DNA from: an uncultured Opitutales bacterium
GTDB taxonomy: Bacteria; Verrucomicrobiota; Verrucomicrobiia; Opitutales; Seribacteraceae
NCBI GenBank assembly: GCA_905478775.1
Contig: CAJQKB010000044.1
Coordinates: forward strand, 1-64,000
DNA length: 64,000 nucleotides
Reading direction: 5' to 3'
The position numbers and the translations under genes were made by a program. This document shows, piece by piece, positions 1-64,000 of this stretch. Under the pieces are notes generated by a model. That model was given only the letters and a program-made list of their open reading frames with translations, was not told the DNA's origin and made no database searches. Each line of letters starts with the position of its first letter. Positions within the stretch are counted from its first letter, which is position 1.

Positions 1-3000
1 TAAAGGTTTGCACGGGTGACCAACTGGTTCCTCCAGTGCCACCCGCCGCGTTTACACCTTTAAAAGCATAGTAATAAGTGGTTCCACCGGTTAGCCCGGT
101 TATATCATGAGCCAATGCAACCTGTCCTTTTGAACCGAGATTCGCATTCGAATCCCAGTTACCAGCCGTGGCGCTGGCATTGTTATCTCCCCAGTAAACC
201 GTGATTGTGGCATCCCGACCACCCGTACTGGCAACCAAACCTTTTAATTTAGCACTGGTCATAACCAAATTACCGGGTGCTTCCACAGTGAGTAGGGGAG
301 CGGAGATTGGAATAGTAATCGTCAATGTGGCAGAGGCGTATTCATTACTTGAAGATGACTGTGCGACCAAAGTGACCACATAAGTACCACCGGCAAGCGG
401 AGTACCGGAAATAACCCCTGTACCCAGACCACAGGTTAGACCGGCAGGTAAATTAGCCGCTTCGAATGCAGGGTTCGTCACATCTGTGGTAATGGTGTAT
501 GAAAATGAGGAACCAACCGTGGCCGATGCCGTAGCTGCACTGGTGATCGATTTACTAACCGGAGTGGTTAAGGAAGACTTGTATGGATGACTGCTTGGCA
601 GGTCTCCAGTCAGACCCCATTTATGAGCAAGATAACCCTCGACCATTTGAACTTCTCCAAGTGTAAAATCTTTATTAAAAATGATTAATTCCGCTAAGTC
701 TCCGTTTACATAGCGACCATTGATATTTCGGTCGTTTGAGAAGTTATTTGCCTGGACATCTGCGGTTGTAACCAGAGACATTATACTGATCCCGCTTGGC
801 CAGGCAGCGGTTTTACTGGTTGCAGTACCATTTAAATAGAACATATTGCTGCTGGAAACTCCACTATGCCAATTATTTGGTCCGAGGATATCATTCGCTC
901 CGTTTCCATGGAAGTGATAAGTGCTTGTGTCTCCCAAGAGCCACCACGCACCCGAGTTATATTTCAAAACCCAAAATACGGTGCGAATATCTGAGACTCG
1001 ATCAAATGAGTGGTACTGACCGTTCGTGCCATTATATCTCATGAGTGGTAATCCATTCTGAGCATTGGAAACGACCGACGGAGAACCATTCTTTGTGGCA
1101 TCATTACCACTGCTTGATCGGTCAGTCCAAGTTGCACCCGATGCCGATGAATGATTGGCATCCAACCAAAGTTTCATGTTTGCAGGATAAATGTTGGCAA
1201 CATTGATAGTCTGTCCCCCCTGGTTAGATACAGAAAAGATTCCTAAACTATCAGATACAATCGAACCGGAACCATTACTTGCCGCAGTCCTGAAATAGTA
1301 TACTTTTCCTTTTTCCAAGCCGCTCAAGTTTGTTGAGAACGGACCGGATCCAAGCACACCCATTGCAACCTGGTTATCCCAGCTGGACAAGTTCGCGTAG
1401 TTGGTTCCGGCATCATTATCACCCCATACAAAATAAACGGTGGGGTTTTCTCCACCGGTTGCAGTTAAGGTACCATTCAAGGTTGCCGTGGAAGCAGGGG
1501 GAGAAATAGCGGTGGAAACTGTATCGCTTGCGTTAACATCTCCCAGGGTAGGGGCAGTCAAGCCAGCCAGGGTGGCAAAAGTACCGGCTGATCCAGTCCA
1601 TTTTAATGACCCTCCAACATTGGATACGGCTAGGCGATAACGATAAGTCGTGTTAAAGGTCAAACCACTCAATACACGACTAAATGAACCGGGTGTCTGG
1701 TTTTCCAGAATAAAATGCTGAGCCCACGCGGATACATTGCTGTCTCCACGATCTGCAGTATCGACCAAGAAGTGAACTTTACAATCAGTACCGGTGGCGT
1801 CTGCAAAGGAACCGGTAAGGGTGGCACCGTACATTCCCAAGTCAGTGGCTCCACCATCGGTAATGGAAGAGGGGATTGGATATGCTTTCATAATAACCGA
1901 TTTTGTGGTTTTTCCGTATCCATTGGTGGCCATGATATCAACGGCATGATCTGTTCCCGTATTTGCGGGAGTGCCACTAGCCGTTCCGGTAATCGCACCT
2001 GTATTAGCATCAATGCTGAGGCCAGCTGGCAACCCGGATGCCGACCAAGTTGGAGTATATGCACTAACGGTAACCGAATAAGCAGGTTGGGTAACAGACG
2101 GAACGCCCGCATTGAATGGAATCACATTACCGACATTGATAACAACCGCACCAGACTCAGCGTTTACTGAATTATATAAAGCAAGAACTTCGGCGTCGGT
2201 AAAAGCGACATTGTATAAGCGAAAATTTTGCAAACTTCCCTTTAACCAATTACCATTACCATTTGCATTAGCCGCAATGTAAATGTTACTAACCTGATCT
2301 ACAGCCACTGTATCGTTAACAGTAGATGTCTGGATGGGAGCACCATTGATATAAGTCTTTGCAACACCAGGATTACCCTGATTCATTAATGTCACCATCG
2401 TCCAAGATTCTGGAGAAACCCGGTATGCGTCGCTTACACCAAAATTCCAGTTCCCACCCATTTTAAAGCGGTGATGAACATATCCACCATTGGCATTATT
2501 ATTATTTCCAAATTCAAAAAAGTAATTTCGGCCATTACGGGTAAAGATTCCCCCCCAAGCTGCCGTTCCCACCTCATAACGGAGCCAAATATTGGCAGTA
2601 TATTGACCATTATTATTCATTCTCATCGCTCCGTGATTGAGGATGGTGATTTTCTTATTTGCCGAGCCATCAAATCGAATAGCAGAACCAGTTTTACCTG
2701 GGAAACGAGCGGGGTTACCCTGAACCTGACCAACTAACTCATTCGGTCCCCAATCCTGAACGGTGGTCGCATTCTCGACTTCCCCCATAGGAAAATATAA
2801 AGCGAGGTTAGATTCCTTCATGACCGACGGACGAAAGAGAATTTCCTTGGTGGATCGCTGATTACGCTCACCAGTTGATGAGGATTGAGCAGCACCTTCC
2901 CCAACTTTTATCTTAATACGAGCAGGGTTCGAATGAGGGGTAAGGTTCATCGTGTAAGTTGCACCCGAACCGGATACATTGGATACCGATGCCCCTCGCA

Positions 3001-6000
3001 CGACAAAATCATTGCTGGATACACCCGTGCTTGTAGGTTGAGATGATTTGTATGGGTGATTGGAAGGCAGGGAAGAAGTGAGCCCCCATTTGTGGGCGAG
3101 ATAGCCTTCGACTTTTGACCTATTGGTGGTAGTGGTAGCAGCAATGATTTCTTTCAATTTACCTGCCCATGTAGATACCCCTGTATTAGAATCCCATTTA
3201 AGACCAATCCTATCCAGTTTCATATTTCCGCTAACACTCGCTTGGCTAAGGGCTTCTACACCATTAACCCGAACAGTGAAGGTTCCAGAATTTAGGCTGA
3301 ATTCATGAATTTGAGTTGTGCTATCTGAATAACCACTGACAGACCGTCCACTAAAAAATTCATTTCCGTTTATCCTTACCCAAAGTTTGCGTCCAGAGCC
3401 TGCATCGTAAAAAAGTGTTCGTTCAGTACCATTGTTGGCATACAAAAAACCATGTCCATGAAGAACGAAAAAGATATTTAAATTTGCCTCGCTGATATCA
3501 TTGCCTAGGTTAAAACCGTCATTGCTTCCGTCGAATTGTATGCCACTTGATGTGATCGTTGGTTGATTGCTTGCCGTCCCTTGAGTTGCATCATTCCCAT
3601 TTCCACTCTTATCTGCCCAACGGCTAATCGAATTTGAGGAATGAGTAATGCTATTTGTATCCGCTGCATCCAGCCAAAGTTCCAAACCGTTAACTTCAGT
3701 AGGTTTAAAAGATGTGGTGAAATCAGATGCAAAATCACTCACGGAATGATTAGAACCACCCTTCTTAAAAGTAACAGTTACTGGAATGGGATATGCCTGT
3801 GTTGGACTGGTCGCGGTAATTTCTGCGGATAGTCCACTTCCAATTCCCGCCATAAGGTCTCGATTAGCATGATCTACTGGTAATTGATGGGCAATTCCCC
3901 ATTTATTGGCAAGATATCCTTCCACTGCAAAACGATCAGAGGCACCAAGCACGCGGTCAAAAGCGATAAATTCTGCAATTTCACATTTGGAAAATTCGGA
4001 ATTCGTTCCCTGTCCACCAAACTGTAAACTCCTGGGTAAATAGGTGGTGTTATGAGCCCCATTTCCATTTACTGCTCCCACTCGAGCGCCATCGTAAAAA
4101 GTATTTCCCTGATCGTCGTCTGACATCGAAGCCACATGCAGGTGAAACTTAGTGTCTTTTCCATTAGCATTATCCGTTAACCATCCATTAAAATACCATT
4201 TATTCATATTTCCGCCATGGTATCCAAATAACCAGTTATGAGTGCGGTCTGATATAACCCGATTGGTATCGGTGGAATGGGTATAACGGGAAATCGAAAA
4301 CATGGTGAATTTCCGCTTTCCACCCCATTCATTCGCTGAATAGTAGGCATCATTCCCGTCAAAATTCACTACGCCCAGTCCATTTTGAGAGGCCCATGTG
4401 GGATCTCCTGCTTTGGTCAAGTGATACCCATTACCCGACTTATCACTCCATGAATTCACCGCATTTCCCGTACTGTAGCCCGTATCGGTCGTACCATCTG
4501 CATTTAAATCCGATGCATCATACCACATTTCAACATCCCCCAGAGTCGTGGTAGAAAAAGAAGCCGGATAAGAGGCAAAAAAGCTCTTACTGACCACATC
4601 ATTTTCATACACTCCACCACCACCTGCAGCCGCTCCTTTGGGAATCGTAACCGTTACTGTAGATGGAAAAGTAGTAGGGGTTACTTTAAAAGTGTATGTA
4701 TGTCCACCCCCTCCGGATGAACTGAAATTACTGACGGAACCCCCGCTTACGCTAATGTCACTGGATGCAAAGCCGGCAACGGGAAGATTGGATCCACCGC
4801 GTTTAAAAGTAACACTCACCGGAACCGGGCTGGAATTCGCATATTCATCCACGGTAAGAACAGGAAGAGTGGGGGTATAATATCCTTCTCCTGCTCCGCT
4901 AGCATACATAGTATTTATGGCTGTGGAATTAAGCTCTTTAGAGTAGAGTCGGAAATCGTCAATCGTTCCGATGAAATTAATTCTGCCTCCACCCGTGCGG
5001 TCCCCTCCGATAGTGAAATTTGCACTTTCTCCAAGGTTAAAGGTTGAACCACCGGCACCACCATTTGCAGATACAACGCCGTCCACATAATGAACAACAT
5101 TACCAAGGTTACCGTTGTTTGATTTGATTGTAACCAAATGATGCCACAAACCGTCGGCATAAGATGCATTAGTGGTCGCAGCACCACCGGCGTTGTCTAA
5201 ACGAATTTTTCCTCCATCAAAGTTCAATGTGTATCTCAAACCACCTCCATTCACACCCCAGCTGACAAAAGATTGTTGAGCGGTTGTATTGTTGTATGTG
5301 GATTTAAACCACAAAGCTACAGTTATCGGACCGTTACCGACCACACCTTTGAAACCATCTACATCAACCTGATCTCCCGTTCCATCCAATTCAAGTGCAT
5401 ACCCTCTCTTACCCGCTACCCAAGTTGGATTACCTCCGAGAGTACCATCCTTACCACTTGATGAACGATCCTTGGTAATCGTACCTGTGCCTTCATCAAA
5501 GGGTAGATATAAGGCAAGAGAATTGTCGTCGGTAACCAAGTCACGGAACTGGGTAAGAGCAGTGCCAATACCGGTTTGAGCACCGCCACCGGTTGCCGCT
5601 GATCCAGCGGGAATAGTTACATTGATAATCGCCGGATAGGTGGTGGGCACAACATTGAAAGTGTAGGTATGTCCAGAACCCGAGAAATTCGCGATTGTGG
5701 CATCGTTAACTACAATATCGGAAGCAGTAAATCCGGTTACTGATACATTGGAACCATCCTGTTTAAAAGTAACACTGGCTGAAATGGGAGAGGATCCCGA
5801 TGTTTGAGCAATCGTTATAGTCGGAGCGGGCAGGGTGGGTTTCTTAATCAGTACAAGACGACCCGCCACATGATCATTCACCGTTCCGGATGTGGCTTCT
5901 ACTGATACCCCGACCGTGATGACATCATTTGCCTTCAAGCCATTTAAAACGGTAACCAAAGCACCGGAAGAGTAGTTATGTCCGCTATCAGCTCTTTGAT

Positions 6001-7348
6001 AATGCGAAGAAACTTCCGCACCTGCGATGTCAGTTCCGTTGACACGAACCACCATTTTGGGGTTCACTCTCGCAACCGAACCAGTTAATCCATCCGAATA
6101 CAAGAGAAGATAGTCACCATCCCCATCAACTGAAACTTGGTGGGCGTTGGAAGAGGCGGAGTGAGTAAATTTCGCTGCATCAATCGATTCCTGCGTGGCC
6201 CATTTCACTTCGCCTACGGCATTCCAATTGTCACCGGTCGAAAGCTGAGTGGCACGAGCTGAGAAAAGATTGTTGGCATTGGACAGCTTCTCAATGAAGA
6301 CCGATGCTTTTTCATTAGTCGGTACGGTTAATGTTCCACCAGCCGCCCGCTTACCAAGATCAAATGTGAGGACTTGATTGGCAGATGAAGTCTGTACCAA
6401 GCCAACCCAATGTATCGATGACTTGGTCGTTGCATCCGTATTACGAATGTATCCTTGGGAGGCAAAACCACCAGAAACTTGAACACCATCCAGCTTAGGG
6501 ATCATTTGAGGGGATCCTCTGCCAACCGCACCGCTGAGGGGTACATTGGCAAATACAAGGTACTTACCCGCATTCGCTATAGTAATGTTGTGACTATTCG
6601 ATGAATTACTGTGCGTAAAGCCAGAATCAGCAACTTCCTGAGTCCACTGTAAGGCCGAAGCAGTATTTGGATTCAAATTCGTACCCGCAACCAATCTTGT
6701 GGCGGTAGCAGAAAAAATGGTCCGGGAAGAAGCAATTTTTTCCAAGAATAGAGAAGCAGTTCCTAATTTGACCGAATTTTGAGCGGCATTGTCAAAACAC
6801 TTAGCATAAATTTCGACATAATCATTTGCGGATAAACTGGGGAGAAGCAAGTGCATGTGACCACTGCTTTCAGTATGATCTGAATCGTGTCTAATGTAGG
6901 TGGAACGAGCGGTTCCTGCCTGTATTGTGGTACTGCCATTTTTCTTCACAAAGAAGTGAACCTGCGAGCGCTTATCAGCAGTTTTTGCCTGCTGAAGAAT
7001 TGGACCGGTAAAAGCGAGGAAGTAATCGCCTGCTGCTTTCACCTTCAAACGGCTGGGAGTGGACGAGTTATGGTCGAAAATACTGGGATCCAAGTCAGCC
7101 GTGGTCCATTTGATCGCTTTCGATGTGGCACTGGCTTCCGGTATCACGGTTGTACCATCTGAAAGTGCATCCCCCTTGACTAGAGCACCTCCCTCGACGG
7201 CAGCTTCAAGCGTTCGCTCAATGGGCAGGGAGAGCAGGACTCCGAACAGGGTCGGAAAGACCCAGCTGAATGATTTAGAAGTATTATTAGACTTAGTGGC
7301 TTGCTTCATAGGAAGTAGTGACTGTTTGTTAATTAAAAAATTTCGCAT
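1..7348 (-). CDS. Giant secreted LamG/Ig-like repeat surface protein (3' end outside window)
   Basis: The minus strand is open from an ATG at 7348 to the left edge, 2449 codons without a stop, so the C-terminus is missing. A hydrophobic stretch near residues 27-43 followed by LEA-AVEGG looks like a signal peptide. Approximate layout: repeated jelly-roll-like modules (50-490); a Big_12-type Ig-like repeat (about 510-590); LamG (609-800); a second Ig-like repeat (about 836-925); lectin-like domain (937-1160); a third Ig-like repeat split by another lectin-like domain (about 1190-1480); LamG (1511-1730); putative-Ig domain (1737-1820); fibronectin-like modules with a WGDN motif (1830-2027); lectin-like domain (2059-2250); putative-Ig (2260-2350); a further WGDN module at the edge. 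Three lectin-like domains end in VEGYLAxKWG. The role is unknown; adhesion or polysaccharide binding on the cell surface is inferred. No Shine-Dalgarno is obvious for 7348 or for the second Met at 7309. Confidence 0.9.
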   Translation of the reverse strand, partial: MRNFLINKQSLLPMKQATKSNNTSKSFSWVFPTLFGVLLSLPIERTLEAAVEGGALVKGDALSDGTTVIPEASATSKAIKWTTADLDPSIFDHNSSTPSRLKVKAAGDYFLAFTGPILQQAKTADKRSQVHFFVKKNGSTTIQAGTARSTYIRHDSDHTESSGHMHLLLPSLSANDYVEIYAKCFDNAAQNSVKLGTASLFLEKIASSRTIFSATATRLVAGTNLNPNTASALQWTQEVADSGFTHSNSSNSHNITIANAGKYLVFANVPLSGAVGRGSPQMIPKLDGVQVSGGFASQGYIRNTDATTKSSIHWVGLVQTSSANQVLTFDLGKRAAGGTLTVPTNEKASVFIEKLSNANNLFSARATQLSTGDNWNAVGEVKWATQESIDAAKFTHSASSNAHQVSVDGDGDYLLLYSDGLTGSVARVNPKMVVRVNGTDIAGAEVSSHYQRADSGHNYSSGALVTVLNGLKANDVITVGVSVEATSGTVNDHVAGRLVLIKKPTLPAPTITIAQTSGSSPISASVTFKQDGSNVSVTGFTASDIVVNDATIANFSGSGHTYTFNVVPTTYPAIINVTIPAGSAATGGGAQTGIGTALTQFRDLVTDDNSLALYLPFDEGTGTITKDRSSSGKDGTLGGNPTWVAGKRGYALELDGTGDQVDVDGFKGVVGNGPITVALWFKSTYNNTTAQQSFVSWGVNGGGLRYTLNFDGGKIRLDNAGGAATTNASYADGLWHHLVTIKSNNGNLGNVVHYVDGVVSANGGAGGSTFNLGESANFTIGGDRTGGGRINFIGTIDDFRLYSKELNSTAINTMYASGAGEGYYTPTLPVLTVDEYANSSPVPVSVTFKRGGSNLPVAGFASSDISVSGGSVSNFSSSGGGGHTYTFKVTPTTFPSTVTVTIPKGAAAGGGGVYENDVVSKSFFASYPASFSTTTLGDVEMWYDASDLNADGTTDTGYSTGNAVNSWSDKSGNGYHLTKAGDPTWASQNGLGVVNFDGNDAYYSANEWGGKRKFTMFSISRYTHSTDTNRVISDRTHNWLFGYHGGNMNKWYFNGWLTDNANGKDTKFHLHVASMSDDDQGNTFYDGARVGAVNGNGAHNTTYLPRSLQFGGQGTNSEFSKCEIAEFIAFDRVLGASDRFAVEGYLANKWGIAHQLPVDHANRDLMAGIGSGLSAEITATSPTQAYPIPVTVTFKKGGSNHSVSDFASDFTTSFKPTEVNGLELWLDAADTNSITHSSNSISRWADKSGNGNDATQGTASNQPTITSSGIQFDGSNDGFNLGNDISEANLNIFFVLHGHGFLYANNGTERTLFYDAGSGRKLWVRINGNEFFSGRSVSGYSDSTTQIHEFSLNSGTFTVRVNGVEALSQASVSGNMKLDRIGLKWDSNTGVSTWAGKLKEIIAATTTTNRSKVEGYLAHKWGLTSSLPSNHPYKSSQPTSTGVSSNDFVVRGASVSNVSGSGATYTMNLTPHSNPARIKIKVGEGAAQSSSTGERNQRSTKEILFRPSVMKESNLALYFPMGEVENATTVQDWGPNELVGQVQGNPARFPGKTGSAIRFDGSANKKITILNHGAMRMNNNGQYTANIWLRYEVGTAAWGGIFTRNGRNYFFEFGNNNNANGGYVHHRFKMGGNWNFGVSDAYRVSPESWTMVTLMNQGNPGVAKTYINGAPIQTSTVNDTVAVDQVSNIYIAANANGNGNWLKGSLQNFRLYNVAFTDAEVLALYNSVNAESGAVVINVGNVIPFNAGVPSVTQPAYSVTVSAYTPTWSASGLPAGLSIDANTGAITGTASGTPANTGTDHAVDIMATNGYGKTTKSVIMKAYPIPSSITDGGATDLGMYGATLTGSFADATGTDCKVHFLVDTADRGDSNVSAWAQHFILENQTPGSFSRVLSGLTFNTTYRYRLAVSNVGGSLKWTGSAGTFATLAGLTAPTLGDVNASDTVSTAISPPASTATLNGTLTATGGENPTVYFVWGDNDAGTNYANLSSWDNQVAMGVLGSGPFSTNLSGLEKGKVYYFRTAASNGSGSIVSDSLGIFSVSNQGGQTINVANIYPANMKLWLDANHSSASGATWTDRSSSGNDATKNGSPSVVSNAQNGLPLMRYNGTNGQYHSFDRVSDIRTVFWVLKYNSGAWWLLGDTSTYHFHGNGANDILGPNNWHSGVSSSNMFYLNGTATSKTAAWPSGISIMSLVTTADVQANNFSNDRNINGRYVNGDLAELIIFNKDFTLGEVQMVEGYLAHKWGLTGDLPSSHPYKSSLTTPVSKSITSAATASATVGSSFSYTITTDVTNPAFEAANLPAGLTCGLGTGVISGTPLAGGTYVVTLVAQSSSSNEYASATLTITIPISAPLLTVEAPGNLVMTSAKLKGLVASTGGRDATITVYWGDNNASATAGNWDSNANLGSKGQVALAHDITGLTGGTTYYYAFKGVNAAGGTGGTSWSPVQTF

Positions 7349-7724
7349 TAAAACGGGTATTGAGGTGTGTGTGTGCGCGTGCACAGGTCTTTTTTTGACT
7401 TAAACAATCGATATGGCCCGAAAATTTGAACGAGTACAACCAGCCACCTAAAAAAAGGTGAAACAATAAAGGGACTGTCTCTAAACAACTGATCTAAAAC
7501 TTGGGCTAAAATATGTTAAGGTTACCACATATATTAGTGTAGAATCAGAATTTAATACGAATAAACAAGGTTTTATTAATGGCGCAAAAATAAACCCATG
7601 ATAGTCAGTAGTTTAGGTGAGAAAAAAAATAATATTTTTTTTGTAAAACTCGCTATTAGCTTAAAATAACAATAAATAAATCATAAAATATGAATGATTT
7701 GAAATAAAGAGTTCAGATAAAATT
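7349..7724. other. Gene-free AT-rich intergenic region
   Basis: This 376-base gap lies between the start of the giant surface-protein gene and the end of fabD, both on the minus strand. I see no coding sequence on either strand. It holds the alternating tract at 7365-7385, a short inverted repeat CACCT/AGGTG around 7444-7460, and an A-run/T-run palindrome near 7622-7642. The leader and promoter of the surface protein should lie here, but I cannot place a convincing -35/-10 pair. Confidence 0.6.
7365..7385. repeat. 21-nt alternating purine-pyrimidine tract (GT/GC)
   Basis: The plus strand reads as a perfect purine-pyrimidine alternation, five GT units followed by GC/GT/GCACA, ending 17 bases upstream of the ATG of the giant surface-protein gene. 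Such tracts can adopt Z-DNA and can slip during replication. The tract lies in the leader or promoter of that gene, so an effect on expression is possible but not shown. Confidence 0.6.
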
Positions 7725-8567
7725 TCAAGGGATTTGCCGGAGTAATTTGGTCAAAACCTTACCGGGTCCGCATTCGATAAATTCTTCAACCCTTTTTAGC
7801 CTAAGTCCCTGGATAACCTCGGTCCATCTAACTGGGCTAAATATTTGTTTAATCAATAATTCAGGAATGGCATCAACGGAGGAATATGGTTGTGCTTCGA
7901 CATTTGAAAAAACAGGGAATTGGGGAAGAGAAAAAGAGAAGTTTTGTAAAAAAACTGCAAATTCTGCTGCCGGTTCATTCATCATGCGGGAATGGAAAGC
8001 TCCGCTTACCTTTAAAGGAACCACCATTCGGGCACCACTCTCTTTAAGAGGAGAAAGAACTTGGGTAATTTGTGAGGCAGGACCAGAGATAACGATCTGC
8101 CCGGGTGAATTAAAATTGGCCAGATCAATTTGATCGGCTCCCTGTTCTTCCAAAACAGAGTTGATTTTATCAGCATCCATGCCGATCACCGCAGCCATTC
8201 CACCACCGGAAACTTTAGACATGATTTCGCCCCGCTTGGCCACCATTTGTAGTCCATCAGCAAAAGAAAAGGCATTGGCACACTGCAGGGCAGCAAATTC
8301 TCCCACTGAATGCCCGGCAGCAAAAGAGGGTGATTTGCCTTCTTCAAGCAATGCTTTCGTCTGCAAGCAACTAACCGTGTAAAGAGCAGGTTGGGTAAAG
8401 TTTGTGAGGTTCAAGTCCGTTGCATCTTCCCGCAAACATAATTCCTCTATTGAATAGCCAAGAATTTGATCACTTTGCTCCACAATGTCTGGAAATCGTG
8501 AAAATAATTCGGATCCCATACCAACCGACTGGGAACCTTGACCAGGAAATAAAAATGCGGTGCTCAT
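7725..8567 (-). CDS. fabD: Malonyl-CoA:ACP transacylase
   Basis: This 280-residue protein transfers malonyl from CoA to acyl carrier protein, making the extender unit for fatty acid synthesis in the cytoplasm. The N-terminus carries FPGQGSQ. The nucleophile elbow GHSVGE places the catalytic Ser at residue 87, and GAFHS places the catalytic His at 192. The length is slightly below the usual 300 or so. The gene stands alone rather than in a fab cluster, and is divergent from the NYN-domain gene with only 52 bases between the two starts. No clear Shine-Dalgarno precedes the ATG. Confidence 0.95.
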   Translation of the reverse strand: MSTAFLFPGQGSQSVGMGSELFSRFPDIVEQSDQILGYSIEELCLREDATDLNLTNFTQPALYTVSCLQTKALLEEGKSPSFAAGHSVGEFAALQCANAFSFADGLQMVAKRGEIMSKVSGGGMAAVIGMDADKINSVLEEQGADQIDLANFNSPGQIVISGPASQITQVLSPLKESGARMVVPLKVSGAFHSRMMNEPAAEFAVFLQNFSFSLPQFPVFSNVEAQPYSSVDAIPELLIKQIFSPVRWTEVIQGLRLKRVEEFIECGPGKVLTKLLRQIP

Positions 8568-8600
8568 AATTTTTTAATAAGTATATTGTAATTGCGAAAA

Positions 8601-8610
8601 AGGAGGGAGG
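8601..8610 (+). promoter_or_regulatory. Strong Shine-Dalgarno for the NYN-domain gene
   Basis: AGGAGGGAGG ends 9 bases before the ATG at 8620. It decides the start against the internal Met at 8653, which has no comparable site. Most other genes in the window have weak or no Shine-Dalgarno, so this one stands out. Confidence 0.7.
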
Positions 8611-8619
8611 ATAGTACCA

Positions 8620-9153
8620 ATGAACTCTCTTTTTTTACTGAACCCACCTAAAATGCAAGAACATCTGATCATTGATGGGAACAATGCCTTGCATGCGATC
8701 CCAGAATTATCCAAGGAACTGACCCAAGACCGCAATTTGGCCCGCGACAGCCTGATTCGATTTCTCGAACCTATTCAGGCGGGTGAGAATTGTCTTTTAA
8801 CAGTTGTTTTTGACGGAAGAGGAGGGAAGGGAAGGATCTATCAGCATGAAGGGAACAAAAGCTATACCATTATTTATTCTTCTTCTGTCCAAGGTGCGGA
8901 CGGAGTCATTGAAAGAATGCTACTGGCAGCAAAATTTCCAGAGCGTATTTCTGTGGCAACTAATGATGGACTTATTCGAAATTGTGCTTACGAGTCAGGT
9001 GCAACCGCAATGAGGATTGAAGAGCTTATCAAAAAACTGGATAATAGTATAGATCGTACCCGTGTGAAAATAAATCACTACCGGAATGAAGAGAAAGGTC
9101 CGCTCAAAAATCAACTGTCATTCCCCGAGAAGGGAGAGAGGAACCCACATTAA
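8620..9153 (+). CDS. NYN/PIN-like domain protein (YacP/Rae1 type)
   Basis: A 177-residue protein whose core from about residue 12 matches the NYN (YacP-like) nuclease fold. It has LIIDGNNALH near the N-terminus with the acidic metal-binding Asp, VVFDGRGG in the middle, GADGVIERM, and VATNDGLIR with a further acidic residue. In the family, YacP/Rae1 is a ribosome-associated mRNA endonuclease in Bacillus; the same activity here is inference. Its stop overlaps the start of the next gene (TAATG), so the two are probably translationally coupled. The basic, Asn-rich C-terminal tail beyond residue 140 is not part of the domain. Confidence 0.8.
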   Translation: MNSLFLLNPPKMQEHLIIDGNNALHAIPELSKELTQDRNLARDSLIRFLEPIQAGENCLLTVVFDGRGGKGRIYQHEGNKSYTIIYSSSVQGADGVIERMLLAAKFPERISVATNDGLIRNCAYESGATAMRIEELIKKLDNSIDRTRVKINHYRNEEKGPLKNQLSFPEKGERNPH

Positions 9154-10343
9154 TGGCAAGTTTTCAGGGAGTGGAAGAAATTCCTGGTTTATATGGAAGC
9201 TTACGAATTGAAGAAAAAGTAATTCAACAAATTTGGGCAGATCAGGATTTTAATGATTTGGAACTTCATACTGAATGTGGCAAAAGGCTGATTATTTCGA
9301 ATCCAGGAATATGGAACCGTGCAGAGGAAGGACCGGATTTTAAAAATGCATCTCTTTCAATCGATCAATTGAAACAAGAAGGAGATATTGAAATCCATTT
9401 TTATTCTTCTGACTGGGAGAACCACGGGCACAATCGCGATGCAAATTATAACCGAGTCGCTCTTCATGTTACCCTGTTTCCAGAAGCAAAAAAAAGGACG
9501 CCTTGCCAAACAGTGAAGGGAGTGCAGATCCCCCTCCTCGTTCTTTTGCCCCATCTCAGGCAAAGTTTAGAAGAGCACATGGAATCGATTGCGATCGAAA
9601 ATTTATCGGCATATGTGGCAAAAAACACTGGTTCACTTTATTCTCGAATTGACCAAATCGAGGTTACTCAAAAAAATCATGAATTGGCCAAGGAAAGGTG
9701 GTTGAAAAAGAAACAATTTGCTCAAAAACGATTACAAAAAAGCAAGCAGGAAGAGGCCTTTCATCAATGTTTCCTCGAAGTATTAGGCTACCGGAGAAAT
9801 CGTGCGATAATGAGCAAAATTGGACAGAGTCACCCCACCCAGGAATGGAAATGCGGCGCAATTGATCCCGACGAGGTTTTCCAATCAGAAAAAAGTTGGA
9901 AATTGAAAGGTCTTAGACCTGCAAATCATCCCCGGAAAAGATTACGACAATATGGTGAATTATGGCGGGCAAACCCCAATTGGATTGAAGATTTATTAAA
10001 GATTAATATCCCATTCGATGGAAATTCAGAAGGAAGTAATCGAAAGAATCTTGGCATTCACAACCTAAAAAAACTATGGATTGATGAGATACTTTGTGGA
10101 GTGTGGGGAGGTACTCGGGTGGATACACTTTGGGTCGATGCCTGCCTGCCCTTATTAGCAGAAGTTCACCGTCGGGATTACTTTCCAACCTGGTTTCATT
10201 GGTTTGCGGGTGACTTCCCCGATCCGTTGAAAGAAGTGAGCAGATCTATGGGGATCGCAGGGCATTCCCGAGCTAAGCCTTTTTCAAATGGACCACTTCA
10301 GGGCCTCCTCGGGTATTGTATTAAAAAGGGAATTCTTGGATAA
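9153..10343 (+). CDS. DUF2851 family protein
   Basis: This 396-residue protein resembles the DUF2851 family found mainly in Bacteroidetes and Verrucomicrobia. Matching stretches are LHTECGKRLII, NRAEEGPDFKNA, GDIEIHFYSSDW and NYNRVALHVTLF near the N-terminus. The conserved acidic residues and the ExH motif in EIHFYSSDW are reminiscent of nuclease-like folds, but no function has been established to my knowledge. No signal peptide is visible, so it should be cytoplasmic. It overlaps the NYN-domain gene by one base and probably shares its transcript, which would fit a nucleic-acid role (inference). Confidence 0.8.
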   Translation: MASFQGVEEIPGLYGSLRIEEKVIQQIWADQDFNDLELHTECGKRLIISNPGIWNRAEEGPDFKNASLSIDQLKQEGDIEIHFYSSDWENHGHNRDANYNRVALHVTLFPEAKKRTPCQTVKGVQIPLLVLLPHLRQSLEEHMESIAIENLSAYVAKNTGSLYSRIDQIEVTQKNHELAKERWLKKKQFAQKRLQKSKQEEAFHQCFLEVLGYRRNRAIMSKIGQSHPTQEWKCGAIDPDEVFQSEKSWKLKGLRPANHPRKRLRQYGELWRANPNWIEDLLKINIPFDGNSEGSNRKNLGIHNLKKLWIDEILCGVWGGTRVDTLWVDACLPLLAEVHRRDYFPTWFHWFAGDFPDPLKEVSRSMGIAGHSRAKPFSNGPLQGLLGYCIKKGILG

Positions 10344-10413
10344 TTAATCACATATCTTCTTGCCAAATAAAAAGCACGAATTAGGGCTGAATACTTAAAC
10401 AAAACCAAACACT

Positions 10414-11217
10414 ATGATCTATTGCCTCAATACGAGTACCATTAAACCCCAATCTCTAATAAATAAAATTCGCCTGGTAGGAGAGGCCGGATACGATGGG
10501 ATTGAACTTTGGCTTAATGATGTATGGGAATATGTGGCTCGTGGGGGTGAGGTGACGGATATTGAAAAGGCGATTGCGGATCATGGATTAATTGTACCCT
10601 CCGTCATTGCGATGAGGCAATGGGGAGACCTTGATGGATGGGAACATCAACTGGTATTGGACGAAGCACGCAGGCGATTTGCTTTGGGTGCTCGGTTAGG
10701 AGCCCCTTTTATTGTCGCCACTCCACCGTTGGAAAAAACAGAAACCGAGCATTTGCCCGAGCGCTATGCAGAACTACTCAAAATTGGCCGAGAGGAAGGA
10801 ATTCGGCCTACCTTTGAATATATTAGCTTCTTTCAATCGGTGCATACTTTAAGCAAAGCATGGGAAATCGTTCAAGTCACTGATGATGAAGACGCCACCT
10901 TGATCATCGATGCATTTCACAATTGGAATAGCGGATCCACCGAATCAGAATTACGATCTATTCCAGTAGACAAGATAAGTCACTATCACATTGATGATGC
11001 AGACCCCGTTAAACCAGCAGGGACTCAGACAGACCCGGACCGTGTCATGCCAGGGGATGGCCAAATCGACCTAAAAGCAGAAACTACTGCTTTGAAAGAA
11101 ATGGGATATGATGGGACAGTAAGCCTCGAATTATTTAGTGAATCATGGTGGAAAATCGATCCAAAAGAAACATTGCGAATTGGACTGCAAAGAATGAAGG
11201 CACTATTTGAAAATTAA
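10414..11217 (+). CDS. Sugar phosphate isomerase/epimerase-like TIM barrel
   Basis: A 267-residue protein of the xylose-isomerase-like / AP endonuclease 2 TIM-barrel superfamily. It shows GYDGIELWLNDV near the N-terminus, FIVATPPLE in the middle, PTFEYISFF, TLIIDAFHNW, SHYHIDDADP and a final GYDGTVSLELFSESWW strand. The Glu, Asp, His and Glu at these strand ends are the usual divalent-metal ligands. Members include hydroxypyruvate isomerases and inosose or sugar epimerases, so the substrate cannot be assigned. It begins 70 bases after the DUF2851 gene with no clear terminator between. Confidence 0.85.
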   Translation: MIYCLNTSTIKPQSLINKIRLVGEAGYDGIELWLNDVWEYVARGGEVTDIEKAIADHGLIVPSVIAMRQWGDLDGWEHQLVLDEARRRFALGARLGAPFIVATPPLEKTETEHLPERYAELLKIGREEGIRPTFEYISFFQSVHTLSKAWEIVQVTDDEDATLIIDAFHNWNSGSTESELRSIPVDKISHYHIDDADPVKPAGTQTDPDRVMPGDGQIDLKAETTALKEMGYDGTVSLELFSESWWKIDPKETLRIGLQRMKALFEN

Positions 11218-11330
11218 TTCGATATTTGATAAACTTTCTAAGGATTAGTAGTTCTTTTCGTCTTCCTCAGTGAAATTAAATATTTTAAACCTTCTTCTTC
11301 TCATTTCATACTTGAGGTTCTAATCAAAAT

Positions 11331-11858
11331 ATGAAATGTGACGAAACTGAAAGTCAATTGAAGGAATGGTTTGAAAAACTAGAAAAACCATTAATGAATT
11401 ATGCATTTCAAATTGTTCACGATCGTGAGGAAGCACAGGATTTAGTACAGGACACTTTTTTGCGTTTTTTTAAACAGGACGAAAAAATCCTACAACCCAA
11501 GGCCTGGCTATACAAAACACTTCGAAATCTTTGTATTTCATTTCTTCGAAAAAATGGTCGATTACAGCGTACAACTGATGAAGAGCAATTAGACTTCCTC
11601 GATTCATTTAACCGTACAACTGAAAGTATTCTAGTTAAAAACCTTGAAAAAAAAGAAGCTGTCGATCGTGTAAGTCATGCCATTTCATTATTACCCAAAG
11701 AATCAAAAGAGCTTATAACGCTTAAGTTCGATCAGCAAAAAAGTTATAATGAAATTTCAAAAATTACCGGATTAAGTGTGAGTAATGTAGGTTATAAATT
11801 ACATCACATCATAAAAGAATTAAGTAGTGAATTAAAAGCAGAAGATTTTTTCCGATGA
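11331..11858 (+). CDS. ECF-type RNA polymerase sigma factor
   Basis: This 175-residue protein has the two sigma domains of an extracytoplasmic-function factor. Region 2 is around residues 18-75, with REEAQDLVQDTFLRFF and the AWLYKTLRNLCIS helix. Region 4 is around residues 120-170, with LPKESKELITLKFDQQ and a helix-turn-helix YNEISKITGLSVSNV. There is no sigma-1.1 or region 3. Its stop overlaps the ATG of the membrane protein that follows (ATGA), the standard sigma/anti-sigma arrangement. The regulon is unknown. Confidence 0.92.
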   Translation: MKCDETESQLKEWFEKLEKPLMNYAFQIVHDREEAQDLVQDTFLRFFKQDEKILQPKAWLYKTLRNLCISFLRKNGRLQRTTDEEQLDFLDSFNRTTESILVKNLEKKEAVDRVSHAISLLPKESKELITLKFDQQKSYNEISKITGLSVSNVGYKLHHIIKELSSELKAEDFFR

Positions 11859-13252
11859 ATAATGATTTAGATATTAGTGAAGAAGAAATTATTTCGTACC
11901 TGCTGGGCGAAGTTGATAACGATAAAAAGCTTTTCATTCAAAGGCTCATTTCTGAAAACCCACAATTGCAGGAAATGGAAAGAGTTTTGACTGACACAAT
12001 TAGATTGGTTGAACAGTCCACGAAGGAACCTCTACCTGACCTAGAAGAAGGAGAACTTCGATTAAGCCAAAAACGGAGAAATACAATCCTTGGACTAGTA
12101 GAAAAAGAGGAAACTCTAACGCTAGAAAAGCAAAAGTCTTCCTTACCCAAAGATAAAAAATCAGACCATTTTCTTTTTTGGGTCCCTTTAGGCATTGCGG
12201 CTTGTGCATTCCTAATTTTATCCGTGACTGACTCAGATCATTTATCAACCGCCGAAATCACCCTCAATCGCGAGCAAGAAAGTAACAGCGAACAGGACGA
12301 ACTTGAAGGGACAACGATAGATGCAATTGATACTGAAGAGCAACTTGCACTTAATTTAGCTCTTGAAAACCAGGCTCAAGAAGGAGTAGTCCAAATACTC
12401 ACCCAACGGTCAACCATTGAAGTTGAGGCCATGAAAAGGGATTTAAATAATTCCCTCTCTATTGGCGATGTACTTGCGTACTCGGAACCAATACCTTTCA
12501 ACTCAGTGGAAGATTCCACTTCTGTTGTTTCACCAGTCCCATCATCTGCTAATAGGAGTGCCCCCCCTCGAGTTCAGTCCGAAACCTTATCAAAAATACA
12601 AAACCTGGGTGCAGATCATTCAATCATGCTTCACACAAAGGAACTGGGTGCGGAACTATCAGTAAAAAAAGAAAAGGTAGTGGATCCCTCACCGAAACCA
12701 ATAATAGAAGATTCGGTAGTTCCCCCCCTTCGTACCGAACAAATTGAGCAAAATGAGGATATAATCATTACAGAGAAAAAGCGGAAAGCAGCTGGTTCGG
12801 AAAATTCCACTCAAACAAATCGAACCTCTTCCGGGAGGTTCCAGACGCAAGCGATTCCTCAATTTCAAAAGGGCTTAATCAGTGAATATCTCCCCCGACT
12901 TTGGGGTAGTTCAGAACCTACTTATTTGTTTACCTCGAAGGGGAAAACATTAGGTAAAGTTAGGATAATCAAGAAAACTGATACCGCTATTGAATTCGTT
13001 AGACTGAACGAAACAATGCGTGGAAAATCAACGCTACCCGATGGTCTTGGCTACCAACTCCGATTGTCAGACTCAAATTCTTCCACAGTGATTATAGTGG
13101 GTCATTTAACAAGGGTTAAAGTGGCCGAAATAAAAAATAAAAGAATGGCAAAAAGTGATCTAGTAAAAGACCTAGACTTTACCACTTACAGTATTCAAAT
13201 TGAAGAGGCGTGGAAATTAGATGAGAAAGAGAATCGGATTCCGATCAAATAA
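11855..13252 (+). CDS. Membrane-anchored anti-sigma-like protein
   Basis: A 465-residue protein starting inside the sigma-factor stop codon. The first 50 residues (IISYLLGEVDNDKKLFIQRL, then a run to QEMERVL) resemble the N-terminal helical segment of planctomycete and verrucomicrobial anti-sigma proteins. There is no HxxxCxxC zinc motif. One membrane span lies at about 107-123, giving an inside N-terminus and a large outside region. The outer part is low complexity, rich in Ser, Glu and Pro up to about 330, then a compact C-terminal domain (340-465). The role, holding the sigma factor at the membrane, is inferred from position and topology. Confidence 0.75.
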   Translation: MNNDLDISEEEIISYLLGEVDNDKKLFIQRLISENPQLQEMERVLTDTIRLVEQSTKEPLPDLEEGELRLSQKRRNTILGLVEKEETLTLEKQKSSLPKDKKSDHFLFWVPLGIAACAFLILSVTDSDHLSTAEITLNREQESNSEQDELEGTTIDAIDTEEQLALNLALENQAQEGVVQILTQRSTIEVEAMKRDLNNSLSIGDVLAYSEPIPFNSVEDSTSVVSPVPSSANRSAPPRVQSETLSKIQNLGADHSIMLHTKELGAELSVKKEKVVDPSPKPIIEDSVVPPLRTEQIEQNEDIIITEKKRKAAGSENSTQTNRTSSGRFQTQAIPQFQKGLISEYLPRLWGSSEPTYLFTSKGKTLGKVRIIKKTDTAIEFVRLNETMRGKSTLPDGLGYQLRLSDSNSSTVIIVGHLTRVKVAEIKNKRMAKSDLVKDLDFTTYSIQIEEAWKLDEKENRIPIK

Positions 13253-13286
13253 TCTATCCCTGGTAATTCCATTTTACTGGAGTGAT

Positions 13287-14693
13287 TTAAAAACTATGAA
13301 GACCGCGACCGTCGACTGAAAGAGCAGCTTCCTTCAGGGATTCCGAAAGGGTGGGGTGTGCATGAATAGTACGGGCTAAGTCCTCGGCTGAACCTCCATA
13401 TTCCATATGAGCTACGGCCGACGCGATCAATTCCGAAGCACTTCGAGCCACAATTTGGACTCCGAGCAATCGATCGGTTTCTGCATGTGCAACCACTTTC
13501 ACAATACCATCGGTTGCTCCCGTTGCCAGAGCGCGACCGTTTGCAGCTAATGGAAAAGAACCGGCTCGAACCGGTATATTTTTCGCTTTTGCCTGGGCCT
13601 CACTTAGGCCAATATTGGCAATTTCTGGATCGACATAAATAACTCCGGGGACGAGATCATAGTTCACATGTCCGGACTGTCCCGCAATAATCTCAGCGCA
13701 GGCAACACCGTCCTCCTCTGCTTTGTGAGCTAGCATGGGCCCGGGGATCAAATCACCAATGGCACGAACACCTGCGATATTAGTCGAGAAACTCGCATCA
13801 ACCAGTACACGACCTTTATCATCCGTTTGCACTCCAATATTCTCTAAGCCTAAGCCATCCGCACAGGGTGCACGACCTACCGCGACGAGAACCCGATCCG
13901 CTGAGACCGAGGATTCATTTCCCTCCGACTCTAATGATAAAGTAGTTCCGGTTTTGGTATTCTTTGCGGCAGTTACCTTGGTTGAAAGTGAAAATTGGAG
14001 ACCCTGTTTTTCCAAGATTTTTCTTGCTACCTTTGCCACCTCTAAATCGAGTTGTGGGCAAATCTCAGGAAGAAACTCAATAATAGTAACCTCTGCCCCA
14101 AGACGCGACCAAACGCAGCCAAGTTCAAGACCAATCGCACCGCCTCCCACAACCACCATTTTTTTCGGTACTTTTTCAAATGCAATGCCATGGTCACTAT
14201 GGACAATTTTAGTGCCATCAAAGGGGAGAAATGGAAGTTCAACCGGCTTGGAACCAGTTGCTAAAATAATCTCATTTGCTGTTAGAGTCTGAGAGGAATC
14301 CTGATGAGTCACCTCCACTTTACCCTCCGGTAAAAGTGTTGCAGTTCCTGGTATCAGCGTGACACCTTTCTTTTTGACCAAGGCGGCTACGCCTTTTCCA
14401 AGTTGGTCCACAACCGCATCCTTTTTTTTCATCAATTTCGAAATATCATGGCTTATTCCTTTCGCCACGATACCATGGGACTCGGCGGAATGAACGAGTT
14501 CATGATAAATTTCAGTGGAGTGAAGAAGAGCTTTGCTCGGGATGCACCCGACATTGAGGCAGGTTCCTCCTAATCGAGGATTTTTCTCAATCAACCCAGT
14601 CTTTAATCCTAATTGGGCACATCGAATGGCACAAACATAGCCTCCAGGTCCGGCACCTACCACTAAGACATCAAACTTTTCTTGGTTACTCAT
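13287..14693 (-). CDS. lpdA: Dihydrolipoamide dehydrogenase (E3)
   Basis: This 468-residue flavoprotein reoxidises the dihydrolipoyl group of the 2-oxo acid dehydrogenase E2 with NAD+. It has the FAD-binding GAGPGGY at residue 12, the redox-active disulfide CLNVGC around residues 45-50, the NAD-binding GGGAIGLELG at about 185, and the interface motif with the active HAHPTLSE near 445. It is the last gene of the sucA-sucB-lpdA operon and begins only 3 bases after sucB. The same E3 may also serve pyruvate dehydrogenase elsewhere in the genome. Confidence 0.97.
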   Translation of the reverse strand: MSNQEKFDVLVVGAGPGGYVCAIRCAQLGLKTGLIEKNPRLGGTCLNVGCIPSKALLHSTEIYHELVHSAESHGIVAKGISHDISKLMKKKDAVVDQLGKGVAALVKKKGVTLIPGTATLLPEGKVEVTHQDSSQTLTANEIILATGSKPVELPFLPFDGTKIVHSDHGIAFEKVPKKMVVVGGGAIGLELGCVWSRLGAEVTIIEFLPEICPQLDLEVAKVARKILEKQGLQFSLSTKVTAAKNTKTGTTLSLESEGNESSVSADRVLVAVGRAPCADGLGLENIGVQTDDKGRVLVDASFSTNIAGVRAIGDLIPGPMLAHKAEEDGVACAEIIAGQSGHVNYDLVPGVIYVDPEIANIGLSEAQAKAKNIPVRAGSFPLAANGRALATGATDGIVKVVAHAETDRLLGVQIVARSASELIASAVAHMEYGGSAEDLARTIHAHPTLSESLKEAALSVDGRGLHSF

Positions 14694-14696
14694 AAC

Positions 14697-16007
14697 TTAA
14701 ATCCCCAAGGCCAAGCGAGCAGGGTCTTCCATCGCTTCCTTCAACTTCACCAAAAAGGTAACTGCTTCTTTTCCGTCCACCACTCGGTGGTCATAGGACA
14801 GTGCAGTATACATCATCGGACGAATTACCACCTCTCCATTCACGGCGACTGGCCGTTCTTGGATCGAATGCATTCCCAATATACCACTCTGGGGCGGATT
14901 AATAATCGGAGTCGATAAAAGGGAACCGTAAATACCCCCATTAGTGATAGTAAAGCAACCACCCTGCATATCCTGAAGGGTAATCCCTCCAGTTCGAGCT
15001 TTCTCAGCGTACTGAACAATAGATTGCTCAATTTCGGCAAAGCCAAGTTGGTCACAATCCCGTAACACGGGTACAACCAGTCCCTTCTTCGTGCCGACTG
15101 CGACTCCGATATCAAAATAATGGTTTTCAACCAATTCATTTCCTTCCATCCGAGCATTGATCTGCGGAACGGCACGAAGGGCATGAACCACGCCCTTTAC
15201 AAAAAATGACATAAACCCGAGTTTCACTCCATTTTGTTTTACGAAAGAATCTTGATGCTTTTTTCGTAATGCCATGATGGCGGAAAGATCAACCTCATTA
15301 AAGGTCGATAAAATGGCGGCGGTTTGCTGTGCCTCCACCAATCGTGAGGCAATTTTCCTACGGATTGGAGAAAGAGGCCGGCGGGTACTTCGACTATCAA
15401 CAGAGGCAGGAGTAACCGGTGCTGCCTTTGGAGGGCTCACCGGAGTAGAAGGGGCTGCCACTGAGGGCGAAGGTTCAGCACTTTTAGCAGCAAGTACATC
15501 GGCTTTCGTAATACGACCGTCTTTTCCAGTTCCTGAAATGGTGGTGGGGTCAATATCAGTCTCAGCCAAGATTTTCCGGACAGCAGGGGAAAGAGGTAAC
15601 GGGGCGGGAATCGAGTCATCCACCTTTGGGTCAGATTCGTCTTGAGAGGGCAAGGAAGGGGAGGGGGCATCCATGCTCTCAGGGGGTGCCACAGTAGTAG
15701 TAGCAGGCACTTCAACTACAGGCTCTTGTGCTTGTGGCTTTGGCTCCGATGCTGAGGAGTTTGAATTATCCGCGGATTCATCAATATTGGCAATCGTTGC
15801 TCCGATCTCAACTTCATCACCTTCTTTCGCTAAAAATGAAATTACTCCGGCCACTTCAGCAAGCCCTTCCTGGGTAATTTTATCCGTTTCTAATTCGTAT
15901 ATTGGTTGATCGATCTCAACATAAGTTCCCTCCGATACCTTCCAAGCGGATAGAACACCAGAGGAGATTGATTCACCAAGTGCGGGGATTTTTACATCAA
16001 TAGGCAT
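14697..16007 (-). CDS. sucB: 2-oxoglutarate dehydrogenase E2, dihydrolipoyl succinyltransferase
   Basis: A 436-residue E2 component that transfers succinyl from lipoate to CoA in the TCA cycle. The lipoyl domain (1-77) has the lipoylation Lys in [12 protein letters not shown] Pro/Ala/Ser-rich linker (80-130) follows, then the peripheral subunit-binding domain (about 134-170, [12 protein letters not shown] and GRITKADVL), a second linker, and the catalytic domain (205-436) with SYDHRVVDG carrying the catalytic His and Asp. The residues after the lipoyl Lys (ITQE) differ from the more usual VVLE or VTVE. It lies 11 bases after sucA, in the same operon. Confidence 0.96.
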
Positions 16008-16018
16008 AACTAAAAAAA

Positions 16019-18775
16019 TTAAGTATGAGAAGTTTGTGTTTGATCTAGGGCGTCTGCAACCAGTGCCGCCTGTTCAATCTTGTGTAAGGTCAAAGATCCA
16101 GTTGCCGGGCTGGCAGTGGCAGTTCTACCGGCAAAGTAAGGTCGTCGACCGAGCATTTCTTCAAAGATAGGGAAAAGAAAGTTCCATGCTCCCATGTTGT
16201 AGGGTTCTTCTTGGCACCAAACGATACGTTTTGCCTTGGCATAAGGTGCAACGACTTCTTGAAACTTCGCTTTATCAAATGGATAAAACTGCTCGACTCG
16301 TATAATTGTGGATTTTGAATTCCGAATTCCCTCCCTGGCTTCAAGTAGGTCATAGTACACTTTACCCGAACACAAAATTAAGTTTTCTGTCTTTTTTGCG
16401 GGTGTTGGATCGGGTAAGAATTCTTCAAAACTTCCCTTGACCAAGTCTTTCACTTCCGAGATGCACAATTTATTTCGAAGTAGGCTCTTTGGTGCCATGA
16501 TGACTAATGGTTTTGCATACTCTTTTTTCTTCTGACGGCGAAGAGCATGAAAATATTGTGCTGGGGTACTTAAATTTGCCACAACAATGTTGTCTTCTGC
16601 ACAGCCCTGAAGAAATCGTTCCAGTCGGGCAGAACTGTGCTCAGGACCTTGGCCTTCGAAGCCATGTGGTAATAAAAGAACGATATCTGAAACCGCCCCC
16701 CATTTATCCTCCGCACTCATTATAAATTGATCAATAATGACCTGGGCTCCATTGACAAAATCTCCAAACTGAGCTTCCCAAATCGAGAGCATGCTTGGAT
16801 AATCAAGCGAATAACCGTAGTCAAAAGCTAATACCGCCGCTTCCGATAAGAGGGAATTGTAGACACAAAATTGTCCCTGCCGGTCTTCCATATTCAATAA
16901 AGGAACATATCGCGTTCGGTCCTTACTGTCATACCAAACTGCATGACGATGACTAAAAGTACCCCGTTCACTATCCTGTCCAGAAAGTCGGATAGGAGTA
17001 CCATCTAACATTAATGAACCGAAGGCCAACAGTTCAGCAAAACCCCAATCAATCCCTAATCCGGACTTGAAATTCTTTGCCTTCGCATCGACCTGCCTTT
17101 TGATTTTTGGATTTAGGTTAAAACCTTCCGGGCAAGTCGACAGTGCACGAACCACTTTTTCTAAGTCCTTCTTCTCGACCGCGGTTGAAACTGGTGTAAA
17201 GTCGTAGGGAATTTGCTTCACCGCAACGGACCCCTCAAAGGTGCTCGATTTCTTAACCGTTTTCACTTTTTCTAAAGAAGCGTCCAAATGACGACGTAAG
17301 CGTTTGTGAATTTCATCACACTCCTCTTGATTGAGATCCCCCGCACTTACCAGTTCCTTGGAAAATACATTAGAGATTCCCGGCATAGCCTTGATTTTTT
17401 TGTAAAGCAGGGGTTGTGTGAACGCGGGGTCATCGGCTTCATTATGACCATGCTTTCGATAACAATTCACATCGATCACCACATCCTCCCGGAATTTCTG
17501 GCGATACTCCAATGCGATTTCCGCGACCATAGCAACTGCAAGGGGATCATTTCCGTTCACATGAAAAATGGGTGCCTCAATCACTTTTGCCACGTCTGTG
17601 CAGTATAAACTGGAACGGGCCTCTGTCGGGTCTGTAGTAAAACCAATCTGATTATTCACCACCACATGAACTGTCCCGCCTGTGCGATATCCTGGTAGTT
17701 TGGAAAAATTAAATACCTCTGAAACAACTCCCTGTCCCGCCATGGCAGCATCGCCATGTATGAGAATGGGAAGGACGCGACTGCGATCCTTATCCCCGCG
17801 GAGACGCTGACGAGCACGCACTTTTCCTTCAACCACACCATTTACTGCTTCTAAGTGACTGGGATTGGGCGATAAATGAATGACAACCTGCTGACCGCTG
17901 GAAGTGGTCCGTACAGACTCATATCCTAAATGATATTTTACATCTCCGCTTCCATGTGCACCGTCTGGAACAAAATTTTCAGAGAATTCACGAAAAATAA
18001 ATTCGTGAGATTTCCCCATCACATTGGCGAGCACATTTAATCGTCCACGATGGGCCATTCCCATTACAATTTCTTCGACTCCCTCATCAGGGCATTTTTG
18101 AAAAATTGAGTCCAAGGCAGTAATGAGGGTTTCACCGCCCTCCAAGGAAAAACGTTTTTGCCCGACATAACGGGTATGAAGAAAATTTTCAAATTCTTCG
18201 GCTTGAATTATTTTTCGAAGAATCCTAAGTTTTTCATCATGATTGAACGAAGGAACATTCATCTTAGGTTCGATCTTAGACTGTATCCAACGCCGTTTCT
18301 CAGTGGTCTGCAAATGAAGATATTCTACGCCTATATTGCCACAGTATGTCTTTTTTAATCGGTCTAAAATTTCACCAATCGACATTCGAACACCACCTAA
18401 ATAATTACCAGTAAAATGAACTTCGTTCAAATCATTGGGGTCAAAGCCCAGTCTTTCCAAACTTAACCGGGGGTTTTCTTTAATCTCATCACTTAAGGGA
18501 TCAAAAGTACCCTGTGTATGACCGATATCGCGGAAAGAATAAATGGCACCGTAGAGACGAGCATGTTTTTCTCCCACCTCTCTATCCGGAGATGCAATTG
18601 GACTAGGTGCGTCATCTCGGTCGGGGAGCCCGTCATGCTCGCTCCCCAAATGAAAGCCTTCAAAGAAATATTGCCACTCCGTAGATACTGACGAAGGAGA
18701 ATCAAGCCAAAGGGCGTATTGACGGTCAATTTCGTCGACATTCCAACGGGAGGCAAAAGTAGGATTTTTAATCAT
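16019..18775 (-). CDS. sucA: 2-oxoglutarate dehydrogenase E1
   Basis: This 918-residue thiamine-diphosphate enzyme decarboxylates 2-oxoglutarate and succinylates the E2 lipoate. It has the characteristic [23 protein letters not shown], the TPP-binding region with [14 protein letters not shown], and [17 protein letters not shown] in the transketolase-like half. The N-terminal E2-interacting segment contains [10 protein letters not shown]. The length matches the family (about 900-950). It heads the operon sucA-sucB-lpdA; sucCD is not in the window. The ATG start at 18775 begins a canonical short N-terminus. Confidence 0.97.
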
Positions 18776-18830
18776 AGTGAGCGCGGTAATTCGTACGCTT
18801 TAAATGAATTAAAAACAAGTAAAACCCGAA

Positions 18831-18855
18831 AAAAATATTCTGGGGAAATATTTTT
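18831..18855 (-). terminator. Possible AT-rich hairpin terminator
   Basis: A 9-bp perfect inverted repeat AAAAATATT/AATATTTTT encloses a 7-base G-rich loop. On the minus strand the second arm runs into further T residues. It sits 10 bases after the stop of the RibK-like gene and before sucA, where a terminator for the upstream minus-strand operon would be expected. The stem has no G-C pairs, so efficiency is doubtful. Confidence 0.35.
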
Positions 18856-18864
18856 ATATAATTT

Positions 18865-19326
18865 TCAAATATTGGCCGAGAAATTAATGCTCGAAGAATC
18901 GGCAGTAATGGTAATTTCATCTCCATAATGGGCTTCTTCAATAAAGGGTGCAATTACCTCTAATACTGAAGGGTCCTGTTTGAATTCGGGCTTGGTGGAG
19001 GGATGAGGCCAGTAGACAAAAGATTCATAGATAATCGAACACCCATTCATTGAAAGAGAGCATTGATAAAACGAAAAATTTTCGGGAGGTAAATCAGTAG
19101 ACCATTGAACGAGCGGAAAAAAATATCGAGGCCGTCCTAACTTGAAATCAGCATCCTGTAATGAAATATTCAAAGTACCTTTGAAAAAACAAGTTATATC
19201 AAAACCGTTTTGTTTAAAAAAGGGGGATTGCATTACCAAAGTACCCTGTGGAAAACGAACATCTCGATGTTGTCCCGAGGCAATTCTGTGACCTCGCGTA
19301 ATAAGACCGACAGCAGAGGAGATCAT
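18865..19326 (-). CDS. RibK-like (DUF120-type) cradle-loop protein, function unknown
   Basis: A 153-residue protein I do not recognise as a named bacterial gene. Several spaced motifs resemble archaeal CTP-dependent riboflavin kinase: a loop GFDITCFFKGTLNISL, like the RibK segment ending PGTLN(L/V)KL; a central FYQCSLSMNGC; WPHPSTKP; and a C-terminal VLEVIAPF followed by GDEITI, like RibK IIEIIAP and GDxIxI. The glycine-rich N-terminal loop of RibK is poorly conserved, so catalytic activity is uncertain. It follows the zinc-ribbon gene by 29 bases and probably belongs to the same small operon. Confidence 0.55.
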   Translation of the reverse strand: MISSAVGLITRGHRIASGQHRDVRFPQGTLVMQSPFFKQNGFDITCFFKGTLNISLQDADFKLGRPRYFFPLVQWSTDLPPENFSFYQCSLSMNGCSIIYESFVYWPHPSTKPEFKQDPSVLEVIAPFIEEAHYGDEITITADSSSINFSANI

Positions 19327-19355
19327 TAGCTATCTGGCAAGGCACCCCATTTGCA

Positions 19356-19574
19356 TTAGGGACAAAAGCATTTAAAAAAACGATTCCCAGTGCCTCCTGG
19401 TGCAATTCTGACCCGAATCGGGTGCATGCAACGGGGACAATGACCAGAATATGCGGTACCTTGTTGATTTTTGTAAATGCGGCCATAGGTTCCGCACTTC
19501 ACAAAATGAATACCAAGGAACTCTTTTCCCTTTCCCCCAGGTGCGGGAGAAGAAAAAGTCTGATCGCTATTCAT
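19356..19574 (-). CDS. Small conserved zinc-ribbon-like protein
   Basis: A 72-residue protein with FLGIHFVKCGTYGRIYKN, then CPRCMHPIRVRI and GGTGNRFFKCFCP. The pattern of a Cys in the first half, a CPRC knuckle and a terminal CFC suggests one zinc site. The core with YxRIYxN, GxCPRC and a glycine-rich GPGGT-RFF-like end is one I associate with small uncharacterised proteins of planctomycetes and verrucomicrobia. Its ATG overlaps the stop of the upstream coiled-coil gene by four bases (ATGA). Function unknown. Confidence 0.7.
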   Translation of the reverse strand: MNSDQTFSSPAPGGKGKEFLGIHFVKCGTYGRIYKNQQGTAYSGHCPRCMHPIRVRIAPGGTGNRFFKCFCP

Positions 19575-20272
19575 TCTTGAATCAAACCCTGTAAGCCCTG
19601 AACCAATCCATCCACCCGCTTAGTAATCAAGTTTGCCTGAACTGATAATCCATCTTGCCCATCAATTACCTCGGAAACCCATGTTTTTACACGTTCTTCC
19701 AGGAATTTCAGTTTTTTATGTGCACCTGGGTCAGCGGCGAGAGCTTTGAAGCTCGTTTGAAGATCCGTTTCCGCGGCATCTGCCTGTCCAAGCATTTCCT
19801 GAAGAGCCTGTAAGCAATTTTGAACCGTTTTTTCATTCACCTCGTCTTCATCATGCTGAAGAGGTTCAAGATAGTGAGGTGCTGCATGTTGCTTAATAAC
19901 CGGAGCGCTTGGCCCCGCTTCCTTGAAAAGCTTGAATGCGGTGTCCTGAGCATTCTGACTGAATAAATTACGCTGATTAAACTCAAGACTAGAGAGCCAG
20001 TTTAATTCCTGCCTGAGCACCTTAAATTGCTTTCGTGAAGCTACCTCTTCCTCCCGCGAAACCGAACGAATCACATCGGCTTTCATGGTGGGTGCCAATG
20101 TGGTAATTTCTTCAAGAATTTCGACTGTTCTCTCCAGCACATTTTGCTGGGTTTGCAAAAAAGAAATTGCCGATTGAAGATACTCTTCAAGATTTTCCTT
20201 TGTCTTTAAAGGAATCTGATCATCTTTGATCGGTAATTTTTTTCTAGTTTTTTTAGAAAGACGCAGGCGCAT
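19571..20272 (-). CDS. Predicted helical/coiled-coil protein
   Basis: A 233-residue protein with no recognised family. It is basic at the start (RLRLSKKTRKKLP), then almost entirely helical, rich in Gln, Glu and Leu with heptad-like spacing around residues 30-110 and 145-230. It has no signal peptide and no membrane span. It is the first gene of a three-gene minus-strand cluster (this, the zinc-ribbon protein, the RibK-like protein), coupled to the next by an ATGA overlap. A structural or scaffolding role is only a guess. Confidence 0.7.
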   Translation of the reverse strand: MRLRLSKKTRKKLPIKDDQIPLKTKENLEEYLQSAISFLQTQQNVLERTVEILEEITTLAPTMKADVIRSVSREEEVASRKQFKVLRQELNWLSSLEFNQRNLFSQNAQDTAFKLFKEAGPSAPVIKQHAAPHYLEPLQHDEDEVNEKTVQNCLQALQEMLGQADAAETDLQTSFKALAADPGAHKKLKFLEERVKTWVSEVIDGQDGLSVQANLITKRVDGLVQGLQGLIQE

Positions 20273-20335
20273 AATGGTAATTATTGAACTAGAATAGTTT
20301 TGATATATAAAAAGAGATGAATCAAGCTGAAACCT

Positions 20336-21460
20336 TTATTCAATGCTTTGATCTGCTCGACCAAGAGAGCTTAAGCAGTAAGTCCCCCCTCCAATGAGCC
20401 TTTCTCCATCATAGAGTGCCAAGACTTGACCTGGAGTTAAAGCCCGTTGGGGTCGCTCAAAAATAATTTCCGCTTTCGTGGAATTGATTGGACGGTAGAG
20501 TAGGGGAACGGAAGCATCTCGATAACGGGGTTTTCCCAATAATTGAACCGGTTCGGTCGGATGGTTTTCCGTAAGGAAGGACAGGGATTCAATTTCATAC
20601 TTACGCCCCCATAATGTAGGTTCATTTTCGTGATCAAAAGCAACAATTAGCTGATTTTCGCCTTCATTCTTTCCCGTGACTACAAAATTTTCATTATCTG
20701 TGTTGGATGGCACCCCAATCCCGCGTCTCTGACCTAAGGTATATCGGTGTAAACCTTTATGCCTACCAACAACTCGCCCCTCGGTCGTTACAATCTCACC
20801 AGGCTGGTCGTCGAGAAAATTAGATAAGAATTCTCCTATTTTTACTTTTCCAAGAAAGCAAATACCTTGACTGTCTTTTTTCTCTGCAACGGGAAGCTCA
20901 TATTTCTTGGCAATTTCACGAACTTCTGGCTTTGTAATCTCCCCCAGAGGAAAGCGGGCTCTTTCAAGTTGATTCTGAGTAATGCGGGCAAGGAAATAAG
21001 ACTGATCCTTATTTTTATCTATTCCCTCCCACAATTCTGCGGTGGAATTTGAATTTTTTACTCTTCTACAATAATGCCCCGTGGCAAGGGAAGAAAAACC
21101 ATTTTCTTCCGCGTATTCTAGTAATGCTCCAAATTTCATCGCTCGATTACATAAAATATCAGGATTGGGAGTAATTCCATTTTCATAGCCTCGCACCATA
21201 GGTAAAACCACTTCATTTTGGTAAAAATCAATAAAGTTTACCACGGAAAATGGAATACCAATTAATTCCGCTACCAAACGCGCATCCTTTAGATCACGAG
21301 CGCCGGGGCAATCGCCGAGTAAATCATCCTCATGCTCCCAGGTTCGGACATAAACTCCCGAAATAGTGTAGCCCTGCTCTTTGAGCAATAAGGCAGAAAC
21401 CGCACTATCAACCCCGCCCGATAGGGCGACAAGAATTGGTTTATCGGAAGAATCATTCAT
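20336..21460 (-). CDS. mnmA: tRNA-specific 2-thiouridylase
   Basis: This 374-residue ATP-dependent enzyme installs the 2-thio group on wobble uridine 34 of Lys, Glu and Gln tRNAs. It has the PP-loop SGGVDS near residue 14, the nucleophile Cys at 104 in NPDILCNR, and the second catalytic Cys at 201 in SQGICFLG. A C-terminal beta-barrel with YTLGQRRGIGV follows. The length is normal. It is a single gene divergent from the GH13 gene, with about 90-115 bases between the starts. Confidence 0.97.
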   Translation of the reverse strand: MNDSSDKPILVALSGGVDSAVSALLLKEQGYTISGVYVRTWEHEDDLLGDCPGARDLKDARLVAELIGIPFSVVNFIDFYQNEVVLPMVRGYENGITPNPDILCNRAMKFGALLEYAEENGFSSLATGHYCRRVKNSNSTAELWEGIDKNKDQSYFLARITQNQLERARFPLGEITKPEVREIAKKYELPVAEKKDSQGICFLGKVKIGEFLSNFLDDQPGEIVTTEGRVVGRHKGLHRYTLGQRRGIGVPSNTDNENFVVTGKNEGENQLIVAFDHENEPTLWGRKYEIESLSFLTENHPTEPVQLLGKPRYRDASVPLLYRPINSTKAEIIFERPQRALTPGQVLALYDGERLIGGGTYCLSSLGRADQSIE

Positions 21461-21574
21461 TTCGACAATAGGTACTAGTAAATTCTTTTAAAAGGAGCAA
21501 AATTTTTCGATTGGCTCGAGCGAAAGAGTAGATAAGACAATAAGGCTATGTATTCTCGAGGTGGGCATGTTTGC

Positions 21575-23863
21575 ATGGAAACTATTAACAAAGGCTTAGT
21601 CTTTTTGGAAAAAGATTGGGACGGTGGGCGCTTACCCGAAGATTTGGTGGAAGAATCGGGGATGATTGGCTCCACATTCTCAATTATTGAGAGTGAAAAA
21701 TCGGCACGATTGGGAGGTTATGTTAAGAGAGGAGGAGAGGTCCATTTTTTGGTTAATAAAAATGACTACGCCTCGCTGGAACTGAGTAAAGAAAGAATAT
21801 TCCTCGCCACAGATTTTAATGGTTGGGCAGAAGCAATTGGAGAACCGCAATGGGAATTACTACCAAAAAATTCGGAAGAAAATATCATACAATTGTCAAT
21901 CGATTGGAAAGTTGCTTTGAAACTAAAGACATTCTCCTTTAAATTCGTCACTGAAAGGAAAGTCTGGTTGGAACCAAATGACCCGATTTCAAGAAGTGAG
22001 ATAAACGAGCTTGGATCGAGAAATTTTATTTTTAATCCTCAAAGAACGGGACAGGACATTCTGTGTTTTGAGCTAATGGAGGGCCCCCGAAAAGAAAACT
22101 TAGATCGATGGATAAACGTGGTTCCAAGTGGGAAATTTGGTTATGAGCAAACTTTGGAAGGTAGTTCATTTCGAGTTTTTGCTCCCCGAGCGGTTACAGT
22201 GGATTTACTTTTATATAAAGAGAAAGGAATGGAGCGGTATCCGATGACTCGGATGCATGATGGTTGTTGGGAAATTACTCTTTTGGATAATTGCGAAGGA
22301 TTGCCCTACAAATACTCGGTCCACCAGGTTACAAGAAAGGGAGAGTCCGAGCTTTTCGAAAAAGAAGTTGTGGACCCCTATGCCCGTGCAATGGACGGAA
22401 GGAATGGGCCTGGTCTCGCGTTAACAGTTCAACCATCAGAAAAAAAACACTCCTTTCGCACACCCCAAAAACAAGACCTAATCATTCTCGAAACCCACAT
22501 TCGAGATCTACTTACAAATGCTCCTATTCCTTTATCTGAAATGGAAAGAATGGAGTTTCGCGGGCTTTCGAAATGGCTCCAATCTGAAGATTGCTATCTT
22601 CGCAAGCTGGGGGTAAATGCTATCGAAATCCAACCCATTCATGAATTTGATGCCCGCACAAAGGAGGAGTACCATTGGGGGTATATGTCAGTTAATTTTT
22701 TTGCACCCTCGTCTGCCTATGCAAGTAATGCAAAAGATGGTTCTGCCGTACACGAATTTAAGAGTCTTGTCGACCGGTTCCATGAGGCAGAACTAGCCGT
22801 TATCATTGATGTGGTTTATAACCATGTCGGAGTTCCGTCCCACCTCTCCTTTCTGGATCGTGAACTTTATTTCTCAACGGATGAAAATGGAAACCTGAAT
22901 AACCATAGTGGTTGTGGAAATGATATTAATGCAGAGTCTGGTGCGGTACGAAGACTAGTGATTGATAGTTTGGTCTCGATGATCAATGATTTTGATGTTG
23001 ATGGATTTCGATTTGATCTTGGTGAACTCTTAGGAATCAATCTTCTGTCTGAAATTGAGGACGAGTTACTAAAAGTAAAGCCCGACATAATATTAATTGC
23101 CGAACCCTGGAGTTTTAGGGGTCGTTTGCCTGAAAAAATAAATCAGACGGGATATAGTTTATGGAGTGATAATTGTCGCGAAAAACTCCTTCACTTTGTC
23201 CGAGGGAATGGAAAGCAATGCGAAATTATTAATTTACTCAAGGGAAGGTTGGACGAGCAAAATACTCATCCGTGGCAATCCATTAATTACCTTGAGTCTC
23301 ACGATGACCTTACCTTTATCGATCGACTTTGCTCCCCAGATGACTGGAAAAACGACCGACCTCCTGCTCCAGTAATCGCCCAGGCTAAACTAGCCATAGG
23401 ATTACTGCTCCTCTCACCTGGGATACCGATGATTGCATCTGGACAGGACTACTTACGAAGTAAAAATGGCGTTCAAAACACCTATCAAAGAGGCGACTTA
23501 AATGCCCTCGATTACAACCTTTTTAGGGAAACTCAAGATTTCCATAATTGGACAAAAGAGCTCATTTCATTACGCAGTTCCAAAGAGGGTGAACTTTTCC
23601 GACCCTATCATTTTATTGCAGAAGATCGATATATCAGTGTAAAAGGCCCACATGATACAATAGCCCACATTATTTTTGCGGAAAATAATGTCAGTGTGTC
23701 CTATTGTTTGCTCCTCTTAGTAAACCCTAGTGAACAGGAAATTAATATTCCTTTACCTGCAATCTGTTACGGTAAAAAGGAAACTATTTTGCTAGGAGAA
23801 AGTGATTCAATACTTGGTACTATGCCACCTCTTTGCCTGCAGGTTTGGAAAATTATCGGATAA
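21575..23863 (+). CDS. GH13 family debranching-type glucanase (pullulanase/isoamylase-like)
   Basis: An alpha-glucan-active enzyme of about 762 residues. Two N-terminal beta-domains come first: one with FLATDFNGWAEA (CBM48-like) and one with SFRVFAPRAVTVDLLLY. The GH13 barrel starts near residue 300 (ILETHIRDL). Conserved regions are DVVYNHV, then GFRFDL with the nucleophile Asp 481, IAEPW with the acid Glu 510, and ESHDD with Asp 577 (numbered from 21575). The context HWGYMSVNFFAPSSAY is typical of debranching enzymes. No signal peptide, so cytoplasmic glycogen breakdown with MalQ (50299-51870) is likely. I prefer the ATG at 21575 because GAGGTG lies 10 bases upstream; the ATG at 21548, nine codons earlier, is possible. 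Confidence 0.88.
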   Translation: METINKGLVFLEKDWDGGRLPEDLVEESGMIGSTFSIIESEKSARLGGYVKRGGEVHFLVNKNDYASLELSKERIFLATDFNGWAEAIGEPQWELLPKNSEENIIQLSIDWKVALKLKTFSFKFVTERKVWLEPNDPISRSEINELGSRNFIFNPQRTGQDILCFELMEGPRKENLDRWINVVPSGKFGYEQTLEGSSFRVFAPRAVTVDLLLYKEKGMERYPMTRMHDGCWEITLLDNCEGLPYKYSVHQVTRKGESELFEKEVVDPYARAMDGRNGPGLALTVQPSEKKHSFRTPQKQDLIILETHIRDLLTNAPIPLSEMERMEFRGLSKWLQSEDCYLRKLGVNAIEIQPIHEFDARTKEEYHWGYMSVNFFAPSSAYASNAKDGSAVHEFKSLVDRFHEAELAVIIDVVYNHVGVPSHLSFLDRELYFSTDENGNLNNHSGCGNDINAESGAVRRLVIDSLVSMINDFDVDGFRFDLGELLGINLLSEIEDELLKVKPDIILIAEPWSFRGRLPEKINQTGYSLWSDNCREKLLHFVRGNGKQCEIINLLKGRLDEQNTHPWQSINYLESHDDLTFIDRLCSPDDWKNDRPPAPVIAQAKLAIGLLLLSPGIPMIASGQDYLRSKNGVQNTYQRGDLNALDYNLFRETQDFHNWTKELISLRSSKEGELFRPYHFIAEDRYISVKGPHDTIAHIIFAENNVSVSYCLLLLVNPSEQEINIPLPAICYGKKETILLGESDSILGTMPPLCLQVWKIIG

Positions 23864-23900
23864 TTGGGACGAGAAATAACGGTGACTCTTTTTTTAACCT

Positions 23901-24842
23901 TCATTTTGAAGTGGAAGCCGAACTCATTATACTTTCCGCGACACCATAGCGTAAGTTGTGAAATGAATGAGTAATGCTGGTTAATTGACAAAATTTCAAA
24001 AGTTCTAAGATAACTAGGATGGCAGAGGGAAAAACATCTGCACGATCCGCAGGCAGAAGGGGAAACTCCTGACAACGGGATGCCAAATCTAATCCATTCA
24101 TTTTTCTTGAGATTACTTTAATTGAATCTTCAGTGAGTTTAGATTGTTTCTCAAAATCGAGTTGATTCGTAGAAGAAATCAGTTGTCTGAGAAATACGAT
24201 TGACCCTCCTGAACCCACAAGGTGTGAACAGTCCTGAAGCAAAGCCGTACAACTATCTGCCAAAGTGGTAGAGACATAATTCTGTAATCTAATCCTATCC
24301 TCTTGAGCCGGTTTGTTCTCCAAATTACCGAGGAATTCCTCCGCAAGCACAACAGCTCCCAGAGGAAGACTCTTCACACTTTCACATGCCCCATTACGAA
24401 TCCGCATAATTTCCAGACTCCCCCCACCTAAATCGATCGCACAAAATTGGGAAACCTCCTCAAGGGCGGGATCTGTTAATAATCCACTGGCGATAAAAAA
24501 AGCTTCTTCTGAACCACTCAAAATCTCTATATTTAAAGAAAATAGATGTTGCACTTCTTTAATTAACAGATCCGCATTTTCCATTCGGCGAAGTGCTTCT
24601 GTTGCAACAATACGGGTTTTAACTGGGGAGAATGGACTGGCAAATAATAGAAGTTGATCAATTACTTTGATCGTAGCTTCCATCAATACAACAGAAAGAA
24701 CTGGGCGTTCTTGTGATAAAGCGGTACCCAAACGACAGGGGTAACTTTTTTCGGCGACCGACTCCAGTTTGCCGGCCTTATTTTTTGCCGCGATTAAAAT
24801 TTTAGTGGTATTGGAACCGATATCTAAAACCGCAATATTCAT
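23901..24842 (-). CDS. Ppx/GppA family exopolyphosphatase-like protein
   Basis: A 313-residue ASKHA-fold phosphatase. It has the phosphate-1 motif LDIGSNTTKILIA at the N-terminus, the TRIVATEALRR segment, EEAFF, and the phosphate-2 motif AIDLGGGSLEI. The length is that of the short two-domain form, lacking the C-terminal helical HD-like domains of E. coli Ppx. Family members hydrolyse polyphosphate or pppGpp; which applies here cannot be told. It overlaps nothing and lies 16 bases after rsmI on the same strand. It converges with the GH13 gene, 37 bases apart. Confidence 0.88.
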   Translation of the reverse strand: MNIAVLDIGSNTTKILIAAKNKAGKLESVAEKSYPCRLGTALSQERPVLSVVLMEATIKVIDQLLLFASPFSPVKTRIVATEALRRMENADLLIKEVQHLFSLNIEILSGSEEAFFIASGLLTDPALEEVSQFCAIDLGGGSLEIMRIRNGACESVKSLPLGAVVLAEEFLGNLENKPAQEDRIRLQNYVSTTLADSCTALLQDCSHLVGSGGSIVFLRQLISSTNQLDFEKQSKLTEDSIKVISRKMNGLDLASRCQEFPLLPADRADVFPSAILVILELLKFCQLTSITHSFHNLRYGVAESIMSSASTSK

Positions 24843-24858
24843 CCGAGTAATATTTTGA

Positions 24859-25560
24859 TTATAAGCTGTATCCGTCCGGGGCGATAACCAGTGTAAACTC
24901 TCCTTTGGAACTGCTCGTTTTCATTCTTTCCAAAACCTCCACTACAGTTCCTACATAAAAGGTTTCATGAATTTTTGTAAGTTCTCTCGATATGCAAATA
25001 AATCGTTCTGGACCGAAGGTTTCTTGAATCCCCAGTAAAGTCTTCTCAATTCGATACTTTGACTCATAAATAACGATAGAGCCTTCAAATTCCTTCCATT
25101 GCTCAAAAACCCTTTGGGCGGCGGCCGATTTTTTGGGTAAAAAACCAAGATAAAGAAATTGATGCGTAGGCAAGCCAGAGGCGGCCAAAGTAGTGATTGC
25201 CGCATTGGCTCCCGGTATAGGGCAAACTTCAATTTTCCGCCTTCTGCATTCTCGCACCAGCCGGAATCCAGGATCACTAATACCGGGATAACCGGCATCA
25301 GAAACAAGCGCAATCGATTGACCGGATTCAATTAATTCAACAAGTTCAAGCGATTTAACTTTTTCATTCTCCTCGCGGTAGGAGACAAGAGGTTTGTTTA
25401 AATCTAAAAAATTAAGCAGCCTTTTTGTAATACGAGTATCCTCACAAGCGATTTGATCCACCTGGGCTAACACTTCAGCGCCACGTGTGGAAAAATCCTT
25501 TAGATTACCAATGGGAGTTGCCACTAACCACAACCTACCGTGAGCATCGCTCACTTTCAT
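24859..25560 (-). CDS. rsmI: 16S rRNA 2'-O-ribose C1402 methyltransferase
   Basis: A 233-residue SAM-dependent methyltransferase of the tetrapyrrole-methylase fold. It has LWLVATPIGNLKDFSTRG at the start, ACEDTRITKRLLN, the conserved SYREENE, the glycine-rich VSDAGYPGISDPGF, and PGANAAITTLAASGLPTHQFLYLGFLP split across the substrate region. E. coli RsmI is about 286 residues; this one ends after the methyltransferase domain and lacks the C-terminal extension. It probably forms an operon with the Ppx/GppA-like gene downstream. Confidence 0.95.
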   Translation of the reverse strand: MKVSDAHGRLWLVATPIGNLKDFSTRGAEVLAQVDQIACEDTRITKRLLNFLDLNKPLVSYREENEKVKSLELVELIESGQSIALVSDAGYPGISDPGFRLVRECRRRKIEVCPIPGANAAITTLAASGLPTHQFLYLGFLPKKSAAAQRVFEQWKEFEGSIVIYESKYRIEKTLLGIQETFGPERFICISRELTKIHETFYVGTVVEVLERMKTSSSKGEFTLVIAPDGYSL

Positions 25561-25584
25561 GGAACTGAGATCGAGATTCTTGGC

Positions 25585-25746
25585 TTACCGGTTGAAACCA
25601 CCACGGTCAAAACCACCCGGTAAACTATACTCCCAACTTGCGGGACGACCTTGAGGCATTTTGGAATCGTCAGGGGAAGCGGTAAAGCAACCTGATAAAA
25701 AGAGACTAATTCCAATAACTGAAATAATTGAGATGATTTTTTTCAT
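25585..25746 (-). CDS. Small predicted lipoprotein (53 residues)
   Basis: A short gene with a classic lipoprotein signal. It has Lys-Lys after Met, a hydrophobic run, and the lipobox LSGC with the acylated Cys at residue 20. The mature part is only 34 residues, starting FTASPDDSK and ending GGFDRGGFNR. I know no family for it. It starts 9 bases after the stop of the coiled-coil membrane protein on the same strand, so it is probably co-transcribed. A Shine-Dalgarno is not evident; the lipobox is the main argument that it is real. Confidence 0.65.
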   Translation of the reverse strand: MKKIISIISVIGISLFLSGCFTASPDDSKMPQGRPASWEYSLPGGFDRGGFNR

Positions 25747-25755
25747 TACGATAAA

Positions 25756-27117
25756 TTAAAGAGTTTTCTTTTTAGTAGGAACAATTTGGATAATATCACC
25801 AGGACGCAATCGATTAGGTTCTCCAAAACGAGGTAGAATGTAGGCAAGTGCAAATCCTTTTTGGCTACTTTGTACTTTTATTCGAGCGGCTTCTTGTTTC
25901 CCTTTCCATAGAGTAAAGATTTCACCTGCTGCCATTCCACGATCGGTACCAATCGGTAACATGAGCATCCCTGAACGGCTGTCAATCCTGGCAATTGTAG
26001 ATGTCACCCCAAAATCACTAATTTCTTTCATCTCAGTGATGCCTTCAACCGCACCATTCTGTAAAACGGGGGGGCCGTCCGATTCTGCAGTAAATGGATT
26101 GCTCGATAATTCTGAATCCCCGTCCACACTTTCTCCTCCAGTCTGCTTTGCCATCATTTCATCAATTCCTCTTTTGTAGCCTGAGGCATCCGCAAGTGTA
26201 ATTTCTTTACCAAGGGCTTTAATTTTCTCCCCTTGCTCAACCTTCATAGCATCAATTTGAGCAATATGTGCTTTTTCGTTGTCCAATTTCTGCTGTTCTA
26301 AACCTGCAATGTTATTGTTGAGTACTCCAATCTGTTGGTCAGCAGCCTCCTTTTCTGACTTCCTGTCTGCTTTCTCAGCAGTTAAATCCGCCTCGACTTG
26401 GCCCAGTTTAACTTCAAACTCTCCAGATTTTCTTTCCCACTCTTCCTTTTGTTCTTTCATCTTATCAAAGAGGTTTTGCGATTCACGAAGTGCTTCATCT
26501 CGCTCAACGATCTTGGCTCTCATTTTTCCGATTTCAGAAAATTTTTCGTGCCTGTCTTTGTAAAACATTCCAAGCAAGGTTCGAAGACGATTTTCTCGAG
26601 ACACACCCGGAATAATGGAACCATCTTCTTTTTGCACATCTTCTTTGGGGAAAAGTTTTTCATCGGAGAAAGGATCTTTTAAACTAGCAATTGAATCCGC
26701 TTTAACCGAAGGGTTTACCTTCCATTTCTTTGCTTCCGAGTCCCAAATAAAAGTACCCGCTCCAAATTCTTTTGAGTGTTCATCCAAGGCATCACGATAA
26801 TCTGGGTTTCTCAAAATTCCATCTTCTGCAGTTCGCAAATTAGAAAGTGCATCGGCCAGTGGGTTTTCGTCATTCAAACCAACAGGTTGGTTATCGTCAA
26901 AAACTTCATTAAAAGCACTTCGTTTTGTCGAAATATCTTTCCATTGTGCCTCTTTTGCAGACTGTAAGATTGAGTAGCCATTTCTTACTTGTTTATCTAG
27001 GAAAACATTATTTTGCGTTTTTTTGGTCTCGGACAATATCCAAAGGTATGCGGCGAGACCAGCAACTGAAAGCAGACTTAATAAGCGAAAGAGTACGGCA
27101 AGGGCATTCATGGGCAA
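25756..27117 (-). CDS. Membrane-anchored coiled-coil protein, function unknown
   Basis: A 453-residue protein with one N-terminal membrane span (about residues 7-27) and, by charge, a large extracytoplasmic part. Residues 195-320 are a long Lys/Glu-rich coiled coil (ERDEALRESQ, EKADRKSEKEAAD and similar). The C-terminal domain (about 360-453) is a small beta domain with IDSRSGMLMLPIG and RLRPGDIIQIVP. It is related in layout to verrucomicrobial proteins of unknown function. The small lipoprotein follows directly, which suggests an envelope role. Confidence 0.7.
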   Translation of the reverse strand: MPMNALAVLFRLLSLLSVAGLAAYLWILSETKKTQNNVFLDKQVRNGYSILQSAKEAQWKDISTKRSAFNEVFDDNQPVGLNDENPLADALSNLRTAEDGILRNPDYRDALDEHSKEFGAGTFIWDSEAKKWKVNPSVKADSIASLKDPFSDEKLFPKEDVQKEDGSIIPGVSRENRLRTLLGMFYKDRHEKFSEIGKMRAKIVERDEALRESQNLFDKMKEQKEEWERKSGEFEVKLGQVEADLTAEKADRKSEKEAADQQIGVLNNNIAGLEQQKLDNEKAHIAQIDAMKVEQGEKIKALGKEITLADASGYKRGIDEMMAKQTGGESVDGDSELSSNPFTAESDGPPVLQNGAVEGITEMKEISDFGVTSTIARIDSRSGMLMLPIGTDRGMAAGEIFTLWKGKQEAARIKVQSSQKGFALAYILPRFGEPNRLRPGDIIQIVPTKKKTL

Positions 27118-27178
27118 AATTGGTTAGTTATGTTTTCAAACATGTAAGGCAAATCAAAGGAATGCAAACTGATTAATT

Positions 27179-29395
27179 TCATGAATAGGCACGGACTTGA
27201 TATACTTGTGCTCGATTTAAACCGTGAGTCTGGATTATTTCAATTTCAATCGCACGGGTTTTTACAGTTTCAAAAGAGTGGCGAGAAAATCCGAATTCAT
27301 TATTAGTGACTTCCAACAGTTCTTCCCAATGACCAACATCATTCATGTAATATAGTTTATATTCTTTCACAATCGAGGGTACAATGGGACGTGCAAAAGA
27401 TTGGGGTCGAGAGGGAAATAAAAATTCAAGAGTAGCATCCCAGATAATCTCGACTGAGGAGACATCCAGAGGTTCTTCCCAATGAAATTCGAGATACTCA
27501 GGAAAGCGAAAGTCAGTTTCTTCAGAGATCCATAAATTGGGTAAATGGTCTGGGCGTATTTTGTCATTTATCACATTTCCCACATCGTAAACATGCTGCT
27601 GAGGAAAAACTTCTAATGCAAGCGAACTGGAGAGGTGAGGGGAGTGAGGCAGACTCGGCAAATAGCGAGAGTATGGATTTAGAAAACCCGATTTACTTTC
27701 TTTAATAGACCGATGAAAAAGTAGCCCCACCGCGGTGTTTGATTGTTCGTAAAAAATAACTTTTTGATTGTTGGTGAATTCGATGAAATGCCACCCTTTT
27801 TTTGCAACAGGAGACTCCAATGCAATTTTCTCCCATCGTGCCCCGCCTTTTTTTATTTTTTGCGAACTGGAAACCAAACAACTTCCTGGCGTAGTACTTA
27901 AACTGGAGGAGCATTCAAGGAGACGGAATTCTACAGTACAGTCTTCACTGCTTTCTAAATACAAATAAATTTCATCAATCGAACTCGATGAAACGGGAAA
28001 TTGAATCAATCCCTCGAGCGGGCAAGAATCGAGCTTCTCTGCGGTACTCTTTCCTACAAAACTGCCCAAGGTTGTGGAAGCGATGACCTTGGATTCGGGA
28101 ATCAAGTTATCTGAATCTTCTATGGGCAAAAGACTACAGTTATGATTAACCCGCATTAATCTTTTTTGTAGTGCATGAACGTTACCAACTTTGGCAACCG
28201 TTCGAGGAAGTCTATTTTTAGAAATACAAAATGCAGCACATACTCCCACAGCCTCTCCCATCTGTGCTGAAGTAGGTGGATGTGAAAAACTTGCTGATGC
28301 GCGACTTGTTGCAGAAGAATGCTCTCCCGCGAAAAACAAGTTTTTGACCTTACTGGAATAAAGAGCACGTAATGGAATTTCAAAAGGTTGGGGGAGGGCG
28401 ATCTTACCTCGAGGCGAGCATAAAAGAGAATCAGCTACATCAAGTGGAGCACGACCTAAAGCAACTGAATCATAAAAATGCTTCCCCGACTCCATGTCCT
28501 CAGGCGTAATGATATAATCTCCGGTTGCTCTAAAACCTTGAGAACTTAGGGTGAGCGGAGAAAAATCTTCCAAGAACCAATTTTGAGCTCGCTCAGCCAT
28601 GGGAGAGCGATTTTTTAAATAATCCCATGCAGACCAGATTAAATCAGCAGAATTAACAGAGAGTTCGTTTTTTGCTTTGCCTAACCATTCCACATTATGG
28701 ACTCCCTGGATTTGTTTATCTAAAGATTCGAGTAAATCAAGTTTCGCAGACTGATGGTTTTCCTCCCATTTTAAAGAAACCCAGGAGGGCAACTTAAAGG
28801 GAATCGGTTTCGCAGAGACTGTTAACTGCATACTGGCAGCAGCTCGAAATGTAACCGGAGTAGATGAGGCAGAAGATTTCTCGTATTCCCTTTTATCTAA
28901 CCCTGTTTCTCCTGGAGCATTTGCCAATTGAGATAAAGTACCGTTTCCGGAACAGTCTATGAAGTAGGGTGCACGAAAAATGATACGGCCTCCACGCTGG
29001 CTAGATATGGCAATAATTGATTCGATTTTATCCCCTGCCGAATTTTTTTTCACCTCGAAAAGTTGGGTTTCTAAAAATAACTCGACTCTTTCCTGTTTCC
29101 TAATCCAACTAATCAATGCTCTTTCCTGACCACAATAATTACCTTCTTGGTTTTCCTGGTAAATAGTCGTTTTAATTTCATCTAAAATACCTGTCTCCCG
29201 TTGGTAAGCATAATTGGTCGTGCCTTCAAAATCATACGGAAATTGAATTTCTTTTCCTATTCTTCCACCAATACAAGACCTTGACTCGATCAAGCAAACA
29301 GTAGCACCCTCCCTGGACGCACTCACCGCAGCACAAATCCCTGCTAAACCGGAACCTATTACTACTAAATCACTTCTTTGCGATAATGTTTTCAA
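27179..29395 (-). CDS. FAD-dependent oxidoreductase with C-terminal discoidin-like domain
   Basis: A 738-residue protein of the FAD_oxidored family common in planctomycetes and verrucomicrobia. The dinucleotide fold is at the start (VVIGSGLAGICAAVSASREG, then CLIESRSCIGGRIG), with the Asp/Cys-Ser-Gly segment FIDCSGNGTL at about 155 and LFFAGEHSSATSRAS near 355. After about 460 it changes to beta-rich domains; the last 130 residues (EEPLDVSSVEIIWD through RAIEIEI and QVYQVRAY) resemble an F5/8 type C (discoidin) domain. The substrate is unknown; related fusions are suspected to act on carbohydrates. No signal peptide is clear. Confidence 0.8.
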   Translation of the reverse strand: MKTLSQRSDLVVIGSGLAGICAAVSASREGATVCLIESRSCIGGRIGKEIQFPYDFEGTTNYAYQRETGILDEIKTTIYQENQEGNYCGQERALISWIRKQERVELFLETQLFEVKKNSAGDKIESIIAISSQRGGRIIFRAPYFIDCSGNGTLSQLANAPGETGLDKREYEKSSASSTPVTFRAAASMQLTVSAKPIPFKLPSWVSLKWEENHQSAKLDLLESLDKQIQGVHNVEWLGKAKNELSVNSADLIWSAWDYLKNRSPMAERAQNWFLEDFSPLTLSSQGFRATGDYIITPEDMESGKHFYDSVALGRAPLDVADSLLCSPRGKIALPQPFEIPLRALYSSKVKNLFFAGEHSSATSRASASFSHPPTSAQMGEAVGVCAAFCISKNRLPRTVAKVGNVHALQKRLMRVNHNCSLLPIEDSDNLIPESKVIASTTLGSFVGKSTAEKLDSCPLEGLIQFPVSSSSIDEIYLYLESSEDCTVEFRLLECSSSLSTTPGSCLVSSSQKIKKGGARWEKIALESPVAKKGWHFIEFTNNQKVIFYEQSNTAVGLLFHRSIKESKSGFLNPYSRYLPSLPHSPHLSSSLALEVFPQQHVYDVGNVINDKIRPDHLPNLWISEETDFRFPEYLEFHWEEPLDVSSVEIIWDATLEFLFPSRPQSFARPIVPSIVKEYKLYYMNDVGHWEELLEVTNNEFGFSRHSFETVKTRAIEIEIIQTHGLNRAQVYQVRAYS

Positions 29396-29651
29396 AATTT
29401 GTAATACAGCATTTCGTCATTTGTTTACGAGAATGCAAGAGTCGAATTCGTTAAGCAGATCTAATACCCGAAATTAAGCCTAGTTAATAGTTTGCAGCTA
29501 AAATGTTTGGTATTGTAAGGCACAGTTCATATTTGTAGTTTATTTGGAGTGTTTAAGCCCGCTTCATTTATTTGTTATCTCCCCACCATTTCTCTCGCCC
29601 AGAATGGTTTAAAACCGCTCGGATTTTATTGCGAGGCTTACGCTATCTGAT
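29396..29651. other. Divergent intergenic region upstream of the ACIII operon
   Basis: These 256 bases separate the FAD oxidoreductase (minus) from actA (plus), so both promoters should lie here. I see no coding sequence and no convincing consensus promoter. GAGG at 29633-29636 is the only Shine-Dalgarno-like element before the actA ATG, and its spacing is long. Confidence 0.5.
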
Positions 29652-30392
29652 ATGAGAAATCTTTTTCCTAGATGGGTAAATACAATACCAGTAAAAGTTA
29701 TTTTATCTTTGGGTATTATTGGAGGCACAGTAACCGCAGGCATTACTTACTATGCAACACCAAAATATACAAGAGTTGGGTATCAACCTACTCAACCGGT
29801 TTCTTACGACCACAGTTTTCATGCTGGTCAATTGGGTCTCGATTGTCGTTATTGCCATCACGGCGTTGATAAATCGTCACATGCCAACATCCCATCTGCT
29901 AATGTCTGTATGTCCTGCCATAAGAACATAAAAGCGGATTCCCCTTTACTCGCTCCAATTCGTGATTCTTATTTCGGAGAGGATGAAAATAAGGACGGCA
30001 AACTGTCCGAAGGGGAAGACCTAAATGATGATGGAATTTTAAACGAGGGACCCTCTGTACCATGGGTTCGAATACACAAGGCTCCAGATTATGTTTATTT
30101 CAATCATGCGATACATGTGAACCGCGGAGTGAGTTGCGTGGAATGTCATGGCAGAATTGACCAGATGGAAGTTGTCCATCACGACAAACCTCTCAGCATG
30201 GCATTTTGTTTAGAATGCCATCGAAACCCTGAGAAATCACTTCGCCCGATGAATGAAGTCACTAATCTAGCTTGGTCTATTGCATCGAAAGAGGAAGAAG
30301 ATTCTCACATTACGCAATTTCACGCTGGACTGGATATCAAAAATAAATGGGGTGTTAATCCTCCCCTAAGCTGTACTGGATGCCACCGATGA
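29652..30392 (+). CDS. actA: Alternative complex III subunit ActA, pentaheme cytochrome c
   Basis: A 246-residue membrane-anchored cytochrome. One N-terminal span lies at about 14-35, followed by five CxxCH heme-binding motifs: CRYCH, CMSCH, CVECH, CLECH and, at the very end, CTGCH. This is the pentaheme pattern of ActA, which passes electrons out of the complex in the periplasm. Between the second and third motifs sits an insertion (residues 109-133) with an EF-hand-like loop, Asp111-Asn113-Asp115-Glu122, and a second partial loop, which I do not expect in ActA. It is the first gene of the operon and overlaps actB (ATGA). Confidence 0.95.
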   Translation: MRNLFPRWVNTIPVKVILSLGIIGGTVTAGITYYATPKYTRVGYQPTQPVSYDHSFHAGQLGLDCRYCHHGVDKSSHANIPSANVCMSCHKNIKADSPLLAPIRDSYFGEDENKDGKLSEGEDLNDDGILNEGPSVPWVRIHKAPDYVYFNHAIHVNRGVSCVECHGRIDQMEVVHHDKPLSMAFCLECHRNPEKSLRPMNEVTNLAWSIASKEEEDSHITQFHAGLDIKNKWGVNPPLSCTGCHR

Positions 30393-33300
30393 TTAAACAA
30401 GTGACCGAAGAAACCTTAGAGAACGGAAAGCGTTACTGGAAAAGTCTCGATGATCTAGCTTGCAAGCCAAGTTTTAAAAATTGGGTAGAAAGAGAATTCC
30501 CGGAAGGAGCTAGCATGCTCGAAGGCGTCCAAAGACGAGGATTCATGAAATTAATGGCCGCTTCGTTCGGTCTTGCAGGATTGGGTATGACAGGTTGTAG
30601 AAGACCAGAACATACTATATTGCCTTATGGTAAAAGTCCTGAGGAACTTATCCCCGGCGTACCCAATTACTACGCAACCTCAATGCCTAGTGCACAAGGT
30701 CACACACCATTAATTGTTGAAAGTCACGAAGGTCGTCCAACTAAAATCGAAGGAAACCCTAGTTACATCCCCAACGGTGGTGGTACTTCTATTTATGCAC
30801 AAGCTAGCGTCTTAGATCTCTACGATCCCGACAGAAGCAAGTCTTCTCTTAAACGATCTAATGAAAATGAAGACTCTTGGGATGTCATTTCTTCGGATCA
30901 AGTCAAAGAAGATTTGGTTAACCTGATGAAAGAAGGTAAGGTCGCGATCCTTGCTGAAAAATCAAGTTCAACTGCAAGAAAAGCTCTTTCTGAGTTGTTA
31001 ATTGAAAAGGGTGTTATTTGGACGGAACATGAAGCAATTGATCTCACTTCCCCCGAATACAAATTAGGTAATGCAATTGGAACAGATAGCGGTCTGCGAT
31101 TGATTCCCAATTTGGGTAAGGCATCTCGTGTGTTATCATTGGATTGTGATTTCCTAGGAAACCGAGAACCATTTTCACTTGCGAATACCCGTGCGTTAAT
31201 GAAAGGGAGGAAAGTTCTCTCTGCCAAGGACGCCAAAAAGATGAATCGTCTTTACAGCGTGGAGTCTGACCTGACGATTACGGGTGGAGTGGCAGATCAC
31301 AGGTTACGCCTCGAATCTTCTCAGTTTATTGCATTTACTAACTTGCTTGCCGCAGAAATTTTCACAATCAGAAAAAGTGGATCTAAAGCCGAGATCACAC
31401 GGCTTCAAGAAAGAGGTAATGTATTAAAAACCCATGCAAAATGGATCAGGGAGTGTGCGGTTGATCTATGTTCCAAGCACAAATCAAGTGTTATTTTACC
31501 CGGCGGTCATTTACCCGCAGAAGTTCATTTACTTTGTTATGCTATCAACCAAGCACTAGGTTGTATCGGGCGAACGGTGCAATATCAGGTTACTGATAAA
31601 CCAGCCTCAAACTTGTTGTCGCTACAGCAAGCAATTGGTAAAGATAATGTAAAAACACTTATATTTTTAGGTGGCAACCCTGTTCACAATGCAAGCTCAT
31701 TGGACTGGGGAAATTTATCAGATAAGATTTCAAATAAAATCCACCTCGGTGATTCGGTTAATGAAACTACTTCTATTTGCGATTATCACATTGGTCAGTC
31801 CCATTATTTAGAATCTTGGGATGAAGGAGAGACATGGGATGGAACCGGAATTGTTCCTGTTCAACCCTTGCTTGCTCCCCTTTTTGAAACGATGGCAGAT
31901 TTGGAGTTACTCCAATTGTTGTTAGGTTCTTCTCAAAATACCCATGACTTTGTAAAATCTCTCCAAGAAAAACGCTCTTCTACTGATTCTTATGAAGATT
32001 TCTTAAGACTAGGTGTTGAAAAACAAATTCCAACTTACTATTCGAAGGAAATTCCGCTTTCAGAATTAAGTAAATATAAAGAACAGATACCAAAACCCCC
32101 CACTTTAGATAATCTAGAAGTCTTACTGATCCCAGATTTTCATGCATGGGACGGTCGTTACGCAAACAATGGTTGGATGCAGGAATGTCCTGACCCTATT
32201 TCCAAATTGACTTGGGATAATGCACTTTTAATAAGCCCAGCATTAGCCAAGACCCTTGAGGAAAAATATCCGTCCTTAGGTCTTATTCCCGAACCGACGA
32301 TGCTAAACAAGAATGGTGAAATTGCACCGGATGCGGCTAACTTCGATCATGGTAAACAAAAAGCACCTATTGTTACACTCTCAATAAGTGAAAATCAAAC
32401 CATTGAAGGCCCTCTTTATGTTCAACCTGGTTTAGCTGATTGTAGTATTATTGCAACTCTTGGACTTGGTAGGACAGAAGTTGGTCGAGTAGGCAATGGG
32501 ACTGGATATAATGCCTATCCTCTACTCGGTAATAATTTCGACCGAATCGTATCCAATGTTTCCATTGAACCTACAGGTGAATTTGAAACACTCGCAAATG
32601 TGCAAGAACATTGGTCCATGGAAGGAAGAGCAATTGTACGAGAGGGGAACGCAGAGGAGTATATTTCAGACGAAGCATTTGCCTCTCACATGGGAGCTGA
32701 ATCCCATTCACCAAAAATTTGGGGAAAAGACCAAGAGGCTGATCTTAAATTTAAAGCTCAAACTACTCCTCGGGGAAATTCTTCTTATGAACACCCGGAT
32801 CATAATTACGAGAAATCTGAAACCCCCGGTTTACACCAGTGGGGTATGGCAATCGATTTAAATCAATGCACAGGTTGTAGTGCCTGCGTCGTTGCATGCC
32901 AGAGTGAAAATAACATTCCAATTGTAGGAAAAGACCAAGTTTTGAGAGGTCGAGAAATGCATTGGATCAGGTTGGATCGATATTTTAGTTCAACAGCACG
33001 AGATGGGGCAGAATTACCGTCCGATGTTCAAGTTTCATTCCAAGGTGTTGCCTGCATGCATTGTGAAACCGCACCATGCGAAACAGTATGCCCCGTAAAT
33101 GCAACTGTGCATGATGAAGAAGGTCTTAATGCAATGGCTTACAACCGATGCGTCGGTACCCGCTATTGTGCGAATAATTGTCCTTACAAGGTGAGAAGGT
33201 TTAACTTCTTCGATTGGAATAAACGCCAAACCGATGAACTGTATAAAGGACCTTTGGGTAAGAAAAATGACCCACTTCCAGATATGGGCAAAAATCCAGA

Positions 33301-33772
33301 TGTCACCGTCCGTATGCGCGGAGTCATGGAAAAGTGTACCTATTGTGTGCAAAGAATTCAGGAATCCAAAATCCAAGTTAAAGTAAAAGCACAAAGAAAT
33401 GCTTTGCTGAGCACGGGTAAAGATGGGGCAGATATTGAACTGAGCAATGAAGATATTAAAGTTCCTGATGGAACCATCAAAACTGCCTGTCAACAGGTTT
33501 GCCCGTCTGACAGTATATCATTTGGTGATTTATCAGATCCTGAAAGTGAAGTTAGTAAACTCAAGAATAACCCTCGCGATTATTCTGTGCTTGGATACCT
33601 AAACACTCGTCCAAGAACTACTTTCTTAGCGAAAGTCCGTAACCCGAACCACAGCATGCCAGATTTTGCATCTTCTCCACATGCCGCTCGGGAATACCAT
33701 GACAAAGCACATCCAACCCACCACGAAGAGGGTGATCATGATAACCATGCCAAAGAAGGAGAAAAGCATTAA
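30389..33772 (+). CDS. actB: Alternative complex III subunit ActB, molybdopterin-like/Fe-S protein
   Basis: A subunit of about 1127 residues combining a molybdopterin-oxidoreductase-like half, which in the family carries no cofactor, with a ferredoxin-like half. The N-terminus has [15 protein letters not shown] and a twin-arginine-type [15 protein letters not shown] (residues 48-62), then [12 protein letters not shown]. The Fe-S half carries [41 protein letters not shown] and CTYC with CQQVC, enough for four clusters. It works with ActC/F to move electrons from quinol toward ActA/E. I choose the ATG at 30389, which overlaps the actA stop, over the ATG three codons earlier at 30380. Confidence 0.95.
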
Positions 33773-35193
33773 TGTCTTCTAAGGTAACAGATCAGGCGGA
33801 TGTAATTTCACCCGAATTGATGAAAAAAGTGAACCCTGCAAAGTGGGAAGAGGTTCCACTTGTGCTCAATAAAAGAAATTTTCATTGGGTAACAGAGAAA
33901 ATTTGTGGAATTGTCGAACAGAAGACACCTACCTGGTGGTGGTGGTGTTTTATTACTGCAATGGGCATTGCAAGTTTCACCGGATTGGGACTCGTTTATT
34001 TAGTCTCAACAGGCGTAGGTGTTTGGGGAAATAGCAATCCTGTTAATTGGGGTTGGGCAATTGTGAATTTTGTATTTTGGATTGGTATTGGACATGCCGG
34101 CACCCTGATTTCTGCTATATTATGCCTTCTTAAGCAAAAATGGAGAACATCCATTAATCGTGCATCAGAGGCAATGACTGTATTTGCAGTAATGTGTGCC
34201 GGTATTTTCCCACTGTTTCATGTGGGGCGTGTTTGGTTTGCGTGGTGGTTATTCCCTCTTCCCAACGCGAATGCTATTTGGCCACAGTTTCGAAGTCCCT
34301 TAGAATGGGATGTTTTCGCAGTATCCACTTACTTTACAGTTTCCATATTGTTTTGGTACATGGGCATGATACCGGACTTAGCGGTTCTGAGAGATCGTGC
34401 TAAAGAAACTTGGCGGAAGTATTTTTACGGTGTACTTGCTATGGGTTGGCGAAATGCGAACAACCATTGGCGCAATTTTGAAATGGCCTATCTACTTTTG
34501 GCTGGACTTTCAACCCCTTTAGTACTTTCCGTCCATACAATCGTTTCTTTTGATTTCGCCGTTGCAAATCTTCCCGGGTGGCATACTACGATTTTCCCAC
34601 CTTATTTTGTGGCAGGGGCTATATTTTCTGGATTTGGAATGGTTCTTACTCTATTACTGCCATTACGAGCAATTTTCCGACTTCATGACCTCATTACCGA
34701 GAAGCATATTGATAATATGTGTAAGATCATATTGGCGACTGGAAGCATGGTGGGCTATGCCTACTCGATGGAATTCTTTATTGCTTGGTATGGTGCTAAT
34801 TCATACGAAGGGTTTGCATTTATCAATCGTGCATTCGGGAATTACTGGTGGGCTTATTGGATAATGGTATCCTGTAATGTAATCTGTCCGCAATTATTTT
34901 GGTTCAAATCAATCAAGAATAATATTCCGCTTGTCTGGATCATATCTATTTTTGTTAATGTGGGAATGTGGTTTGAGCGTTTTGTAATCGCAAATACTAC
35001 TCTTTCTCGGGATTTTCTCCCATCTAGTTGGGGGTATTATTCTCCAACTGTTGTCGACATCTTTACCTTCTTTGGTACATTCGGTTTCTTTTCTATTCTG
35101 TTTTTGCTATTTTTGAGATTTTTACCACTAATGCCAATGGCAGAAGTTAAATCAGTTATGCCCGCAGCAGACCCTCATGGAGGGAAACATTAG
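33772..35193 (+). CDS. actC: Alternative complex III subunit ActC, NrfD-like membrane protein
   Basis: A 473-residue integral membrane protein of the NrfD/PsrC family with about ten spans. It binds and oxidises quinol on the periplasmic side in ACIII. Typical stretches are [18 protein letters not shown] at the first span, [16 protein letters not shown] with the conserved His, [14 protein letters not shown], and [11 protein letters not shown]. The start overlaps the actB stop by one base (TAATG). The C-terminal tail is His-containing and cytoplasmic by inference. Confidence 0.95.
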
Positions 35194-35201
35194 AATCTAA
35201 A

Positions 35202-35753
35202 ATGAGTAAGCTAATGGACATTAAATACGGCGTTGCTGCTACTTTTAATTCTGCAAAAGACATATACGATGCTGCCGGCAAAGTACGTGAAGAAGGCTTC
35301 AAGAATTGGGAATGCTATACCCCCATTCCGGTTCATGGTTTAGATGCACAAATGGGTGTGGGGCGTTCAAAAGTTCCCTGCTTTACTCTTGCAGGTGGAA
35401 TTACAGGTTTTTTTACCGGGACTTTACTTGTGTGGTTCATGAATTACTACGATTATCCTCTGATTGTTGGTGGTAAACCATACTTCAGTATGATCTATCC
35501 ATTCCCTGTGTTTTATGAACTCACTATTTTGTTTGCTGCATTTGGTACACTTTTTGGAATGTTTTTCTTAAATCGATTACCACAACACAATCATCCTATT
35601 TTTGAACATCCATCTTTCGGAAGAACTGGAGATGATAAATATATGATTGTTATCGAAATTGAAGACCCTAAATTTGATGATGAAGAAACTCCTGAATTTT
35701 TGAAGACTGTGGGTGGTAAATCGATCACTATGATTCGTGAATCAATTGAGTAA
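35202..35753 (+). CDS. actD: Alternative complex III subunit ActD
   Basis: A 183-residue membrane protein of the DUF3341 family. The N-terminal soluble part has YGVAATFNSAKDIYDAA and WECYTPIPVHGLDAQMGVG, the usual ActD beginning. Two spans follow (about 60-82 and 97-122, with PVFYELTILFAAFGT), and a C-terminal cytoplasmic part resembling a ferredoxin-like fold. In known ACIII structures it packs against ActC and ActF and holds no cofactor. It begins 8 bases after actC. Confidence 0.93.
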   Translation: MSKLMDIKYGVAATFNSAKDIYDAAGKVREEGFKNWECYTPIPVHGLDAQMGVGRSKVPCFTLAGGITGFFTGTLLVWFMNYYDYPLIVGGKPYFSMIYPFPVFYELTILFAAFGTLFGMFFLNRLPQHNHPIFEHPSFGRTGDDKYMIVIEIEDPKFDDEETPEFLKTVGGKSITMIRESIE

Positions 35754-35756
35754 AAA

Positions 35757-36419
35757 ATGAGATATTTTATACCAGTATTTATCATCATTGCTGCAAGCAT
35801 CGTGTCCATTATGGGATTCCGGGGCGACTTGACAGAAAATACTCCAATCGAAGTATTTCCTGACATGGACAGGCAAGCTAAATACAAGTCACAAACCAAA
35901 AATCCTTTTTTTGGGGACAATCGGGCGGATCGTTTACCTGTTATTGGTACTGCCATTCGTGGTAACTTAATTACTCAAAACAATGTTTTTTCTGCTACAC
36001 CTAAGTTTCTCAGTGATTCGATCAAAACTGGTAAGGACTCAAATGGGAAATGGCTCAGTAAAATACCGAATGAATTAGGTATTAATATCGATTTGATGCG
36101 TTTGGGAAGAGAGAAATATGATATTCACTGTTCTGTTTGCCACGGCGATTATGGAGATGGAAAAGGAGTCACCTCTTATTTTGGGTTAGCACCGCGTAAC
36201 CTGTCAGATTCATCTCAATCCGGATCTTACTTAGAATCAGCAGCACCATGGTCGGACGGACAAATCTACAATGCAATTGCAATGGGTTCTGCTTCCGGGA
36301 TAATGCTTGGACTGAAAGACAAACTCACTCCTCGTGAGCGATGGGCAATTGTACTATACTTACGAGCACTACAAAGCTATGTGAGCGATGCTACCAATGG
36401 AATTGATAAGAAATCATGA
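35757..36419 (+). CDS. actE: Alternative complex III subunit ActE, monoheme cytochrome c
   Basis: A 220-residue protein with an N-terminal signal or anchor (residues 1-20) and a single heme motif CSVCHGDYGDGKG at about residue 125. The Met region follows in MGSASGIMLGLKDKLTPRERWAIVLYLRAL, a typical class I cytochrome c ending. In ACIII, ActE is the cytochrome from which electrons leave toward the oxidase. It starts 3 bases after actD and overlaps actF by ATGA. Confidence 0.93.
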   Translation: MRYFIPVFIIIAASIVSIMGFRGDLTENTPIEVFPDMDRQAKYKSQTKNPFFGDNRADRLPVIGTAIRGNLITQNNVFSATPKFLSDSIKTGKDSNGKWLSKIPNELGINIDLMRLGREKYDIHCSVCHGDYGDGKGVTSYFGLAPRNLSDSSQSGSYLESAAPWSDGQIYNAIAMGSASGIMLGLKDKLTPRERWAIVLYLRALQSYVSDATNGIDKKS

Positions 36420-37693
36420 GTGAGGTTGCCAAAAAAGATACTGATTTAAAATTACTTGCCGGTGCTGTTCTTGGATTAGCAATTGGTTTAGTTGGATTAT
36501 TCTTGGGACTTTCAAGCGGTGATAAAGCACCCTTCCTTGGATGGTTATGGGGTTGCTCGTTTTGGCTAAGCATTGCAATTGGGATGTTAATGTTAGTCAT
36601 GATTTTCAGAGTTTTTAATTCGAGATGGACACCAGTGGTAAGGAGACAATTGGAGCATGGACTTGCGGCTTTTCCGTGGTTAGGTCTTTGCTTTGCTCCT
36701 CTATTACTTGTGGCTTTATTTGGGGGAGATAACGCTGGCATTTTATGGTCTTGGATCAACCCAGATAGTCCAACAGTTGATGGTATAACTGTTGCAACAG
36801 ATGTTCTCCATCAAAAGAAAGCGGGCTATTTGAACCTTTATTTTTTTAGTTTGCGGATCATTTTATACTTCGCAGTTTTTTGCGGTCTTAGCCATTGGAT
36901 GAGAAAAGTTTCATTTACACAAGACCAGGATGGTGACCCAAAATGGTCACATCTCGGTATGAAAGTCTCAGCGATAGGTATTCCCGCTACGGCATTGGCT
37001 CTCACCTTTGGTGCTTTTGACATGTTCATGAGTTTAGAATATCAATGGTTCTCCACAATGTATGGAGTTTGGTTTTTTTCATCGGGAATGAGAGCTGCAC
37101 TCGCAATCACCATCTTGGGATGCCTTTTCCTTCTCAAAAAGGGTACCCTTACCGGTATTTACAAACAGGCCCATCAATATGATCTAGCCTGTCTTTCCTT
37201 AGCATTTACCGTTTTTTGGGCATATATTAGCTTTTCTCAATATTTCTTGATCTACAGTGCGAACATTCCAGAAGAAACATTTTGGTATAATATTAGAGAA
37301 ATTAACCCCAATACAGGAGAAACTTCAGCTTGGTTTTGGGTAAGCATGGGATTAATTTTTGGACACTTTTTCTTTCCTTTTCTCTACTTACTTTTCTACA
37401 AGAATAAAATCAACGGGGGTCGAATTGCTTTTATTGCACTTTGGATATTAGCTTTTCATCTGCTTGACCTGTACTGGAACATTATTCCGGGGCGTGAGAT
37501 TGTTCCTGGTGCATATGTCGGATACGAAGCCCGTCCTGTACTTGGATTCCATTTATTTTGGGGGATTTCCACCCTAATAGGGGTTGGATGTTTATGTGTG
37601 CGTGCCGTACGACAAAGCTTCAATTCAAACGTTGCTGAGTTAATTCCCGTGAGAGACCCAAGAATTTTAGACTCTTTAAACCATCATGAGTGA
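36416..37693 (+). CDS. actF: Alternative complex III subunit ActF, NrfD-like membrane protein
   Basis: A 425-residue integral membrane protein related to ActC, with about ten spans. It contains the stretch GAFDMFMSLEYQWFSTMYGV with a conserved Asp-Met-Ser-Leu-Glu, and FSQYFLIYSANIPEETFWY, both characteristic of ActF. In ACIII it is thought to contribute to proton translocation rather than to bind quinol. It overlaps actE by 4 bases, and its last codons overlap the small membrane-protein gene by 8 bases. Confidence 0.93.
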   Translation: MSEVAKKDTDLKLLAGAVLGLAIGLVGLFLGLSSGDKAPFLGWLWGCSFWLSIAIGMLMLVMIFRVFNSRWTPVVRRQLEHGLAAFPWLGLCFAPLLLVALFGGDNAGILWSWINPDSPTVDGITVATDVLHQKKAGYLNLYFFSLRIILYFAVFCGLSHWMRKVSFTQDQDGDPKWSHLGMKVSAIGIPATALALTFGAFDMFMSLEYQWFSTMYGVWFFSSGMRAALAITILGCLFLLKKGTLTGIYKQAHQYDLACLSLAFTVFWAYISFSQYFLIYSANIPEETFWYNIREINPNTGETSAWFWVSMGLIFGHFFFPFLYLLFYKNKINGGRIAFIALWILAFHLLDLYWNIIPGREIVPGAYVGYEARPVLGFHLFWGISTLIGVGCLCVRAVRQSFNSNVAELIPVRDPRILDSLNHHE

Positions 37694-37985
37694 TCCTAAA
37701 TTACAGCGTGCAGATGGATGTAGTGTGTTTTTCTCACTTATCATTGGTATCATTTTGGTATCAGCTTATTTTTTATTTCAAGTGTATTTTGATGAGGAAA
37801 ATAATGTTGAATCCCAAAGTATGATTTCGGACCAAAGAAGTAAAAAAATCATGGAGTTCAAAAATGATTCTAATATTTTTGAATCAAAAATTATTAATTT
37901 CCATAACGAAAAAAATTCTAGCCTCGAATCAGTAATGAAAAAAATTACTGAATCTTACCGTCCCAAACCAAATAAAGACCAATAA
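37686..37985 (+). CDS. Small single-span membrane protein between ActF and the CcoN-like gene
   Basis: A 99-residue protein with one membrane span (about 14-34, FFSLIIGIILVSAYFLFQV) and a charged tail with RSKKIMEFKNDSN and SSLESVMKKI. The tail pattern (Arg-rich start, then a hydrophobic IPI/SVM-like helix near the end) faintly recalls a small protein found between ACIII and oxidase genes in other bacteria, but the match is weak. It overlaps actF by 8 bases and ends 7 bases before the CcoN-like gene, so it belongs to the operon. Assembly or linker roles are possible. Confidence 0.75.
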   Translation: MSDPKLQRADGCSVFFSLIIGIILVSAYFLFQVYFDEENNVESQSMISDQRSKKIMEFKNDSNIFESKIINFHNEKNSSLESVMKKITESYRPKPNKDQ

Positions 37986-37992
37986 TCCAAAA

Positions 37993-39405
37993 GTGAAACT
38001 TACTGACGAACAAGTGATAGACAAGTCCGCAAAATGGGTGGTTTCTTTCTTTATTGCCTCTGCCGGTTTGTGGTTACTTGCCGCCGCACTCCTCGCTTAC
38101 ATTGCCGCTGCTAAATTAACAGATCCTTTTTTTCTTTCATCTTTCGAATACTTCACTTACGGAAAAGTGAAAATAGCTCAAGCAAATGCCTTTGTTTATG
38201 GTTGGGGTGGAAATTCAATTTTTGCAATAAGCATATGGATTATTGCTAGATTATCCCAAGCTGAGGTTAGAGGACGAGTATTGCTTATTACATCAGGAGT
38301 ATTATGGAATCTCGGAATAACATTTGGCCTCCTTGGTATTTTGGATGGACACATGAATTCTCATGAAATGCTTGAAATGCCTAATGAGGTTTGGCCACTA
38401 CTTTTTATCTCATACGCAATCATTACTTGCTTGATTATTGTGGTCCACCGCTCTCGTAAATACCCAGACACGATTGCACCCCAGTGGTTCATACTTGCTG
38501 CCATCTTGTGGTTCCCTGCACTTTTCTTAATCGCTTGGAATGGTCTTGAAATTAATCCTTCACCAGGAACGGTTCAGAGTGTTCTTTCAATGTGGTTTGG
38601 ACAAAATTTAATTTGGCTTTGGCTCACGCCTTTTGCTCTCGGTGTAGCTTATTACATAATTCCTTCGATTATTGGTAAGCCAATCGATAAGTATTATTTA
38701 GCAATTTTTGGGTTTTGGTGTATAGCAACTCTTGCCCCTTGGTCTGTCGTGCATCATTTAGAGGGTGGTCCTGTACCAATGTGGATACCTGCTATTGGGA
38801 CAGTTATGAGCATTGCAATGATTTTCCCCATAGCAGTTGCCTCAACAAATTTTCATGCCACTGCATTTAAAGATATAGATAAAGTATGGAGTAGTTTACC
38901 CCTTAGATTTGTTATTTTCGGTACTCTCTCATATACAATATCAAGCTACATTGGGGTTATCTTTTCGCTTCCTTCAGTAGCCAAATTGACTCAATTTTCT
39001 ATCATTAATGAGTTTCATTTCAATCAACGCGTTTATGGATTTTTCAGTATGATTGTTTTTGGTGCGGTGTACCACATGCTTCCCAAAATTACAGGAAAAG
39101 AAATTACCAAATCTGCAAAATCATTCCATTTTTGGACTTCAGCCTTGGGTGTCATGATGCTGTTACTGGCTTATCTAATTGGTGGTTTAACTCATGGTGT
39201 TTTGGCCCAACAACCTGCTCTTGACTGGACAAACTCTGTTATTGCTTCAATTCAACCCTATTTTCTAATCACCGAAATTTCATTTATCATACTAGGCTTT
39301 TCACAATTGGTGTTTGTAATCAATATTTGGAAGGTTCTTGTTCCTAACCCTTTTGAAAATACGGGAAGAAGTAAAAAGTTTGTATCTAAGGCTTCTACAG
39401 TATGA
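37993..39405 (+). CDS. CcoN-like (cbb3-type subunit I) membrane protein lacking canonical ligands
   Basis: A 470-residue protein with about 12 spans that aligns with CcoN along its length: GWGGNSIFAISIWI, LGVAYYIIPS, APWSVVHHLEGGPVPMW, FGAVYHMLPK. Key residues differ. The first low-spin heme His (PLHTNA in CcoN) is Gln63. The CuB His of WYGHN is Gln204. The cross-linked Tyr is Ala248. The second low-spin heme His of HVHSG is Asn344. The CuB pair His254-His255 and the high-spin heme His342 remain. Oxygen reduction by the known mechanism therefore looks impossible unless other ligands substitute. Start GTG, 7 bases after the small membrane gene; stop overlaps the next ATG. Whether it carries any heme is unknown. 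Family assignment is firm, function is not. Confidence 0.88.
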   Translation: MKLTDEQVIDKSAKWVVSFFIASAGLWLLAAALLAYIAAAKLTDPFFLSSFEYFTYGKVKIAQANAFVYGWGGNSIFAISIWIIARLSQAEVRGRVLLITSGVLWNLGITFGLLGILDGHMNSHEMLEMPNEVWPLLFISYAIITCLIIVVHRSRKYPDTIAPQWFILAAILWFPALFLIAWNGLEINPSPGTVQSVLSMWFGQNLIWLWLTPFALGVAYYIIPSIIGKPIDKYYLAIFGFWCIATLAPWSVVHHLEGGPVPMWIPAIGTVMSIAMIFPIAVASTNFHATAFKDIDKVWSSLPLRFVIFGTLSYTISSYIGVIFSLPSVAKLTQFSIINEFHFNQRVYGFFSMIVFGAVYHMLPKITGKEITKSAKSFHFWTSALGVMMLLLAYLIGGLTHGVLAQQPALDWTNSVIASIQPYFLITEISFIILGFSQLVFVINIWKVLVPNPFENTGRSKKFVSKASTV

Positions 39406-40514
39406 ATAATATTTTTAAATTTTCATTTGGAATTTTCACCACACTCGCAGTTGCTTGGCTTGCCTTTGTAGTAGGTGCTCGCAAGCAATTTGGAGATTTG
39501 TCTCCGACTTCTTCTGTTTTAAACGAGGATGGAAATATACCAGAGGATTCTGATTTATATCCTGTTGCGTTTTCTGGTGTTGCTCAACAAGGTGCCGTCG
39601 AATATCTATCTCTTGGTTGTGCCACATGCCATACTCAACAAGTCCGATTAGTTGAAGCTGGTTTTGATGTGGAAAGAGGATGGGGAAAAAGACCTTCGGT
39701 CGCGAGAGATTATATTTTGCAGAATGAAGTAAACATAGGAAATACTAGAGTAGGTCCTGATTTAGCGAACCTAGGAATGAGAGAATATTCGGATGAATGG
39801 TTGCACCAACACCTTTTCGAACCACAATCTTTAAACGAAAAATCAATTTGTCCGCCGAGCCCATTTCTCTATGACATTAAGGACTCTAATGTATCTGGCT
39901 CTATACAAATTATCTCAGAAGATAACAGAACAAGACTCGTAAAACCACGAATTAAAGCAAATCGTATTGTAGCTTACCTTCAAGAACTTCGTCAAGATTA
40001 TGAATTGCCTGAGATGAGTTTCGTGGAGGAGGAGGAATCGGATGCATCGGAACTTGTTGTAGTCCCAACGACCTCAACTCAATTACCGACCTGGTTAGCG
40101 GACCAAATTTCATCCGGAAAAGAAATTTACACAAAAGTCGGTCCAGGCGGGGGAGGGTGTGTATCCTGCCATCAACCCACTGGTTTAGGTCTACCAGGTG
40201 CATTCCCTCCACTTGCAGATTCTGACTGGGTGCTCGGTGATAAGGAAAGAATAATTAAAATTAGCATGCATGGTTTAATGGGAGAAATTGAAGTTAATGG
40301 TGATAAATACAATGGTGTTATGATAGCCCCGGGAGTACCACCAGGTTCTTTAACAGACCAGCAAATTGCTGATGTACTGACATACATTAGAAATGATTGG
40401 GGTAATTCTGCATCTGCTGTAAGCCCAGAGGAAGTAGCTAATGTAAGGGACTTCGTCAAAGATCGGGGACAAATGCAAATGTGGACTGCTGCAGAACTAA
40501 ATTCCGATAAATGA
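39402..40514 (+). CDS. CcoO-like monoheme domain fused to a second cytochrome c domain
   Basis: A 370-residue protein with one N-terminal anchor (about 5-25). The first half resembles CcoO of cbb3 oxidases: GCATCHTQQVR (heme Cys73, Cys76, His77), VGPDLANLGMREYSDEWLHQHL and a PFL end. Where CcoO has the distal Met (ESNMPAYP), this protein has Cys150 in EKSICPPSP. A Glu/Thr-rich linker (about 215-235) leads to a second class I cytochrome c domain with CVSCH (Cys253, Cys256, His257), GLPGAFPPLADSDWV and a normal Met region VMIAPG. The fusion joins CcoO- and CcoP-like functions in one chain. It overlaps both neighbours by ATGA. Confidence 0.9.
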   Translation: MNNIFKFSFGIFTTLAVAWLAFVVGARKQFGDLSPTSSVLNEDGNIPEDSDLYPVAFSGVAQQGAVEYLSLGCATCHTQQVRLVEAGFDVERGWGKRPSVARDYILQNEVNIGNTRVGPDLANLGMREYSDEWLHQHLFEPQSLNEKSICPPSPFLYDIKDSNVSGSIQIISEDNRTRLVKPRIKANRIVAYLQELRQDYELPEMSFVEEEESDASELVVVPTTSTQLPTWLADQISSGKEIYTKVGPGGGGCVSCHQPTGLGLPGAFPPLADSDWVLGDKERIIKISMHGLMGEIEVNGDKYNGVMIAPGVPPGSLTDQQIADVLTYIRNDWGNSASAVSPEEVANVRDFVKDRGQMQMWTAAELNSDK

Positions 40515-41185
40515 GTAATAAGACAAAAAAAAGCTTAGAAGATAGTAATGTAATGAATGATGATGATATGGTTGAAGTTCATTCGGAACTTAATCGTGAA
40601 AAACATCCCCCCACTCAGGGTTTCCTTATCGCACCCCTTATTTTCGTATTTATGTTTGGGTGCTTGATCTTTGTTTGTTCGATACAATTAGCACATTCAA
40701 CAAATGGTTTTCAAATTCACCCTCCACAAGAAATTGTAGAATTATCGGATGAAGAAAAGGAAACTCAGAGATTAGAAAGAAAATATGACTCCGGTAAAAA
40801 GATTTTTGCTCTTCGATGTGCTTCTTGTCACCAAGCAAATGGTCTTGGTATTCCAAATCAATATCCTCCATTAGCAGATTCAGAATGGGTTTCTGCAAAT
40901 CCGGCTTTAATCACTAAGATCATTTTAAAGGGATTAAAAGGAGAAATTACTGTTAAAGGTGAAAAATACGGTACATCTTCTGCAGTCAATATGGCAGCGG
41001 TTCCTATTGACGACAGAGAAATTGCTAATGTGGTAACTTATGTTAGGCAGGCTTGGGGAAATGACTTTGGGGAAATGACAACGGATGAAGTCGCTACGAT
41101 CAGATCAGACACCGTTGATCAAAAAGATCAATGGATTGGCGAAGCTCTTCAGTCCATTTATCTGACAAGTTCCTCCAAAAATTAG
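40511..41185 (+). CDS. Membrane-anchored monoheme cytochrome c
   Basis: A 224-residue protein with an acidic N-terminus, one span at about 37-60 (FLIAPLIFVFMFGCLIFVCS) and a periplasmic class I cytochrome domain: CASCH, GIPNQYPPLADSEWV, and NMAAVP as the likely Met region. The domain is very similar to the C-terminal domain of the preceding gene (both read PPLADS(D/E)WV, then GEI-V-G-KY and DWGN/AWGN), so the two probably arose by duplication. It is the last gene of the ACIII operon. Confidence 0.92.
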   Translation: MSNKTKKSLEDSNVMNDDDMVEVHSELNREKHPPTQGFLIAPLIFVFMFGCLIFVCSIQLAHSTNGFQIHPPQEIVELSDEEKETQRLERKYDSGKKIFALRCASCHQANGLGIPNQYPPLADSEWVSANPALITKIILKGLKGEITVKGEKYGTSSAVNMAAVPIDDREIANVVTYVRQAWGNDFGEMTTDEVATIRSDTVDQKDQWIGEALQSIYLTSSSKN

Positions 41186-41253
41186 AACTAAATTTTATAA
41201 GATTCAAATTCATTCTGATTGAGTATTAGTAACTTTAGGTTTAACCTGCAAAA

Positions 41254-42588
41254 TTGAGTTCTTTTACTAGTATAACACGTTTTATTCTCTTCCTTGTGTT
41301 GATTTCCTATTCCTTGGCAGTCTATGGAGATAGAAAAAAATTATTTCACTCGGAGGAAGATATCGAAACCTACTTTCCTGTTTTAAAAGTAATTTTTCAG
41401 AGTTTGGATGACAATGCACCCTTGATTAGTGAATCTAAACAACTGGGCAAGGTAGCGAATTCAAATAAAATGGTTGCTGAATCAGCAAAAGGTTTATCAG
41501 TTAACTTGAATGTAAGTGGATATTCAATCCATGAAAATCGACCGGGACAAGCTTATGATCAAAGCTATCGAACAGTTGGTTCAATTTATGTTAAAAAACC
41601 AGTTTATCATTGGGGAGGATTGAAGGCAAAGAGTCGAATCGCAGAACTGTCAGCCGAATATGGTGTTAAGAAAACTAACGCGATAAAATCTAATTTAATT
41701 TCGCAGATAAAATCAGAGTTTATGGAACTTGTGCTTTTGAATTTTCAATTAAAACTTGCTAAAGATGCACTCTCCCTAAGCGAACAGAATGAAGAAGACT
41801 TAATCAAAAGAAAAGAATTAGGCTTCGCTACCGAATTAATGGTCAGTCAAGCAACAATAGAAAAGCTAGAACAATCTATTAAAATTGCCGAATTTAATCG
41901 TCTTTTAATATCCAAAAAAGCGTACTTCAAACATGATACAGGCTACTACAATGAAATAGTAATTGATATCCCGGAGAAATTTGAAAGCTTCTACAATAAA
42001 CATGAGTTTGGGAAAAGAATTCCACAACTGGTTGGTTCTATTTCATCTGAAAATCTTGAAGAACTTAAAAGTCAAATAAGCATAGAAAAAGAAAATGTTA
42101 AAATAGCAGATTCGAATCTCAAACCAAAAGTTAACTTAGTCGGTGGATTCTATCAGGATCAGATTGATCTGCCAAACAAAGCAGATTCCGTAAGACGAAA
42201 TAACTTACTTATAGGTGTTGAGGCTAACTGGGCACTTTGGGATTCTTCCTACACTAAGGGAATGAAATCACTGGCATTAGCAAAAAAACGCCAGTTTGAA
42301 ATCCAACTTGAAAGTAATACTAAAAGACTTCGGTTGGAAATGAATAGTCTGCAAGCACAAATGTTTAACCTGGCAAAACAAATTGATATTGCCAGGCAAC
42401 TTGTTTCAACTGCAAACAACCGGTTTGAAAAAAGCCAACTTGAATTTGATATTAATCAAATAACATATGTCAGCTATTTTTCCTCAAAACTTGATCTTTC
42501 CAAAGCTAGGTTAAGTCTAATACAAACAGTCTTTTCCTATTTTCAGGTAAAAGAAAAATACGAATTCCATCTACAATATCCGAAATGA
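41254..42588 (+). CDS. TolC-like outer-membrane efflux protein
   Basis: A 444-residue protein with a signal peptide (residues 9-26, ILFLVLISYSLAVYGD) and long helical stretches typical of outer-membrane efflux proteins. The two helical halves lie around 120-225 and 270-430, with an NLLIGVEANWALWDSSY strand in between. It is expected to form the trimeric exit channel for the exporter encoded by the next three genes. The start is TTG at 41254; no ATG with a better signal peptide is nearby. The gene begins 68 bases after the last cytochrome gene and overlaps the next by ATGA. Confidence 0.85.
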   Translation: MSSFTSITRFILFLVLISYSLAVYGDRKKLFHSEEDIETYFPVLKVIFQSLDDNAPLISESKQLGKVANSNKMVAESAKGLSVNLNVSGYSIHENRPGQAYDQSYRTVGSIYVKKPVYHWGGLKAKSRIAELSAEYGVKKTNAIKSNLISQIKSEFMELVLLNFQLKLAKDALSLSEQNEEDLIKRKELGFATELMVSQATIEKLEQSIKIAEFNRLLISKKAYFKHDTGYYNEIVIDIPEKFESFYNKHEFGKRIPQLVGSISSENLEELKSQISIEKENVKIADSNLKPKVNLVGGFYQDQIDLPNKADSVRRNNLLIGVEANWALWDSSYTKGMKSLALAKKRQFEIQLESNTKRLRLEMNSLQAQMFNLAKQIDIARQLVSTANNRFEKSQLEFDINQITYVSYFSSKLDLSKARLSLIQTVFSYFQVKEKYEFHLQYPK

Positions 42589-43712
42589 TTAAAATAAAAT
42601 CGATAGTCATTATAGGTTTATTGTTAGGAATCGCAGGTTTTAGTTTTTTTATCGTGTCTAAGGGGGAGAGATTGCTCTGTGCTAAAGTAATTAAAGGAAC
42701 GATGAAAGATTCAGTTACTGGAAATATTCAAATTCTGGCAGAGCAGACTTTTCAATTAAAATCTCATGCCCAAGGTGTAGTGCAATTCGTTGCCATAAAG
42801 CCCCTAAGCAAAGCGATTCCGGTTGTTAAAGGACAGATTCTTGTTCAATTGGACATAAGTGATTTAAATCGTAGCCTTAAAAAAGCTTTAATGGAAAAAA
42901 ATCATTTCGAGCAGAGAATTAATGAAGGTTCCATATTCGCAAATACCTTAGAAATTGAGAAAGAGGAACTGAATGCATCAACCGCACTTTTTAATGCAGA
43001 AAAAATAACCTTAGCTGAACTAAAAAGGAAAAAGAATATTGTAACTCGTTTAGAAATTGAAGTTGAACAAGAAAAAATTTCAGATAGCGAGAAACTAATT
43101 AATCATTCAATTAGAATCGAAGATTTAAAAGCTCAAATTAAAAAGATGACCATTAGAAGTCCTATCGATGGTCAATTGATAAATTCTAATGTGTCAGGAG
43201 GGGAGTTAATTTCTTTTGGCTATAATTTGGGAACCATAATCTCAAATGAACGGCTAATCGAAGCATCGTTAGATGAGGATGATTTTGTGGGAATTAAAGA
43301 GGGTTTAACTGCTGCAGTATCTCTGTTTTCAAGGGGTAATCAAATCATAGAGGCAAAGGTTTCCAGACTTTCCCCGACAGTAAATGCTTCCACAGGAAGA
43401 AGACTTCTCTATCTTGAGCCTCTGCAATCAACTCAAATGGTTCAACCGGGTATGTCTGGAAGAGTTGAAATAATAAAAAGTAAAAAAGAAGATCGTTTAC
43501 TTCTTCCCAGTAAGTCCTTGATCGGTAATTCTGTTTTTGTGGTAAGGGAAGGAAAAGCGTTTATAAGATCGGTAAAGATTGGTGCTAGAAACTTAAAAAG
43601 TATAGAGATTTTGGAAGGACTAAAAGTCGGTGATATTGTAGTATATGAGACACCGCATATTTTAAACGACGGGCAAAAGGTAAAGCCAATTCTAACCAAT
43701 CATATCCATTAA
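42585..43712 (+). CDS. HlyD/MacA-type periplasmic adaptor protein
   Basis: A 375-residue membrane-fusion protein. It has an N-terminal anchor (residues 6-25), a beta-barrel/lipoyl half (QTFQLKSHAQGVVQFVAIKPL), a coiled-coil hairpin (about 95-185), the second lipoyl half MTIRSPIDGQLINSNVSGGELI, and a C-terminal barrel ending in GLKVGDIVVYE. It should bridge the inner-membrane ABC transporter and the outer-membrane channel. The gene is coupled to both neighbours. Confidence 0.9.
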   Translation: MIKIKSIVIIGLLLGIAGFSFFIVSKGERLLCAKVIKGTMKDSVTGNIQILAEQTFQLKSHAQGVVQFVAIKPLSKAIPVVKGQILVQLDISDLNRSLKKALMEKNHFEQRINEGSIFANTLEIEKEELNASTALFNAEKITLAELKRKKNIVTRLEIEVEQEKISDSEKLINHSIRIEDLKAQIKKMTIRSPIDGQLINSNVSGGELISFGYNLGTIISNERLIEASLDEDDFVGIKEGLTAAVSLFSRGNQIIEAKVSRLSPTVNASTGRRLLYLEPLQSTQMVQPGMSGRVEIIKSKKEDRLLLPSKSLIGNSVFVVREGKAFIRSVKIGARNLKSIEILEGLKVGDIVVYETPHILNDGQKVKPILTNHIH

Positions 43713-43718
43713 AGATTT

Positions 43719-44966
43719 GTGAGCCCATCTCTTCAATTAGCATTGCGTTATGTTTTTTCGCGCAAGCGAACGATGATGATGAGTTTACTTGGGATAGTAT
43801 TTGGAATTGCTTTTTTTATTGTTAGTCAGGCACAAACCTCCGGCTTTCAAAAGGTTTTTATTGATACAATCTTAGGTACTAGTGGGGCGATTCGCATTTC
43901 GGATAGATTTCAGGATAATGAGACGACCATCAATAAAGTATCAACTGATGGTAAAACCCATTTTATTTTCAAAAACAGGGAGAATTCTCGATTTATTGAT
44001 GGCATCGACCATCCTGCAGAAATAATCGAGTCCCTTTCGAATTTCCCTTCAGTTATTGGTATCTCTGAAATCCTCGAAACTATTGGGAGACTAAATTCTC
44101 ACTCTCGTGGTCAATCAGTTCAAGTGCATGGATTAAGAATTCAAGATCACATTAAAGTCTCAAATATTGAAAATCAATTGATTCAAGGATCGATTGAAAA
44201 TTTTGAGAAAGATCGCATGGGTATTTTGATAGGCTATCGGATCGCGCAAAGGCTTAATATTAAATTAGGTGAACGGGTCAACTTAGTTGGAACCAAGAAA
44301 AACTTTCAATTACGGGTTTCTGGAATATTTGAAACTGGTGCGAGCGAGATTGATAAAAAACGTATCTATATTGATCTTTCAACGGCAAGATCTTTAATTG
44401 GAAAGAGATTTGGAGGCTCTATACTTCAACTAGCGTTATCAAATGTAAATAATGCACCGGATGTTGCTAAACAAATTCAAGAATCAATTGGACATAGAAC
44501 TGTTAGCTGGCAAGAAAGAGAAAAGGTTTGGTTGGATGTATTTAAAGCCTTGCGAATTTCATCAGCGATAACTGTTTCCTGTATCCTCTTACTATCTGGA
44601 TTAGGCATGTTTAATGTGTTTGCGATTATGGTAATAGAGAAGACCCGAGATATTGCAATTCTCAGGTCGATTGGGTTTTCTCCCAGAGATGTATCTTCTG
44701 TATTTCTCTGGCAAGGCACCATTGTGCTGATTGCAGGAATCATATTAGGAGTTATTGCAGGCGCGATCGCAACTTACATAATTTCACAGATTCCGTTAAG
44801 TGTACGAGGAATTTTTTCCACTGACAAATTTGCGGTAAATTGGGATATTTCACATTACTTGACTGCCGTTTTTATAGCCGCGCTATGTGTGAGCGTTGCC
44901 AGTTGGATTCCTGCACGTAGGGCATCAAGAATTGAACCGGCAAAAATTATTAGGGAAAGCATATAG
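43719..44966 (+). CDS. MacB/LolC-type ABC transporter permease
   Basis: A 415-residue membrane protein with one N-terminal span (about 18-36), a periplasmic MacB_PCD domain, and three C-terminal spans (about 282-305, 330-352, 382-400). The signature AIMVIEKTRDIAILRSIGFSPRDV and the final ASWIPARRASRIEPAKIIRES are typical. The start is GTG, 6 bases after the adaptor gene. With the ATPase below it makes a tripartite exporter of the MacB class or a LolCDE-like machine; the TolC-like partner favours export. Substrate unknown. Confidence 0.9.
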   Translation: MSPSLQLALRYVFSRKRTMMMSLLGIVFGIAFFIVSQAQTSGFQKVFIDTILGTSGAIRISDRFQDNETTINKVSTDGKTHFIFKNRENSRFIDGIDHPAEIIESLSNFPSVIGISEILETIGRLNSHSRGQSVQVHGLRIQDHIKVSNIENQLIQGSIENFEKDRMGILIGYRIAQRLNIKLGERVNLVGTKKNFQLRVSGIFETGASEIDKKRIYIDLSTARSLIGKRFGGSILQLALSNVNNAPDVAKQIQESIGHRTVSWQEREKVWLDVFKALRISSAITVSCILLLSGLGMFNVFAIMVIEKTRDIAILRSIGFSPRDVSSVFLWQGTIVLIAGIILGVIAGAIATYIISQIPLSVRGIFSTDKFAVNWDISHYLTAVFIAALCVSVASWIPARRASRIEPAKIIRESI

Positions 44967-45643
44967 TGGATATTCCCTTATTACAAGTTCACGACCTGAG
45001 CCATTCATTTTTGGAAGGAGATGAAAGAGTAAATGCTCTAAGAGGTGTTTCCTTTGAAGCAATTGCAGGAGAGTTAACATCAATTGTAGGACCCTCTGGA
45101 TGTGGCAAAAGCACACTTCTTTATTTACTAGGTTTACTCGATCAACCTGACTCTGGAGAAATAATAATAGATGGTAAAGAGATTTCCAAGTCGAATGAAG
45201 AACAGCGAACGATGCTAAGGAACCAATCCATTGGTTTTGTTTTTCAATTTCATTTTTTAATAAAAGAATTAACAGCAGTTGAAAATGTGTCTCTTCCAGC
45301 TCAAAAAAAAGGGTTGTCTAAAAAAATTGCCTTAGAAAAAGCAAGTGACGTACTTTGTAAACTCGGTTTAGAAAGCAAAAGGGAGCGTTTTGCTAACAAG
45401 CTATCTGGTGGAGAACAACAACGGGTGGCAATTGCCCGGGCATTAGTTAATTCTCCCGCATTGTTACTTGCTGATGAACCCACAGGCAATTTAGATTCTG
45501 CAAATTCTGAAAATGTTTTCGAACTGTTACAAAACCTAGCAAGGGAACAGAACATCGCTGTATTAATGGTTACACATAATGAAGAGATCGCCAATCGATG
45601 TGACAAAATTATTTCGATCCGGGATGGTCTTATTATTAATTGA
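44966..45643 (+). CDS. LolD/MacB-type ABC transporter ATPase
   Basis: A 225-residue ATPase with Walker A GPSGCGKST (about 47), Q-loop FQFHFLIKELTA, signature LSGGEQQRVAIARAL, Walker B LLLADEPTGNLD and H-loop VTHNEE. The closest type is the LolD/FtsE/MacB group. It starts with GTG overlapping the permease stop (TAGTG). Its end overlaps the end of djlA by 8 bases on the opposite strand. Confidence 0.93.
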   Translation: MDIPLLQVHDLSHSFLEGDERVNALRGVSFEAIAGELTSIVGPSGCGKSTLLYLLGLLDQPDSGEIIIDGKEISKSNEEQRTMLRNQSIGFVFQFHFLIKELTAVENVSLPAQKKGLSKKIALEKASDVLCKLGLESKRERFANKLSGGEQQRVAIARALVNSPALLLADEPTGNLDSANSENVFELLQNLAREQNIAVLMVTHNEEIANRCDKIISIRDGLIIN

Positions 45644-46397
45644 TCCCACGAGCCTTGCTTATCACTTCATAAGCTTGATTAATTTTTGTTAATTGATCAT
45701 TAGCAAAGTTTAAAAACTCTTGCGGTAAGTTTTTGCTCTTTAACTTATCTGGGTGAAAGTCTCCGGCTTTAGCACGATACGCTTTCTTGAGCTCCCTCTC
45801 ACTACACTCCTGCTTTAAGCCCAATGCGTTGTAGGCACCTTCTAGGGATAAACTGTCAACTGAAGGATCCTGCCGGGGTGGAGCATACCCACCGCGTATC
45901 CATGAACGAACTGTTCCCGGTTTAAGTTTAAGGCGTTCTTCTCCGTATAGTAGAAAGCGAACTTGTAATTCGTTAAGTTTATTTCCATTGGAACGAATAA
46001 TTTCAAAAAGACCCCCAAGAAAAGACTGTCCAACGATCGGATCATATCCGATCAGGCGACCCGCCTCTTTGAGATCTTCATCGACTGAGCGTCGACTGGT
46101 CTTCGCTTTTCGAAATACATTTTTGGCAAATTCCGCGGTTTTCTCATCAAGCCCCATTCTTTGTATTAATGATTCAGTAACTTCAATTTCATTTGCGGAA
46201 ATACCTCCGTCGGCCTTCGCTACTTTAGCAGCACAGGAAAAAAAATAAGCGAGATAAAGTATACGAGCCTTACGCTCATCCTGAGGAGTTGGATCATCCT
46301 CATCATAAAGATGTCCCAGGGCAGCACCGGCAATCAAACCGATCGGCCCCCCAAGCATTCCTACACCGGTCCCAATAAGTTTCCCCCACCAATTCAT
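45636..46397 (-). CDS. djlA: DjlA-like co-chaperone (TerB + J domain)
   Basis: A 253-residue protein with three parts: a glycine-rich hydrophobic N-terminus (GMLGGPIGLIAGAALGHLYD), a TerB-like acidic helical domain (about 45-140, KVAKADGGISANEIEV), and a C-terminal J domain (about 187-253) with the HPDK motif. This is the DjlA layout; DjlA stimulates DnaK ATPase near the inner membrane. I choose the ATG at 46397, which overlaps the stop of the upstream sulfatase remnant (TGATG); a GTG one codon earlier is possible. Its last 8 bases overlap the end of the ABC ATPase gene. Confidence 0.88.
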   Translation of the reverse strand: MNWWGKLIGTGVGMLGGPIGLIAGAALGHLYDEDDPTPQDERKARILYLAYFFSCAAKVAKADGGISANEIEVTESLIQRMGLDEKTAEFAKNVFRKAKTSRRSVDEDLKEAGRLIGYDPIVGQSFLGGLFEIIRSNGNKLNELQVRFLLYGEERLKLKPGTVRSWIRGGYAPPRQDPSVDSLSLEGAYNALGLKQECSERELKKAYRAKAGDFHPDKLKSKNLPQEFLNFANDQLTKINQAYEVISKARGIN

Positions 46398-46846
46398 CAC
46401 GAGTACTGTTTCCTCCTCTTTTGCTTAGGAATGAGAAAGGGATTAGTAATCTTGGAACCGCAATCTGTAGTAGGAGTGGCGGCAATGATAATTTTGCCTT
46501 CAGTGAGTAGTGAAGTATTTTTACTTCGAATATCTTTGAGAATCCCACTTACTAGAGGATATAAACTAGTTATTGTATAAAGCCTTAGCCTAGAAGAATA
46601 TTGTCCAGACATCAAGCAGTCCGGGCGGGGAGGGTAGTTGAACGCTGTGGTATCTACGATTTTAAAGATATTGGCGGGATGAGTATCATTGTCAATATTT
46701 GCATTCTCATCGTAATTTGACTCCAGATACCCAAGATCAGTCCAAGCATTATCATCGATCAAAGAGAAAACAATACTCGGTTTTCCATCCAGACACATTG
46801 TAGATAAAAAGATGAAGAATAAACTTAGCAGAGAATAGACAAGCAT
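46397..46846 (-). pseudogene. Degraded sulfatase N-terminal fragment
   Basis: A 149-codon open frame. After a signal-like start (residues 1-19), it follows the N-terminus of a formylglycine-dependent sulfatase: KPSIVFSLIDDNAWTDLGY, ESNYDENANID, and PRPDCLMSGQYSSRLRLYT. The metal-binding Asp-Asp survives. The position of the essential Cys/Ser of the C/S-x-P-x-R motif reads Asn-Tyr-Pro-Pro-Arg, so it cannot be matured. Sulfatases are usually 450-550 residues; this ends at 149 with an unrelated basic tail. It is best read as a decayed gene, although it is still translatable and its stop overlaps the djlA start. Confidence 0.65.
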
Positions 46847-46864
46847 TCTCTCAAGATTAAATAC

Positions 46865-47398
46865 TTAACAAGAGAGGGTCAAATATAGACAAACTATCTC
46901 AATCAATGGTTTAGTAAAGCAACAGGACCTAATTAGGACACTGATTTTTTTCAGCGTGCACAATGCAGCAAGGACTGGACATACAAGGCCTAAGCTTAAA
47001 GCCAATGTCCTAACCCTAATGAAAAACCCGCTAAAGTAGGAAATAAAATGTAAAGTACCTACTCCCTCTGAATGGCCAAGAGTACCTGGGGCAAGGACAA
47101 GAAATAGTAATCCCAAAGTAAAAATCGCAGGAATGCGAAACTTACGATTTTTTTAATATCCACAAAATAGGGTAGGGCCAGCAATCAAGAAAGTAATCGT
47201 TGAAAAAATGACTCCTTTGCCTCCTCCCACTATGAAGGAAACGGCGATAAAGGGATAAAAGTGCTAATCGTGTTGGGAAGGCAGAAAATGGACTGCACAT
47301 ACTAAAAAAAGTAAAATTCCTAATCGATTAAATTTTGCCCAATTAACTACTGACTAGACCAAAGGGAAATTAGCCGAGCCACAACTTAACCGAATTGT
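46865..47398 (-). pseudogene. Decayed HupE/UreJ-like membrane protein gene
   Basis: One minus-strand frame holds a string of hydrophobic segments broken by in-frame stops (near 47342, 47266 and 47155). Pieces include LLFLVCAVHFLPSQ, YPFIAVSFIVGGG, GLLFLVLAPGTLGHSEG and FISYFSGFF. The order and spacing resemble HupE/UreJ nickel-related membrane proteins, where an AVGLWAAQ-like span is followed by an LPL-F span and a GHxHG-like loop. The longest intact piece, 46865-47116 (83 codons), has no plausible start. The assignment to HupE/UreJ is tentative; decay of some membrane protein is clearer. Confidence 0.45.
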
Positions 47399-47433
47399 AT
47401 AGCGATTAAGAATCACCCAATTTGTAAATAAAT

Positions 47434-47892
47434 TTAGCTTTTATTTCTGTAAGGATCGGATGCAGGACCAACGGGATTACCAGTATTGGGAATAACCTGG
47501 ACGCAACGATCATCCCAAAGCTCTATCATATCCATATCCTTTGCATTAGTAATCTCAAGATCTGGCAACCCTTGCTTTTGAAGCCATTTGCGAATGGGGG
47601 GAATTGCCTTTTCTGGATCTTGGGCACGGGCAGTAACGATCTTTACACGATAGCCCATCTCTATCCATATCTTTAAACGCTTCATCATATTAGGTACCGG
47701 CTTGCCGATATGCTCAAAACCTTGCCAGGGTCCTGCTTCCGCTAAAGTACCATCAAGATCAACGCCAATCCATTGGCTGGATTCCGCTTCTTCCCCAAAT
47801 TTATTTTCATCAGTCAAGGGCAGTCCTTTGGTGTGAGGAACGCGAACATGGAGCTTCTTGCCCGAGAAGGCTTGCATAAGAAAACGAAACAT
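47434..47892 (-). CDS. HAD-superfamily phosphatase-like protein
   Basis: A 152-residue protein with HAD motif I GVDLDGTLAE (nucleophile and general-acid Asp), motif II KIVTARA, and motif IV as ELWDDRC near residue 125. It lacks a large cap domain. Segments such as HIGKPVPNMMKRLKIW place it among small HAD proteins of the acid-phosphatase/KdsC-like group; the substrate is unknown. It lies between the decayed membrane gene and the divergent protease gene, with 66 bases to the latter. Confidence 0.85.
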   Translation of the reverse strand: MFRFLMQAFSGKKLHVRVPHTKGLPLTDENKFGEEAESSQWIGVDLDGTLAEAGPWQGFEHIGKPVPNMMKRLKIWIEMGYRVKIVTARAQDPEKAIPPIRKWLQKQGLPDLEITNAKDMDMIELWDDRCVQVIPNTGNPVGPASDPYRNKS

Positions 47893-47958
47893 TCTTTATC
47901 AGTCAATGTGCATAAACTTATAAAATGAATCTTTTCGAGCAAGTTCAATCGTTTTAAA

Positions 47959-48498
47959 ATGATATTATATATTGCAAATAGTATTAATTACTTAAGCTGG
48001 GAGGGACTACCGTGGATTATTTCGGCGTGGATTGGACTTGTCTTGTTTCGTTCCTTTGCCACTTTTATTCATGAGTTAGGCCATCTTGTCCCCGCTTTCT
48101 TTTTAACTAAAGATGTCCTTTTGATCCGTGTGGGAAATAAAAGTAAATCATGGAAAATAACCTCTGGTAGGATATACTGGGAACTAAGTTTTCTTAGCGG
48201 AAGGGAAGGCTTTACCGGTTATCAGACAAAAAATCTATCTCCAGTAAAACTTTTCACCATAATAGCCATGGGCCCAGTTGCATCATTGTTAATGAGCACA
48301 GTTTCAGGCTGGGTCATTTTTTCAATTATTATACCAACCTGGCTCGAGATTATTATGGTAAGTTGGTTCTGTGCCAATTCATTGGCGTTTTTTCGATCAA
48401 TTCTTCCTGTAACACTCAAGCCTACAGAAAATTTCCCGGAAGGACCACCGAGTGATGGTCTTGAATTAATGAGGATACTCCGAGGAAAGAATCGCTAA
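47959..48498 (+). CDS. M50-like membrane metalloprotease
   Basis: A 179-residue membrane protein with HELGH at 38-42 inside the first or second span, giving two zinc-ligand His and the catalytic Glu. A PSDGLEL segment near 164-170 corresponds to the NPDG motif of site-2 proteases, with the third ligand Asp. It has about four spans and no PDZ domain. The size is small for S2P (usually 350 or more with PDZ), but fits the minimal M50 group. The substrate is unknown. Confidence 0.75.
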   Translation: MILYIANSINYLSWEGLPWIISAWIGLVLFRSFATFIHELGHLVPAFFLTKDVLLIRVGNKSKSWKITSGRIYWELSFLSGREGFTGYQTKNLSPVKLFTIIAMGPVASLLMSTVSGWVIFSIIIPTWLEIIMVSWFCANSLAFFRSILPVTLKPTENFPEGPPSDGLELMRILRGKNR

Positions 48499-48505
48499 AC
48501 TACCC

Positions 48506-50275
48506 TTAGGATAATCCCTCGTTTTGTTGGTCGTACAAAGTACGATACAAGTCACAGTTTTTGTAAACTTCGTCATGTGGTCCATCCGCGATAATTCTGC
48601 CTTTATCCATGACGAGTATTCTGGATGCCAATTTTAAAGAACTAAAGCGGTGAGCGATTAGCAGAGTGGTCTTACCTTTAATCAACTGTGCCATTGCCTC
48701 GTGAATTTTATCTTCGTTTTCCGCGTCTAAAGCCGAGGTTGCTTCATCCAGAACCAATAACGGGGAATTTTTGAAAAAAGCACGGGCAAGAGCGAGGCGT
48801 TGAAGTTGTCCACCTGATAATCGGCTTCCTTTTTCTCCAAGGCGTTCCTGATAACCTTGTTCAAATTCATTGATAAACTCATCCGCATAAGCTAATTGGC
48901 AAACCTCATTAATCGTGGCATCAGTATATTTTGATTTACCCAGTTCAATATTCTTCTCCACATCAAGATCGAAAAGGAACGGTTTTTGTGGCACTAGGGC
49001 CACTGCATCTCGAACATCGTGAAGAGAAAGATCACGTAAGTTCATTCCATCTAATAAAACGGATCCCTTTTCGGGATCATAAAATCTTGGCAATAACCCA
49101 GCAAGAGTGCTTTTACCTCCTCCGCTGGGGCCCACTAAGGCAACTACTTCACCGGAGGATATTTTTAAATTGATATCAATTAAGGCAGGAATTTCATTTA
49201 GTTCCTCCTCACGATTGGAGTAGGAGTATGAAACATTATTAAATTCTAGTTCACCTCTTATCATTTTGATTTCCGTAGGTTCTGTTGGATTAGAAATACT
49301 TTCATCAGTTTCAAGAATTTCTTCCAATCTTTCCAGAGAAGCGAGGGCCTGTTTAATCGAGGTATGAATACCGCCTAATTTCTTAACCGGCTCATAAGAC
49401 ATGTAAAGTGCTACAATTACAGGTACTACCGCATCTAATTGTATTGATTTTCTAGATGCTTGAAAAATTGCTGCTGAAATTCCAACTGCCGTAATAATTT
49501 CAATAAGTGGTGTCAGCATATGTGAGTATTTGATCACCTTCATTCGGGCATCGATAAAATTCTCGGAAACATTTAAAAATCTTTCCTTTTCTCGACTTTC
49601 GAGATTAAAGGCTCGAACTTCTTTGTAAGCAGATAGATTTTCACTCAAAATTGACGTCAAGTTCCCCGCTTTTTCTTGCATGTTGAGTGCTTTGTTTAAA
49701 AGTAACTCACCAATCCTGCGAATGGGAAATACGCAGATTGGAATTACAAGTAGGCATAAGAGAACAAATGCCATACCTTCACGCTGAACAGCCATTACAA
49801 TTAATGCAGTAATCGCTCCGATAAAAGTGATAGGCTGTTTGATTAAATCATTACTGACCTGTAGGATAGCAGCCTGTAACTGACCAGTGTCTGAGATCAT
49901 TCGACTAAGAAGGTCACCCTCCTGATTGCGATGAAAGAAAGAAATAGGTAGGCGCTGAAGCTTTCCGAAGACCTGAAATCTGATTTTCTCAAGTACCCGG
50001 ATTCCACAATAATTAATAAAGTAAGAATTAAAATAGCTACTTGTACCGCGAATGATAAAGACAAGGGGGAACCAAGAAATATACATAAATAATTCCCATG
50101 TGCTTAACCGCACATCCAATTTTTCACCAGGAAATATTATAGGAAAGACTTGATCGATCATATAAGGCAGACCAAATCCACTTGAGACTCCATAAATGAC
50201 GCCACATACCAATGCAATAAGGAAGGCAAACCAATAGGGCTTTAGTAATAGAAAGTATGGAAATAGTCTTTTCAA
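48506..50275 (-). CDS. MsbA-like ABC exporter (fused membrane and ATPase domains)
   Basis: A 589-residue half-transporter. The six-span membrane domain fills residues 1-320 (with RNQEGDLLSRMISDTGQLQ as coupling helix). The ATPase domain has Walker A GPSGGGKST, signature LSGGQLQRLALARAF and Walker B LLVLDEATSALD. Such proteins export lipid A, other lipids or drugs as homodimers; MsbA is likely in a Gram-negative genome but is not proven. The start is TTG at 50275. It follows malQ by 23 bases. Confidence 0.9.
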   Translation of the reverse strand: MKRLFPYFLLLKPYWFAFLIALVCGVIYGVSSGFGLPYMIDQVFPIIFPGEKLDVRLSTWELFMYISWFPLVFIIRGTSSYFNSYFINYCGIRVLEKIRFQVFGKLQRLPISFFHRNQEGDLLSRMISDTGQLQAAILQVSNDLIKQPITFIGAITALIVMAVQREGMAFVLLCLLVIPICVFPIRRIGELLLNKALNMQEKAGNLTSILSENLSAYKEVRAFNLESREKERFLNVSENFIDARMKVIKYSHMLTPLIEIITAVGISAAIFQASRKSIQLDAVVPVIVALYMSYEPVKKLGGIHTSIKQALASLERLEEILETDESISNPTEPTEIKMIRGELEFNNVSYSYSNREEELNEIPALIDINLKISSGEVVALVGPSGGGKSTLAGLLPRFYDPEKGSVLLDGMNLRDLSLHDVRDAVALVPQKPFLFDLDVEKNIELGKSKYTDATINEVCQLAYADEFINEFEQGYQERLGEKGSRLSGGQLQRLALARAFFKNSPLLVLDEATSALDAENEDKIHEAMAQLIKGKTTLLIAHRFSSLKLASRILVMDKGRIIADGPHDEVYKNCDLYRTLYDQQNEGLS

Positions 50276-50298
50276 ATTAAGCCTGTGAAGTGATTAAT

Positions 50299-51870
50299 CT
50301 AGGATAATTTTGCGATCGAAGCGACACTCTTCTTTGCTAGTCTACCTGATATTTCAGCTTGATTTCTTAGATATGCAGAACATTCAACTGAAATATTCTT
50401 AAGTTGCCATGGACTCATTCGCCATGTCCAATTTCCAAATGAATGGCCTGGTTCATTGAGGCGTGCTTCAGAACCCAGACTGAGCAAATCCTGCATTGGA
50501 ATGATCACCAATTGAGCAGTCGTACGGTATGCCATCCTTAACATATCCCAAGATGGGAAATCGCCCGGAATATTAAAGTAACTCCTAAAATTCCCGCGAA
50601 TTTCATCATCAGTTGAATGATACCAACCACAGGTAGTATCATTATCATGAGTACCTGTGTAGAGAACGAGGTCCGGGGATAAGTTATGGGGGAGATAAAG
50701 ATTTTCAGGATCGCCATCGAATGCAAACTGTAAAACTGCCATTCCCGGTAATCCAGCGCTTTCTCGAAGAGATCGAACCCCCTTGGTGATCAAACCTAAA
50801 TCTTCAGCTAAAAAGGGGAGGGTAGGGAAATATTTTGCAACCACATTCCAAAAATCAATTCCAGGACCGTTCTCCCATTTACCTGCCTTTGCATCTGAAG
50901 TATCTGCCGGAATACTCCAATAATCATGAAATCCCCTAAAGTGATCAATTCGAACCACATCAAAAAGGGATAATTGCGACTCCAAACGCTTAATCCACCA
51001 TTGGTAACCGTCTGCCTTGTGAACGGGCCAGTCGTACAGTGGATTTCCCCAATATTGACCATCTTCATTAAAATAGTCTGGAGGAACTCCTGCTACATGC
51101 GAAAATCCCGCTCCGTTTGTATCCACTTGAAAAAGTTCAGGCTTTTCCCATACATCAGCTGAGTCTGGAGCAACATAGATTGGTAAATCCCCAAGGATTT
51201 GAACTTCTTTTTTGTGAGCGTAAGTCCGTAACTCCTTCCACTGTGAGAAAAATATATATTGGAGAAATAAATGAAGATTATAAGTTTCAAGCTGTGCACT
51301 CGATAAACCCTCTAAAATCGATGCACTAAATTTCCTAACATTCTTATCCCATTGCCACCAAGGCTTATTCAGAGCGGACTTCTTGAGGGCCTGATAACAG
51401 CAGTAGGGCTCTAACCAACTTTTATTTTCTTCAATAAAAAGATCAAACTTTCCGTATTTAGATTCAATACTTTCACCACTTTGCACAAAATTAGAAAAGG
51501 CAATTGAGGCAGCGGTATAAAAATGTTCATAAAGATGACCATAATTTACATCATGATCCGGATTACTCTGTAGTGAACCTAGATCATCAAGCCTTATCAT
51601 TTTTAAATCAATAAGAGCATGCCAATCAATCAAATAGGGGTTTCCTGCAGAAGAGGAAAATACTTGGTACGGGGAGTCACCATAACCAGTTGGACCTACT
51701 GGACAAATTTGCCAAAATCTAAATCCAGCCACATTTAAAAAATCGATAAACTCGAATGAAGACTTCCCTAAATTCCCAATCCCAAAATCACCTGGCAATG
51801 ATGTGACATGGAGTAAGACTCCCGAACTACGAGAATCTAACCAACTTGGTAAATGCCTAAGGGAACTCAC
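50299..51870 (-). CDS. malQ: 4-alpha-glucanotransferase (amylomaltase)
   Basis: A 523-residue GH77 enzyme that transfers alpha-1,4-glucan segments between maltodextrins in the cytoplasm. It has SGVLLHVTSLPGDFGIGNLG near the N-terminus, the nucleophile Asp in VRIDHFRGF, the acid Glu in LAEDLGLIT, and GTHDNDTT. The size is normal for bacterial amylomaltase of the Thermus type. The start is GTG at 51870. It probably works with the GH13 enzyme at 21575-23863. It is not clustered with glycogen genes here. Confidence 0.95.
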   Translation of the reverse strand: MSSLRHLPSWLDSRSSGVLLHVTSLPGDFGIGNLGKSSFEFIDFLNVAGFRFWQICPVGPTGYGDSPYQVFSSSAGNPYLIDWHALIDLKMIRLDDLGSLQSNPDHDVNYGHLYEHFYTAASIAFSNFVQSGESIESKYGKFDLFIEENKSWLEPYCCYQALKKSALNKPWWQWDKNVRKFSASILEGLSSAQLETYNLHLFLQYIFFSQWKELRTYAHKKEVQILGDLPIYVAPDSADVWEKPELFQVDTNGAGFSHVAGVPPDYFNEDGQYWGNPLYDWPVHKADGYQWWIKRLESQLSLFDVVRIDHFRGFHDYWSIPADTSDAKAGKWENGPGIDFWNVVAKYFPTLPFLAEDLGLITKGVRSLRESAGLPGMAVLQFAFDGDPENLYLPHNLSPDLVLYTGTHDNDTTCGWYHSTDDEIRGNFRSYFNIPGDFPSWDMLRMAYRTTAQLVIIPMQDLLSLGSEARLNEPGHSFGNWTWRMSPWQLKNISVECSAYLRNQAEISGRLAKKSVASIAKLS

Positions 51871-51941
51871 AGATTAGGCAATTAGACATAATCCATATTG
51901 TGCGAAATATGTCATACTGCTATAATGTCTACAGGGATGTA

Positions 51942-53330
51942 TTAGTTGGAGAAACCCCATCTCTTTGTAAATGGATAATAAACGACAAACGCACGTCCAA
52001 TAATTTCGTTTTCAGGTACAAATCCCCAAGCACGACCATCTAAACTATCAGTTGAATTATCTCCCATCATAAAATATCCATTAAATCCAGTAGGGTTTGT
52101 TACATCGTCTTTTTGAGGGACAGTAATAACTTCGCGGTTCGAAAGTAAGCCTTCTGATCGGTAACCAGGATAATTCATCGGGTTCTTGGCATTGGGATCA
52201 TTTGATAAACTTTCTGCACGTTTTCGATTTTCATCAAAAGCAACTTTTCCTGAAATTGGTTTCTCATTACGGTAAAGAACTCCGGGTACTCCTTTACGAA
52301 CATCCGTTCCGTTTGTGAAGATTGAGTCAGGAACTTTCATCTCTAAACGATCACCGGGTTCTCCAATTAAGCGTTTAATATAATATTTATCTTCCCCAAT
52401 AAAATTTCGGACCGGTGTACCAATCTTTCTGTTAAATTCATCAATTGAACCGGTGCGGAAAACGGCTGGATCTCCCGATTTAGGCGTAATAAAATTATAA
52501 GACATTCGATCCACGAATAAGGCATCTCCCAATAAAATATCAAACGCGATTGCTATATCTCCTTTTTGATAATTCTGATTAGATAATTTTAGTCTATTCC
52601 CGGTAAACCCTTGGTCTTGGCTTACGATCAAAGGGAGGTCACGTAAACTCTCAATCCCCGCGAATTTTTTAGCGATCAAGGTATCAAAATCGAATTCAGC
52701 AGGAACTTGGAGTGTATGTTCTTTTCCTCCCACTTCAAAAACATATTCTTTAACCGTATTGGGAAATAGAAAGAATCGACCATTCGGAAAAGTGGCTTCG
52801 GCAAATCGGAAACTTCCCCCATTTTGCAAAACCAAATATAAATTTCCTGCACTTTCAACATTTAATCGATAATGCGATGCCCCCAAGAGGACTTTATCTA
52901 TACTTCTTTCCAATAAGCTAGGAACCTCATTTTCCTCTTCATATAAGTTGGGCTGCATGCCAAAAAAGGAAGGATACATTGAATTAGTGGGAATAATGAA
53001 AGGCTGTAAAAAAAAGCTTCTGATTCCAATCACCACAATGGCCGCCACCATAAGCATCTCCACATTTTCAACCCACCCTTTCTTGTGATAGTAGAGTCCA
53101 CCAGATTCTTTTAATTCAATGTCTACTTTTTCTGCTTTTTCTTCGAGTTCGTCTATATAAATTGTCTTATTTCCCAAAACATTTTTTAACTCACTAGTTG
53201 CAGACTCTAATCTTGTAACTTGATCAATACTCAATATATCCCTTCTGTAGTCTAGGGCTTTTTGCCCAAGGCGTAGAATTTCTTTCGCTCCCTTTTTCTG
53301 AGATCTTTTCGCTTTTATTTTCTCGGTCAT
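51942..53330 (-). CDS. lepB: Signal peptidase I with long insertion
   Basis: A 462-residue type I signal peptidase. It has a long cytoplasmic N-terminus (1-87), one span (about 90-108), the catalytic Ser117 in IPTNSMYPS, and the catalytic Lys319 in YYIKRLIGEPGDRLEM. The final box is MMGDNSTDSLDGRAWGFV. Ser and Lys are about 200 residues apart, against about 55 in E. coli, because a beta-rich insertion (125-290) lies between them. All active-site boxes are intact, so it should be functional. It is 10 bases after lepA, as in many bacteria. Confidence 0.93.
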   Translation of the reverse strand: MTEKIKAKRSQKKGAKEILRLGQKALDYRRDILSIDQVTRLESATSELKNVLGNKTIYIDELEEKAEKVDIELKESGGLYYHKKGWVENVEMLMVAAIVVIGIRSFFLQPFIIPTNSMYPSFFGMQPNLYEEENEVPSLLERSIDKVLLGASHYRLNVESAGNLYLVLQNGGSFRFAEATFPNGRFFLFPNTVKEYVFEVGGKEHTLQVPAEFDFDTLIAKKFAGIESLRDLPLIVSQDQGFTGNRLKLSNQNYQKGDIAIAFDILLGDALFVDRMSYNFITPKSGDPAVFRTGSIDEFNRKIGTPVRNFIGEDKYYIKRLIGEPGDRLEMKVPDSIFTNGTDVRKGVPGVLYRNEKPISGKVAFDENRKRAESLSNDPNAKNPMNYPGYRSEGLLSNREVITVPQKDDVTNPTGFNGYFMMGDNSTDSLDGRAWGFVPENEIIGRAFVVYYPFTKRWGFSN

Positions 53331-53340
53331 AAATAATTGA

Positions 53341-55143
53341 TCAGGTTGAGCTTTTCAAAATTTGCACGAATGCTTCCTGAGGAATGTTCACATTACCAAT
53401 CTGTTTCATTCGCTTCTTTCCTTCTTTTTGTTTTTCTAACAATTTTCTTTTACGAGAGATATCCCCACCGTAACATTTGGCCGTAACATCTTTACGCATT
53501 GCACTGATAGTCTCACGGGCAATAAATTTCCCTCCCACCGATGCTTGCAGGGCGATCTTAAATAATTGTCGAGGCAGGATATCCTTTAATTTAGAACATA
53601 GCACCCTACCCCGGTTCTCGGCCTTATCCTTGTGTACAATAGTTGAAAAAGCATCTACTGGTTCGGCGTTTACAAGAATTTCCATTCGTACAAGAGAGGA
53701 TTCAACATAATCCGCCATATCATAGTCCATAGAACCATAGCCATGGGTAACACTTTTTAACCGATCATTAAAATCAACCAAAATTTCATTTAAAGGGAGG
53801 TTACAAGTCATCATTACTCGAGTCTCATCGATTGTTTCAGTATCACTACAAGATCCTCTTTTTTCTGTCACAAGAGTGAGCAAGTCACCAATACAATGAT
53901 TCGGTGCGTGAATTCGAGCAAGAATTGTGGGTTCTTCGATTTTAAGAATCTCTGTAATATCAGGGAGATCTAACGGATTATCGACCTCGATCACCCCTCC
54001 TACTGTTAAATGCACCCGATACACAACACTTGGATATGTTGATATTAAATCAATATCATATTCTCGGCGCAGGCGTTCCTGAATAATCTCCATATGGAGA
54101 AGCCCCAAGAAACCACATCGAAATCCAAACCCGAGAGCAACTGAAGTCTCGGATTGAAAGGTAAATGCCGCATCATTTAACCGAAGCTTACCCACGCTTT
54201 TTTTTAGCTTTTCATAGTCTGAGGTATCTAAAGGGTAAAGACCGCTAAAAACCATAGGGCGAACTTCTTTATATCCTGGTAACATTTCCTTGGCTGGAGT
54301 ATCCGCAAGAGTAAGAGTATCACCAATTTTGATTTCGGTGACATCTCGAATGCCGGTTACAATATAGCCCACCTCTCCCACATTTAAACTTTTCATGGGG
54401 ACAGGCTGAGGACAAAATTTGCCCACTTCTTTAATTGGAGTTTTCCTATCCTCGCTCATTAATAACAAATTTGCATTTTTGTTAAAACAACCAGAGAAGA
54501 CTCGTATGTAACAGATTACCCCCTTAAAAGAATCAAATTGATTATCAAAAACAAGAGCACGAGGCTGTTGATAGTCCGTCCACCTTGGTGCAGGCAAACG
54601 TTCCACCACAGCTTCCAGGATTTCCTCTACCCCTATTCCTGACTTTCCGCTTGCTAAGATTGCTTCTTCTGCGGGAATAGCCAAAATATCTTCAATTTGT
54701 TTGGATACTCGATCTACATCTGCACTGGGCAAATCAACTTTATTAATTACTGGAATAATGGTAAGCCCCTGAGCCTCTGCAAGTTGAGCATTTGCCAATG
54801 TTTGTGCCTCCACTCCCTGTGAGGCATCGACTAATAACAAAGCCCCCTCACAAGCAGCCAAGCTACGAGATACTTCATAAGAAAAATCAACATGCCCAGG
54901 AGTATCGATAAGATTAAAAAGATATTCCTCTCCGTCTTTATACTGATAATTCATAGAAACGGGATGACACTTGATGGTAATACCACGTTCTCGCTCCAAA
55001 TCCATTGAATCCAACAGCTGATCTTTCATTTCTCGAGCCATTACCGTTTGGGTACTCTCAAGTAGCCTATCAGACAAGGTTGTCTTGCCATGATCGACGT
55101 GCGCTATAATACAAAAATTACGAATCCTTTGAGTTTCCACCAT
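53341..55143 (-). CDS. lepA: Translation elongation factor 4 (LepA)
   Basis: A 600-residue ribosome-binding GTPase. It has the G1 motif AHVDHGKTT, RERGITIKCHPV, DTPGHVDF, NKVDLP, the EF-G-like domains, and the LepA C-terminal domain with YGGDISRKRKLLEKQKEGKK. The ATG at 55143 starts the canonical protein (MVETQRIRNFCIIAHVDHGK). An upstream in-frame start at 55215 would add 24 residues that overlap the divergent dapA leader and are not part of the family. It forms lepA-lepB. Confidence 0.96.
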   Translation of the reverse strand: MVETQRIRNFCIIAHVDHGKTTLSDRLLESTQTVMAREMKDQLLDSMDLERERGITIKCHPVSMNYQYKDGEEYLFNLIDTPGHVDFSYEVSRSLAACEGALLLVDASQGVEAQTLANAQLAEAQGLTIIPVINKVDLPSADVDRVSKQIEDILAIPAEEAILASGKSGIGVEEILEAVVERLPAPRWTDYQQPRALVFDNQFDSFKGVICYIRVFSGCFNKNANLLLMSEDRKTPIKEVGKFCPQPVPMKSLNVGEVGYIVTGIRDVTEIKIGDTLTLADTPAKEMLPGYKEVRPMVFSGLYPLDTSDYEKLKKSVGKLRLNDAAFTFQSETSVALGFGFRCGFLGLLHMEIIQERLRREYDIDLISTYPSVVYRVHLTVGGVIEVDNPLDLPDITEILKIEEPTILARIHAPNHCIGDLLTLVTEKRGSCSDTETIDETRVMMTCNLPLNEILVDFNDRLKSVTHGYGSMDYDMADYVESSLVRMEILVNAEPVDAFSTIVHKDKAENRGRVLCSKLKDILPRQLFKIALQASVGGKFIARETISAMRKDVTAKCYGGDISRKRKLLEKQKEGKKRMKQIGNVNIPQEAFVQILKSST

Positions 55144-55228
55144 TAAAAAGTTGACCACAGAAAAAATCCTGTGGAGAAAGAACATGTGTAAAAGACGGGA
55201 ATCATCCTTTCTCACATATTTATTTCAA
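55144..55228. promoter_or_regulatory. Divergent promoter region between lepA and dapA
   Basis: These 85 bases separate the chosen starts of lepA (minus) and dapA (plus), so both promoters should lie here or extend slightly into the genes. Longer open frames exist on both strands across this gap but are not conserved parts of either protein. Confidence 0.45.
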
Positions 55229-56122
55229 ATGGACAAGAAACTACTTCACGGAGCACACACTGCTTTAATCACACCAATGAAAGATGGCTCGGTATCTTAT
55301 ACTGACCTCGAACGCCTAGTAAACGCACAGTTATCTTCAGGGATATCAGGGCTCGTGCCCTGCGGTACGACGGGAGAATCCCCTACTCTATCCGAAGAAG
55401 AACACCTACAGGTAATAAAAAATACTGTAGAAATTGTGGATGGAAAAATTCCGGTAATTGCGGGAACGGGAGCAAATTCGACACAAGAAGCACTCGAATT
55501 AACGCAAAAAGCAGACCAAGCTGGTGCAGATGCATTTTTATTAGTTGCCCCATATTATAATAAACCAAGCCAGGAAGGATTAATTGCTCATTTCAGTGCA
55601 TTGGCAGAATCTACTGAAAAGCCAATTATACTCTACTCCATCCCTTCTCGTTGCGGGATCGAAATTTCAACTAATACTATTGCCAGATTATATGAAAAAT
55701 ACCCGAATGTCTGTGCATTGAAGGAAGCGGGTGGGCGCTCCTCGAAAGTTTCTGAAAGCGTGGGATCACTCGATTCCAATTTCGTCGTCCTTTCTGGGGA
55801 TGATGGGCTTACTCTTCCGTTTATGGCATGCGGTGCAAAAGGAGTAATTAGTGTGGCCTCTAATATTATTCCCAATGAGGTATCTCAATTAGTAGAACTT
55901 GCAATCAAAGATAATTATAAACAAGCTCGGGAAATTCATGCAAAAAACTATTCATTCTTTTGCGATATTTTTATGGAACCCAATCCAGTCCCCATTAAAA
56001 CTCTTCTACAATTAAAAGGTATTATCCAATCCGCAGAAGCTAGGTTACCACTCACCCCTCCCACCGCCAGTAATTTTGAATTATTAAAAGAAATTGCTCA
56101 CAATCTAGAATTGAAAATCTAA
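55229..56122 (+). CDS. dapA: 4-hydroxy-tetrahydrodipicolinate synthase
   Basis: A 297-residue TIM-barrel aldolase that condenses pyruvate and aspartate semialdehyde, the first committed step of lysine and diaminopimelate synthesis. It has LVPCGTTGESPTLS, the Tyr of LYSIPSRCGIEIS, and the Schiff-base Lys in VCALKEAGG. The start at 55229 (MDKKLLHGAHTAL) gives the usual length; the frame is open back to 55151, but those residues do not belong to the family. It is followed by dapB after 5 bases. Confidence 0.96.
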   Translation: MDKKLLHGAHTALITPMKDGSVSYTDLERLVNAQLSSGISGLVPCGTTGESPTLSEEEHLQVIKNTVEIVDGKIPVIAGTGANSTQEALELTQKADQAGADAFLLVAPYYNKPSQEGLIAHFSALAESTEKPIILYSIPSRCGIEISTNTIARLYEKYPNVCALKEAGGRSSKVSESVGSLDSNFVVLSGDDGLTLPFMACGAKGVISVASNIIPNEVSQLVELAIKDNYKQAREIHAKNYSFFCDIFMEPNPVPIKTLLQLKGIIQSAEARLPLTPPTASNFELLKEIAHNLELKI

Positions 56123-56127
56123 TTACA

Positions 56128-56868
56128 ATGAGTTTAAAAATATTATTAAGTGGAGCAAAGGGGCGAATGGGGAGTGCGATTCAGTCAATTTCTTCTGATC
56201 ATGGTTGTACAGTTAGCTATCCCATTGATTTAGGAGATAAACCAGAAGATGGAATTGAGCATTGTGATGTTGTGATTGATTTCTCCCTTCGCGATGCAAC
56301 GCTCTCACTCGCACAGTTAGCAAAAGAGCATAACAAACCCATGGTTATTGGGACAACTGGTCATAGTAAAGAGGATCGTCATGCAATTGAACAGTTATCT
56401 CATTTTATCCCAATGGTCTGGGCTGGGAACTTTTCCACGGGGGTAAACCTTCTATTTTTCTTAACTCAACAAGCGGCAAAAGTATTAGATTTAAACTCAG
56501 GATTCGATCCTGAGGTGATTGAAATGCACCATCGTCTAAAAAAAGACGCACCGAGTGGTACCGCAGATCGACTTTTAGAAATTCTTAAAGAATCAAGGAA
56601 TGCAAGCGATAAGGATGTATCTCATGGACGAGAAGGTATGCCAGGTGAGCGAAAGGTGAATGAAATTGGGTCTCATGCATTACGGGGAGGAGACATCGTG
56701 GGCGAGCATACGGTAATGTTTGCAGGTATGGGCGAGCGAATTGAGCTTACCCATCGAGCAACAGACCGAGTCATTTTTGCCGCAGGTGCATTAAAAGCTG
56801 CAAAATGGGTTGTGAATCAACCCGCAAATCTTTATTCCATGCAGGATGTCCTTGGACTTACTGCTTAA
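56128..56868 (+). CDS. dapB: 4-hydroxy-tetrahydrodipicolinate reductase
   Basis: A 246-residue NAD(P)H-dependent reductase acting directly after DapA. It has the nucleotide-binding GAKGRMGSAI at the start, IGTTGHSKE, and the catalytic EMHHRLKKDAPSGTA with the His and Lys pair. The length is normal. It is 5 bases after dapA and 12 bases before ruvA, so the three are probably co-transcribed. Confidence 0.96.
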   Translation: MSLKILLSGAKGRMGSAIQSISSDHGCTVSYPIDLGDKPEDGIEHCDVVIDFSLRDATLSLAQLAKEHNKPMVIGTTGHSKEDRHAIEQLSHFIPMVWAGNFSTGVNLLFFLTQQAAKVLDLNSGFDPEVIEMHHRLKKDAPSGTADRLLEILKESRNASDKDVSHGREGMPGERKVNEIGSHALRGGDIVGEHTVMFAGMGERIELTHRATDRVIFAAGALKAAKWVVNQPANLYSMQDVLGLTA

Positions 56869-56880
56869 AAATTACTACCT

Positions 56881-57516
56881 ATGATCGCATTTATTAAAGG
56901 AGAATTAATTGAGTGCCAGTTAAATATGGCCGTTATTCAAGTTGGAGGAATTGGATACCAAGTTAATATCCCTCTTACCACATCGGAAAAACTTCCCCCC
57001 TTGGGTAAGGAAATCAAACTGTATACTCAGGCAACTTACCGGGAAGACTCACAAACACTCTATGGTTTCATGGACCGCGAATCCCGGGATTTTTTCCGAA
57101 TGATCGTAGATAAAGTTTCCGGAATCGGGCCAAGAATCGCCTTAAATTTACTGGGATCACTTTCCTTACCAATGTTAAAAACTTCAATTGCAAGTGGAGA
57201 TATTGGCATGCTTTCAAAAGCCCAAGGCCTCGGGAAAAAAACTGCGGAACGAATCGTTGTTGAATTAAAAGACAAAGTGTTGCCTAAAGGAGTCATAACA
57301 CAAGCCCCTGTACCAACAACTGGTGGCAGTAGTGAAAGCATCTCAACTGAAACGGTTGAGGGGGTAGGGTTTGGCTCTTATCACGATGCGGTATCCGCAC
57401 TACTGACTCTAGGTTATAAAGCGACGGACGCAGATCAAGCTATTCGAAAGGCGTCCGATGATATTGGTAAAAATGCATCAACAGAGGAACTCATTCGAAA
57501 AGCATTGGGGCGATAA
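56881..57516 (+). CDS. ruvA: Holliday junction branch-migration protein RuvA
   Basis: A 211-residue protein that binds Holliday junctions as a tetramer and recruits RuvB. It has the N-terminal OB-fold (MIAFIKGELIE, YREDSQTLYGF), the helix-hairpin-helix pair (VSGIGPRIALNLL and AQGLGKKTAERIV), and the C-terminal domain ALLTLGYKATDADQAI that contacts RuvB. ruvB and ruvC are not adjacent in this window. Confidence 0.95.
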   Translation: MIAFIKGELIECQLNMAVIQVGGIGYQVNIPLTTSEKLPPLGKEIKLYTQATYREDSQTLYGFMDRESRDFFRMIVDKVSGIGPRIALNLLGSLSLPMLKTSIASGDIGMLSKAQGLGKKTAERIVVELKDKVLPKGVITQAPVPTTGGSSESISTETVEGVGFGSYHDAVSALLTLGYKATDADQAIRKASDDIGKNASTEELIRKALGR

Positions 57517-57526
57517 TTAAATCCAA

Positions 57527-58267
57527 TTATATATTTTCGGAAATATAACCCTGAAGGTAATTAACTCCAAGACTGATTGCCTTGGACATAGGCTCCTTTA
57601 TCGCTAAGTAGTAACAGATGGAACTGGCTAAGCGGCAACCGGTCCCCCTGACCTCTGTGCCAGTCGGTATTCTATCATGCACCATAGTACTCCTCTCTCC
57701 ATTGGAAGACAGGAAAATGTCTTCACATCGGGGACCATCAAGGTGCCCTCCCTTTAGAAGAACTGCATTCGCTCCCGACTTTATCAATTGATCTGCCAGT
57801 GTAGCATATTGATCATGATTAGTATAATTTTCTTCAGTAAAAAATTTAGCTTCAAATAAATTCGGAGTGACCAAGGAAACATTCGGAAATAATAAATCTC
57901 GTAAACTCTTTGCAGCGGAATCAGAAATTAATGAATAACCGGAAGAACTTTTAATAACAGGATCCAGTATAATAGATGTGGATTCTATTTTTTTTAAATA
58001 ACTGGCAACAACCTCAATCGATTCATGATTGGGGATCATACCAATCTTAACTGCATCTATTTTTTGTTCGTCAATTGAGTCTAATTGATTCGCTAATATT
58101 GAAGGTGGAATTGCATGAGAATGAAACAGTCCATTATTTCCCTGTGCAGTCACCGCGGTGATGATCGGCAGGCACCTACCTCCTAAATATGATATGGTTT
58201 CAATATCTGCCGATACCCCTGCCCCTCCAGAGCTATCAGTTCCACCTATGACTAATAAGTTAGGCAT
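57527..58267 (-). CDS. thiD: Hydroxymethylpyrimidine/phosphomethylpyrimidine kinase
   Basis: A 246-residue ribokinase-fold enzyme that phosphorylates HMP to HMP-PP in thiamine synthesis. It has IGGTDSSGGAGVSADIET at the start, AVTAQGN, the VLLKGGH segment, and GTEVRGTGCRLASSI with the catalytic GTGC. The start at 58267 (MPNLLVIGGTD) overlaps the thiF stop by one base (TAATG) and is preferred over an in-frame upstream start at 58297 inside thiF. It is the last gene of the thiamine operon. Confidence 0.95.
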   Translation of the reverse strand: MPNLLVIGGTDSSGGAGVSADIETISYLGGRCLPIITAVTAQGNNGLFHSHAIPPSILANQLDSIDEQKIDAVKIGMIPNHESIEVVASYLKKIESTSIILDPVIKSSSGYSLISDSAAKSLRDLLFPNVSLVTPNLFEAKFFTEENYTNHDQYATLADQLIKSGANAVLLKGGHLDGPRCEDIFLSSNGERSTMVHDRIPTGTEVRGTGCRLASSICYYLAIKEPMSKAISLGVNYLQGYISENI

Positions 58268-59406
58268 TAAGCAAATGGAAATCCATCGGCTTCCCACTTT
58301 AAAATTCCACCGGATAAATTATGTAGCTTTTTATAACCTTTTTCTTGCAGTACCTCACAAGCCATTCGACTCCGAACTCCCGCCTTGCAATAAATTACAA
58401 TATTGTCGTCGCGAGAAATTTCACTTGGTAATTCAGGACCAGAAGAAGAAGAGGAGAATTCTCCTAATGGAATATGAATAGAGGGAGCTATCATCGCCAC
58501 TTCGCGTTCCCAATCTTCTCGTACATCTAAAACAAATAAATCTTCTTGTTTCTCAATCATCTCGGAAAATACTTTAGGTTCAATCTCAGTAATCATTGGA
58601 TCAGTTTTAATTTTGGAGTGGGTCGGACACGGGGTAACCTGGTCTGATAATTGGTATATTTCACGACTTTTTTGAATTGGATTTACTGTAACAATCTGAC
58701 TCTTTTGGTTCAACGCATCATAAAGCAAAACTTTGCCGTTTAAAACCTCCCCTACCCCAGTGATCACCTTGATTGCTTCCAACGCTTGAAAATTACCAAT
58801 TATACCGGGTAGAACACCAAGAACACCAATCTCAGAACAACTAGGAAGTGCATTTCCACTAGGTGGATGGGGAAATAGACAACGATAAGTCGGTCCATTT
58901 TGTAAATTAAAAACACTTACCTGACCATTAAACTGATTGATCGCTCCATAAATTAAAACCTTATCAAAAAGTACACAGGCGTCATTGATCAAATAGCGTG
59001 AATCAAAGTTATCTGTCCCATCGATAACGATATCAAAGTTATCGAGCAAGGTCTTCGCATTTGAGGCATTAAATCGAACCGCAAAGCTACTTATCTTAAT
59101 ATATGGATTTAACTGTTTGAGTTTAGTAGATGCTACTTCGACTTTTAATTTCCCAATATCTTCGTGAGAATATAAAACCTGTCTTTGTAAATTTGAAAAT
59201 TCAACGATGTCTTCATCCACAATTCCGATCTCTCCAACTCCTGCAGCAGTTAAATATTGCAAAACGGGACACCCAAGGCCGCCAGCACCAATAACTAAAA
59301 CCGATGCCCTCTTCAGAAGATCTTGCCCTTTACTGCCAAAACCAGGCAAAGAAAAATGTCTCTGATATTGCCTTTTCTCATCCGTTGAAAATTCCATATT
59401 GTCCAC
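58267..59406 (-). CDS. thiF: ThiF/MoeB-type adenylyltransferase with rhodanese domain
   Basis: A 379-residue protein of the E1-like family. The adenylation domain (about 1-250) has GAGGLGCPVLQYLTAAGVG, RQVLY, DGTDNFDSRYLIND and YRCLFPHPP. A rhodanese domain (about 275-379) follows, with the persulfide Cys in IVIYCKAGVRSR. In this operon it should adenylate the ThiS C-terminus and deliver sulfur; the fused rhodanese suggests it carries its own sulfur donor. A MoeB-like role in molybdopterin synthesis cannot be excluded, and one protein may serve both. Confidence 0.92.
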   Translation of the reverse strand: MDNMEFSTDEKRQYQRHFSLPGFGSKGQDLLKRASVLVIGAGGLGCPVLQYLTAAGVGEIGIVDEDIVEFSNLQRQVLYSHEDIGKLKVEVASTKLKQLNPYIKISSFAVRFNASNAKTLLDNFDIVIDGTDNFDSRYLINDACVLFDKVLIYGAINQFNGQVSVFNLQNGPTYRCLFPHPPSGNALPSCSEIGVLGVLPGIIGNFQALEAIKVITGVGEVLNGKVLLYDALNQKSQIVTVNPIQKSREIYQLSDQVTPCPTHSKIKTDPMITEIEPKVFSEMIEKQEDLFVLDVREDWEREVAMIAPSIHIPLGEFSSSSSGPELPSEISRDDNIVIYCKAGVRSRMACEVLQEKGYKKLHNLSGGILKWEADGFPFA

Positions 59407-59429
59407 TAAATCGATATTTTCAAATACAC

Positions 59430-60623
59430 TTAAGAAGCGAGTATTGCATTTTCTGTAGACTGTTCAAATGAAAGCTTTTTTGCTGAATGAACTTCACCCT
59501 GACACTGATAGGAAGAATCCCAATCTTTCCAAACTGGTTCATATCCACGAGAACGTAACATTGTAGCGATTTCTGCGGGAGTTCTTTCGTCTGAGATTGA
59601 AAATTGTTCGAGCGACTCAACATTCCCTGCATAACCACCAGGATTCGTTTTAGAACCTGCACTCATTGTAGTGATCCCCAAAGGCAATAAGTTTTCCCTC
59701 AAGGCGGGACTCTCCCGTGTGGATAAACTTAATTCAAGTTCGTGGTTAAATATTCTAAAAGCACACAGTAATTGAACTAAGTCTCGATCTTTTAAATCGA
59801 CTGCGGGTTGAAGTTCCCCTTCAAAGGGGCGGATACGGGGAAATGACATTGAAAATGAAGTCTGCCAATATTTTTTTTCTAAATAATCTAAATGCATTCC
59901 GGCAAAAAAAGAATCTGTTCTCCAGTCGTCGGTCAGTCCATATAGACAACCCAACCCAATCTTATTAATTCCAGTCCGACCAAGACGATCCGGTGTGTTT
60001 AACCTCCAATCAAAATTTCTCTTCTTTCCCTTTATGTGGTGCTTGGAATAACTCTTTTTTTCATAGGTTTCCTGATAAACTAAAACCGCGTGCAAACCAG
60101 CACTAATCAAATAACTATATTCATCGCTCTTGAGAGGCTGAACCTCCATTGAAACATTTGAAAAGTACTCATTGAGGACGCTAATTGAATCATACAGATA
60201 ATCCACACCCACCTTTTGTGAGGATTCTCCTGTAACCAATAAAACATGGTCAAATTGGAGCTTTCTTAATATTCCTATCTCACGAAGAATCTCAGCGGGA
60301 GACAGTGTTTTACGGGCGATATCATTCCCCATACTAAAACCGCAATAATCACAAACATTATTACATTCGTTTGATAGATAAATAGGAGCAAACAAGCGGA
60401 TCGCTTTTCCAAACCTCTGCATTGTCAACCGATTGGCTAGCTGGGCCATATCCTCGAGGTATTCCTTATTTGCTAATGGAGAAAGCAATGCAGCAAGATC
60501 ATCCATTCCTCCTTCTCCCGCTCCCTCAAGAGCCCTTTCGATATTTTTACTATTAGTAGAATTAATTTTTGCTGAAACTTCAGCCCAATTCATTTTTTCA
60601 AATTGATCAGAAAAAGAATCCAT
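59430..60623 (-). CDS. thiH: 2-iminoacetate synthase (radical SAM)
   Basis: A 397-residue radical SAM enzyme that cleaves tyrosine to dehydroglycine for the thiazole ring. It has the [4Fe-4S] motif CNNVCDYCGF near residue 83, LVTGESSQKVG, MEVQPLKSDEY, YQETYEKKSY, and the ThiH-type tail MSAGSKTNPGGY. Use of ThiH rather than the oxygen-dependent ThiO fits a strategy that works without oxygen. It is located between thiG and thiF in the operon. Confidence 0.95.
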   Translation of the reverse strand: MDSFSDQFEKMNWAEVSAKINSTNSKNIERALEGAGEGGMDDLAALLSPLANKEYLEDMAQLANRLTMQRFGKAIRLFAPIYLSNECNNVCDYCGFSMGNDIARKTLSPAEILREIGILRKLQFDHVLLVTGESSQKVGVDYLYDSISVLNEYFSNVSMEVQPLKSDEYSYLISAGLHAVLVYQETYEKKSYSKHHIKGKKRNFDWRLNTPDRLGRTGINKIGLGCLYGLTDDWRTDSFFAGMHLDYLEKKYWQTSFSMSFPRIRPFEGELQPAVDLKDRDLVQLLCAFRIFNHELELSLSTRESPALRENLLPLGITTMSAGSKTNPGGYAGNVESLEQFSISDERTPAEIATMLRSRGYEPVWKDWDSSYQCQGEVHSAKKLSFEQSTENAILAS

Positions 60624-60631
60624 ACCAATAA

Positions 60632-61411
60632 TCAGGAAAGAAAACTAGTTAATGGAGAAGTGGCGATCGCTTTATTCCTCACCTTACCCATACCGGCTAA
60701 ATGTGCCATCCTACCTGCTTGAACTGATTTACTGAATGCAGTAGCCATTGCAACTGGATCACGAGCCACTGCTATGGCAGTGTTTACAAGAACGGCACTT
60801 GCTCCCATTTCCATTGCTTCGGCGGCTTGCGAGGGAGCACCAATTCCCGCATCTACCACGACGGGAACGGATGACTGTTCGATTATGATTCGTAGAAACT
60901 CTCGGGTCTCAAGGCCCTGATTACTTCCAATAGGTGAACCAAGCGGCATAACGGCAGCAGCACCTGCATCTTCGAGTTTTTTACACAAAACTGGATCCGC
61001 ATGACAATATGGTAGGACAATAAAACCTTCACTTGCCAACTCTTTGGTCGCCTCAAGAGTGGCGATAGGATCAGGCATTAAATATTTTGGATCCGGATGA
61101 ATTTCTAACTTCAACCAGTTTGTCTGAAGTGCCTCTCTCGCCATTTGGGCAACAAAGATAGCTTCTTTTGCATCTCGAACACCAGAAGTATTTGGTAAAA
61201 TCTTGGTGAATTTTGAATCGATAAAATCAAGAATCGAATCTTCTTTCGCTTTTGGGTTAGCCCTTTTCATCGCAACGGTAACCATCTGTGAACCACTTGC
61301 AGAGAGTGATTGGCCGAGCAATTCACCCGATTCAAATTTCCCCGTTCCCACGAACAAGCGAGATTCGAACTCGAAATTACCTAATGGTAAGCTATCAGTT
61401 TTTTCACTCAT
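60632..61411 (-). CDS. thiG: Thiazole synthase
   Basis: A 259-residue TIM-barrel enzyme that assembles the thiazole from DXP, dehydroglycine and ThiS thiocarboxylate. It has [42 protein letters not shown] with the Schiff-base Lys region, and [21 protein letters not shown] and [13 protein letters not shown]. The length is typical. It overlaps thiE by 4 bases and is 8 bases from thiH. Confidence 0.96.
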
Positions 61412-62049
61412 GCTACTTCTCGTTCTACTGAGTTTAATTGACTAATAAAGTCAGGAACAAAAGATGCATACTCTCCCTCTCCTGATAATGCGGAACATAA
61501 CGCAATTCCTGCTAAGTCAAAGTGAGAAACTAAGTCACAGTCTCTTAATTCAATACCACCAATCATAAAAACGGGTATACCTGATAGAACTTTCATGATT
61601 TCTAAAATAATTTTTTCCGATAAAATGGGGTCCAAATCATGTTTTGTTTTTGATTTTCGATAAGGTCCCAAGCCAACATAATTACTGACTCCTTCTTCAC
61701 TGACTTGGATTGCATCATTAAGATTATGTACAGTGGAGCCAATAATTGCATCTTCTCCGAGTAATTTCCTGGCATCTAATGCCGAGCAATCACCAGAACC
61801 CAAGTGGACTCCAGAGATAGCTGAAATACGAGCGATCTCGACAAAATCATTTATGATTAAAACAACGCCGCTTTGTTCGGCATAATGATAAGCTTTTTCA
61901 ACCTGTAAAAGTGTTTCGCGTTGATCCAATAACTTCGTTCTTATCTGAATAAATCTTGCTCCCCTACTAATCAAAATGTCAACTTGCTCATGATGGGCTA
62001 ATGCACTCGAATCAGTTGTTATACAAATTAATGGCCCGAATTGATTCAT
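61408..62049 (-). CDS. thiE: Thiamine-phosphate synthase
   Basis: A 213-residue TIM-barrel enzyme joining thiazole phosphate and HMP-PP to give thiamine phosphate. It has [56 protein letters not shown] and PVFMIGGI, all standard. Of the two ThiE-like proteins in the operon, this is the conventional one. Confidence 0.93.
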
Positions 62050-62064
62050 CAGGAAAAAACTAGC

Positions 62065-62717
62065 TCAGGTTTGAATCGAGGCATTTTCTTGAGTTTGCAG
62101 TCTGTTATTCAACAGGAATTCAATATCCATCTTGAGGAATTCGTTTAAAGAATGAAGCGGGTCGCGACTGCCCCACACTGAACCAAGAAGTGCAACTCCA
62201 TAAAATCCGATATCCGCAAGTTTTTTTATTTTTTTTCTCCTGATTCCACCCAGTGCGTATATTTTGGGCACCTTTACTAACTCATTTAACTTACCCGAAT
62301 TAAAAAAAGCGAATATCTCGCTCAAAGATATTTTGGGAGTGTATCCTTTTTTCGAAATTGAATGATACACGGGGCCAAAAAAAGCGTAGTCCACGGAACT
62401 TTCCAGGTTTTTTAATTCACTTATTTGGTGAAGGGAACGACTGCGACTTCCTTCAACATCAAGTAATGATTCAGTAGATCTATGATGATACCCAGCAAGT
62501 GGGAAATCATTCAACAAACTGGGACAACGATGGACCACAATCTTTGGTAAATGTTGCTCGGGAACTTGATCAAGGAATTCGGATAACTCGTCAGCAGTCC
62601 AATCGGGCTTTCTTAAATGATATCTCATTAAGCCCGCATCGAAAAACCTAGATAACAACTCAATTTCCCCAGACTTCTGAGAAGAAGGAGAAATTAAAAT
62701 GATGCTAGGCAAATCAC

Positions 62718-62721
<4 letters not shown>
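62065..62721 (-). CDS. Second ThiE/TenI-like protein
   Basis: A 218-residue protein of the ThiE/TenI family that is diverged from the first. It has MRYHLRKPDWTADELSEFL, KIVVHRCPSLL, a GYHHRS instead of the GVHLG motif, VDYAFFGPVYHSISKKGY, IYALGGI and GVALLGSVWG. It resembles the form paired with ThiE in Bacteroidetes. TenI-type proteins aromatise the thiazole tautomer; a residual synthase activity is also possible. It overlaps thiS by 4 bases and precedes thiE by 15. Confidence 0.85.

Positions 62722-64000
<1,279 letters not shown>

Follow-up and report, generated by a model that had tools for sequence, protein, structure and literature searches.

Apparent repeated loss of heme and copper ligands in a CcoN-derived protein family encoded in the ACIII operons of Verrucomicrobiia

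The gene at positions 37993..39405 (+) of a 64,000-nucleotide stretch from an uncultured Opitutales bacterium (contig CAJQKB010000044.1, assembly GCA_905478775.1; the whole stretch is hereafter the window) encodes a protein with the fold of the cbb3 oxidase subunit CcoN, in which both ligands of the low-spin heme, one CuB ligand and the active-site tyrosine are replaced. It belongs to a CcoN-derived family encoded in the ACIII operon, to which we give the name CcoNx, and the pattern across this family is more interesting than the single gene. Our favoured explanation, which we consider probable, is that repeated, piecemeal loss of its ligands has left a pseudo-oxidase, which is retained on ACIII as a non-catalytic scaffold for c-type cytochromes. 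With somewhat less assurance, we suggest that CcoNx represents a class of cofactor-free heme-copper oxidase subunits that became, through repeated independent losses, a constitutive non-redox subunit of ACIII in most Verrucomicrobiia, the methanotrophs included.

RESULTS

The operon in the window

Upstream of CcoNx, ActA to ActF of ACIII are all present and intact on the same strand: the pentaheme c-type cytochrome ActA (29652..30392, +; five CxxCH motifs, Cytochrome_C7/CIII matches), the fused molybdopterin-like/Fe-S subunit ActB (30380..33772, +; MoCo_extend_TAT over cut-off and a QrcC-like Fe-S domain), the NrfD-like membrane subunit ActC (33772..35193, +; NrfD PF03916 over cut-off), which is 72–89% identical across the order, ActD (35202..35753, +; PF11821 ActD, 211 bits), the monoheme cytochrome c ActE (35757..36419, +; Cytochrom_C/Cytochrome_CBB3) and the second NrfD-like subunit ActF (36416..37693, +), which had no Pfam or NCBIfam match and was assigned from its position and its homology to ActF of related operons. 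Between ActF and CcoNx lies an ORF of 99 aa with a single hydrophobic stretch (37686..37985, +), which is confined to the window clade, found no family in profile searches and evolves far faster than the neighbouring genes (dN/dS 0.18–0.60). CcoNx is followed by a fusion of a CcoO-like heme-c domain (CATCH) with a second cytochrome c domain (CVSCH) (39402..40514, +; FixO PF02433, Cytochrom_C) and by a CcoP-like, membrane-anchored monoheme cytochrome c (CASCH) (40511..41185, +; Cytochrom_C/Cytochrome_CBB3). The first-pass annotation of this DNA had described an intact gene in a tightly overlapping operon, paired with c-type cytochromes, and this description stands: the 99-aa ORF overlaps ActF by 8 bp and is separated from CcoNx by 7 bp, and the next two genes each begin with a 4-bp overlap. 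Directly after the cytochromes comes an efflux operon (41254–45643) of TolC, HlyD-type, MacB-type and ABC-ATPase genes, which occupies the same place in other genera of the window's family (L016, L020, L032).

Fold and ligand residues of CcoNx

The CcoNx reading frame starts with GTG and runs for 470 codons with no internal stop. A phmmer search of the PDB matched residues 17–449 to CcoN of 3mk7 (E 7e-34), in agreement with the earlier claim of full-length homology, and the COX1 profile PF00115 gave 146 bits against a cut-off of 34.8, which places the protein in the heme-copper superfamily by descent. The cbb3 equivalog models fell far short of their cut-offs at this locus (TIGR00780 ccoN, 127.8 against 583 bits; TIGR00781 for CcoO, 54 against 200.65; TIGR00782 for CcoP, 34.3 against 179.95). 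In an alignment with Pseudomonas stutzeri CcoN, the low-spin heme ligands H60 and H347 correspond to Q63 and N344, the CuB ligand H207 to Q204 and the active-site tyrosine Y251 to A248, while H254/H255 (P. stutzeri H257/H258) and H342 (H345) are retained; every one of these positions had been called correctly beforehand. The complete list of histidines is 120, 124, 152, 254, 255, 288, 342, 361, 379 and 401, and the alignment offers no substitute histidine at or beside any ligand column. An AlphaFold model built from 25 relatives (mean pLDDT 93.4, pTM 0.92) ranked cbb3 CcoN structures at the top in Foldseek with TM scores of 0.88–0.90 (0.89 to 3mk7). From alignment, profile scores and model together, we conclude that the window protein has kept the CcoN fold and not the ligands.

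The histidine sextet, which binds the low-spin heme, the high-spin heme and CuB or FeB, is regarded as the signature of the heme-copper oxidases (PMC3413370). Only three of the six histidines remain here, so that by chemistry the protein falls outside the superfamily; it likewise lacks the cross-linked tyrosine of the O2 reductases (A248 in its place) and the intact sextet of the cNOR and qNOR nitric oxide reductases. The statement that all known families keep six histidines had been too strong, for NO dismutases have one of them replaced by Asn and retain their hemes (PMC3413370). They resemble CcoNx in departing from the sextet, but keep five of the six, whereas the window protein has three replaced and other CcoNx proteins can lose most or all ligands, those of the low-spin heme included.

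CcoNx across the Verrucomicrobiia

In a draw of 139 Verrucomicrobiia genomes at least 95% complete, ActC was found at high score in 103, CcoNx in 100 and both in 99, so the proposed tie to ACIII is borne out in 99 of 103 ACIII-bearing genomes. The same gene arrangement recurs in dozens of genera, with CcoNx homologues at the same place in the operon across the order. The scan of named genomes was keyed on ActC, the CcoNx alignment having no stretch conserved enough for the purpose. Five matches reading GHGHHHH, which are A-family CoxA at 42–49 bits, were left out, and a second, low-scoring CcoN type (L239, L240) was excluded from the counts.

The ligand residues could be read in 98 genomes of the draw: 25 encode a full set (six His and Tyr) and 73 have at least one loss, mostly of nearly all. 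A wider comparison comprised 138 sequences, some near-identical, of which 33 are full and 105 degenerate; among the degenerate, 41 have lost all seven ligand/Tyr residues and 49 all but one, the window clade being among the seven sequences that keep three. Read in the order of window positions 63, 204, 248, 254, 255, 342 and 344, a full member gives HHYHHHH, and degenerate relatives give such strings as SQAGDQN (the sister genus), RQGRKLQ and FGGARRF; the cultured Cephaloticoccus capnophilus and C. primus have QQARHQQ and QQSRHQQ. One locus (L158, genome G144) differs from the full set by a single change of a CuB histidine to arginine (HRYHHHH), which looks like an early step of decay. In one lineage (L026, L042, L044, L045) an extra CcoO-like cytochrome gene lies between ActF and CcoNx.

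Among the ACIII loci of the named sample that lie outside the Verrucomicrobiota, those with a visible oxidase mostly have an A-family CoxA downstream; the CcoN of an Ignavibacteria MAG (L076) is of the ordinary kind. A full-ligand CcoNx is encoded in an ACIII operon of a planctomycete, a Gemmata sp. MAG (L094, 14966–16414), which may mean that the gene was transferred horizontally or that the family is of older origin.

Pattern and number of losses

As a reference we used 123 positions with almost no variation among full members. When these are ordered by how well degenerate members retain them, the lowest 17 include six of the seven ligand/Tyr positions, and median retention is 10% at the seven positions against 66% at the other 116 (one-sided Mann–Whitney p=5e-5), a pattern indicating that the loss is directed at the cofactor site. 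Two further residues are lost as well, R60 (R57 in P. stutzeri) and S237 (S240 in P. stutzeri), the latter in what we take to be the K-channel region. Tryptophan, proline and glycine fold positions are 90–100% retained overall; W27, G70, W201, F241, P260 and P262 stand at 98–100%.

With the ligand columns left out of the alignment, a maximum-likelihood tree placed full-ligand members at the base. Loss-only counting on this tree gave between three and 11 losses per position (H63, 4; H204, 11; Y248, 3; H254, 11; H255, 10; H342, 7; H344, 9), counts that are rough, like the deep grouping of degenerate members, because of the long branches there. Evolution has been roughly twice as rapid in degenerate members (median path 1.90 vs 0.84 in full ones).

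Selection within the window clade

CcoNx is not a dead gene. Its dN/dS against near relatives is 0.041, 0.035 and 0.029, values of purifying selection as low as that of ActF (0.044, from the one pair that could be computed), and the reading frame is intact in all 24 clade genomes read; the earlier judgement that a dead copy was unlikely can thus be put more firmly. All 24 of these genomes agree at Q63, Q204, A248, H255, H342 and N344, and 23 have H254, the exception being G015 with Asn. Since 224 of the 470 columns are invariant within the clade, such identity is weak proof of a working site. The Q/Q/A/N set for which a family-wide search had been proposed proved to be fixed only in the window's own clade, and the sister genus of the same family (L016, L020) has lost all three remaining histidines (to GD/VE and Q).

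The adjacent c-type cytochromes

The CxxCH motif of the CcoO-like protein is kept in 33 of 33 full and 105 of 105 degenerate loci, and at least two CxxCH motifs lie within 2.6 kb downstream in 103 of the 105 degenerate loci. Set against the loss of ligands, these counts indicate that the c hemes have been kept and the b hemes and copper have not. All 33 full members have the distal Met of the CcoO-like heme; among the 82 degenerate members in which this position was read, 51 have Met, 21 Cys, five His, four Arg and one Ser. Cys occurs in several lineages (L016, L020, L058, L079, L089, L101, L202, L213 and others), the window's included, where it lies in the motif SICPPSPFLY; it could possibly give a His/Cys-ligated heme or be a redox-sensitive Cys. 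With the distal Met lost in the window clade and elsewhere, the CcoO-like heme may not act as a normal electron relay, and in degenerate loci one c heme may have been retuned.

Other terminal oxidases

The window genome (2.78 Mb, 95% complete) encodes one further PF00115 protein, a CoxA in which the A-family motifs are as usual and which is clustered with CtaB, CoxB (CuA and heme c), CoxC and CoxD; the separate canonical oxidase for which a search had been advised is thus, by its gene content, a caa3 oxidase. No bd oxidase was found in this 95% complete assembly. In the class draw, every genome with a degenerate CcoNx has another oxidase, which in G083 is bd alone and in the rest includes at least one other heme-copper oxidase. 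Outside the draw, the 82% complete and thus incomplete assembly G002, also degenerate, yielded no other heme-copper oxidase and no bd. Two genomes, G045 (99% complete) and G173 (98%), have CcoNx as the sole heme-copper oxidase found, with no bd oxidase found in either, and in both it has the full set of ligands; for this reason we consider it very probable that the full-ligand form works as a terminal oxidase. An A-family CoxA is encoded within 8 kb downstream on the same strand at 26 degenerate loci and at one full locus.

DISCUSSION

Our current explanation is that the ancestor was an ACIII-linked C-family oxidase encoded as actABCDEF-ccoN-ccoO-cytC, the intact form of which would survive in some Verrucomicrobiia, and that the chemistry of heme b, heme b3 and CuB was lost piecemeal and many times where another terminal oxidase was present. 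The 12-helix CcoNx subunit would have been retained as an anchor and docking site on ACIII for the CcoO-like and CcoP-like c-type cytochromes, a scaffold role suggested by what has been kept. With its near-universal linkage (99 of 103 genomes), CcoNx may be physically part of the ACIII complex. Electrons would pass from menaquinol to ACIII, to the hemes of ActE/ActA and on through the c hemes of CcoOx/CytCx, a path that we infer, to a separate oxidase, which would be the caa3 oxidase in the window genome and, in many relatives, the A-family oxidase whose gene lies directly downstream. The earlier suggestion of an electron-transfer partner of ACIII was the best part of that reading, but the electrons would run through the c-type cytochromes and not through CcoNx.

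The first-pass annotation had also considered a new catalytic site, and the window clade does keep more ligands than almost all other degenerate members. A site remodelled within this clade, with one high-spin heme on H342 and an altered copper site on H254, H255 and Q204, and with a new activity or a role as redox or gas sensor, would fit the six ligand-column residues found identical in all clade genomes; given how much of the protein is equally invariant there, this identity alone says little, and the Asn at H254 in G015, the disappearance of all three histidines from the sister genus and the absence of the active-site Tyr and the K-channel Ser make us regard such a site as unlikely. Moreover, there is no known electron path to a residual site, because both ligands of the low-spin heme are gone. 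As a conserved feature beyond the window clade, a remodelled site is ruled out by the variability of the ligand-column residues in other ACIII operons, an outcome that the first-pass annotation had itself named as counting against it. It seems improbable, too, that CcoNx now serves ACIII in ion conduction or energy coupling: a membrane protein with a settled place in this operon, conserved without redox chemistry of its own, could take on such a role, yet the known proton-path residues decay together with the ligands (of 105 degenerate members, 77 have Ala at P. stutzeri S240 and 62 have Phe or Leu at Y317), and the positions conserved across these members are W, P, G, F and N, with no new conserved polar set.

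That CcoNx is still an oxidase, using other residues as ligands, would agree with the annotation of cbb3 in related organisms (PMC8498564; PMC6688271), but with no alternative His at or next to the ligand columns, spare histidines that are not conserved family-wide and most degenerate relatives keeping none or one of the seven residues, we give this very little credence; the usual annotation is of a high-affinity oxidase, but CcoNx proteins that have lost their ligands probably cannot reduce oxygen. The loss of ligands and the doubled rate of degenerate members might also be read as signs of a decaying pseudogene or an assembly artefact, a reading with next to nothing in its favour once the intact frames of the clade, the ActF-like constraint and the recurrence of the arrangement in dozens of genera are considered; a dead gene is ruled out by the dN/dS values.

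The non-catalytic scaffold that we favour can be set against several known systems. With the cbb3 (C-family) oxidases CcoNx shares the CcoN fold, the order of N, O and cytochrome c genes, the CcoO-type heme-c domain and, in some members, all of the ligands; however, both ligands of the low-spin heme, a CuB His and the Tyr are missing from the window protein, Glu323 and His243 of P. stutzeri are absent even from full members, and CcoNx loci differ in having CcoO and CcoP scores below cut-off, no diheme CcoP and a linkage to ACIII. The ACIII-aa3 and ACIII-caa3 systems of Flavobacterium johnsoniae and Rhodothermus marinus likewise have an ActABCDEF operon followed by oxidase-type genes, but here the oxidase-type subunit is without metal sites and the working oxidase is encoded elsewhere or further downstream. 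The 'unknown group' that Muntyan et al. reportedly described in 2015 may overlap with the CcoNx family. We found no published report of the ligand loss in CcoNx in the open-licence literature.

A cbb3-type oxidase next to ACIII has been described (Refojo et al. 2010, as cited in PMC8498564), and the 'cbb3-type oxidase' beside ACIII in Methylacidiphilum and Opitutaceae, which has the same arrangement, is very probably of the same family as CcoNx. These papers regard it as a functional oxidase with high affinity, and in a genome paper the high affinity of Methylacidiphilum for O2 is linked to this cbb3 (PMC6688271); in contrast, the pmoA-bearing genomes read here do not have HHYHHHH. In one family (f28) pmoA was present in 12 of 12 genomes tested, and we therefore take it to comprise verrucomicrobial methanotrophs. 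CcoNx was read in nine of its genomes (L219, L221, L223, L225, L233–L237) and lacks six of the seven ligand/Tyr residues (SESSHFV in one genus, ADAAHQ followed by I, T or V in the other). Each f28 genome listed has a single CcoN-type match, and a genuine cbb3 in addition to CcoNx therefore seems to be lacking. What has been called a 'cbb3 oxidase' beside ACIII in these methanotrophs appears to be CcoNx, and the published attribution of high O2 affinity to it looks doubtful.

Although the histidine sextet counts as the signature of this superfamily, a whole lineage here seems to have given it up while keeping the fold. The natural series from intact to fully stripped members could reveal what an oxidase subunit does besides reducing O2, for example in the assembly of supercomplexes. 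Where a 'cbb3 oxidase next to ACIII' is annotated, as in Opitutaceae and verrucomicrobial methanotrophs, the locus may hold no high-affinity cbb3, and explanations of O2 affinity built on it (PMC6688271) would then need re-testing. If our interpretation is true, the physiology of these methanotrophs has been explained by the supposed oxidase activity of a cofactor-free subunit.
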